Source: Branchiostoma floridae (lineage: Eukaryota > Chordata > Leptocardii > Amphioxiformes > Branchiostomatidae). Taken from it: DNA of 64,000 nt. Below are positions 1-64,000 of the stretch, piece after piece. Made by a program: the position numbers and the translations under genes. Under the pieces are notes generated by a model. That model was not told the origin of the DNA. It did not search any database and was given only the letters and a program-made list of their open reading frames with translations. Numbering within the stretch: the stretch's first letter is position 1; the number at the start of each line of letters is the position of its first letter. The DNA is taken from the NCBI RefSeq assembly GCF_000003815.2, contig NC_049982.1, positions 2,682,546 to 2,746,545 on the forward strand. Direction: 5' to 3'.

Positions 1-1547
1 TTATCGTAAATACTTAGTCAGAACAAATATCGGATACATGTACGTCTAGTAGTCTATCATATGGTGTTTGCCTATTTTAATATCTTGGTATTTTGTTAAA
101 ACTACGTTCCTTCATCACCATCTAGATTCAGCCAAGTGTACATTATCTTCTAAATCTAAATGCAGCATAGCGTACGTCATCTGCGAAACCTTGGTATGGG
201 TAAGCTGTTTTTTTTTCTTTCTTAAAAAGAAGTATATGGCTATCCGATAATGAAAATATCAGCTTACTTCTTGCAATTATGTTCAGCCCCGAAATCTTTA
301 AACGGATGCTATCTCACTGCCGCTCTCAAAGCAATTAAATGTTATAACGTTACGCATACTGTGTTCTTGCATGTTTGATTTGTGTTTACAGCCATGACAT
401 ATTGCTTCATGCTTATTGTCAAAATAGTGTCTTAAGAAAATAACAACACATTTTGAAGGAAAGGAAAGTACGGTGTATGGAATTTCATTAATCTTGGTAT
501 TACAGGCACTTTTTGAAGTCATCAGGTTACTATCGTATCTATAACATAACCACACATACTATAATCACAGGTTTCCACAAAAAAATGCTTACTATTATTT
601 TGGTTAACATATTTATGATATTGAAACAAAAATTAGAAAAGCTTTAGTTCCGCAAGACTTTTCCGAAGAATAAAACAGCACAACTTAAAAACAACTGTAA
701 CCAACCTCGTCAAACATTTGGTGGAGAAAAGAGTGGTGGTGGTTGAAAAGACGAGAACAAATTCAGTGTGTCCCGTTCACCACCTAGTCCAAGTGACGTC
801 ACACTCACGTGGTCAGGGCATAGTTCAGACGGGCCGCACGAAAATGAACACTGCTTGTGATCAATGGATAAAAAATACAGGGAAAAAAAGGTGACCGAGA
901 CTTCTGATGATAAAGCGCACAAAGTTATTGCTACGGGCTGAAATAAGGATTTTGCTTAGCAATGTCCCAAGTGTCAAAAAATTTCACAATCTATAACTGG
1001 TATGTAAATAAACGTGAGAAAGACTTTATTTTATATGTTGCCTCCTAATGGTCGATAACAATGCAATTTTCACGACAAATTTGGCTTCCTCCCTAACAAA
1101 ATCAAATGTTTCTAACGCTCAGTCTTTACTCAACGATGTTGTTTACAGCATGTCCCTCGCCCGCTTTTGGACTGTGAACTGTTACGTGTAGGAACAAGCT
1201 GGTAACTGGGGTCATTGAACGTTCAGGTCCACTCTTGGTGGGGTTTGGTCAACAAAGAGCGCAAAGTGCAGAGCAACAACATGTACATAACAATAATGGA
1301 GGAACGACAAACAGCACAATGTATTCGTATATTGTTAAGCTAATTGTGGATCTTAATAAAGTCAAAGCATCTAGCACGGGGGGCAATTCGCAAGATTGGG
1401 ATCTAGTAACATAAACAGTTGCATTAGTTATTAGATATGAAAGCATGATTTTGGTAGTTTGACACATCTTATCGTTAAAGTGGATGTACGCACGCCCGTG
1501 GGACAAAGTGCAAATAAATTACTGCGCAGAAAACAAGCCCAACACAC
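1..1547. other. Intergenic, no gene recognised
   Basis: AT-rich sequence upstream of the first gene. The short open frames on both strands have no recognisable domain, no convincing splice borders and composition like the surrounding DNA. I see no TATA box or CpG-rich promoter that clearly belongs to the gene starting at 1578. Confidence 0.5.
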
Positions 1548-1577
1548 ATGACAGACTTACCACGACAGACAGCAAAG

Positions 1578-13719
<12,142 letters not shown>

Positions 13720-13794
13720 CGTCACAGTTGAAGCCTCCGTGAATGTCTGCCTACCATTGGCAACAGTTAGAGATCATCTTCGATGCTGATTTTG

Positions 13795-13800
13795 ATTAAA
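13795..13800 (+). promoter_or_regulatory. Candidate poly(A) signal (ATTAAA) of EGF/lectin gene
   Basis: ATTAAA lies about 75 bp after the TGA at 13717-13719. It is the first canonical variant downstream of the stop. Confidence 0.5.
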
Positions 13801-14475
13801 GATAGCGTATGCAGCAAAGCTTTTATCTCCGTTATGTGCATACATTATCCGCCGTTGACACCATATCGTTAGTTAGACTAAAAGGTAAGAGTTAGAGTGA
13901 GAGGGATATTCTGATGCGAACTTAATTGCTAATTTATATTTCACCGTGCCGCGCTCCTGATCTGTCAATAGGTCAAATTTAGACATGTTATACAATAGTC
14001 TTGTCACGGGATAATCAATATCATCAGTCACATGACAAAAGAGCTCGAAGACGAGATCTACCGGTTAAAAAAAAGCGAGCGAAAAGGTTGCGTCTCGAAG
14101 GCTCCCCAAGTAGCGCACTTTGCTTTGTGAAATCGTTTAGGTATTTCGTCAAAATTATACAATATTGCATCCATATGGGTAACTTTACCATCTTAACCCT
14201 TTTTTACTATGTACAGACAAGAAACGAAAATTTAACAAAAATGTAAACAAAGCCTTCTTTATAGGTCTAGTGAAATTAAAGCTGTCTTTGAAGACCTAAA
14301 GCATATTGTCTATGTCTAGGCCTGCATTCCTTTTTTTAAGTGCGCTTAACTGTGAGAAGTACTCCACCTGTAACCTTGAGCCATGACGCAGAGACTTGGT
14401 CAGGACGGAAACGCGCCTATTTTTGCCCAGACAAACGTTAGAGCACCATTTCAAGTACGCTGTAACAGCTACACC

Positions 14476-17194
14476 ATGGGTCTACAGGCGGTCCTTGGGC
14501 TGCTTCTGCTGCAGTCTTTCCTTCTTACCTGCCAAGGTGAGTTACATGGTTCTAAAAAACAAATATTCTAGACTTGGTATAGATGGCGTCTCCGACTTGT
14601 CTTCAACACACAGTAAAAAAAATCTAGGGCTGTCGCTCCCAAGTAGGTACGTTGAATCTGTGTATATACCTGATCAGTTGGAATCCTATCAAGTGACGTT
14701 ATGACGAAGTATAACTTGGAGAAAAATACCTGTCTTTTCCTTTCCACTTTGTAAATCTACTTGCCATATGCAAGTAGCAATCCCGATCAATCCCATGACG
14801 CCAAATGTTGAAAGAAGCAAACAAATAGAATTTGCAACGTTCCCCGTTATTATAACAGTTACTAAATAAATGCATTTGATGACTGTGAGCAAACAATAGA
14901 AATAAGAGTTCAGTGATCTCATACCTCCGTATGTACATACGATATACCAGCATTTGTAGATTTATACGCTTATCTTCTTTTATTGGTGATACCGATAAAT
15001 TAGTAATTTACCAAAATTAAACATATCGTAAAGTCCTTTTCTTTGGCAGACACTGTGTTAACATTTCATCATATATTGTACAAATGCTTGAACACTTACA
15101 TAATCTATACATTGTAATAATGTTGTAATCAACGTATGTATATCATCCCTAAAGAGCTGGCCTAACTGACCATATATGGATACAAACGCCTTTGCATTTC
15201 CAGGGCAAGCAGTTAATTAAGGGCCCAACCTACACCACTTAATATACAAAAAGCTACCTTTTCTTTCACGTGAACTAGCCTCCATGTATCCAACCACATG
15301 GACACAAACGCCTCTGCAATTCCAGAGCAAACTGTCACTAGTCACATATACAATTTTTCCTTCAGGTGAGCTGTCGTATCTGATTTCATAGACACAAATG
15401 CCCTTGTAGTTCCAGAGAAAACTGCTAGGGGGCAAAATCTACACCACTTACATCAAAAGCTACACATATATACTCTTTTCCTTCAAGTACATGTAAACTG
15501 GTCTACATGTATCCGACCACATTGACACGAACGCCCCTGCAGTTCCAGAGCAAGCTGCTAGGGTTACTGAACTTACAGCACTTATACTAAAATCTGTACA
15601 TATTAATCAAATTTTTTTCTTCAGGTGAACTGGCCTACCTGACCACATGGGATGGGTGGAGCTTTTACAAGGTCAAGGCCGTCGGCAACATGACCAACAC
15701 GAATGTCAAGGCCACGTGTGAGGGGGCGGGGATGCGGTACCCGTGCTTCTACACGGGGCACGGCAGGTGCACCCACTGGTGGACGTCTGACTGCATCGCG
15801 TTTAATCACGACGAGCTTGACTGCCGCACTCCGCTGGTGCTGTCTACCAAGATGTGCTTCACCATCTTCCCGCACAACTGCGAGGTCAGTGCTCTTAGTG
15901 ACATTTGTTCATCACTTAACCTACCCCTCCCCATATACACACATATATACGCACATGTACGCCGCACGCCGCTGGCGCTCACTACCAAGGTGTGCTTCAC
16001 CATCTTACCGCACAACTGCTAGGTTAGTATTCAGTGTAATCATGCCCCCCCCCCCCCCCCACACACACACAAACACACAGACCCTGAAGTATAAGGGTGG
16101 GGGGTCAAGTCACGCCGTTGGCGCTCTCTACCTAAATGAGCGAGCTGGTATATATATATAGGTTTAATAGTGTTGCTATTGTTACTTTTCTTCAACCCCC
16201 ACCCCATCCGAACAAACAAACAGACAGTAGCACTATAAGCTAAATCAGTAATAAAAAAAGGAAAAGAGCCATTGCAGACATCAAACGGGCTGTGTGCACA
16301 ATGTAATGTATGCTATGGTTGAGGAATAAAACATAAAACGTGTCCGTCTATCTATTACTACTGGTTGACCGTTTGAGGTTTTTCATAATCTTTATGTTCT
16401 TGCCCAAATGCAAACTTCAACAATGGAGAAACCCCAACCCCTTTGGACATATAGCATGTCATGACTCACTGGTAAACGGTAATTTATCAGCTAAACGAAA
16501 AGATATCTATGTACACCCACAAACATCCCGGGCCACAAACATCCCGGGCCACAAAATTGTCACTGGCCAGTATAATACTATGTAAATGTACATGTATGTG
16601 TATCCGTGCAGCGGCTGGACGACATGTTTGTGTACATGCCCATGTGGCACGGTGACGACACATCCTGGGGAGTGGACTACGACACGACTAGCTGGGCTCT
16701 GATAGGGGCTCACTACAGCGACAAGTATGCCTTGTGTGCAGGTGAGACATTATTGTAATATCATCACGAATTGCGGGTAGTATAAATGTTTGCAAATGTT
16801 ACATACGGCGCGGTCTTCCATGATGGTGGATGTAAGAATTATGATGCCTTGCAGAAAAGCAAAACTTTCGCTCCATGGTTGCTGTTGTTTAGCACTAGTA
16901 GTAGTAAACATATAATTATCACTCGTTTTCTTTGGCATGATGTGCATGTAATAGTCATTGATAATCATATTGGCAAATTATTTCTCAATCTCAATTTTCC
17001 AAACAAAAGAGAATCTAGACACACAGCACTTTTGTTTAACCTAGTCAAGAAATTTGGAGAGTATCTTGATCTTGAGGATAGTCTTGCTCAATTGTGTTTG
17101 TTTAATGATTGTATTGTAAGTAAATACTTATGATTCTGTTGTTATTTGTGTACTTCTGTCGACAGTGGAGTCCCCCAACGTCATCACAGGCTAA
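14476..17194 (+). CDS. Small secreted Cys-rich protein, domain not identified (about 160 aa, 4 exons)
   Basis: Exons: 14476-14536 (signal peptide, MGLQAVLGLLLLQSFLLTC), 15625-15884, 16612-16741 and 17166-17194 (stop TAA). Phases are 1, 0 and 1, all borders GT-AG, and AATAAA at 17259 follows the stop. The mature protein is one domain with TTWDGWSFYKV near its start, then G-M-R-Y-P-C, H-W-W-T-S-D-C-I, V-L-S-T-K-M-C and a final part with F-V-Y-M-P-M-W, D-D-T-S-W-G-V-D-Y and Y-A-L-C-A. The cysteines and aromatics suggest a compact disulfide-bonded extracellular fold. I have a vague memory of similar domains in lancelet predicted proteins but cannot name the family, so no function is proposed. The central exon is flanked on both sides by partial copies of its own edges. 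An in-frame upstream ATG is at 14383. Confidence 0.72.
15150..15620 (+). repeat. About four degenerate copies of the 5' edge of the next exon with its 3' splice site
   Basis: Units of about 90-130 bp, each with a polypyrimidine-like tract, a cttcag-like site and sequence resembling the start of exon 15625-15884 (gaactggcctac...gaccacat). Copies are near 15160, 15268, 15357 and 15485; only some keep the AG. The real acceptor is at 15624. Confidence 0.7.
15958..16022 (+). pseudogene. Partial duplicate of the 3' edge of exon 15625-15884
   Basis: Repeats the coding sequence from 'cgcacgccgctgg' through 'ccgcacaactgc', but the last codon is TAG where the real exon has GAG next to its donor, so inclusion would terminate the protein. 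A further shred (about 16112-16140) resembles the same edge. Poly-C and AC tracts lie between them. Confidence 0.75.
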
Positions 17195-17258
17195 GCAATG
17201 AGCAGGCCATCTGGATTCTTGAAGTTGATGCTGATGGTCCTGCCTTAATTTCTGGGTC

Positions 17259-17264
17259 AATAAA
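17259..17264 (+). promoter_or_regulatory. Poly(A) signal AATAAA of the Cys-rich gene
   Basis: Canonical hexamer 65 bp after the TAA at 17192-17194. Confidence 0.7.
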
Positions 17265-18050
17265 ATCTATCACATATTATTGCATGGTCTTTGTCGTTAT
17301 TCTTGACCTTCTCTACAACTTATAAGTAGTATACACGACACAGATATACAAATGTTCAGCAGAATCGACCTCATGCTATATTAATCGTTGATAATACCAT
17401 GTCATTTGTACACCAGCTTCTGAAAAACTGGATAAACCCAAGAGGACATAAATTAATTTTGATTGACATAAAAAAAAACGATTAAACCGCAGACTGTTAC
17501 TATTAGATGGCAGGCAATGTACAGTTTAGTCTCAATGTTGTAAATGACGCACCTGCTAATCTGACATGTCATCCAGATGGTCGAATGGTGACCTTTCTCA
17601 TGAGTTACTTGGGACGTTCCGCAAAATTTGTTTGTTGTACAAATATTGTGGTCTCTACCAGACTGACTACGCTGGATATAGGGAATATAAATTGTCAAGA
17701 AAGTTTATTTTTGCCACCTTAGCTTTTTACCGGCCTGGCTGAGTTGGAATGTTACCATTCTGGCGAAAAAACTCTCTTTGCCAATTATAGCCATTTTTGT
17801 CGAATTCTACGATCCGTACCCCCGTTAAGACAATTCCAATTTACTATCATTAAAAACAGAGAATTTTTGTTATTGTATTTTCCCATACCAGACATTTAAA
17901 TAGGTTTGATATAAACATAAATTGACTAAAATAGAAATACTTTCTAATGAAATTTCAAACAACAGTATACACGTATGTATGGACTTATTACAGCTGTTGA
18001 TTGACTACAGAGCTAGAGGAATATGTTGAAATTGTTTGTATGTGTTAGAC
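17265..18050. other. Intergenic, nothing recognised
   Basis: AT-rich spacer between the Cys-rich gene and the first TIL gene. The open frames present match no family known to me and lack codon or splice support. Confidence 0.45.
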
Positions 18051-18054
18051 ATCG

Positions 18055-18206
18055 CGCATCCTGTGTCCTTCCGTCGGATCTACGTCAGTATTTCGAATCG
18101 ATGGTTGCTAGGCGACGAAACGCCCCATCACATGAACAGCGGTGGTTGAACTCAGGTCAGTACTGCTTCTTTTTCTTGAAGAGACGACGGTGTATAAAAC
18201 TCTCTG
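18055..18206 (+). promoter_or_regulatory. Conserved upstream/5' UTR module of TIL gene 1, with an X-box-like motif
   Basis: About 150 bp highly similar to the region upstream of the second TIL gene (21768-21917). Both contain tacgtcagta/tgcgtcagta-like and GTTGCTAGG-GACG motifs (here 18104-18117), which resemble the RFX X-box, then 'cgacggtgtataaaactc' just before the ATG. The TATAAA at 18193 is too close to the ATG to be its TATA box unless translation starts elsewhere. Conservation shows duplication; a regulatory role is inference. Confidence 0.5.
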
Positions 18207-20247
18207 ATGATGATTTGGGCGGCAATCGTTCTTTCCGTGGTCATCACAGTGGTGTCTACCCAAGGTATGCACTTTTATTGGAGTTATCAAGAAGCTAAAT
18301 GTCGTCAAAGTGCTATGACACACCTTTAAATGGCAAAAATATTGTCTACGTTACATGTATGGCCGGTAAAATGTGGGTGGCACGGATGCAAACCTGTAGC
18401 AGATTGACTTCCAGAGACGAAGCGATGCTCTATTTTCTATAATCAGAATCTGCATATAAATATTTATGCATGACAAGTGCTGTGTTTGATCCTTTTGTAT
18501 CATGACATTTACAATATGAATAGTCACAAATACCACAAAATATATGGTAACGTCCACCACAATAGGTTAGCAAATTTGTCGTTGTTCTTATTCAACTTCT
18601 CTAGCATCGGTCATTTATTGAATGATAAGTGAATAGACGGAAAAAAACTTTATTGCGCATTTTTTCACTCTTGATTGAGTACATGTCATAACAAAATAAG
18701 ACCAATACTCAAATAAGGCCAGTGCATTGTTCTCTTTCCTTTATAATTGCCTTCTATTACAAAATAGCTTAAGCCATAATTATGATTATGAATTCTCAAC
18801 CTTGTTTTCATTCAGACTGCCCAGCTAACAGTCACTGGGTGTACTGCGGCTCTGCCTGCCCTCAGACATGTGACTCCAGCCCGTTCCAGATCTGCGCGGC
18901 CGTGTGTCTGACCGGCTGCGAGTGTGACCGCGGGTACGTGTTGCAGAGTGGCGTCTGTATTCCTCAGGACGACTGTCCGACGAAAGGTGGGGATAATTGT
19001 TTGTTTGTTTGCTTGTTTATTTGGTTGTTTGTTTATTCCGTGTCACCATCTGCGTGGCCAATCAATCGTTTGTGTGAAGCCAGTTACGTCATTCCTGGCG
19101 GTGTCTGTATCCGTCATATCAACGGTCCGGCAAATGGTGAGGATTGATTTCTGCTTTCTCGCTTTGATTGTCTGTTTGTTTGTCTGTCTGTTTCTTGTGT
19201 GCTCTGTCTGTCGTTCTGTGTGAACGGCTGCCCGTGTGACGTCGAGTATGTCATTCACATTTTTTTTTATTTGTTTATTTTTGCTTATCACAGAATGTCC
19301 CGCTAACAGTCGCTCGTCCGACTGCGGTGCCGCCTGCCCTTAGACGTGTGAAGTAAAGCAGCTGTTTGGTTGCCTGTTGTTTATTTATTTATTTATCCGT
19401 GTAATGAGTTGTATCATTGGCAAATAAATAAATAAATAAATAAATATTTATTTATTTATCTATTTTTGTTTACCACAGAATGTCCTGCTAACAGCCACTG
19501 GTCCGACTGCGGCTCGGCCTGCCCTCAGACGTGTGAGGTCACGAGTCAGGTGTTCGCCTGTCTAGCCGTCTGTGTGCCCTCGTGTGTCTGTGACCGCGGC
19601 TTCGTGTCACACTACGGAGCCTGCATCGAGCCGGACCAATGTCCCGAAGGTATTTAAAGTTTTGTGTTTGAGTTTTCGTTCCCGTTCCCTCAGTTGGCAT
19701 TTAGCTATTCTCCTAGCGTCAGGAGGTCAGCCAAATAGCAGAACTTTACGCAGGCAACTGGATTTTAGAAACCATTAATTCTATATGACCAATAAGTGAA
19801 GGCCAAAAAAACCTGGCTATTTTACCATTAACAAAGCTTGCATACCTTTTATTTGCCATCAAACAAATGTAATGAGCAAGTAGTCAGTCTTCTCCGAGTA
19901 AAACAAAACGGCATACATAAATGTTGTTACACATACATGTATGTACAATGCACATCAAAATTGACTTATTACATTTTGTATATGAATATAGCTTTTGCTT
20001 TGTAGTTTGAACGTCTGGATCTTATCTAGTTGCAGAGATTGGATGTCTAACCTTTATAAACGTCTAAATGTAAACTCTACTTTGTTTTGTTGCGTATCTG
20101 TTTGTAATGTTATTATCAAAGAGTCTTCAATATAGTCACAATCTGCTGTTAATACAATAGAATCACAAAACACGTTATCAAAAATAAGTTATACCCATTT
20201 TGTTCACCTTGTCTGGAACAGGTAACCCCATGTTGGTTGGACGTTAG
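18207..20247 (+). CDS. Secreted double TIL-domain protein, paralogue 1 (about 140 aa)
   Basis: Exons: 18207-18264 (signal peptide, MMIWAAIVLSVVITVVSTQ), 18816-18986 (TIL 1), 19479-19649 (TIL 2) and 20222-20247 (short tail GNPMLVGR, stop TAG). All introns are phase 1 with GT-AG borders. Each TIL module starts D/E-C-P-A-N-S-H-W and has ten cysteines in the trypsin-inhibitor-like pattern, ending C-P-x-x-G. TIL modules occur in protease inhibitors and next to von Willebrand D domains in mucins; here there is no D domain. The loop between the fifth and sixth cysteines is short, so protease inhibition is uncertain. Between the two good exons lie a TIL C-terminal half (19051-19136) and an N-terminal half with a stop (19294-19380), both probably skipped. 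A paralogue lies at 21918-23988. Confidence 0.78.
19051..19136 (+). pseudogene. Decayed 3' half of a TIL exon
   Basis: Resembles the second half of exon 18816-18986 (CE...YVI..GVCI motif, ending 'caaatg' before a gtgagg donor) but has lost cysteines, and no acceptor is visible. It follows a tttg-rich tract. Confidence 0.65.
19294..19380 (+). pseudogene. Truncated 5' half of a TIL exon with in-frame stop
   Basis: Begins after a good acceptor (tatcacag) with E-C-P-A-N-S, then S-D-C-G-A-A-C-P followed by TAG where intact copies have CAG. It runs into 'gcctgttg' and a TTTA-rich tract instead of the second half of the domain. Confidence 0.75.
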
Positions 20248-20296
20248 ACTGAGTGCCTACCTGTCCGGATGGAGACCATAGCTGGACCATGGAGTG

Positions 20297-20302
20297 AATA
20301 AA
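20297..20302 (+). promoter_or_regulatory. Poly(A) signal AATAAA of TIL gene 1
   Basis: Hexamer in 'gagtgaataaa', 49 bp after the stop. The same phrase follows the stop of the second TIL gene, so the 3' end is part of the duplication. Confidence 0.7.
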
Positions 20303-21109
20303 ACCAATGCAGTGGCCTTTGTGTTGTTTATGGGATGCATGTATAGTGCTCTTAGTAGTGGTGCGTACCTAAAGCCCAGACTTGGACTTGGCCCAAAAAA
20401 TGTTTTTAAAAAACATAAATGTCCGGAGCCAAGTCCGGCCTTGCAGAAAGCAATCTGTCGCTTATACTCCCATTTTTGTTCTGAACCATCTTAAACCTTC
20501 CATAGACAGTGAAATTTGCACTGGAAAAAAGACAAAAAAAAAACAGTTTGTGTTTACACTGGCTGTCTATCATTTTCATGTGATTTTCACATTGCATTTC
20601 AATTCATGCTAACATGCAATTTTATATGCACCCCCCTCCCCCTCAAAAAATGGACATAATTTGCGATGATGGGTTTAGGTCTGCACTTTAAGTCCAGGCC
20701 TGAACCTGAACTGCTGGACCTGAACCTGAAATTGAGTTTAGGTACGCACAACTAGCTCTTAGTATAAAATGCATTATGTGAATACGTTAGGAAAAATCAT
20801 TTTCATTCAGTAGCTGTATACTGATGATAATAATAATGCTGACATGTCACACGCAAATAAGCGTATATTTGTGATTCGAAGAACATGGAAGGATTAAACT
20901 ATCAAAATTAAGACCTTATTTGCTTAATCAAATGATTTGATTAGACGTAAAGGTAAAGGTGAACGTTTTGGTATAAACCATGATAATAACAAGAATGTCT
21001 AAAGACGAAATAATATATATGAATAGTTCTGGATTGACTAAACATTTGGTACAAAAGAACATATGTAGAAACAGATTGCCATATATTGTAAGACATCATA
21101 TATTCTGAT
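20303..21109. other. Intergenic with dispersed-repeat character
   Basis: Contains 'ggacctgaacctgaa' repeated phrases (20705-20745) and low-complexity C-rich and A-rich tracts. No gene recognised. Confidence 0.4.
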
Positions 21110-21430
21110 CCTGCGCCCTTAGTAGGATATCCGCCAGTAGATCGAATCGATGGTTGCTATACCCCTGTCACATTATCCACGATTTTCGGGCGTATCGATG
21201 GAAGATCGGCCATATTTAAGATCGACAGAGGATTGGCCATATTATTCACCTGAAAAACTTCCCTGTCACATATAAGCCATACTTTGTACCCTGTACAATT
21301 GTTGTGCAATAAAGTTATTATCGAGGCCCGGGCGATTACCGCAGAATCGTCGTCCGATAGATTTTCGCCAAATGTGACAGGGGTATTAGGAGAAGAAACG
21401 CCCTGTACACATGTGGAGGGTTGGATGAAT
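21110..21430 (+). pseudogene. Relic third copy of the TIL upstream module, split by a MITE
   Basis: 21110-21159 matches the start of the modules at 18055 and 21768 through 'cgaatcgatggttgcta'. After a 226-bp insertion, similarity resumes at 21389 with 'ggagaagaaacgccct' and fades by about 21440. No signal-peptide exon follows, so this copy appears dead. Confidence 0.7.
21160..21385. mobile_element. MITE inserted in the relic TIL promoter
   Basis: Terminal inverted repeats TACCCCTGTCACATT / AATGTGACAGGGGTA. Flanking bases are CTA on the left and TTA on the right; the empty site in both paralogues reads gttgCTAgg, giving either a 3-bp CTA duplication with one change or a TA duplication. Non-coding. 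Related ends flank the element at 56717-57472. Confidence 0.82.
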
Positions 21431-21767
21431 ATTTTCAACGTACTTTTTTTTAATAATAAGTTCCATATTTCCTACGAATCAACGTCAGCAGCTCACATAG
21501 CATGGCCATATCGTATCTTAACACATTACTATTGTGCTTTTGATACAAGAAACTTCAATTAATTTGATATAACATTATATATGTAAACTGACTAATACCC
21601 AAAAGACGCGTTTCTAAAACAAAATGGACACATATATGAATAGTAAAACATAACTATACTTCATTTAAGTATAACTATACTATACTAACTATACTATAAA
21701 AGATTAACTATACTTATTCTTGTACAGAAGAACATGTCAAAGAAGTTTGCTAGAAGTTTAAGCCTAC

Positions 21768-21917
21768 ATTCTGCGTCCTTCGGCAGGACATGCGTCAGTA
21801 CTGTAGTTCGAATCAATGGTTGCTAGGAGACGAAACGCCCTATCACATGAGCAGAGGTTGGTGAACTCAGTACTGGTTCGTTTTTCTTCAAGAGTCGACG
21901 GTGTATAAAACTCTTGG
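21768..21917 (+). promoter_or_regulatory. Conserved upstream/5' UTR module of TIL gene 2
   Basis: Counterpart of 18055-18206, including GTTGCTAGGAGACG at 21819-21832 and 'gacggtgtataaaactc' before the ATG. Similarity continues through the signal-peptide exon. Confidence 0.5.
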
Positions 21918-23988
21918 ATGATGATTTGGGCGGCAATCGTTCTTTCCGTGGTCATCACAGCGGTCACTTCCCAAGGTATTCACTTTTCCTAGTCTTGTAA
22001 GGAACCTTACTGATGCCTGGGTGTCACTTAGTTTATACTCCGCATGTTTATTTAGCAAACATATGGAACGGGATGTTCAGTAACGGGGGATATGATAATT
22101 ATGATATAGTTGGCATGTCAGAAAAAGCCGACAAGGAGGCAACGGCGCGTGTCTTAACACATTACTTTTCACCGTCAAAACCCCGCATGCAATTGCTGAA
22201 TGAATACCCGCATCAAAGATTTTTTGGCTAAACTAGAATAAGAACAAGTCACAAAAACATGTTCAAAATCAATAGATACAAGGTAAACTAACTTTTCTTC
22301 CCTTTTAGTTATATCAGAAATAGGGTTTGTCTGGCTGAATCAGAAATCTGGTTATGACTACAATACGTGTGTAGCTAGGAAAAATGGTTTAAATAACTGT
22401 ATCATCTCTTTACTGTATAGCCAACATTTAACTTCAAAACGACATTCGTCCTCATTCCACTCATCCTTGTTGCTTACAGACTGCCCTGCTAACAGCCACT
22501 GGAATAACTGCGGCTCTGCCTGCCCGGAGACATGTGACTCCGGCCCGTTCCAGATCTGTTTGGCGGTCTGCGTGCCCGGCTGTGTGTGTGATGCTGGGTA
22601 CGTGCTGCACAACGGGGTCTGTATCCACCATGATGAGTGTCCGGCAAAGGGTGAGAATTGTTTGCTCCTTTTTAGTTTTGTCTGCTTGTTTGTTTGTTTG
22701 ATTGTCTGTTTGTTTGTGTGCTGCGTGTCCGCCTGTGAGTGTGACCGCAGGTACGTCCTTTATAACGGTGTGTGTATCCGTCAAGACGAATGTCCGGCAA
22801 AGGGTATTACGAAGGACTTTTTTTTGCTCGCTCGTTTTGTTTGTTTTGTTTGTTTGTTTGTTTGTTTGTTTGTGTCTCCTTAACCGACCTGTGCACCTGG
22901 TACTTCGCTACATGTTGGCTACACACATTTTTGTTGTTTACTATGGTCTATCTGCGGCTCGGCCTGTCCCCAGACGTGTGAAGTAAATAAGCTATTGGAG
23001 TGTTTGTTGTTTATTTATTTGTTTGTTTACTACAGAATGCCCCGCCAACAGTCACTGGTTCGGCCTGCCCCAAGACGTGTAAAGCGTACCAGTTGTTCGA
23101 CTGTGTGTTGTTTAGTTATTTATATATTTATTTGTTTATTTTTGTTTACCACAGAATGCCCCGCTAACAGTCATTGGTCCGACTGCGGTTCGGCGTGCCC
23201 CCAGACGTGTGAAGCAAGCCACCTGTTCCAGTGCCTGTTGTATATTTATTTATTTGTTTGTTTATTTTTGTTTACCACAGAATGCCCCGCTAACAGTCAC
23301 TGGTCTGACTGCGGTTCGGCCTGCCCCCAAACGTGCGTGACGAGCGGGCTGTTCGGCTGTGGTGCCGCCTGTGTGCCCTCGTGTGTCTGTGACGACGGGT
23401 TCGTGTTCGAGTCGCCCCATCACGGGGCCTGCATCGCGCCTGACCAATGCCCCGGAGGTAACGTTATAGTCACGGAATATATGTCTTTTATAAATCCCGA
23501 ATGGATAAAGTTATATATAAGTTATATAGAATCTTATGCATATGTGAGTAACATGATGTTAATGTTAATGCTATCTGAGAGAGGCGTCGATACTACCGGT
23601 AGAGATCCCGATCGGAGCCTCTGCCAACGGATATCGAGACTCAGATGAGAGGAATGTGGTTTCCCAATGTAAATGTTGTTTCTGAGAGAAGGGCTAAGGC
23701 TTTGGTTTGGTTTGATACAGATCTTCATTTAGTAGTAAACCAAACTCCGGGTAGGAAATGTGACGCAGACCTAACACAGAACATGTTTTTCAGAATAGTA
23801 GTGGACTTGAATAAAGTAGTTCTAAACGGGAACTATGCGGCTACAGCGTCTTTTCTGAAAATGCATCTTAAGTATATTCGGTTGGCTTAAGGTTGTTCGC
23901 TACTATTTGTCATATGCGTGTTTTAGAAAATACGTTTTAATCAGTCACTTTGTCCGTAACAGGAAACCCCATGTTGACCGGACGTTAG
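21918..23988 (+). CDS. Secreted double TIL-domain protein, paralogue 2 (about 145 aa)
   Basis: Exons: 21918-21975 (signal peptide, MMIWAAIVLSVVITAVTSQ), 22480-22650 (TIL 1), 23281-23457 (TIL 2) and 23963-23988 (tail GNPMLTGR, stop TAG). Phase-1 introns throughout, GT-AG borders, and AATAAA at 24061. Both TIL modules have ten cysteines; TIL 2 is two residues longer than in paralogue 1 (an SPHH insertion near its end). The first exon, tail exon and upstream sequence are close to those of 18207-20247, so this is a tandem duplicate. Between the two intact TIL exons lie at least four truncated TIL copies (22700-23250), some with usable acceptors but no proper donor. Role as for paralogue 1: secreted, possibly a protease inhibitor or mucus component, unproven. 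Confidence 0.78.
22700..23250 (+). pseudogene. Array of truncated TIL exons separated by TTTG/TTTA tracts
   Basis: Order: a 3' half (about 22724-22800, CECDRRYVL...C-I-R-Q-D-E-C), then three 5' halves beginning near 22945, 23036 (internal deletion, then stop) and 23157. The last two start after good acceptors. All 5' halves end in a similar phrase (tgtttgttg, tgtgtgttg, tgcctgttg) fused to TTTA/TTTG repeats and 'tttaccacag'. Spacing is about 95 to 124 bp, so this is a coding-derived minisatellite. Confidence 0.75.
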
Positions 23989-24060
23989 ACTGACTCCCGC
24001 CCTCCGTGTCCGGGATGGAATCCTCAGCTCCAGGTGTCCACGTACCTGGATCATAGAGTG

Positions 24061-24066
24061 AATAAA
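24061..24066 (+). promoter_or_regulatory. Poly(A) signal AATAAA of TIL gene 2
   Basis: 73 bp after the stop, in the same 'agagtgaataaa' context as in paralogue 1. Confidence 0.7.
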
Positions 24067-24139
24067 GTTCACTTGGAAAGCGATGGTCTTTTGTGTTGTT
24101 TGTGCGTTGTGGAATGGGTGAATGAATAAAGGCTCTTTA

Positions 24140-24403
24140 TTTGACATCTGGGCCTACCCTGGGGGCCATCCGAGATCGGGCAGGCTATTCGGTAGCCCAA
24201 GACAATTAGGCCCGCCGAGCTCCTATTAGCGCCCCGGGGAGTTTAAGCCCGATTAGGCCCAGCCTTCCTTCGGGCTTTAACTCCCCCGGAGCGCTAATGT
24301 GAGGTCGGCGGGCTGACTGCCTTGGCTCCCCGAACAAAACTCGCGAACAAATCTCGCTAGCTACCCGGTTCTGTCTGGCTCCCAGGGTAATCTGGACCAT
24401 GTT
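24140..24403. mobile_element. Long foldback (snapback) element
   Basis: The two halves are inverted copies. The outer ends carry ATCTGGGCCTACCCTGG against the complement of CCAGGGTAATCTGGAC, and the inner 40-bp arms (24208-24316) include TATTAGCGCCCCGGGGAG against CTCCCCCGGAGCGCTAAT. Non-coding, and able to form a cruciform or RNA hairpin. Confidence 0.75.
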
Positions 24404-24416
24404 GGATTACAAAGTA

Positions 24417-24901
24417 CAGTCAAACCTGCCCAAGACGACCACCCGGGGGACCGGGAAAACGCGGTCAATTTGGACAGGTGGTCTCTGAGAAGAGTATCGA
24501 CTCAAAACATGCCCGATGCAAAGAATAAATGGTTTCTGTTGTATTTAATGGAAATTAGCAAGCACACTGCACGCACGCAAAGAAGCGAGGTCTTTAATGT
24601 CAAATACAACACGCACACTGTAAACTGTAAATTTAACCCCAAAATCTGACGCAAACTGGCCGATTTCGGCACAAAATCGCGCTATTTATCATAAAAAATC
24701 GATGAAAACCTCAATTTTGAAAATGATGCGGTCGTTATGGGTCCCAATTTGGGCCGGTCGTGGTCGCGTTGACCAGGTGGTCGTTGAGAAAAGGTCGCTT
24801 AATGCTTACGTCAATGGGAAAATAAATCGGGACCGAGAAAAAGCGGTCGAAATGGCCAGGTGGTCGCTGAGAAGAGGTGGTCGCTCAGGCAGGTTTGACT
24901 G
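24417..24901. mobile_element. Tigger/pogo-like non-autonomous element, TA target site
   Basis: Ends CAGTCAAACCTGCC and GGCAGGTTTGACTG are exact inverted repeats, flanked by TA on both sides (24415-24416 and 24902-24903). The 485-bp interior has no transposase. CAGT-type ends with TA duplication fit the pogo/Tigger branch of Tc1/mariner. Confidence 0.85.
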
Positions 24902-25414
24902 TACTTCTGATTCAAGTATGATTATCATGATTTCAATGAAATGCCTTGTTGCGAATTAGGTTGCGAAAAGTCATTTTCACTCATTAGTTTTCATACATTC
25001 CCATCCAAACGCAAAGTTTGTGAAGTTGCTGTTTATTCGATTCTAGAGATTGATGGCAAGGTTGTCCTCCTCTGTAGATCCCCATACAAAGCTAGTAGAT
25101 ACTGTAATATCAAGAAACGGTATGGTGTTGAAAAAAATTCCTTTCCCTTTTCCATAAATTACAGTGTACATGTAACGTTATCCAATAGAGTCATCATCAT
25201 CGTGTCCAATAGAAGATATAACGTTACCAATATATACTAAAACATAACTTTGAGCATATATATAGTAGAAAGATATACAGAATTTGATTTAGTTTGGCTG
25301 TAAGAAATGTTACAAATGTTGTCGGTTCAGTAGCGTATTATTAAACCACAATTGTCTGGTTTTATAAAATCTTTGCGACGGCACACAAATTCTCATTCAC
25401 ACATGCGGTCCCCA

Positions 25415-25443
25415 GTGCACACACACACACACACACACACACA
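25415..25443. repeat. (CA)n microsatellite
   Basis: Short run of CA units upstream of the first phosphotransferase gene. Confidence 0.9.
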
Positions 25444-25564
25444 CTGTAGCCCCACGGAAATAGCTAAGGTTGACAGTTCATCGTCTCCCTTTAAATCCCC
25501 AGATTTAAAGCGCCCGCTTCACTCTCACCTGCTCAAAGTCCGCATTTTGGGCAAACACAATCCC

Positions 25565-25744
25565 GCCTTCTGATTGGTCCGGAAAATCGCATCATTTCTG
25601 GCCTCCGTCCGGCGCCTGCGCACTGCGTTACTTCCGGTTAGGGAAAATCCTGTATTTGCTGCCAACTTGTCATCCAAAACGTCAGTCCAGGTCGCGCGGT
25701 TTCTGCGGATTCAAGCGGCGATTTTTAGCCAGATCTCGCTCAGG
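25565..25744 (+). promoter_or_regulatory. GC-rich TATA-less promoter / 5' UTR of CEPT1-like gene
   Basis: Shift to GC-rich, CpG-containing sequence just upstream of the start codon, with an inverted CCAAT box (ATTGG, 25573-25577), an NRF1-like GCCTGCGCACTGCG (25614-25627) and an ETS-type ACTTCCGGTT (25630-25639). This arrangement is typical of housekeeping genes; site assignments are by eye. Confidence 0.55.
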
Positions 25745-28700
25745 ATGAGTCGGTACTTTCTGGAGATGGCGCCCACGATGTCCGAGGCGCAGCTGAAAGG
25801 GCTGGACGAGCACAAGTACTCGGCTTCGGGCACATCGGCCGTGGAACCCGTCATGCAGGTACGGGCGCTTCGGGAGGAAGGGGGAGGGGGGCGGTCTGGC
25901 GATCTGACATGACGCCGGTTTGTTTTTGTGTTGCGTGTGTTTTGATCGCTATTTATATCGCATAATTACATACGTCAAGATTTAGCAAAACATAGAATAC
26001 CTCCACCACGCGGTTGTGTTATTATTTTCCCCTGTTGGTGAATTTAAGGATAACCTCTTCTATTTTCAAAACGTTTGTGAAAAAAAAAAAGATCGGTTTA
26101 TATTTTTCACGATGATATATCAATATCTTCATAATATATTTTCCAGTGTCCAAACTGCAGTGGTATGCGATCTTGGATCAGTCAATCTTTCATTAGAAAA
26201 CAGATTTTTTAAAGGTGATTTTGTTCCTGAAGGTCGTTAGATACTAGAAAAGCCTGTCCCTTGCCGGCCCCGGAGTCGAACTTTGAACCCTTGCCCCCTG
26301 TTTAGGGACTTGTCGATTAGGCCTGACCTTGCTGAGGTAATGGGTCTCCGGTTACCTACAGTACAGGGCTGTTGTAGCCTGTAGGGCTTCTCTTGTTTGC
26401 AAAACACTGTTATATAAGTAAGGTTACACAACAGTCTTGGTATGGTCCGTAGGGACTTATCTCCAAGCAGAACCAGTAACGTTATATATTGAACTATAAA
26501 TTTCTTCAAGGAAAGACTTGACAGACTCATGTGGCAGCACACAACGTGTAATTTTATTACCAAGCTCTAGACAACCCCCACAAACTGGAAATGACTGTGA
26601 TATAAAAGTGAAGAGCAGCCTAAATGAAAGAAGCCGTTTCCTACCTGGCCGAAGGAACTCATATCAAAAGCTGGCAAAGCAGTGTAGCTAGGCTGCAAAT
26701 ATAGGAATGATCATAATATTTGGTTGCCTTCCGTAGCTATTTTAACATTTGAATTCAGTCTCTCCTTGGCTGGCTACACTCCTTTTGACAGCCTTTGATA
26801 CTACATGTGTTCTTATGTTACCATAGAATCATCTACTAGTATGAGATTACCTACTAGAGACCATAATTTGTAAGGACTGGTCTAATTTGACTATCATTAT
26901 GTAAATAGCTAAATGCTTATCTTCAAGAAGATGTACTAGTAAGTAAGGAGTTATATGCCTATTTTTGCAACATAACTCATTAGTGCTCTTCTGTACTTTT
27001 AGTAGTATGTTTTGTCTGAACGTTTATTTATTTATGTGAAGCTCAAATTTGCCTGCAGACATTTTTACAGTATAAGAACTATAACATAGATAAAGGGACA
27101 CTGTTTGCAAACTAGCCTGGAGCCTAAAAGTAGTTACTCAAGCAACTTGATATATGGTTTTGGGCGTTTCAACTGCTATCACGCGGTTTTCGTCAGTGAC
27201 ACTGAAGTGATCTGGAAGAAACAGGTCTTTTATACCCAAACAATGATGAATTAAGACAATTTTGGATGTCCAATAGGAAAGGTTGTACTGTCAGACAATT
27301 TAGGTTGAAGACAATTTGGATTCCAATAGAAGACAAAAGGAAAAGTAAAGTCAAGCTGAAGACAATCTTGGATGTCAGTAACTAGGAAACAAAGCTAAGA
27401 CACAGTTGATGCAAATGAGTCAATTAGCTCCTGTTGCTTTGGTTACTGGAGCTAAGTGTTTAGTTGGCGGGGGGTGGGGGGGGGTTGGGAGAGCGAGATC
27501 CCAAGTACCAGNNNNNNNNNNNNNNNNNNNNNNNNNNNNNNNNNNNNNNNNNNNNNNNNNNNNNNNNNNNNNNNNNNNNNNNNNNNNNNNNNNNNNNNNN
27601 NNNNNNNNNNNNNNNNNNNNNNNNNNNNNNNNNNNNNNNNNNNNNNNNNNNNNNNNNNNNNNNNNNNNNNNNNNNNNNNNNNNNNNNNNNNNNNNNNNNN
27701 NNNNNNNNNNNNNNNNNNNNNNNNNNNNNNNNNNNNNNNNNNNNNNNNNNNNNNNNNNNNNNNNNNNNNNNNNNNNNNNNNNNNNNNNNNNNNNNNNNNN
27801 NNNNNNNNNNNNNNNNNNNNNNNNNNNNNNNNNNNNNNNNNNNNNNNNNNNNNNNNNNNNNNNNNNNNNNNNNNNNNNNNNNNNNNNNNNNNNNNNNNNN
27901 NNNNNNNNNNNNNNNNNNNNNNNNNNNNNNNNNNNNNNNNNNNNNNNNNNNNNNNNNNNNNNNNNNNNNNNNNNNNNNNNNNNNNNNNNNNNNNNNNNNN
28001 NNNNNNNNNNNNNNNNNNNNNNNNNNNNNNNNNNNNNNNNNNAACATTGTATATTCTGCACTGTTCTGTACGTTATGTTTCTGGCTGTTTTTCCCATCCT
28101 TCCCCCTTCGTGTGTCCGCAGGTGTTCTGGCGCTGGCTGGTGGAGAAAGTTCCGCTGTGGGTGGCTCCGAACCTCATCACACTGGTGGGGCTCATTATCA
28201 ATGTGGTGACATCACTGCTGCTCATGTACTACTCACCTACGGCTAAGGAAGAGGTGGGACTCACACTGCACCCACACCAACACACTTACTACGTACTAAC
28301 CTACAGCTAAGGAAGAGGTGGGACTTACACTGCATACACACACACACGCGCAAACACACCATGGCATGCATACACATGTGCGCAGACACACACACATGAT
28401 CATCAACGTTGTGACATCACTACTGCTCATGTACTACTCTCCTATGGCTTTAAGGAAGAGGTGGGACTCACACTGCACACACATACTCTCTCACACACAC
28501 ACACACTTACACACATGCATGCTCACACACTGACTGGCACACATACACACACACTAGAGTAGGTGATAGATACAAAACAAGGTTGTTTTATGTTTGTGTA
28601 CCAAATTTTGGGCTATACTGATTGATACTTACATCCAGGATGTCCTAAGGCGTAGAGGGATATTTACCTAGCATGAAATCTACCGATTGGTTGCACAGAC

Positions 28701-31700
28701 TACTGCGATTGGTTGCACAGACTACTACTGAGTACAAGTAATGTGCAGCTGAGCTAATATGGTGGCATACCAGGATAAAATGTAGTAGAAAGTTGAAAGC
28801 AAGGGGAGGGGATGGCCCAGCCTTTTGAATTAAATTGAAGGAGTAGACGTTGTCTTTACAGTCAAGAAATACTTGAGAGAAAAAAAATTCCAGATTCAGT
28901 GTAATTATGAGTTTAATTTTAACTAGAAAGGCCGACATTTGCTTAAGAGCAAATACAGCATATTTCAGCCATACCCCTTCCCACGCAACATTGGACTGTT
29001 CCAAATCACCCCTGCGCAAAAATGGAACATCCTCTTAACAGTACATTATCCCCCAAAGTGGACTGGTATTGTGAATTGATTCCAGGTAAAAACAGAGCTT
29101 GCTTCTATTTTTCAGAAAATGACAATAATCACACCTTCCATTCGGAAAATTTTCATCATGACTGAAAATTGTTGAATGACTTCATGTAATGTCATTAACA
29201 ATTTTCAGTACGATAACTAGGTGTAAGTTTAAAAAAGTATAAGCTCCTTGTGATGTGGGTACATTCATTATTGCAGTGAACTTTTTTTTATTCAAGTAGG
29301 GCATACGATTTAATAATTATCAAGCAGGTGCAGGTACTGTAGGAGCGTTTGTTTTCTTCAAGCTGTAAAACTGTTAAACTGTTTTACTTTGTATGCAATC
29401 AGCCATCGAGCCTATCATTATTTTAGTTTAACAACTTCCTGCCAGACCCGGAAGATACGATTGAACCTTGTTCGAGGATTTATTTTCGTCTGTCTGGTCA
29501 GTCTGTTCATACCCTCGAGGCTGGCGCTGAGAGTGTTTTATTGGGCTGAAACTCTGACAGTTTAAAGTTACTTACAATTTAAATGTTCAAAGTTTATGTC
29601 AAACAACAACAGCACTAGGAAATGTGGCCACTATAGACAGGTGGTCACTATAGAGAAAATGCTGATCTATTGACTAGGAGCCATACGTTACACATGATCA
29701 TTAATCATATAAACATTGCACAGGTAAGCCAATTGTTTAGATGTACAATTAAGTTCAAATAATTCTGAAGAGAAATATTGATGAGAAAATAATCATTCTC
29801 GCCACTGTCTAACTTATAATTACGTATCAAAACTAAACGCAGATTTTCTAACTAACGCACCTTTCGCCGACTTCATCAAAGGACCGCCGGCTATCAATCA
29901 AACACGGCTGTTGATTAGACTTAGGGTTTCAAACAGCCATGTGCTGTGTGCCAGTTGACAGCGAACTTCATGCTACGTGATGTTTTACATTGCTTGGACC
30001 TTCTTTCCTACAGCGGTGCTTCTACAAAATATTTAGACTGTAACACTGAGTCCCACATGTTTTATAGAATAGAATTTGACGCAGAACAGCGTTTTTTGCT
30101 GGGTATTTTTCTTGAAACATGTTCGTGGGAATATCAGCGAGGCGGCGACGTACTAGTAGGGATATCAGACCGTCAACAAAAGTCGCACGGCGGCTAACGG
30201 CGCATCGAAGATACTAGCGCTATAAATAAGCGCTTCAACTAAGGATGGCAACCCGTACAATATTTTTGTATACTGTTGAGCTAAGTAAAGTTTGTTGTTT
30301 ATGAGGTTTTAGTTGTCTTTGAAGCTTTGACCCGAAATATTTTAAAGTCAAACTGCTGAAGAGAAGTAAGTGACTGCTACGATTATCGTAGATATGGCCC
30401 TAAAAAAACTGATAAAAGAAGCCTTCTCAATAGTCTAAAATGCAAGAGCTTCCGGGGGGGCTTCGCCCACCTGGGTCCCCTGGCGAGAAGTCTGTACGGC
30501 CTGAGTCTTCAAGTTAACGTATTGTGTGGTCCCGCTTATGAATATTAATTAGCCTTCGCTTTCCTCTTCGCTGATTGGCTGAACTATTAATTGAATTAAC
30601 TCTTCCTGCCGGCTAGACGCAGGTGCAGATGTCGGCTCTGTGGGGTGAACGTCCGAAAGATCATGGCATGGAGAACGAAAGAAAACCAATTTCCCCTAAA
30701 AAAAGTGCTGTAATTAAGCCTTTTACAGTACTTTAAGCCAAAAATTTTACTTGGATCATTTTACCAACTATCTTATGCCTATCTATACCAAATGTTACTC
30801 ATACCAGGGTACAGGGGTGCAAAATATACCGTTATAAGACCGTCAACAACAGTCGCACGGAGCTAACAGCGCAGCGAAAATACCATCGCTAGCGTTTCAA
30901 CTTCGGAGAACAAGTTATAAGTACTGTTGAACTCAGTAACGTTAAAGTTTGTTTTTAGTTGCCTTTGACGGTTTGACCTGAAATAGTGTTACGCTAAACT
31001 CCTGAAGAGAAGTTAAGTGACTGCTGCGATTATCATAGATATGCCCCTAAGAACTGATACAATATAAAGCCTTCTGAATAGTGTAAAATGCGAGAGCCTT
31101 AGGCGGGCTTCGCTCCCCCTGGCGGGAACACTGCTATATACGGGATCATGAGGCCCCGCTTATGAATATTAATTAGCCTTTGGCCTCCTCTTCGCTGATT
31201 GGCTAGGTCTTTGATTCAATCAACTCTCCGGCTGACGCGCACAGGTGTGGCTCTGTGCGGGGTCACGGAAGGTCACGTCAGGAGGCCAAAAGAAAACAAA
31301 TTTCCCCTCAGAAAAGTGCCAAAATTAATCATTTTAAAGTTGTTTATGTCAAAAATTTTACTTGAATCTTGTTACCAAGTATCTAATGCCTATCTATACC
31401 AAATTTCAGGTCATTTAATTGTAATACCAGGGTACAGGAGCCAAAAGTGTCCTTTTTTGGTCAAAAATTGGCCAAAAATCGCAAAAAAATAAGCCTTTTG
31501 TTGCACTATACACCAAAAGTGTTATTGAATTTATATGAAGGTATTATCAATGCACATCTGTGTCAAATTTCAGCTCATTCGGTTGCAATACCAAGGTACA
31601 GGAGCCAAAAGTGTCCTTTTTTGGTCAAAAATTGGTAAAAAAAATCGAAAAAATAAGCATTTTGTTGTACTGTACACCAAAAGTGTTATTGAATTTATAT

Positions 31701-34700
31701 GGGGGCATTATCAAGGCACATCTCTGTCAAATTTCAGCTCATTTGGTTGTAATACCAGGGTACAGGGGCCAAAAGTGTCCTTTTTTGGTCAAAAATTGGT
31801 CAAAAAATCGCAAAAATAAGCATTTTGTTGTACTGTACACCAAAAGTGTTATCGAATTTATATGGGGGCATTATCAAGGCACATCTCTGTCAAATTTCAG
31901 CTCATTTGGTTGTAATACCAGGGTACAGGGGCCAAAATATACAGTTTTGGTCTAAAATTGACCAAAAAAATCTCAATAAAATCATTTTAGAGGCAGATAT
32001 GAAAAAACTGAGAAAAAAGCATCAAGGTCATTCGGTCCAGGGTCATTCGGTCCAGGAACGGCGGAGATGAATCACTTTGAAGATTTGACAGGAGAAAGAA
32101 GAAAGAAACATTACGAATACAATATATTTCACCATACTATGTATGGCTGAAATATAAAAAGTTTTTGAGTGAAAATCGGTTGAATGAAAGGTTTGAAAAG
32201 ACCCTATCTGTGACCTTGAATAAGTCAAGCTGAGTGTGAGTCATTTTCACATGACCCTGTGGTATGTGTGAAACAGCCTGTAGGTCGTTGACCTTTGAAC
32301 CTTTCACAAGTTGAATATTGTCCAAAGGCATTATTCCCTTGATTCAATGTTGGCTTTGTTAACTACATATTGAAATGATTGTGTTGTGTAAGTCAAAATC
32401 GATAAAAAAATCATGTCCTGCGCCTTTTGTTGGAAACTGCAACATCTTGTGTTCGAAACATAACATGAAGCTGACATTTATTCATCAGGCATTATGTAGC
32501 GTTACATGAAGCCTCTAGACTAGTAGTAGAGGTTCTTGACAAAGCTGTCCTTTGTGTTCATGTCCCGCAGCAGGTCTATTAAAGAGCTAATAATGAGATA
32601 ACTGTAAAATCAATTGATACATAATTATATACACTCACTAAACAGTGTAACATAAGTTCATCATTATCAGTGGGATAACCTATATCTATTGTTTTTAAAA
32701 ATGGTAAAGCAACGGATTAAGGTGAACTAGCATTGAATGTTGAATTCATTGAAGCTACATTAGCCCATTGTTTGCATGTGCCTATGGGGTCATGTCAGTG
32801 ACTGAGGCAATATTTTAACACATATTGGCTCCTCCCCGTGGCCTTCTCTTGCCAGGGACATCCACAGAATGTTTGCATGCATACTCATACCCCGAAGCTT
32901 TGCAACATGTACAACAGCAGGCTATAGTATTCATAAGTAACCTATGGGGGCCTGACTGAGCCAATATTTCAGCACACTGACTCCTCCCCTGTGGCCTTGG
33001 CTTGCCAAGGACATGGGCAGAGCTTTTTGCATGCACACTCATACCCTGAAGCTTTGAAACATGTACAACAACATGTAACAGTAACAGGTAGGGAGGCCTG
33101 ATTGAGGACCTCTTCTCCACATGATTTTGCTAACTAATTCCAGAGCAGGTCATTCCCTCCCATGATGTTTATGAAGGTAACAGGGATACATTCTTTGTGT
33201 AGGAAGTCAGAACTCTATGCAGGTACAGATATCCGATGTGTGATCCAGTGTGGGTGTGTACAGACTCCAGCACCGGTGTACAAGACGGGTTAACATGACT
33301 TTGTGCTACAGCCTGTACAGGCCCCAGCATGGCTGCACATCCATTGTGTATCTGTGTGTTACAGGCCCAAGCATGGGTGTACATACTAGTACCGTGAGTG
33401 CCATGTGCGCTACAGGCCCCAGCATGGGTGTAGCTATGTGTTACAGGTCCCAGCGTGGGTGTACATACCGTGTGTTGCAGACCTCAGCATGGGTGTACAT
33501 GTTGTGTGTATCTATGTGTTACAGGCCCCAGCGTGGGTGTACATGTCCTGTGCCGTGGGGTTGTTCCTGTACCAGTCGTTAGACGCGATCGACGGGAAGC
33601 AGGCCCGCCGGACCGGCAGCAGCACGCCGCTCGGGGAGCTGTTCGATCACGGCTGCGACTCCATATCAACAGGTCAGAGGAAAACAAACAAACAAGCAAA
33701 CAAACAAATAAACAACCATAACAGACCTACAGTAGGGCGTATTAGCAAATGTATGCAATTTCCTTTTCAATGCTCCTCTTTTAATGACAATGTTCCTGTT
33801 TTTAAAAAACTAACATGGGCTAAAAATACCGCTGGAATTTTAAGAAGTGCCACCTAGCCTGAGCACAGAGTAATGCAGTTTGCCTGGATGCTCGGTCCAG
33901 GCCAACCTTTACTCATACAGCTGGTGATCACATGGAAAAAGGAAAGTGATCTCGATCCAGTTTTAGCTCACTGAAGAGCTACAGTGTCACATTGTAGTCT
34001 TCCACGGGTCATGACAGAGAGGACAGATGCTATGTACAATATTTACAGATTTACTATATCCGGGAAATTCCCCTAGCTCTTTTTGACAAGCACAATGATC
34101 AGTGGACAATGGCTTGTGTATACATGTACATCCTAATGGAAGTCCTGCGTGATGGTAATACTTTCCCCCCGTTCCTTTCCCAGTGTTTGTTGGAGTGGCG
34201 ACATGCTGTGCCATGACGATGGGAGACAACCCAGACCTCATGTTCATCACGTTTTTCAACGCCGTCTTTGTCTTCTACTGCGCGCACTGGCAGACATACG
34301 TGTCGGGCACACTCAAATTTGGCTAGTAAGTGTACAATATACTGATTTTCTCTTACTGTACATTTGTTTGTTTGTTTGTTTATTAATTCTAATACATGTG
34401 TACAATGTATATTCGGATATTTCCCTTTGATATTACATATTGATATATGTATCTGCATCAGGAATTGAAAGAACCTTTTTAACATATGAGATTTTTAAGA
34501 TTTGTATTTCCAACCATGAAAGCACTATAGAATTAAGTACCAGTACTAAGTACATTGAGCACATCCCTTGAATATAACGCTAGTTCACCTTTATCCACTG
34601 GGTAACCTATACCCGTTGCTTTTAAACATTGTATTTTGATAGTATTGCAATTTGAAACTACATTCCATCAACTTGATATTTCTGAATACCCTGTAAAAAA

Positions 34701-37700
34701 AAAAACTGATATAGGTTACGCCGGAAAAAGTTGAACTAGCGTTAAGTGTATAACTATAAGATCATGTGTACCTCTATCGTAACCCTCTTGTACATTGTGC
34801 TTAAAAATTTTAAGGAACCATTGCATTTTAGATACTGTACAAGATGAGGAAATATCCTGTGTTCCGTGCGTAACTGGCCTGCCCTGTTGTCCACAGTTTT
34901 GATGTGACAGAAACTCAGTTTGGAGTGATAATGCTGTTCTTAATGAGCATGGTCCTGGGCCATGAGTTCTGGGGGATGCAGGTAGGAGAACAGACTGAGG
35001 AGGCTGGCATCCATGGGAGAACCCTTTGGTCTATCATGTGTTATGAGTATAAAGAGGATAACATAAGTAAAGAGTCAATTTTGCCCTAATTTTTGCATGC
35101 AAGATTTTCGCTTCATCAGTCAGCCTATGGATGTAAAAACATTCTGCAAAATAAGAGCAAATTTGTAATTGTCAGAAACTTGTTGTAATTTTTCAGTTCG
35201 TTATGCTAAGTGTAGACATTGTTTTTGTGATTAATTTTATGACCTTTTAAGAATAGGTGGAAACATGCCAAGTGTACTTGAACATAAACCAAAGGGTACT
35301 CCATATGTATGCCACACAGTTTTAAGAATGTAACATGTACATGTATGCACATGTAGAAGGATGGGAGACAGAAGTCACATCGAATCTACGCATATTAAAC
35401 TTTGACTCAAAATTATTTCATGATAATTACAGGTCAAGAATGGAACGGCAATTTTTGATCTAATGCAAAACTATTAATTTGACAACCAATCAACCAATTT
35501 GGACAGATTTGTGGAAACTGTGATCTCACCTCACAGAGGATGAACTGAACTAATCAACCAATACCTATCATTGCAAACTTTAAGATTGTCTCCCGTCTTC
35601 CTACGACCTGAGAACGATGATTTCTGCCTGCTCTCTTCTCACCTCTGACCTTTACCCCCCTCCCCACCCCTGTTCCCCAGCATCAATGTTACTGAAGCCC
35701 AGATTCTCATCATGGCCATACATATAGTTTCTGCCGTTTTCGGTACTTCGATCTGGTTCAACAAGGTACTCTGGGTCTTCTTTTTTTTCTATGGATTTTT
35801 TTCTTTTTTAATCCGTGGTTGATGTTGTTGCATGGTTGCATGATTTTTGTGTGATGCATGTGTAGTGTAGCCTGGGTACCATCTGGATAGAAGTTCGCTC
35901 CTAATAATTGCTTCTGCTATCCGTCTAGGGACCTGCACATTCAAACCGTTTGGTGGTTACGCCAGGTTATGAGCGAATTAAGGAATGGGTTCTTGAGCGC
36001 TTGTTCGATGACGACAGGCCATCCTGCAAGCAGACATAGGACTTGTCCGATGTTGGAAAACCTGTTCGAACGATCACTTGAAGCCATTCCTTTATTTGCT
36101 CATGTGTAGGGACCAATCAGCACCCTTGTCCAAACTTTGGACTATACCAGACGGAAACGTGCTCCAGGACCCCAGACGCAACAGCAGAGAAGTGATGTAT
36201 ATAAATTATATAGAAGTGTATAATAAATGTCAGAGCTAGAAGAAACAGTGTAATATATAGTATGAAAGGAACGCTGGAGCGAACTACTCTTCGGATGGTA
36301 CCCAGGCTATCTGTAGTGAGAGTTGTTGTGTTAGTCTATTTGGAAAGCCCCACTACATCGCTTAATGAAGACAGAATCAATGTCACACTGGAAGATTCGT
36401 GAGCATTGAGAAACATACATCTATGCCAACATCTTGCATTGGGGCTTTCCTAGTAGTGGTAGTCATGTGGTTTTTGTGTCATCATGTTAAGATTTTTATC
36501 TTAGACTTTAAAACTCGAACATAATGACGGTTGTGGTTATATTGCATCCCTTTGTTGTTAACACCAGCTCCATGAACTTGATTAAGTTTGCAGATGGCCA
36601 TGGTCGTGTTTTTGCAACATGTGTTAACAATTAACTTTGTTGATGACAGAACTAGAATACCTTCATGAAACATTTACTTACCAAATGTATTAACTCAATT
36701 CAAGTTGACTGCTTGTAGTCTTTAGTCTGTCACATGCACAAATGTAATACTATGTTGAAAAGGATTCACTCATACCTTCTTAATTACAAAGTTAACATTT
36801 TGCAGTTTGTATGTTAGCATTCGGCTGTGTGCATGTACAGTATGTGTGTATGATTATGTAACTGCCACATTTTAAAAACAGTTCAAACACATGGGTTTAA
36901 AGTGTACTTAACAATAAGCATTGTTAGCCCATTTACCTTCCGTTTGGCATTCTACCAAGAAGGTTTTTCTGCATGCACATGCCAGAGTTTGATTGCATTT
37001 TTGGACAGCGTTCATTTAAATATTTTTTTGACATTGAGACCTCTTGTTCCTTGTTGGACTGCCCCAAAAATTTAAAAGAAAAAAAAAAGAAATTTGTCCT
37101 ATATGAAACTGTGCTGGTTTCTCCCTTCCTACCACATTTATGACAATTAATGATAGAAATTCACCCCTTATCCCTCTTGCCCAACATATAGTATCCTGCA
37201 AGTAAGAATTTACTACTTAAACTTTTCTGCCTATTCTTGAATAAAACCAAATGACCCTCCCTAATCCACAAAGTTAAAACCCTGCAAATCATCACTTACT
37301 TATAAATGATTCCTATTCTAATCTATGAATTCAAAATAACAAGCTTTCTAATTAGTAATAACGATTGTATACTATAGGTTTCTGATTGGTGTATTGCTTG
37401 AAACTTCTGAATGTAGATGAAATATGACTCGAATTTACTGCAAGTAAACAATCACATTTCATGCAGACACAAATGAACAATGGATAACAAATTAAAATTC
37501 TTTTTACTACAAGTAAGGTAAAGTACTCATTACCAATCACCTGACGACTTTTCAGTGGCCGTCTGTCACCTTAGGTCAGTACGTGTATTGGCCGGTTCTA
37601 CTTCCCACTGTTGCAAGAAGTCACAGCTGCAATGCAGGGTTTTAGCCAGCACCCGTCCTTCAGTCCTTTGAAGGAATTTTGTAACTGGGGACTGAAAAAA

Positions 37701-40700
37701 ATTTGCCCATTCAGTCCTCTGTGAGCAAAATTCAACCCTCAAAATGGAGGAAATAGCATTTCAGAGGGTCTAGATTTCTAAATTTTCCTTGGGAGCATGC
37801 CCCCGGACCCTGTGCCAAATTGAGGGGACGGAAAATGATTTCTGGCTGGCTACAACCCTGCTGCAATGTAAAGATACATGTATGTTCCCAAATGTGACAG
37901 AGTTTGTCCCACTTAACTTCAAGGTAAAATCAGTCTGATAGTATACATTTGTATTGCCCTGAGAAAGTTAGCTGACGGTCACTGAAATGTTGGAAGGTGA
38001 TTATAATGTAAGTTGGCGGATGTAAATGAGTTTGTTTAGGCTTGGGTTACTTTCCCCGACCGGAGCCTGGTCAGGATGTTTAAAGAAACGAAAAATTAGA
38101 AATTTATGTGTACAAAATGTACCTAGAAATGTAACGCTAGTTCACCTTTATCCGCGGGGTAACCTATATCCGTTGCTGTCAGAAATGGGTAGTTAGGGAT
38201 ATCAAGTCGACGCACGAGAGTCTCAAACTACAATATTTTGAAGGCATTACAACTTGAAACCACCGTCCGTCCCTTAATACCATGTTAGTAAACACAACGA
38301 ATGTAGGTTACCCTGCGGATAAAGGTGAACTAGCGTTACACAATTTATACCCATGAATCTTATGTTTACATTTTCTGCATTTTCATGTCTTTTATATAAT
38401 TATTTTCCCTCCTGAAAGCTGCTCCGGCCGGGCCCCGGTTTGGAAATGTGACCTTAGCCTAACCAGTGATTTTACCCTGACTGGAAGAAACTATTCAAGG
38501 AGACCAATAAGGATTTCAGCATGTTGCTGTCTGCCCCCCTCCCGCAGGTCCCCCTGGTGGGTTTGTCTGTCCGTGTGATCGCAGTGATCTGTTCCACGTC
38601 TCTCTCCACGTGGACAGTCTGGGGGAACTTCCAGACTATCCTGAAGGGCGGAGCAGGGAAAAACGGCTCAACAGTAGCGGTGATTATATCAGAGATTTCT
38701 TTTACACTATCTACTATTAAAGTCTTGAGTGCTTATCATGTTGTTTTGATGCCTATCAGAGATATTCTAGTACAACAATGTAGGTGCTTCTGACTGTACA
38801 TTATAAGTGCTGCTTCTCGCCACTCTATATGGCCAATGCAGGTGGCACTTCTTTGTGGTGAGAACACAATCCCAAACGTGAAGAAGTTTGTATCCCCCCT
38901 CATCTCTGTTCATAACGGGTTGATTTACATACATTAACTACATACATGTATTGCTGCAAGAAGCAGCACTCTAGTCAGATTCTGAATCGCTTCATTCCAA
39001 AACCTATTTCAAAGTCAATAAGGAACAACTTCTGCAGTTCCAGTTGGAAAGCAACCATGCTAGTCTATAGAGCATCCAAGCCTACCCCTGTTTTTCAATC
39101 ATTTTCTTAATCAACTTTTACGATTTCTCCCTGTACAGGGTACGAGTGTCCTCTCGCCGGGGTTCCCGATCCTGTTCCCCATCGTCCTGGCTCTGATGAT
39201 CTACAAGAAATCCTCCATGGGCCTGTTCCAGAACCACCCCTGCCTCTATCTGCTCATGTTCGGCATGAGCATAGGAAAAATCACCAACAAACTGGTAGTA
39301 AGTACTCCCTGTCTCAGGCAAAATCACCAACAAACTGGTAGTAAGTACTGCCTTTCTCTAGCAAAATCACCAACAAACTGGTAGTAAGTACTCCCTGTCT
39401 CAGGCAAAATCACCAACAAACTGGTAGTAAGTACTGCCTGTCTCATAAGCAAAATTACCAACAAACTGGTAGTAAGTACTCCCTGTCTCAGGCAAAATCA
39501 CCAACAAACTGGTAGTAAGTACTGCCTTTCTCAGGCAAAATCACCAACAAACTGGTAGTAAGTACTGCCTTTCTCAAGCAAAATCACCAACAAACTGGTA
39601 GTAAGTACTGCCTTTCTCAAGCAAAATCACCAACAAACTGGTAGTAAGTACGTCCCTGTCTCAGGCAAAATCACCAACAAACTGGTAGTAAGTACTGCCT
39701 TTCTCAAGCAAAATCACCAACAAACTGGTAGTAAGTACTGCCTTTCTCAAGCAAAATCACCAACAAACTGGTAGTAAGTACTGCCTTTCTCAAGCAAAAT
39801 CACCAACAAACTGGTAGTAAGTACTGCCTTTCTCAAGCAAAATCACCAACAAACTGGTAGTAAGTACGTCCCTGTCTCAGGCAAAATCACCAACAAACTG
39901 GTAGTAAGTACTGCCTTTCTCAAGCAAAATCACCAACAAACTGGTAGTAAGTACTGCCTTTCTCAGGCAAAATCACCAACAAACTGGTAGTAAGTTACTA
40001 TTAAGTATTACGGGTAGAAGCGCTCAAAATCATACCTTCTCCCAACGCCTTTTTGCATAAGGTTCTTGCAAATCTAATAATGCTCCTGCCTATTGCATAA
40101 GGTTTGTGCATTTTGCATAGTGATTTGTACGATTTTCAGAAGATTTGTGCATTTTGCATTGTGATTTGTACGATTTTCAGAAGATTTGTGCATTTTGCAT
40201 AGTGATTTTTACGATTTTCAGAAGATTCGTGCGTTTTTGGATAGTGATTTGGGGGTATCACATAATTTTTCTACAAATTTCATACTGTAGGGTTCGTGCA
40301 AATGCTTTAATAGGCACCCTAGCGGATGTCTAACCTTCATAAACACAATACAAAGCTTTGTTATCACAGTCAGACATTTTCTTTAAATTTCCTTGTCCTG
40401 TTTGCAGATTGCACATATGACGAAAAGTGAGATGACGATGTTTGACTCGTCGATGATTGGCCCTGGACTGCTGTTCCTGGACCAGTACTTCAACAGTTTT
40501 ATCAACGAGTACATCGTTCTATGGATAAGTTTGGTAAGTAAATGAATAAAAATAATCACTAATTTGTGTTCCAGGTATGTTTGGTCAGTAGATAATTAGG
40601 AGTGCATCGTGTCCTAGATGTGTATTAATGTATGTATAATATTTGATGTGACAGACATACCAAACCTAGGTCGCCTTTATGCTGACACACTATGTTCTTG

Positions 40701-43538
40701 TATCTGTTTTTATTGGAACACATTGGCAAAAATCTAAAAAAAGAAAAGAAAAGAATCACTGCCTACATTTTTCCACATCAGTATTCTGTAGCATCTATTA
40801 GGCTATGCCACATTTTCTGACCACCGTTTCCTGCAGCTTCTAACCTTTAGCCTCTGACCTCTCTGCAGATATTTGTGACCTTTGACCTGGTGCAGTACTG
40901 CTGCCTGGTGTGTCTGCAGATCTGTGACCACCTGGACATCTACTGTTTCAACATCACCAGCAAACCCTCAAAAAAGGGGCTCAACAGTGGGAACGTGAGC
41001 AAGGTAGGTGTTGGGGTAGGACTTATATATGCTGGGGCAGGGCTTAGAAATGCTATAAGAAAACCTGAAAACTGGAAATACATCACTAACATGCCGCCAG
41101 GTTGCACGTGTCTGTCACCCTGAAAATTGTGTCTGAAACAGAGTTGTCTCTAGTACCTGTCCTTCCGTCCAGAACATATTCGATAGGAAAGAAAATATAC
41201 TTAGTCCGGCCCCAAAATCTGAGCTGCAATTGGCACAATATTGATGAAAATATATTTTCCTAAGGCTAAGAATGACAAATTTTAAACAGCAAATCAACAA
41301 GATGAGCTCCCAAACAATGAGTGGGACAGAATAAAGATTAAAGCTGGAGACTGGCCTGGTCTAAAGAGGTCTCCAATTGTCCCACTGTGTATAACATGTA
41401 ATGCACTGTACAAATGTACAGTGGAAGCCGCTTAATTGCACACCCAATTTGCCAGCGAATTTCGTACAATTATCCGGCGTGTGCGATTATGCGAAGTTAC
41501 CCAGTTGGACCACACCGCAACGGGATTTTGAGATTCCGTGCAATTGACCGAAGTGTGCGTTGATCCGATGTGCAATTAACTGGCTTCCACTGTATATCTA
41601 ATAGTCAGTGCATACCTGGGGGTTCTGTACTAGAGATCTCACAAAGTGATTCACACTGTTGTTCAGTGTGACAGATGTATGTAACCAGGAGGTTTAACAA
41701 AAAAAATGGCAACAAACCATGTGAAGATAATTAACAGGGCAAGATGACATTTGTAGCAGTAGTTCGGGGAAAAGTGTAGCTTGTCCCGTAGACACTGCAT
41801 GCACACGAACTTTTTACTTTTTATTTCATTTGATTACATTTCGTTTCTAAATTCTAGCTCAGGGGCTGCACTTTTTGTTCCAGTTCACCGTCATAGAGAG
41901 TTTCTTTCTGTAATTTTTCATCCTTTGTCATTTCTACAGTTAATATATTTATGCATCCTATCATGACTAAAGGAGGTCATCAGGATACAACAATGTAGTT
42001 CAAGTATTTCCCTCCATGTAAGTTGGTGTAAATGATGCTTTCTAAGTTCATCATGTATGACATGTCAACAGTCAGTTACAGCGTAAATCATAAAATTTTT
42101 CCGAAAAATACAGGCGAAGGTGTAACTTCTCTGATTCTTCCATGGTTTCTAGTCAATGTTCAGGGCTCGAAATACTTTTTCCTGCATACCTGCACTGGTG
42201 CAGGCAACATTGAAAATTACCTGCACCAGACAAATTTTACCTGCACCACTCTGAACTTAGGAATCATGAATCGTACTAAAATTGAATTGATCATGAACCA
42301 TGCATTTCTATTTTTTTCTTTCCTACTTTATCAATGCAGCTAATAACAATCCACATACACCTACATCGTAGAACATTTATGTATAAAACCCAGTACATGA
42401 CCAGTGCAGGTTAGGTGCAGGTAGACACCAGAAATACCTGCGCAGCTCCAATTGTACCTGCACTAACCTGCATATACAGGTGGTATTTCGAGCCCTGTAG
42501 TCAATGTTGAAGAGCCAAATGGTAAGCTGCCATATCAAAAACTCTACGCGTCTTTTGAGCGTGATGAACGTACACAGACTATGGGTGTCCTTACATAGAA
42601 ACTCACACAATGATGCATAAAGGGTTTTCAAACTATACATCAAAGATAACTTTCATTTATGAAGGTTACAGTAGACATCCAGGTAAAGAAATATTCAAAT
42701 ACAATTCAATCTCTGAGTCCACAATTGGATAAAAAACTGATATTTACTTCCGGACATTTCGAGTGACATCCATCACTCTTCTTCAGCATCACTACATTAT
42801 GATGATCATTCATTTTGTTGTATCTTTACTTTTACTTCTTTGGAACAAATTGCAATTGCTTTTCTGAAATAGCAGTGAAATTGAAACTAGTATAATAAAG
42901 GGACTAAACTGAATGTTCATGAATTAATGAGTTTCAAAAATTCCTTCCGACCAATCATCTCGGGGGTTTTTCAGACAGAGAAGTTTCTCGCATGGCCTAC
43001 TTCAATCCCAGCATTCCATAAGTCATACGGCAAGAGGTCAGTGTCCAGGCTCCCCTCGGTGGTACAAGGGTTAATAAGGGGAAGGGTAACACCAACTTGA
43101 TTGGAGTTGTTTGTTGGATGCTGAAGGAAATTCAGGAATAGCAGGTTGAATAGGAAATGTAGACTTTGATGCCAAAGAAGACTCATGATCCAAATTGACA
43201 TCATGTAAGCTTCCCTTTGTTGCTAGGGGTTTATGTTATGATGGATATCTCTACTGATCTCTACTGATTGAACATTATGTAACAAATAAATGTATTACTT
43301 CTCAAAATAATTTTTCGCAAAGTTCAGCTTTTTGACGGAACCTTGTCAAAGAAACATTTACTAATCAAGTTGGTGTAGCCTCAGTTACAAACTCCCTAAC
43401 GGCTCTATAACGACATGTGTTCTAATTAATGAATTAATTAATCACCACCACCATCATCATCACGGTGTTCTGTAGAACGGGGCCAGCGTGAAAAACTCCC
43501 AAAACTCAGCGACTCACGGCGACAAAAAGGCCCAATGA
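25745..43538 (+). CDS. Choline/ethanolaminephosphotransferase (CEPT1/CHPT1 family), copy A (about 410 aa)
   Basis: Exons: 25745-25858, 28122-28253, 33525-33672, 34184-34325, one of 34897-34981 or 35681-35765, 38548-38679, 39139-39297, 40408-40533, 40869-41003 and a last exon at 43476-43538 (or 44496-44582). Borders are GT-AG and frames join throughout. The enzyme transfers phosphocholine or phosphoethanolamine from the CDP-alcohol to diacylglycerol in ER/Golgi membranes. Exon 3 carries the complete CDP-alcohol phosphotransferase motif D-G-x2-A-R-x8-G-x3-D-x3-D (DGKQARR...GELFDHGCD). Other family landmarks are E-E/D-H-K-Y-S near the start, [38 protein letters not shown] and F-L-D-Q-Y-F-N. Several hydrophobic membrane segments are present. 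Length matches human CEPT1. Start chosen at the ATG before YFLEMAPTM; ATGs at 25766 and 25778 are alternatives. A sequencing gap lies in intron 1. Exons 2, 3 and 7 have multiplied edges. Confidence 0.92.
27118..27230 (-). mobile_element. Penelope-like element terminal remnant with hammerhead-like core
   Basis: Contains 'gtagttactcaagcaact' and 'atggtttt', shared with 55976-56056. On the minus strand it reads CTGACGA, a stem (AACCGC...GCAGTT, one mismatch), then GAAAC: the conserved core of hammerhead ribozymes reported in Penelope-like retroelements. Confidence 0.5.
27512..28042. other. Assembly gap (531 N)
   Basis: Run of N in intron 1 of the copy A phosphotransferase. Open frames crossing it are meaningless. 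Confidence 0.99.
28294..28470 (+). repeat. Two extra copies of the 3' edge and donor of exon 2 (copy A)
   Basis: The exon end '...ctacggctaaggaagag|gtgggactcacactgca' recurs at 28294-28317 (about 24 bp of exon) and 28397-28460 (about 64 bp of exon, with a 1-bp insertion near its end), each followed by the same gtggga donor. CA-rich tracts separate the copies. Confidence 0.85.
30157..31470. repeat. Tandem duplication of a dispersed-repeat block
   Basis: 'agaccgtcaaca..agtcgcacgg' at 30166 recurs at 30838. Similarity continues through 'gcttcg', 'tatgaatattaattagcctt', 'ttcgctgattggct' and 'taatgcctatctatacca'-like phrases. The offset is about 670 bp. It sits in intron 2 of copy A and no coding sequence was seen. 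Confidence 0.7.
31430..31955. repeat. Tandem repeat, period about 163 bp, 3 to 4 copies
   Basis: 'ccaaaagtgtccttttttgg' recurs near 31441, 31604 and 31769, with a diverged copy at 31931. Each unit also has 'aagtgttat.gaatttatat' and 'tttcagctcatt.ggtt'. It produces related open frames that are not genes. Confidence 0.85.
32650..32740. mobile_element. Deleted copy of the AACGCTAGTTCACC MITE family
   Basis: Partial similarity to 34575-34744 and 38133-38338 at both ends ('gttcatcattatcagtggg' and 'attaaggtgaactagc'). Shorter and diverged. Confidence 0.5.
32790..33110. repeat. Two-copy tandem repeat of about 180 bp
   Basis: 'ggcctt.tcttgcca.ggacat', 'gcatgca.actcataccc.gaagctttg.aacatgtacaac' and neighbouring sequence occur twice, offset about 180 bp, in intron 2 of copy A. 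Confidence 0.75.
33255..33524 (+). repeat. Six decoy copies of the 3' splice site and 5' edge of exon 3 (copy A)
   Basis: The phrase 'acag|gccccagcatgggtgtaca' that opens exon 3 (33525) appears, with small changes, near 33259, 33317, 33360, 33411, 33444 and 33477, then at the real exon. Spacing is 33 to 58 bp. Each copy keeps an AG acceptor and about 20 bp of exon. Confidence 0.85.
34575..34744. mobile_element. MITE, TAACGCTAGTTCACC family
   Basis: Starts TAACGCTAGTTCACCTTTAT and ends AACTAGCGTTA in inverted orientation, about 170 bp, with TA at both borders. Same family as 38133-38338. Confidence 0.75.
34897..34981 (+). CDS. Exon 5a of copy A (candidate mutually exclusive exon)
   Basis: 85 bp, acceptor ccacag, donor gtagga. 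It joins the upstream phase-2 end of exon 4 (ggc ta) and ends in phase 0, giving [11 protein letters not shown] then a hydrophobic stretch ending HEFWGMQ. Length, phase and position in the protein equal those of exon 5b at 35681. Including both would shift the frame, so only one can be used per transcript. The segment encodes one transmembrane helix. Confidence 0.7.
35681..35765 (+). CDS. Exon 5b of copy A (candidate mutually exclusive exon)
   Basis: 85 bp, acceptor ccccag, donor gtactc. It gives [15 protein letters not shown]... ending SIWFNK, closer to the vertebrate IIDVTEVQ form and to the single exon 5 in copy B (52970-53051). It is interchangeable with 34897-34981 by phase and length. 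Confidence 0.8.
37635..37860. mobile_element. hAT-type MITE with perfect 8-bp target duplication
   Basis: Ends CAGGGTTTTAGCCAGC and GCTGGCTACAACCCTG are inverted repeats with one mismatch. Both flanks are CTGCAATG (37627-37634 and 37861-37868). The 226-bp interior is non-coding. An 8-bp duplication and CAGGG ends fit hAT. Confidence 0.9.
38133..38338. mobile_element. MITE, TAACGCTAGTTCACC family
   Basis: Long near-exact inverted ends (TAACGCTAGTTCACCTTTAT and its complement), 206 bp, TA borders. Located in intron 5 of copy A. Confidence 0.85.
39281..40000 (+). repeat. 17-copy minisatellite of the exon 7 3' edge and its 5' splice site (copy A)
   Basis: The unit is 43-45 bp and contains coding sequence for K-I-T-N-K-L-V, the junction CTGGTA|GTAAGT, and about 15 bp of intron ('actgcctttctcaag' and variants). 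The first copy is the real exon end (39297); 16 more follow to about 39995, and all keep the strong GTAAGT donor. Two spacer variants (ctgcctttctcaag and ctccctgtctcagg) alternate, with a longer third form, so the array has internal higher-order structure. Confidence 0.95.
41419..41592. mobile_element. Tigger/pogo-like MITE with TA target site
   Basis: CAGTGGAAGCCGCTTAATTG at the left end and the complement of CAGTGGAAGCCAGTTAATTG at the right, flanked by TA on both sides. 174 bp, non-coding, in the last intron of copy A. Confidence 0.85.
42161..42497. mobile_element. MITE with 11-bp flanking direct repeat
   Basis: Ends CAGGGCTCGAAATAC and GTATTTCGAGCCCTG are exact inverted repeats. TAGTCAATGTT immediately precedes and follows. 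The interior is rich in 'acctgcac' repeats. An 11-bp duplication is longer than the 8 bp usual for hAT and nearer to Mutator-like elements. Confidence 0.8.
42660..42800 (-). mobile_element. Penelope-like element terminal fragment with hammerhead-like core
   Basis: Shares 'attcaaatacaattcaatct' and the ccggac-ttcgagtgac block with 52356-52508. On the minus strand: CTGAAGA, stem GAGTGA...TCACTC, then GAAAT, then GTCCGGAAGT. Confidence 0.6.
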
Positions 43539-43552
43539 CTACAGCATGTACC

Positions 43553-43653
43553 GTAGCCATGGTAACCCTGGGTATGTCACCGTTTCATGTAGCCGTCGTC
43601 ATGGTAACCATTAACGCGGTAACCGTTGTCATGGTAACCGTTGTTATGGTAAC
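43553..43653 (+). promoter_or_regulatory. Cluster of X-box-like motifs in the 3' UTR of copy A
   Basis: GTAGCCATGGTAAC (43553-43566) matches the RFX X-box pattern GTNRCC-N-RGYAAC. Three relatives, GTCGTCATGGTAAC, GTTGTCATGGTAAC and GTTGTTATGGTAAC, follow by 43653. It begins 15 bp after the stop codon of the 43476-43538 exon. It may equally be a simple minisatellite. Confidence 0.4.
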
Positions 43654-44495
43654 TGTTGCCGGGCGCTGTTGCTGATTGACATGTGCTGCATGCCAGACAT
43701 GTGCTGCATGCCAACTTTGCTAGCCTGCACTGCATGATTATTAATAATAATCATTAATTTCAGTATCTTCTTGCACTCAAGCATACATGTAGCTGATATA
43801 TAGTGTATGTATTATCTATGCACATTTATGATATGCACTTTTGAAAATTCATGCTTAAGATATTAGATAGTGTTGTCAGCATAATCATCTTTAAAATGTA
43901 GGACAGTTAGAAAACGGCTATTATATCTGCTATATTTGATCACTCTTGAAAGAAATCGGCTATTGCTTGCTTTGCATGTTCAACTTGTTACATTGTGTTG
44001 CAAACAGCTGCAAATATGATGCAAAATGTATCTTGGAAAAACTAACTTGGCAAGTTGGTACAGAATTACTTTTATAACACTCAGACAGGTAACATTGTAT
44101 TTGTATCAAATCCGTTTCATGCCTTTTTCTTAAACCTTAGAATACCTCAAATTTGCATTAACTGATGAAGATTCAGTAATAAGATTGACTATAAGGTGCC
44201 TTTTCTTTTCTCTTTTTAAATTTAGAACTGAACCTTCTGAAGAATGTTTATCATTTTTCTGTAATGAAATTACAAAAAAAAAAGTGGAGGGACAGTAAAT
44301 AAGTATAGTTGAAATGAGGAGAGTCAAGTTTAGAAAACATTAGATGAAGACAATATCATATATAATAGCCAACCATGATTCCAAACATCTCCCAAAGACC
44401 ACAAAAATTTCCTGAGATATGTGTCTGACCGCATCCAGACTGTGTTTATTTTGAATAAACAATAATTTGTTGTTGTTGTTGTGTTTGTTGTCTAG

Positions 44496-44582
44496 GCAAC
44501 CAGAGGTGCAGAAAATCTGACAGTCTACAGCAGACCTCGTACCCGGTCCCTGACACGGGCCAACAGGGAACAGGACCGCTGA
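44496..44582 (+). CDS. Alternative last exon of copy A
   Basis: Acceptor tctag, phase 0, 28 codons then TGA, giving a basic tail beginning ATRGAENLTVYS. It could follow exon 9 (donor at 41003) instead of the exon at 43476-43538, which gives [11 protein letters not shown]... Both are compatible in frame. An AATAAA at about 44454 lies between them and could end the shorter transcript. The family's C-terminus is variable, so homology cannot decide between them. Confidence 0.5.
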   Translation, partial: ATRGAENLTVYSRPRTRSLTRANREQDR

Positions 44583-45467
44583 TTGGTCCAACGGTTTGAA
44601 TCCACCAATAAGAGACATGAAAACATTTTGTTTGCCCAATCAAGACTGCAAGCTGCCCAGGACTTACTGTAATGAGATTATAAGAGTTGATCAGGGAAGT
44701 TGAAGGTAGATTTCATAGAGAATTTTAACAGTTTTATACATGTATGTATGGCCAACGGAATACCACAGGTTTCTGAGATTGTGATGTGTGAGATATATAT
44801 ATTATACATATTATATATATATATATTCTGTACTCGTATGTGAAAGTGAAAACGCTAAATCTAATTGACGTGAACTTTTGCAATATTTCCGGTTGCTGCT
44901 TTTTTTGGTCCATTTGCAATACACCAGTAAGCAGATATCTCTTGTAGCTAGTACATGTATTTCAGGCAAGAATGGACTGGAATGCTTTTTTTCCTGCTGT
45001 GCAGTGGTTTTAATTATGTGTACATTGAGTTGAGGCTGTTAAATTGTTATGAGAGTACTTTAAATGCATCACTCTACACTAAATGTGGGCGTTAAAGTAG
45101 ACTCTTAAGTTGCTCAGTTGGTCCAATCTCCAGACATATGTAAAAAAAATATTCAAGGCACATTGTTGTATAAATGAAGCATCAGAAAAGAATATCAATG
45201 CTGCAAAACAGACGTTAAGCACAGAGAATAGGCCTTCTGCTTGCTTGGACATTACAGTGGGACACCCTGATCAAAAATCAAAATTTAATCAACAGTTGGT
45301 AAATACATCAATGATGCCTTTAAACTCCACTCACCTTCAGGGATGAGTGGAGTGCCGTCACTCGGGGAGGTCGCGGACGTCATCAGACGGATCAGCTCTC
45401 ATTGGATGTTTCGACCCTTATCCGTAACATCCTCCTTCTGTCGGGTCCAGCAGTGGTGGCCAACCCA

Positions 45468-46090
45468 CTACCCGTCCGCTCCTCCCGGCTTCCAGCTAAC
45501 TTCCTCCCTTTTCCTCCACACCCAGCATGATGCAGCCTCCGCTGTTTCTCCTATACTACGCACTGCGTTCTTTCTTGCTCTTCCCGTTATTCCCAATGCT
45601 GTTAGTAGCTTCCATGTAGACTGAGCTGGGAAACCTCGGCACCCTACTTCTACTGGGAACAGCCACGACTGCCATCCTTTCTCTCTGCAGCACTGGAGCA
45701 AGTCGTGGTACTTGCTCGCCTTTCTCTCATGTGCCTCCTCACACCTCTCCTCCCACGGCACTGTTAGCTCGATCAGTATGATCTTCTTCCCTTCTTCTGA
45801 CCATAGTACTGCGTCAGGCCGTAAGTTTGTCTGGACTACTGAGGGGAAGTGCAACCTTCTCCCCAAATCTACCTTCAGCTCCCATGCTCTCGCCTTCTGT
45901 AGTATGCTCGATGCTGCTCTTTCTGTTGCAGGACGACGACTCTTCTCACCCTCTCAAACAAACGCCATGACTGGCGCGCGTTTCGCCTCCACATGACGCT
46001 TCTTCCTCCTCTCTACTTCTAGAATGCTAGCAATGGTCGACAACACCTTGTCATGGCGCCACCGGTACCTGCCCTGGGCATAAATTGTAA
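45468..46090 (-). pseudogene. Retroelement-associated nuclease-like gene fragment, interrupted by one stop
   Basis: Read on the minus strand: an upstream part with GRYRWRHDKVL and ILEVERRKKRHVEAKRAP, an in-frame TGA at 45954-45956, then the same frame continues with RPDAVLWSE, IILIELTVPWEERCEEAHERK, KYHDLL and VEVGCRGFPAQS. I recognise this pattern from proteins next to reverse transcriptases and in repetitive loci of many aquatic animals. The PD...ELT spacing resembles a PD-(D/E)XK nuclease core, but the lysine is not clear. No intact start or partner domain is present, and it is probably a dead insertion downstream of copy A. Confidence 0.7.
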
Positions 46091-46139
46091 GGCAGGTTTT
46101 TCTTATCACATAGCACATGTGATAACTGTGACACATCCC

Positions 46140-47988
46140 ACCAAAGTCATCTTCAGACAGGTTTTATCATAAGACGTGTAGTTATTATTTCATATTTCTG
46201 ATGTGTTTTTTAACTGTTAAAAGATGAGCTTCGCAGGATCTGCTGAGTTTCTGAAACTTATAATAATCAACAACTCTACTGTCTATATTGCCCTGATCTT
46301 ACATACGGTACCTTTACAAGTGTTGTTGCCTGATGTTAACATTTACAGTACCTTCAGGCACAGAACTGCGTAAGTTATAATAAGATTACAGATGCTAAGG
46401 ATTTTTTTTCTATTCCTGTTATCAGTTTTCCTGCCAAAGAATTGTACAAATTCAAAAGATTTCGTTTGAAGAGGTGTTGCTTTGGTGAGAGGTTTCTGGT
46501 GAAGGGTTGATAGAGATACTGTGTACTCCACTCCGTATGAAGAAACAGAAACACTGGAAAACTGAAGATTTTTACACACTCTTTTTGTAAAACTAAAAGC
46601 TCATTCCATCATGCTTTTGGTATGTTCTTCGAGTCTGATCCTACTCAAGTTGAAATACGTCACGTGACCTGACCAATAATGTTACGTCAGGAATGGGTCA
46701 AAGGTTCCCGGCAGTTTGTTGGTTAAATGTTTTCTTCCTGTACGGAATAAAACTTGTAAAATCTTCACTGTGTTTTGAACATCAAAAATAGACAAAATGT
46801 ATGAATACAATGGAAAAAGGTTGTTTAGTTCAAAAAGCTGTATCTTAAAATTCAGTGTTGCAGGTGATAAATTATTTTGTATTGTTGGGCTTTGTCAATT
46901 ATTCACAGCTTTGTAGCGAAAATTAGGATAGCTCCATGTTGTTGTCTGTACCAACCAATCATGACAAAAATATCCATTTCTACGGTACAATAATAAAAGT
47001 AACTTTTATGTTTCAAAGATCACACTTTGTGTCGTGGTTTAGAATGATCCATTTGTTACTATGTTCAATCGGCAGTTTAGGCCACACCAATTTGATTTGT
47101 TGTTCCTCGGATATTTTCAGAAAAAATAATGGATCGTTCGGTCGAAAAAAAAAAACTTTCAAAAAGTCGGGGGTAGGAGAGATCGAGGGGCTTACTCATG
47201 TTACACAACAGAAATAACAACATTTCAACATTTAGGGGGTCCCTGATAGCAAAATGATAAGTGTCCCGTCCAAGATAGGCTTGTACAGCTACTGGAATTG
47301 AGGCCCATAGTTAATTTGAGAAAGGGAGACACAACAATTAGCGCCTAGAGCCCCTGGCGAGAGAGCCTAAAACAGCGCCATAAGAATTTGATATTGCCAA
47401 ATCCTGAGTAAAAAAAAAAAAAAAGAACGTTTCGTAGGCGGCTTCTACCGCCCGCAGTACCATTTCCTTATATTCTCATTGATTTTATTCAACAGAAATG
47501 AAAAAAAAAACAGTAAAGATTTTCATAAATTTTACGACCCTTGCCAGCACTAGGGTCGTCAGGTTTTGCTAGGTCAGCGAGATGCATCTTTTTCTTAGTC
47601 CTGTGTCTGTGTTTGTTTTACCTATGTCCCGTTTGAATAGAGCCTGAGATCCTTGGGTAAACCCTGACCAACCAAAAGGCGATGTCATGTCGACCATTTG
47701 AACGACTTTTGGGCGGTCTTTTATAAGCAAGACCTAGAAGATAATCGGATTTATGTTTTTGTTTGTTTGCTTAATGGTTTATTTATTTGCACGGCAAAAA
47801 AACTACATAGTACGGTAACAATAGATAAAACAGGTGAAGGGAGAGAGAGTGTAAAGCTTAATATAACCCAAGCCCTCCTCTGAACTTAACAAAACCCATT
47901 ATAATACATAATCAGCAAAGTATATTATCATATAGCAAGGCGCCGTGAAGTCGACTTGTAATGTGTCTTGCCAAATTTTGACTAATAC
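46140..47988. other. Intergenic between the two phosphotransferase copies
   Basis: AT-rich, with poly-A runs and no recognised gene. The isolated open frames have no known domain. Confidence 0.4.
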
Positions 47989-47997
47989 TGAGAGAGG

Positions 47998-48155
47998 TAC
48001 TCTCCAAGCAGAGGTTAGGCTCCCGCTGTTTTTTATTGTATCTTGCTGTATCAAAACACACAGCAAGGTACAATACAAAATAGAAAGCCCGATAAAAACG
48101 TCTAAAAGAAAAACGTTTTTAAAACAGCCGGGGCCTAACCTCTGCTCGGAGAGTA
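47998..48155. mobile_element. MITE with perfect 9-bp target duplication
   Basis: Ends TACTCTCCAAGCAGAGGTTA and TAACCTCTGCTCGGAGAGTA are near-exact inverted repeats. TGAGAGAGG flanks both sides (47989-47997 and 48156-48164). 158 bp. A 9-bp duplication fits Mutator-like elements. A relative sits at 50055-50243. Confidence 0.88.
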
Positions 48156-48372
48156 TGAGAGAGGCACCGCAAAGCACATTGGGAGGAGTCGGTGACTTAA
48201 TCTCCCCGGTACAAATGTTCCACATTCCGCCAGGGGTCGCAATCCCACACGGCACACAACCACCCCCACACACGACAGGTGGTCGGTTTACCCACGTCTT
48301 CACCTGATCACCCTGAACAGTTGGTACAACTTTAAACCCTCAGTAGCCGGATAGCACCCGAATCATCCCAAG

Positions 48373-51230
48373 ATGACGCCTGTCCTGAGCGAGACGCAGC
48401 TGAGACGGCTTGAGGAGCACAAGTACTCGATGTCTGGCGTTTCTGTCACCGAAAGAGTTCTGGAGGTACGTGCCCTGGGCTTTATAAGTAAGTACCGTGC
48501 GTAGGCTAGTGGTCAGCGGAACTGCTACTTTTAAACATGTTACATAACAAAGTGCCTCACGGCACATCGCGTCTGGGGAAACAAGGTGCAGATAGTGTTG
48601 CAGGTGGTGGTGCACTAAATAATAACCGTGCTCATTTGTGCGCCCCCTCCCCCCGAATCTTATGGATCAAGAAGCCGTGAGTTTGGGCCCTGCCTGATGT
48701 AGCTCATACGATATGCTACAGGGAAGGGTTTCAGGCCTTAGGGTGGGACGTTAAGCTGTGACCCACTGTTCACCCTTTTTGTTGAAAAGAGCCAGGAGAT
48801 CCTGTTGATACTGCATGTACACAGCGTTTGGCCTTTTCTGTCACAAACAGTGGACGAATCTGAACACTTCAGTGGGCTAAACCGGTTCACTTAATCACAC
48901 AGGTGTCATTTCTTTCTTCAGATTGCAATCAATACAATACACGTGGGAAGTACTTGTGGTGTTGTGATAGACACACAAACAGAACATAACATTACTACAC
49001 CAAATGAGTTAGCCTTTAAAGCTGAGGCATAAAATACATTTAAATCATTCCTACAAGTGTTTTGACATCCTATATCCACGCTTGTGGCAAGGGTGTAGCT
49101 CAATACACACAGGCATGGTCAGTGCTTGTACATGTAGTGTTTGTGGCGCAAACATAAACACAACATAACATTACTACACCAAATACGTTAGCTTTAAAGC
49201 TGAGGCATAAAATGAAATCATTCATACAAGTGTTTTGACCTGCTATGCTGGCGTTGTAGCACGGATGCAGCTCACAGGAGCCCTGAGGGTGTTACGTTGT
49301 TTATCTCTTGGTTGACGATAAATAACCACACCTGCGGCAGGTGACAGATACATCTACACCTGCCCCACGTGTGCAGGAAAATAAACCTCTTATACGTAGT
49401 TCTAAAAGCAAGCAGCTTCTGTTAAGAAGTTGCAGGTACAATCAATACAACAACATGTTTAATGAGAAATCGTAATATGATTATTATTTAGAACTGCAGT
49501 TAGTTTATAATGTTATCCTTCCTGTGGACTGTACATTTAGTACAAACAATCAAATGGACAGTCCCTTTGACGTAATCTACAGTGCACTGGAAAAAAAAAG
49601 AAGAAACTATTCCAAAACGTAAACAAAGCAAAGACGTTAACACCGGTAACCTCGTTTGACGGCCCATTCCCACGGGGCGGTCTGATTCAATGCTTTGTGC
49701 ATTAATGCTGCTATAATCTCCTTGGTTGTTGATCTGCCAGACAAAAAAATGGTTATCAATTTATTTCTAGTCCGTTTCATGTAGAATATCTGCACCTCGT
49801 TCAGTACGTTACATAAGTGTTTCATTCTTCCCCCCCCCCCCTCCCCTAAAACCAGGGAAAGCCTGTTGGACTGGTCCCGAAGCCTGGTGACCATACCACC
49901 GTGAGCTCGCCGATATCTCTACGGTGAAAAAAGCTTTACCCTTCCGCCCAGTTCATTAGCACACCCGGGGAAATATCTATGGGCTTGGTTTCTGAGCTAC
50001 AAGGCTTAAGAAGTGGTAACTGGAAACAGGATTCCAGAAACAGGCTTATGCTTCATCTCCAAGCAGCCTCTAAAGTAGCATATCAAGATCGTATCAAAAG
50101 ATGGCAAAGAAGAGTTGCCGGCTTAGGAGTGTGCATTGGCAACCCAAAGCCAGTTAAGGGGTGTTGATTAGAAACCGTAGGTCGGCTAATCCACTGCCAG
50201 CTTCTAATATTATCTTATGCTACAGTAGGATCTGCTTGGAGATTATGTATATTTAGCAGACGGTAAAACACCCCTAGGCGGAATCGGTGACCAGGTGAAT
50301 AACCCCAGATCAGGTGACTATTGTTCGAGCGGTACAATCACTGTGAGACTGTAGAGAAGAGTTGTTCGACGGGTCTATTTCAGAAATGCCCTATGATATT
50401 TTACTAAAATAACTCGTAGTTACCTCCGTAAACGTATTTGAAGGTATTGAACTGACTGCTGTGCTGTGTGACTGAGATAAACATGAACCTGTCCGAAAAA
50501 TAACTAGAACACCAGAATGGACCGTTCTGATATTTGGTATGTGGCTAGATCTTTACAAGACCTCGAAATGCTTGGATTAAAGCCTCCTAGCAGTGTGCTA
50601 TGATATTGCTGCTAAACTACCGGGTTTGATATACTGTATTGAGTGGTTGTTAGCTCTTTGAAGGAGAGGAAGACGCGTAGCTGTTTGGACCGCCTTGCGA
50701 CCGAGTGACTTGGCAGGGTATAAACAGCAAATCCTTTTGCGCCTTTTATGTTTTGCCGTCCTTTCACTCATGCTCTTTTAGTTTCCATGGTATTTCAATT
50801 TTGAAATCAGGATTTACATAAACGAAGTTTTGTCGTCCTCTCGGCAATCGCCGTATCTATCAAAAGCAGACCTTATCAACATTTCGCCGTGCCCTTCGTT
50901 CTCAAGGTGTTGTGGTCCTGGCTGGTGCAGAAGCTGCCGATGTGGGTCGCCCCAAACCTCCTTACTATGGCCGGCTTCCTCATCAACGTCGTGACGTCAC
51001 TGCTGTTGATCATTTTCTACTCACCAACTGCCAAAGAGGAGGTGAGGGGAAGTCAGCGATGATGGAACGGAGGGAACGGGATGATTGCCGTCTGTGTTAC
51101 TTTCAACTTTCTTCTGCGTGTCTCTCTGTCGCTCTGTCTCCTTCTGTGTCCGTCTGTCTGTCTCTCTCTGTTTATATCTATGCCCCTCTCTATCTTTTTC
51201 TGTTTTTCTCTGTCTCTCTGTCTTTCTCTA

Positions 51231-51263
<33 letters not shown>

Positions 51264-54200
51264 GGTTCCTCCCTTTTCTTTTCTCTATCTCATTCTGTCT
51301 GCCTTTCTTCAGGTTTTCTCTTTACCTTTCTGCCTGTATGTGACTGTATCTTCGTCTCTGTGCTCTATCTTTTCTGTCTCTTCATCTCTCCACTCCCATC
51401 ATCTTTGTCAATATGTCAAACAAACAAACAAGGGGGTAAGGTAATTAATGAGGAACTCAATTTAACTGGAAGTCTTGTGTGCGGTTAACGGTGGGCAACA
51501 TATTGCGACGGTGGTTATCTATATATTGCAGGCCCCAACCTGGGTGTACGCCGTGTGCGCTGTGGGCTGGTTCCTGTACCAGTGTCTGGACGGGATGGAC
51601 GGGAAGCAGGACTGGGTGTACATGTCGTGTGTTATGTGTGTTACAGGCCCCAGCCTGGGTGTACGCTGTGTGCGCTGTGGGCTGGTTCCTGTACCAGTGT
51701 CTGGACGGGATGGACGGGAAGCAGGCCCGCCGAACCGGCAGCAGCACGCCGCTCGGGGAGCTGTTCGACCACGGCTCGGACGCCGTTTCAACAGGTTAGT
51801 TCCTAAAGATACAAATTCAAGAGCTGAAATCGTTCAATTATGAATGGGGGTCGTTTGCTATAGCTAGTTTTAACGTGGACAAAATTTTCTTCCTACCTTT
51901 CTAAGCAAAGTCTCTTCATCGACTAGTCTGTTTAACACAAACTCCGCTGTCCAGGGCTGTAACTGGCCCCTAGGGGGCCGGCGGATGTTTGGCGGGCTGC
52001 TATAAGCGAGATTTAATCAGGCTATTCATCGACAACCTCATTTTTACGTCATACGATAACCTTACCCAACATTGAAACTAGCGAACCAGCGTCCCCCCCC
52101 CCCCATGGAATAAATGCAAGTCCCGCTCCAAGCCTGCGCAGGAAGCTAAACTACCCCTACCTTCTTGTTTCCAGTTCTGCTCTCCATCGCTACGGCCTGC
52201 GCCATGAAGCTGGGACAGACTCCGGACCTGATGTTCTTCATGATCTTCCTCACCATGTTCGTGTTCTACTGCACGCACTGGGAATCTCACGTGTCAGGGA
52301 CGGTCAAGTGTGAACTGTGCGTATTCTAGTAACGTCCAACACTACAGCAATTGTTATTCAAATACAATTCAATCTCTACAACTGGATAAAAACGGATATT
52401 TACTTCCGGACGTTTCGAGTGACATCCATCACTCTTCTTCAGATGGATGTCACTCGAAACGAATTGTATTTGAATATTGCTTACCTGGATGTCTAACATT
52501 CATAAACGTACAGCAATTGTTTGTTCGCATAAAAGAGATGATGATGCACAGAGAAATTTCTAACAGTCAAACAATTTACAGGGTGAGTAAAAACCTCCAG
52601 GGCATATGGTTGAATTCCCCTCCTTCAAACATAACACAATCATCATAATATCAATAAGACAACGGTAGAATCAATAAACGGAAACAAATTATGGTATACA
52701 TGTATACGTCTTATCATTTGATACCTATGCGATTTTTTTCTTACGCGGCAATGCTGCCTGGGTGTTGCCTTGTTGCCAAATAAGATTAGTGCACAATGAA
52801 ACCGTTTCAATGGTTACGCATTTCCTGCAGATCTGCAAAGGAAAATTTGTATGTATGATGTGCTGGTATACCGGTAGGATTTATAGCAATATTTTTCACA
52901 TCAACGGTGTACCTACAACTCCTTCTTCTTGTTGTTGAAATGACTGTGCATATTTGTTCTATTTTCCAGCATTGATGTCGTCGAAGCACAAAGCTTCTCC
53001 GTCATAGTCCAAGCCCTTTCTGCACTGCTCGGCCCTTCATTTTGGTACAAGGTAGACTTTTACTACACATAAATGTCTACTTGTGATGTTAGTGTTGACC
53101 TATCACCATGGTATCTGTTTGACTGGGAAATGCAAACCTATACGTGTATATAATGTAATAACTATTCCACTGTACTCCACGAGTGTGAGTCAGGGAGCAA
53201 TTTTTCCTCGATTGAATGTTATGAAATTGGGGACAAAGGTACAGGCATATGTCTTCATTAGCACACTAAGCACGCGCAAGGTATCTAAACAGCCTCATTC
53301 GCAGACTCCTAGTAACAGTAATGGGTTACTGGTAATATGTCTGATATGCTTCGACTGTCCAGTGCGGGAGACTAGACAAAGTTTTGCATTGATGCTCACA
53401 TGGGAATGTTTCCTTTCTTTCTTATCTCTAGTTCCCCCAGCCAATTGTAGTCGCCGCCTTTTTCAGCATTGTGGGTGCGTCGCTATGGAAACTGCACGGC
53501 AACTTCCGGACGATCCTGTCAGAAAAGGTTGGCACCGACAGCGGCGCGGCTGCGCTCCCTAGTGCCGAATGCCCTGCGATGCAGGACGGTCACCTGAAAA
53601 GTTCTGAAAAGGTGGCGGGTTTGGAGACTAAAATGTTTTCGGAGGTGCTTTGATCTTGTGGTGCATGAAATAATTTGATTTCCAAAATCATTAAAATACA
53701 CTTATACATCAGACCTTGCTAACCGAGTTCCAGAAAAACATTTTACGGCTTAAGGAGAAATCGATATAGACAAACTATCATTTCTAAGTTAGCGAACTTT
53801 GTACAAGCAAAATATCAACAACATACCTTCCTACGATCTATACGATTATCTTGAAATTGATTTACAAAAACCTTTTCACTAGACGGCGATCACCGTATAG
53901 CGACTGAAAGGCAGATTCAATATTTCTTTGACGTGTTATTTCAGAAAATTGACGTGTTATTTCAGAAAATTGAAAAATGCAATAGGAATTAAAAGACATC
54001 AAAACCACAAAACGTTTTTAAAAATTCTTTAATAAAATATCTCGTCAAGCAATATTTTTGGGCTCTGCCTTTGAATACTATACCATAGACACATGTACAG
54101 TAGATAAAAACTCACTACGCATTAGACCTCAAAAAAGGCTTTGTCAGAACTACTTTTACCTTAACTATTAGAATATGTTTTCTACTTACAGAACTTTAGT

Positions 54201-55179
54201 ATCCTGTCTCCCGGCTTTGCGGGCTTGTTCCCTATCGTCCTGGCCTGCATCACCTACGGAACCTCCCCCGAACTGTTTCTGAACCATCCCTGTCTCTACC
54301 TGCTCATGTTCGGACTCGCCATCGCGAAGGTCAACAACAAACTCATCGTAAGTTACACATGTTAAAAAAAAAAAATGTCCGCAGCTTTTAGCTTCCTATA
54401 TCGTTGCCAGGAAATAAAATCTTGTTTTTTGTTGTCATATCAAATTCTATGCTGATTGTGGTAAACCATGCACATGCATGTACTTCTTGCCTCCTAGATA
54501 TTTAAAGATGAGAAAGGTAATAGATCCGAACATGGATTACTTACAACTACAAATTTTGCACGCTTCGCTTGAATATCACAATTCATGCAGATGAAGTATT
54601 CATGAAAAGAAAACAACAATTTCATTATCACGACAAATAGGTACAAGTGTGGCACTGACTTTATAGCACATATCATGTAACACATTACACATATATAGAG
54701 CAGCATCAGATTGGAACAAACTATCACATGAGCTGCAAACTGCGAACACATCCAGGATTTTCAGACGGCAGCTGGTGTAATATGGGAGACTTAGCTAAAG
54801 ACACATGAGGGGCTTGATGATTTTGGATAAGGTACATGTTGTATGTGTGTATGTTGCAAACTGTATGTGTCCAAGTATTATGTGTATTACTCCAGGAAGA
54901 TTAGTTGTTGCATTGATATGTTAACAACTAAAGGAGTCAATGAACAATAAACAATAAACAAAATTGCTGCACAAAAGCAATGCTCTGTCAATAACTATGG
55001 GATCTGCCATCCGACCAGGTCGCACACATCACAAAAAGTGAAATGACGGCATTGGACTCGTCCATGGTCGGTCCGGGGGTGTTGTTTCTCAGCCAGTGCT
55101 GTGGCAGCTTCGTCAGCGGATATGCCGTGCTCTGGATATGTTTGGTGAGGTTATGCCAATGAAACACACATACAAACAT

Positions 55180-55263
<84 letters not shown>

Positions 55264-55703
55264 AAACACATAAACACACACTGTGCACACACTTTGAGAC
55301 AGACATAAATACACACGTAGATGCACACACACACACGGGCAGACCGACATGCACATACCTACACACACATAGACAGATAGACAGACAGACACACGTACAC
55401 GCAGACTTACGTGCACATTTTCAGACAGGCAGTAAAAACAGTAGTTCTAGAAAACATCGTCTCTAGTGTCAGAAGAAAACACTTTCTTTTTCTTTTGAAA
55501 AAAAAAATTAAGAATTTCACAAAAAAATAACTACTAATACTCGAAGAGTTTCCTCACCAATATATTGACTTTGCTTTGATAATTTTTTGCAGATATTCGT
55601 GACCTGTGACCTGGTCCTGTACTGTTTTCTGGTGTGTACGGAAATCTGCAGCCATCTGGACATCTACCCGTTCAGCATCACCAGCAAACCGTCACAAACG
55701 TAA
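48373..55703 (+). CDS. Choline/ethanolaminephosphotransferase family, diverged copy B (about 365-405 aa)
   Basis: Exons: 48373-48465, 50907-51041, 51647-51794, 52175-52328, 52970-53051, 53432 to one of three phase-0 donors (53527, 53611 or 53644), 54192-54347, 55019-55144 and 55593-55703 (stop TAA). The gene matches copy A exon for exon in order, phase and mostly length, so it is a tandem duplicate. Exon 3 keeps the full catalytic motif (DGKQARR...GELFDHGSD), so activity is plausible. Divergence is concentrated elsewhere: the conserved G-K-N-G-S-T loop in exon 6 is gone and the donor there is unclear, [13 protein letters not shown] in exon 8 has become [13 protein letters not shown], and exon 4 has about four extra residues before its donor. 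The start is the first ATG, followed by [14 protein letters not shown], as in vertebrate CEPT1. Substrate preference cannot be read from the sequence. Confidence 0.87.
48921..49265. repeat. Two-copy tandem repeat of about 185 bp in intron 1 of copy B
   Basis: 'acataacattactacaccaa', 'aaagctgaggcataaaat' and 'tacaagtgttttgac' occur twice in the same order, about 185 bp apart. Confidence 0.8.
50055..50243. mobile_element. MITE related to the 47998-48155 element
   Basis: ATCTCCAAGCAG and CTGCTTGGAGAT form exact 12-bp inverted ends, 189 bp apart. The CTCCAAGCAG core is shared with 47998-48155. No perfect target duplication remains. Confidence 0.65.
51108..51400. repeat. TCTG/CT-rich low-complexity tract
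   Basis: Strongly pyrimidine-biased with runs of GTCT and CTCT. It creates long artefactual open frames rich in Ser, Leu, Val and Cys. Confidence 0.85.
51532..51646 (+). repeat. Extra copy of the 5' edge of exon 3 (copy B)
   Basis: After its own acceptor (attgcag) it repeats about 79 bp of exon 3, from 'gcccca.cctggg' to 'gacgggaagcag', then breaks off before the catalytic arginine. A short TG-rich spacer and a new acceptor lead to the complete exon at 51647. The offset is 115 bp, so reading through both shifts the frame. Confidence 0.85.
52356..52508. mobile_element. Penelope-like element fragment with 13-bp target duplication
   Basis: TACAGCAATTGTT flanks both sides (52343-52355 and 52509-52521). 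The insert is a partial foldback: 'attcaaatacaatt' to 'cgtttcgagtgacatccat', then an inverted shorter copy, ending with the family terminal motif GGATGTCTAAC. It carries the CTGAAGA / stem / GAAAC motif on the minus strand. Confidence 0.75.
54697..54962 (+). mobile_element. 5'-truncated LINE fragment
   Basis: The first 84 bp encode the end of a reverse transcriptase ORF2 ([13 protein letters not shown]...FRRQLV then TAA at 54778). An untranslated tail follows, ending in AACAATAAACAATAAAC units. The W-N-x-L...F-x-x-x-L ending is typical of CR1/L2-type LINEs. It lies in intron 7 of copy B. Confidence 0.65.
55178..55256. repeat. (CA)n microsatellite
   Basis: About 40 near-perfect CA units 34 bp after the exon 8 donor of copy B, followed by degenerate CA-rich sequence to about 55400. 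Confidence 0.95.
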
Positions 55704-55919
55704 CGAGACGGGAAACTGGGTCTCTCTGAGCTCAGCCGGGGATGTTATGATGTATGCGGGAATCTCACTGTTCTTACATTTTCAATATCACAAAGAAACG
55801 AGAAGAAGCCGAATGTACGCAGTAGAATACGATCCTTGAGTAGTGTAGATTCCGAGTTATATCATTATATCATGTTGCATCATTTATTGTGACCTGTACT
55901 GAACCCAGTGGGTATGTAC

Positions 55920-55925
55920 AATAAA
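55920..55925 (+). promoter_or_regulatory. Poly(A) signal AATAAA of copy B
   Basis: Hexamer in 'gtacaataaaggtc', 217 bp after the stop codon. Confidence 0.65.
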
Positions 55926-55944
55926 GGTCTCCATTCATTCATTG

Positions 55945-56056
55945 ATGTAGGTTAGACATCCAGGTAATAAGAGACGCCAAAAAGTAGTTACTCAAGCAAC
56001 TGAATAACTATGGTTTTCAAAACCATATCCAGTTGCTTGAGTAACTACTTTTTGGC
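55945..56056. mobile_element. Penelope-like terminal fragment forming a near-perfect hairpin
   Basis: Begins with the complement of the GGATGTCTAAC terminal motif. Then AAAAAGTAGTTACTCAAGCA is mirrored by TGCTTGAGTAACTACTTTTT around a loop centred on 'atggttttcaaaaccat'. Arms are about 27 bp. Confidence 0.65.
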
Positions 56057-56466
56057 ATATGCGGGCATCGATCTCACTGAAGTTTCGAATAAATTAACTC
56101 AGGGATACACTATGGACTTTCCAGACGACTACTCCGTGCACTGTATTCGATTGCTGAACATTGTTTCTGAGCTTCTTTTATGTGTGCATCACTTGTACAT
56201 GGTAGTTCATGGTGTCCATGGAGTTTTAGAGCGGTCTGCCGCCGAAATGCCAAAATACACTAGAATACATATAATGAACGAGGAACTCTACCGGAATACA
56301 GTATGTTTTGATAAGTAAACAGATTTCTGCAGTATTTACTCATCTAAGTATACTGTATTTTGTTATATTTTCTCCTTCTTTATGCGTATTCCGTTATATT
56401 CCGATCCATTCCAGTATTTATGCGGACTCGTTTTATCAGTGTGGCACTGGAGCATATGCAAAAGTA

Positions 56467-57538
56467 AAGCTAAGGGCACAACCCGCCGCACGTGCAATTT
56501 TTCCGTACGTTCTTTTGGACGGCCAAGTCCGCCACGTATTTCTGAAAACGTTCAGGCTGTACAGGGCAGGCGCGTCGCCCATACTGGCACGTGCGGGGGA
56601 CGAATCCGCAGCCCCGACGGCACAGAAAATTTTGCCTGCACGTGAAGTTCTACGGCGTGTTTGCGTGCTCCAAAATCCGTCAGATTCCCTACGAGTTAGT
56701 ACGGAGGCGGTACTTATACCCCCCTCACATTATATACGATCTTCGCACGTACTTTGCGATTTTAAGATCTTAAGATGGTCTTGCGTATTTTTCGCCCAAA
56801 ATCTGTCCCCCTCACATATAAGCGAGGCTCGTGCGATCGACGGTGAATAAATCTATGATAATGAACGTTCCATGACCTCTTGCACGCGGACAAGGTAACA
56901 CAAAACGTTCCTAAAAAAAGTCAAGATATCAATAAATGTTGCTTATTTTGTTGTCGGAAGCAAGAAAGGAAAGTGTGTCACAAAGTCAGCCTACATACTG
57001 CCACAGGGGCCACAATTTTAGAATTACCCTCACATTCCCAGAAATGAAATTCAATATTTGTAAACAAACGGAAGTCGGGTGAACGTCGCCCGAACGTTGC
57101 CCGACTGACGGGCGTTTGCCATCCGATTTGCGCTCGATGATTAATAACTATGTCTGTGCTCGCCTATCGGTTTTCCATCGTTGGATTGACGCAAGACTAT
57201 TGACCGATGCCCTTCGAGGTACGCACGATTTGCACGCACGATCTGCGACTCGGTAACGAGCTCTGCGATCTCGGAGATCTCACGCGACTTGTCGCTTATG
57301 TTAAGAACATGTTTCGCTGCACCGCGACCGTCGTAAGACTCCTGAAAATTGCCGGCGATCCCTAAAAATCGCAAGATGATCGTGAGAACACCGGACGTCT
57401 TACTCACGAAAATGTCATTTAGAGCTCGTAAACTAGTCTTCCGATCGAATCGTGCCTAATGTGAGGCGGGTATTACCACGTTTTAGCACGTCGTAGACAG
57501 CACGTATTTGCACGTACGGCGGATTGTACCCTTAGCTT
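56467..57538. mobile_element. Foldback element interrupted by a second element
   Basis: Outer inverted ends are AAGCTAAGGGCACAACCCGC and the complement of AAGCTAAGGGTACAATCCGC, followed by CGTACGTGC-type sequence. Without the inner insertion (56717-57472) the outer element would be about 315 bp. Confidence 0.75.
56717..57472. mobile_element. Nested element with TTA target duplication
   Basis: Ends TACCCCCCTCACATTA and TAATGTGAGGCGGGTA, flanked by TTA on each side (56714-56716, 57473-57475). A 3-bp TTA duplication fits PIF/Harbinger. The ends are related to the MITE at 21160-21385. 756 bp, with no transposase recognised. Confidence 0.78.
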
Positions 57539-57837
57539 AAGCGAAACATCTATACAGATGTGTCGGATTCGGTTGATTCCACCAATTTTGAATCAGTGAA
57601 ATGCAGTAGGAAAAGTATCAGACGGTTATGTATTCAATGAAAAAAGGTTTGTCTGTACACTCTTTTTAATTGTTCAGGGAATAAAGCGTTGTTTCTACCT
57701 TGTCTGACCGCTGTCTCTTTATTTTATATGACATTTTGTTTTGTTTCATAAAGTAGTGATGATGAAAGTAGTGCAATTCGATTCGTTATATTTATCAAGT
57801 AGTTATTCACATGTCTGTTTATGAATATAATATAATA

Positions 57838-57880
57838 TAGTTTTATTGCACAACAATTGTACCGGGTACAAAGTATGACA
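57838..57880 (-). repeat. Shared repeat end
   Basis: 'ttttattgcacaacaattgt' and 'ggtacaaagtatg' are the inverted form of sequence at about 21277-21320 inside the MITE 21160-21385. A dispersed-repeat terminus. Confidence 0.45.
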
Positions 57881-58097
57881 TCTACATAACTACAGTTATA
57901 TAACTTAACCGGCTTATCTAACTAATACAGAAGTTGTAGTGTGGGATGAATTTCTTACAGTTATCGGAGGCTTTAACCTTGGGCCTCATGTTTTTCGTTG
58001 AAAAAGTTACTTTCCAAATTAAAACATAGTCTGTTCTGATACGTTTATTTGTTAACTGACGCTCTACTTTGCACTATCTGAATCAACCCTCAAACCG

Positions 58098-58466
58098 GGT
58101 TCACACGTGCGTATATCTATTTATTTATCAACCTCCAGACCACTGGGTAGCCCCTTCAACTTTATATATATGACATATTTATGTCCGTTTCAGGTCAGGT
58201 CAGTCTTAGCCTCTACCAGGCTCTACAGATCGCTGGAAAAATAGTAGAAATTGTAAAAATATAGCCACCTAACATGCCAGACGAGTTGGCTATCCGATGA
58301 GTGTGGTTTGCAACCAGCTTACTTTGCTGGCATGTTATCTGGCTATATTTGTCCAAGGATTTGACCAACTTCTATTATTTTTCACAGCAACCTGAGGAGT
58401 CTGGTGGAGGCTAAAACTTTTATACGGACCTCAAACGGACTTGAATATATACGCACGTGTGAACCC
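58098..58466. mobile_element. Long foldback MITE
   Basis: Ends GGGTTCACACGTGCGTATAT and ATATACGCACGTGTGAACCC, with further internal inverted segments (ATAGCCACCTAACATGCCA against TGGCATGTTATCTGGCTAT; AGCCTCTACCAG against CTGGTGGAGGCT). 369 bp. ACC may be a 3-bp target duplication. Confidence 0.82.
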
Positions 58467-58557
58467 ACCTTAAAGCAGATAACTAGGTGAGGTCGTGCAA
58501 AGTTTAGTTGACATAGTTCCCAGGCCGCGGTGCATGGTGGGTAAATTACCTGCAGTC

Positions 58558-58594
58558 ATGTGACGTCAGCGTGATTCCAAGATGGCGGATCTCG
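58558..58594 (+). promoter_or_regulatory. Candidate promoter: CRE and YY1-type motif
   Basis: TGACGTCA is followed 12 bp later by CCAAGATGGCGG, a combination seen at many TATA-less animal promoters where the YY1 motif overlaps the start codon. No downstream gene is evident before the satellite. Confidence 0.35.
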
Positions 58595-58737
58595 GTGAAA
58601 TGTTGGACGCCCGTTTGAGGCACTTGACATGGTCGCGTAAAAAAAAGATTAAAAAATCGCGGTGGCCCAAATCAGGCTGTCAAAGGTGCCCACGTAATAC
58701 TCACGAGTTGTTCTATCGCCTACAGTACTCGTGTTGA
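58582..58737 (+). CDS. Possible first exon / small ORF (51 codons), unrecognised
   Basis: ATG inside the CCAAGATGGCGG motif opens a frame starting MADLGEMLDARLRH, then a lysine-rich stretch, then C-x2-C-P-R, ending TGA. I recognise no family. It may be the first exon of a gene lying beyond the satellite, or chance. Confidence 0.25.
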   Translation: MADLGEMLDARLRHLTWSRKKKIKKSRWPKSGCQRCPRNTHELFYRLQYSC

Positions 58738-59804
58738 TTCAAATATTATTTCGGGATGAGATTTGAAGAGTCAAAGTTAGCCTTCAAACTGGCTCTTTAT
58801 GCCTGTTTTCGGCCTCGATTTCGCACTGCATGGGGGTTTCCGTGCAACCGATTACGATCATATACTTCCGGGTCGTACGAGTGAGGTCATTGAACGCGGG
58901 TCACCAGGTATCTTGACTGTCTCAGTCTGCGCTAGGTTCGGTAGAGGAGGATTCAAGTCAGGCTTACGCATATTGTTAAATTAGGTTTGTTAAGGGACTC
59001 TTGGCGAAAGTATGTTTGAACTTGCAGAACGTTTTTTAAGTTTGTGTTTGTTCGTATCGTCTCGGCCCACGTTGCGAATCTGCAACGGTTGTAAGGTCCC
59101 TTCCGAACGAACTAACTGGCATTCTCGTAGACACCAGGAGACAAACTGTGTTAATTTGAATAACACATTTAAAGAACAGTGCTGTAAGAAGTGTATACAG
59201 GGAACTAAGAGCGGAAAACGTGTTTGGGAGACCTCCTTGGGGAGACAAACTGTGTCAATTTGAATGACACACTTACATAATAGCGCGTACTACTGTATGT
59301 AGCTTAACTAATAGCGATAAACGACTGTTTAGGAGACAAACTATGTCAATTTGAATGGCGCACTTACATAATAGCGCCGTAAGAACTATATGTAGCTAAC
59401 AAATAGCGAGAAACGTGTTCAGGAGACAAAATGTGTCACTTTGAATGACACATTTATAGAACAGCGATGTTAGACCTGTATATAGCTATTAAGTAATCGC
59501 GGAAAACGTATTCAGGTGTCAAACTGTGCCAATTTGAATGACAAACTTATAGAACAAAGCTAAAAGAACTGTATATAGCTAACTAATAGCGGAAGAACTG
59601 TATATAGTTAACTTGAAGCGGAATGCGTGTTCAAATGTCAATCTGTGTCAAATTGAATGACACACTTGTAGACAGCGCCCAAAGAACTGTATATAGCAAA
59701 CTAATAGCGAAAACGTATTCAGGAGACAAACTGTGTCAATTTGAATGACACACTTAAAGAACAAAGCTGAATGAACTGTATACAGCTAACTAATAGCGAA
59801 AAAC

Positions 59805-60480
59805 NNNNNNNNNNNNNNNNNNNNNNNNNNNNNNNNNNNNNNNNNNNNNNNNNNNNNNNNNNNNNNNNNNNNNNNNNNNNNNNNNNNNNNNNNNNNNNNN
59901 NNNNNNNNNNNNNNNNNNNNNNNNNNNNNNNNNNNNNNNNNNNNNNNNNNNNNNNNNNNNNNNNNNNNNNNNNNNNNNNNNNNNNNNNNNNNNNNNNNNN
60001 NNNNNNNNNNNNNNNNNNNNNNNNNNNNNNNNNNNNNNNNNNNNNNNNNNNNNNNNNNNNNNNNNNNNNNNNNNNNNNNNNNNNNNNNNNNNNNNNNNNN
60101 NNNNNNNNNNNNNNNNNNNNNNNNNNNNNNNNNNNNNNNNNNNNNNNNNNNNNNNNNNNNNNNNNNNNNNNNNNNNNNNNNNNNNNNNNNNNNNNNNNNN
60201 NNNNNNNNNNNNNNNNNNNNNNNNNNNNNNNNNNNNNNNNNNNNNNNNNNNNNNNNNNNNNNNNNNNNNNNNNNNNNNNNNNNNNNNNNNNNNNNNNNNN
60301 NNNNNNNNNNNNNNNNNNNNNNNNNNNNNNNNNNNNNNNNNNNNNNNNNNNNNNNNNNNNNNNNNNNNNNNNNNNNNNNNNNNNNNNNNNNNNNNNNNNN
60401 NNNNNNNNNNNNNNNNNNNNNNNNNNNNNNNNNNNNNNNNNNNNNNNNNNNNNNNNNNNNNNNNNNNNNNNNNNNNNNNN
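59805..60480. other. Assembly gap (676 N)
   Basis: Inside the forward satellite arm; the true length is uncertain. Confidence 0.99.
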
Positions 60481-62682
60481 GAAAAAGAACTGTATATAGC
60501 TAACTAATAGCGGAAAACATGTTCAGGAGTCAAACTGTGTCAATTTGAATGACACACTTACATAATAGTGCCGTAAGAACTGTATATAGCTAACTAATAG
60601 CGAAAAACGTGTTCAGGAGTCAAACTGTGTCAATTTGAATGACACACTTACATGATAGTGCCGTAAAAACTGTGTATAGCTAACTAGGAGCGAAAAACAT
60701 GTTCAGGAGACAAACTGTGTCAATTTGAATGACACAATGCATTATAGAATAGCGCTGTAAGAACTGTATATAGTTAACTTAAAGCGGAATGCGTGTTCAA
60801 ATGTCAAACTGTGTCAATTTGAATGACACACTTGTAGACAGCGCCCAAATAACTGTATATAACAAACTAATACCGAAAACGTATTCAGGAGACAAACTGT
60901 GTCAATTTGAATGACACACTTACAGGTAGCGCAATAAGAAATGTACATAGCTAACTCATAGCGAAGTGTAACGCGTTCAGTTGACAAACTGTGTCAATTT
61001 GAATGACACACTTATATAATGGTGCCGTAAGAACTGTATATAGCTAACTTAAAGCGGAATATTAATGCGTGTTCAGAAGTCAAACTGTGTCAATATGAAT
61101 GACACACTTACATAATAGCGCGGTTCAGGCAGCACTTTTCTGCAAGTGTGTCAGACAAGTTCTAAGGTCCCTTCTTACGAACTAAATGGCGTTCCTTCGT
61201 ATATATATGACTTTAGATGCGGTTATTTCATATCAATTAACAACTGATTACTGGAGTTTGGACCATGGTAGGGTTTAAAGTAACTGAAATACTAACTTGT
61301 TCAAGTAAACTGTCAAATCTAGTACTGCGCTGTCTGAGCTGAAAACTGTGTCAATCATATGACACACTTTTGAAACGCATAATAACTATCTTATGACGGA
61401 AAACTCGCTCTGCCGAAAACTTTTTCAATCGAATGATTATACGATTTAGGCATATCTATTCAGTTTGCTAGTTTGTCACATTAATTGACACAATAGTTTA
61501 TAACAGAAAACTTTGTCAGGAGGACGGCTTTGCAATTAATAACCGAGTGGTAAACAGTATAAAACTGCCTCATGACGGAAACTTTGGTGGACAACTGTCA
61601 CTGATAGTATGGCACACTAGTGCGATGATTAAACAGTATTAAAATGATGGAAGACTTGGTCGGGACGACAACGGTGTCAATTAACAAGTTTTTTAAAACT
61701 TATTAAAATTTCACAAAACGGAAAACCCTCACGGTCAGTACGACAACTGTATCAAATGACAGAAAACCTTGTCAGGAGCTCGAGGACAACTGTTATTTCA
61801 TATGACACACTATGAAACACGATGTGAAATCAGTGTAAAATTGTCTTGATGGCGGACGACTTTTTCAGGAGGGAAATTGTGTGAATTTGTCTGACACCTT
61901 TGTAAGCGATGTTTGAACCGTGTCTTAAAATTGGAAAACGTTTTTCCGGGGGACAACTGTGTCAATCTATATCACCCACAATTAGAAAAGCGCTGTTTAA
62001 CGTGTGTAAAATTGATCACGGAAAAAGTTGGACAGTAAAGAATTTGTGTCAATTTATATGACACACTGGTAAAAAGTGTACTTTGGGCTGTACCTAACAA
62101 CTTTATTGCTGAAAACGTAGTCAAAAGCACAGCTGTGTCGATTTGTTTCGACACATTTGTAGAATAGCGCCGAACGTATAGTATACAAATGTATGACTAA
62201 ATCTTAACGGCTAATGTGTTCAGGACACAAAACTGTGTCAATTTGTATGATACACCTAAAGAAAGGCGCTGTAAGAACTGCATATAACCATTTTACAACA
62301 GAAAACTTCGTTAGGAGGGCAACTGTGTCAATTAATATGACACACAAGTAAAGTAAAGCGATAATTAAATAGTATGATCATCCGATTGAAAAAGTTTGTT
62401 AGAGCAAGCTTTCGTCAAAATAAATTTACCTCGCTGTTCTATGAATGTGTCATTCACATAGACACATTTTGTATCCTAAACACGTTTTTTTAAATTGGTT
62501 AGCTATGTACTGTTTTTACGGCGCTATAATGTGAGTATGTCATGCAAATTGACACAGTTTGTCCCCTGAACACGTTTTCCGCTATATACAGTTCTTACAG
62601 CACTTTTCTATAAATCTGTCATTCAAATTGACACAGGTAGTCTACTGAATACACTTTTCGCTTTAAGTTAGTTATATACTGT

Positions 62683-63102
62683 NNNNNNNNNNNNNNNNNN
62701 NNNNNNNNNNNNNNNNNNNNNNNNNNNNNNNNNNNNNNNNNNNNNNNNNNNNNNNNNNNNNNNNNNNNNNNNNNNNNNNNNNNNNNNNNNNNNNNNNNNN
62801 NNNNNNNNNNNNNNNNNNNNNNNNNNNNNNNNNNNNNNNNNNNNNNNNNNNNNNNNNNNNNNNNNNNNNNNNNNNNNNNNNNNNNNNNNNNNNNNNNNNN
62901 NNNNNNNNNNNNNNNNNNNNNNNNNNNNNNNNNNNNNNNNNNNNNNNNNNNNNNNNNNNNNNNNNNNNNNNNNNNNNNNNNNNNNNNNNNNNNNNNNNNN
63001 NNNNNNNNNNNNNNNNNNNNNNNNNNNNNNNNNNNNNNNNNNNNNNNNNNNNNNNNNNNNNNNNNNNNNNNNNNNNNNNNNNNNNNNNNNNNNNNNNNNN
63101 NN
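62683..63102. other. Assembly gap (420 N)
   Basis: Inside the reverse satellite arm. Confidence 0.99.
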
Positions 63103-63860
63103 CTTTTCCGCTATTAGTTTGCTATATACAGTTCTTATTGCGCTATCTGCAGCTGTGTCATCAAAATTGACACAGTTTGTCTTCTGACCACGAAACACTT
63201 CGCTATGAGTTTGCTATGTACATTTCTTATTGCGCTATCTGCAAGTGTGTCATTCAAATTGACACAGTTTGTCTTCTGAACACGTAACACTTCGCTATGA
63301 GTTTGCTATGTACATTTCTTATTGCGCTATCTGCAAGTGTGTCATTCAAATTGACACAGTTTGTCTTCTGAACACTTTTTCCGCTATTAGTTTGCTATAT
63401 ACAGTTCTTATTGCACTATCTGCAAGTGTGTCATTCAAATTGACACAGTTTGTCTCCTGAACACTTTTTCCGCTATTAGTTTGCTATATGCATTTCTTAT
63501 TGCGCTACCTGTAAGTGTGTCATTCAAATTGACACAGTTTGTCTCCTGAACACTTTTTCCGCTATTAGTTTGCTATATACAGTTCTTCTTGCGCTATCTG
63601 CAAGTGTGTCATTCAAATTGACACAGTTTGTCTTCTGATCACGTTACACTTCGCTATGAGTTAGCTATATACATTTCTTATTGCGTTATCTGTAAGTGTG
63701 TCATTCAAATTGACACAGTTTGTCTCCTGAACACTTTTCCCGCTATTAGTTTGCTATATACAGTTCCTATTGCGCTATCTGCAAGTGTGTCATTCAAATT
63801 GACACAGTTTGTCTCCTGAACACTTTTTCCGCTATTAGTTTGCTATATACAGTTCTTATT

Positions 63861-64000
63861 GAATGATCTTTATTTGCATGTTCCTGCCCTTGTGGGCTAA
63901 ATGCAGCAAATCCCATAATGGGATACTAATTATAAAGACTAAGTACTATAACATGTAGTATTACAATTGAATAAATAGTAACTTTATAGAGACTTCGATA
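63861..64000 (-). mobile_element. Probable retroelement 3' end, reverse orientation
   Basis: Reads on the minus strand as 'cccattatgggatttgctgc...aataaagatcattc', like the 3' terminus of a LINE or SINE. It abuts the last satellite unit exactly and is truncated by the window end. Confidence 0.4.

Follow-up and report, generated by a model that had tools for sequence, protein, structure and literature searches.

The window, by which we mean the whole 64,000-nt stretch of Branchiostoma floridae DNA analysed here, contains two tandem copies of a lipid-making gene that is, by sequence homology, a relative of the choline/ethanolamine phosphotransferases (CEPT1/CHPT1), together with an upstream TIL-domain gene. 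The best matches among PDB chains to a 350-residue piece of the product of the first copy (copy A) were 8gyw (choline/ethanolaminephosphotransferase 1; E 1.8e-137, residues 2–337) and 8ero (cholinephosphotransferase 1; E 2.2e-130, residues 1–342), and Pfam gave a match to CDP-OH_P_transf (E 1.1e-11). The second, diverged copy (copy B) lies 15 kb downstream, at 50.9–55.7 kb. Exons were called from homology together with AG/GT. The label 'exon 7' for 39139–39297 counts one unseen first exon of copy A, and an N run of 531 bases (27512–28042) lies ahead of the first exon that we recognised. The features around the array are as follows (a caret marks an exon–intron border).

28122–28253, 33525–33672, 34184–34325, 34897–34981 (or 35681–35765), 38548–38679, 39139–39297, 40408–40533 and 40869 onward, + strand: exons of copy A, in one open frame.
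39139–39297, + strand: exon whose 3′ end is duplicated (GTSVLSP...GKITNKLV), with phase 0 on either side, assigned by protein homology.
39277–39319, + strand: unit 1 of the array, AAAATCACCAACAAACTGGTA^GTAAGT plus a 16-nt spacer; the sole frame-keeping, conserved-protein donor.
39320–39995, + strand: units 2–17, intronic copies of the exon end and donor, spaced at 43, 44 or 45 bp.
39382–39384, + strand: TAG ending unit 3, the first stop for donors 4–17; the donor 3 stop falls at the same codon.
40099–40251, + strand: separate 41-bp array of 3.7 copies, wholly intronic, in the same intron.
40408–40533, + strand: next exon after the array, with acceptor ctgtttgcag.
54192–54347, + strand: homologous exon of copy B, ending ...NNKLI^GTAAGT at 54347, with one donor.

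Within copy A we also observed two versions of one 85-nt exon, 784 bp apart (34897–34981, FDVTETQF..., and 35681–35765, INVTEAQI...). They look mutually exclusive, because the frame would break if both were included.

TRF detected a minisatellite at 39277–39995 (period 43, 16.6 copies, 94% matches, score 1262). Anchoring on the 27-nt core AAAATCACCAACAAACTGGTA^GTAAGT resolved 17 units, with starts at 39277, 39320 and so on to 39969, and with spacings of 43 bp in 13 of 16 cases, 44 bp in two and 45 bp in one. This bears out the preliminary description, made from the letters alone, of a unit that joins an exon end to a 5′ splice site and recurs 17 times at 43–45 bp; the start given there, 39281, has to be moved to 39277. 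Each unit consists of 21 nt of exon end, GTAAGT and an intronic spacer of 16–18 nt (originally put at about 15 intron bases), which is the variable part of the unit. The core is identical in 16 of the 17 units, and the exception, in unit 5, is synonymous (ATC>ATT, isoleucine kept). Searching the window for CTGGTAGTAAGT with at most one mismatch returned 17 matches, all of them exact and inside the array, compared with 0.22 on average and at most 2 in 100 shuffles. The array is real in the present sequence and far above chance.

In the alignments to both 8gyw and 8ero, KITNKLV/KITIKLV continues into (V/I)AHMTKSE across the junction without a gap, so that the functional border is that of CTGGTA^GTAAGT in unit 1. 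Splicing in the overlapping register, CTG^GTAGTA, was rejected because it would cost a conserved residue. From the computed reading frames, donor 1 alone yields the conserved protein and all 16 downstream donors yield a premature stop, in line with the earlier statement that only the first donor preserves frame. Use of donor 2 adds 43 nt, shifts the frame and leads to a stop after 23 nt of the next exon, with about 100 nt of that exon still to follow. For donor 3, the stop is formed across the junction, its last base being the first of the next exon, and for donors 4–17 the TAG at 39382–39384 sits 42 to 605 nt ahead of the junction. Read-through had been described as ending at a TAG in unit 2; it in fact crosses unit 2, and the TAG ends unit 3. 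By the position rule of nonsense-mediated decay, the products of all 16 downstream donors would be candidates for decay. We infer that unit 1 is the donor used and that units 2–17 are removed with the intron.

Despite its full GTAAGT, the array donor is ordinary in predicted strength: its predicted U1 pairing of −7.0 kcal/mol ranks 9th among 14 donors compared from three genes in the window (best −10.7), and the word 'strong' applied to it at first does not hold. The copy B donor is predicted to pair more weakly still (−5.7 kcal/mol). RNA folding predicts a hairpin, GGUAGU-AAGU-ACUGCC (−7.0 kcal/mol), that can close the donor GU in 11 of the 17 units (2, 4, 6–8, 10–13, 15 and 16). A C at +10 of the intron weakens this hairpin to −2.3 kcal/mol in units 1, 3 and 5, a one-base insertion leaves it at −0.5 kcal/mol in units 9 and 14, and unit 17 has −3.1 kcal/mol. 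The idea that every unit offers an equally good donor thus fits the letters of the donor, but the predicted RNA context is unequal, with a hairpin stability that differs between units. For 27-nt pieces, the fold of unit 8 (spacer type E, see below) had a z of −2.8, with 4 of 200 shuffles as good, compared with z of −0.8 for unit 1 (45 of 200 shuffles as good), +1.1 for unit 9 and −1.1 for unit 17; the 27-nt piece at the copy B donor gave no fold. Local folding of the precursor put the cost of opening unit 1 at 4.0 or 3.8 kcal/mol (two settings), compared with 5.1–5.9 kcal/mol for type E. Unit 4 was easier to open than unit 1 (2.6 and 3.6 kcal/mol), as were unit 16 (3.5 kcal/mol) in one setting and, marginally, unit 14 in the other. 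The RNA fold of 39270–39450 (about four units) had a z of −1.8 (11 of 200 shuffles as good), and Rfam returned no match at the gathering score. DNA hairpins as a cause of instability were unsupported, with z between −1.5 and 0.2 for five strand folds. We also noted that each spacer in 39277–39995 ends in a pyrimidine tract (8–11 pyrimidines of 12) plus AG; from the second on, the units can also be read as an acceptor, a 22–23-nt exon and a donor.

The 17 copies comprise eight distinct unit sequences. Among the 16 full units, with gaps left out, the mean pairwise difference was 10.0% in the spacer compared with 0.46% in the core, which is about 20 times less variable. In order from unit 1 to unit 16, the spacers are of types A B A C A′ D E E F E E E E F E D. 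Type E is the commonest, the rare type F occurs only in units 9 and 14, five units apart, and type D looks like an A/E recombinant. The recurrence of types and the repeat of type F at a distance of five units suggest expansion in blocks. The spacer type of unit 1 is confined to units 1, 3 and 5, which gives no support to unit 1 as the source of an array-wide conversion. Recent expansion or gene conversion had been proposed as alternatives, and it is the first that the recurring spacer types favour. Under equal mutability, the contrast between core and spacer has a binomial P of 0.005–0.03, based on one core versus 5–7 spacer events that are few and partly shared. Three of these spacer events are the A/E difference, which probably predates the expansion, and the contrast is therefore suggestive only. 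In the 41-bp intronic array, the first three units differ at 2 of 41 positions per pair, between the core and spacer values.

Copy B offers a control for the array. Its identity to copy A is 64.7% for the exon ending at 54347 and 64.3% for the exon that follows the homologous intron and begins at 55019. In this intron we found a single donor and no array, so either the position and phase of the intron predate the array or copy B has lost it. The TTAC that follows the last donor of the array also follows the copy B donor, a slight sign that unit 17 borders on the old intron. Elsewhere in copy B, the exon at 53432–53563, homologous to 38548–38679, is diverged (34% over 35 residues), and no clear donor was seen at its expected end. 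Judged by this exon, copy B may be decaying or differently structured.

Tandem repeats over exon–intron borders, known as mirages, have been described in amphioxus for Adh3, TnC, globins and PGBD5 (PMC3087553, PMC3902484). The preliminary description had placed them at the Adh locus, correctly so: the parts of both papers drawn on here describe such repeats and cite the Adh work. Like the repeats of Adh3, BflGb6, BflGb9, TnC and PGBD5 in these accounts, the array has short units over a donor or acceptor border; its unit spans a boundary set by protein homology, and its 43–45 bp fall within the 10–160 bp given for mirages (PMC3087553). It is clearly a new example of a repeat type known from lancelets. 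We do not claim it as unpublished; among the matches listed by a search of the open-licence literature, made without the gene name, none was by its title a mirage in a phosphotransferase gene. PGBD5 is described with 2 or 7 units of 60 bp and 3 or 6 of 108 bp (PMC3902484), and judged by the 2–7 copies of the globin and PGBD5 genes in these accounts, 17 copies in a CEPT1/CHPT1-like gene would be unusually long for a mirage. Compared with the mirages covered there, it also differs in the gene concerned, in a donor core that is nearly invariant and in sharing its gene with other boundary duplications, three in all in copy A, one of them an acceptor that is duplicated in the paralogue as well.

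We consider it probable that the array is such a mirage, a short border-spanning tandem duplication that expanded on the intron side and is tolerated as a by-product, and not a splicing device. A short tandem duplication across the exon–intron border would have been followed by expansion on the intron side, the array arising by slippage or unequal exchange. Purifying selection would hold unit 1 through both protein and splicing, and recent expansion together with unequal exchange would keep the other copies alike. In computed pairwise unit deletions, the exon end and donor were retained in 136 of 136 cases, and the array would be tolerated since both remain intact whichever whole units are lost. 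This reading fits the 17 units with their 27-nt core, the conserved junction at donor 1, the 16 of 16 downstream stops, the recurrent spacer types, the single-donor paralogue and the further donor- and acceptor-type duplications in the window. It is also consistent with the published mirages, for which the sections cited report no aberrant mRNAs (PMC3087553; PMC3902484 for Adh and TnC). The array is most likely neutral. Against this stands the contrast between core and spacer (0.46% versus 10.0%), which is unexpected under plain neutral expansion. Furthermore, in the excerpted account of DOK7, where two donors compete, SRSF1 activates the intron-proximal and hnRNP A1 the intron-distal site (PMC5585400); donor choice can thus favour the intron-proximal site, and a win of the exon-side donor among 17 is not self-evident. 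Mirage copies with splice signals could also act as cryptic sites (PMC3087553), and the repeats of lancelet PGBD5 were once annotated as containing an extra exon, a call that the authors of PMC3902484 reject in the part cited. Seventeen near-identical donors would amount to a natural experiment on how the spliceosome chooses among equal 5′ splice sites, with a ready control in the paralogue 15 kb away, which has a single donor in the same intron.

It seems unlikely to us that the array instead works as a rheostat of poison donors, in which some downstream donors are used, the premature-stop products are degraded, and the output of the gene depends on the number of copies and on RNA structure. 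Such use would indeed lead to a premature stop from any of the 16 downstream donors, with that of donor 2 about 100 nt before the next junction, and the donor core is nearly invariant. A precedent in the cited part of the literature is human IFI6 (G1P3, 6-16), in which, as in the array, the units of a minisatellite carry splice donors, and two downstream units are used. In the array, however, downstream units do not keep the frame: all 16 lead to premature stops. The IFI6 unit is said to be short, and the protein reportedly stays in frame when downstream units are used. The paralogue lacks an array, and a predicted hairpin more stable than that of unit 1 (−2.3) occurs in 12 of 16 downstream units (−7.0 kcal/mol in 11 and −3.1 in unit 17), so that their use would drop. 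Finally, the sections of PMC3087553 and PMC3902484 drawn on here report no aberrant mRNAs for known mirages.

An assembly artefact, with a true copy number that is much lower or with two haplotypes merged, is improbable in our view. The eight distinct units and the non-random order of the spacers are unlike the copying of one read, and the PGBD5 repeats were confirmed by new sequencing data, according to the part of PMC3902484 cited. The three N runs in the window (531, 676 and 420 bases) nevertheless mean that the sequence comes from a gapped draft; in the cited sections, a globin mirage was aberrantly assembled in the draft (PMC3087553), and two versions of a sequence differed by 2 versus 7 and 3 versus 6 units (PMC3902484). 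The copy number of the array may still be off.

Similarly doubtful is a structurally gated series of donors, in which spacer variation decides which of the identical donors U1 reaches and unit 1 is open. If this were true, array length and the balance between open and closed units would adjust how many transcripts carry a premature stop, making the array a fast-mutating rheostat on phosphatidylcholine/ethanolamine synthesis. The hairpin was spotted post hoc, unit 1 is unremarkable as one among 5 of 17 open units, and units 4, 14 and 16 are at least as open as unit 1 in at least one folding setting.

U1 protects transcripts from premature polyadenylation. That the array serves as a platform for U1, aiding exon definition or blocking premature polyadenylation with only donor 1 cut, is very improbable. 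In its favour, 16 GT sites of the array attain a U1 pairing of −7.0 kcal/mol, compared with about 1.5 in 700 bp predicted from the frequency in the remainder of the window, and according to the part of PMC8724738 cited, an upstream 3′ splice site is stimulated by a 5′ splice site downstream of it. Against it, the paralogue manages with a single donor whose predicted pairing is weaker (−5.7), and in 11 copies the donor lies within a predicted hairpin.

Besides the array, the window contains at least four further boundary duplications, two of them in copy A.

28194–28490, + strand: copy A, exon end and donor ...GCTAAGGAAGAG^GTGGGACT, in three copies of which the middle one is shorter; the exon itself is 28122–28253.
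33309–33541, + strand: copy A, acceptor TACAG^GCCCCAGC(A/G)TGGGTGTA-like, six copies; the last (33525) opens the exon.
51532–51760, + strand: copy B, homologous acceptor, present twice at a distance of 115 bp, with the exon starting from the second copy.
23022–23354, + strand: upstream TIL-domain gene, acceptor (T/C)ACAG^AATGCCCCGC(C/T)AACAGTCA(C/T)TGG, in three copies, with the exon starting from the last.
22568–22805, + strand: TIL-domain gene, duplicated exon end, 153 bp apart, 78% identity over 85 nt.

In the last of these pairs, the intron letters past the two donors differ. Going by the exon calls, the exon-side copy would serve the gene at these borders and the extra copies would be intronic. 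The acceptor duplication shared by copies A and B could be an ancestral mirage or reflect exchange between the paralogues. Boundary duplications have been proposed as a source of new introns in the part of PMC3087553 cited, and several of donor and acceptor type within 64 kb would bear on that idea. One intron of copy A is duplicated at both ends, the donor three times (28194–28490) and the acceptor six times (33309–33541). The spacer letters of the copy B acceptor at 51532–51760 are similar to those at the six-acceptor exon of copy A.

An excess of duplicated borders over the repeat-rich local background was not established, with P of 0.07–0.24 in most tests. The set comprised 32 boundaries of three genes only, those of copy B partly approximate, and left out the donors of B4, B5 and B6, the B5 acceptor and the terminal donors. 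A border was counted as duplicated if it fell in a 32-mer that recurred within 1 kb with an identity of at least 0.75, 0.8125 or 0.875. At these three thresholds, 6, 4 and 4 of the 32 borders were duplicated, compared with a background of 9.9%, 7.8% and 6.2% (binomial P 0.09, 0.24 and 0.13), and 376, 954 and 574 of 4916 shifts across the whole window reached the observed count. Within 22–56 kb, the P values were 0.07, 0.20 and 0.11, and 103, 443 and 230 of 3080 shifts reached it, so that one of six shift tests came to 3.3%. Removing the boundary arrays from the background lowered P to 0.004, 0.024 and 0.008, a step that biases the test. Counted by tract, 5 of 11 duplicated tracts touched a border (2.5 expected, P 0.07), as did 5 of 8 within gene spans (3.2 expected, P 0.15).

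Other repeats in the window include a pure GATG tetranucleotide run at 4301–4502 (TRF: 50.5 copies, 100% matches) and, at 59241–63861, an AT-rich tail in which tandem arrays with units of about 90 bp flank N gaps.
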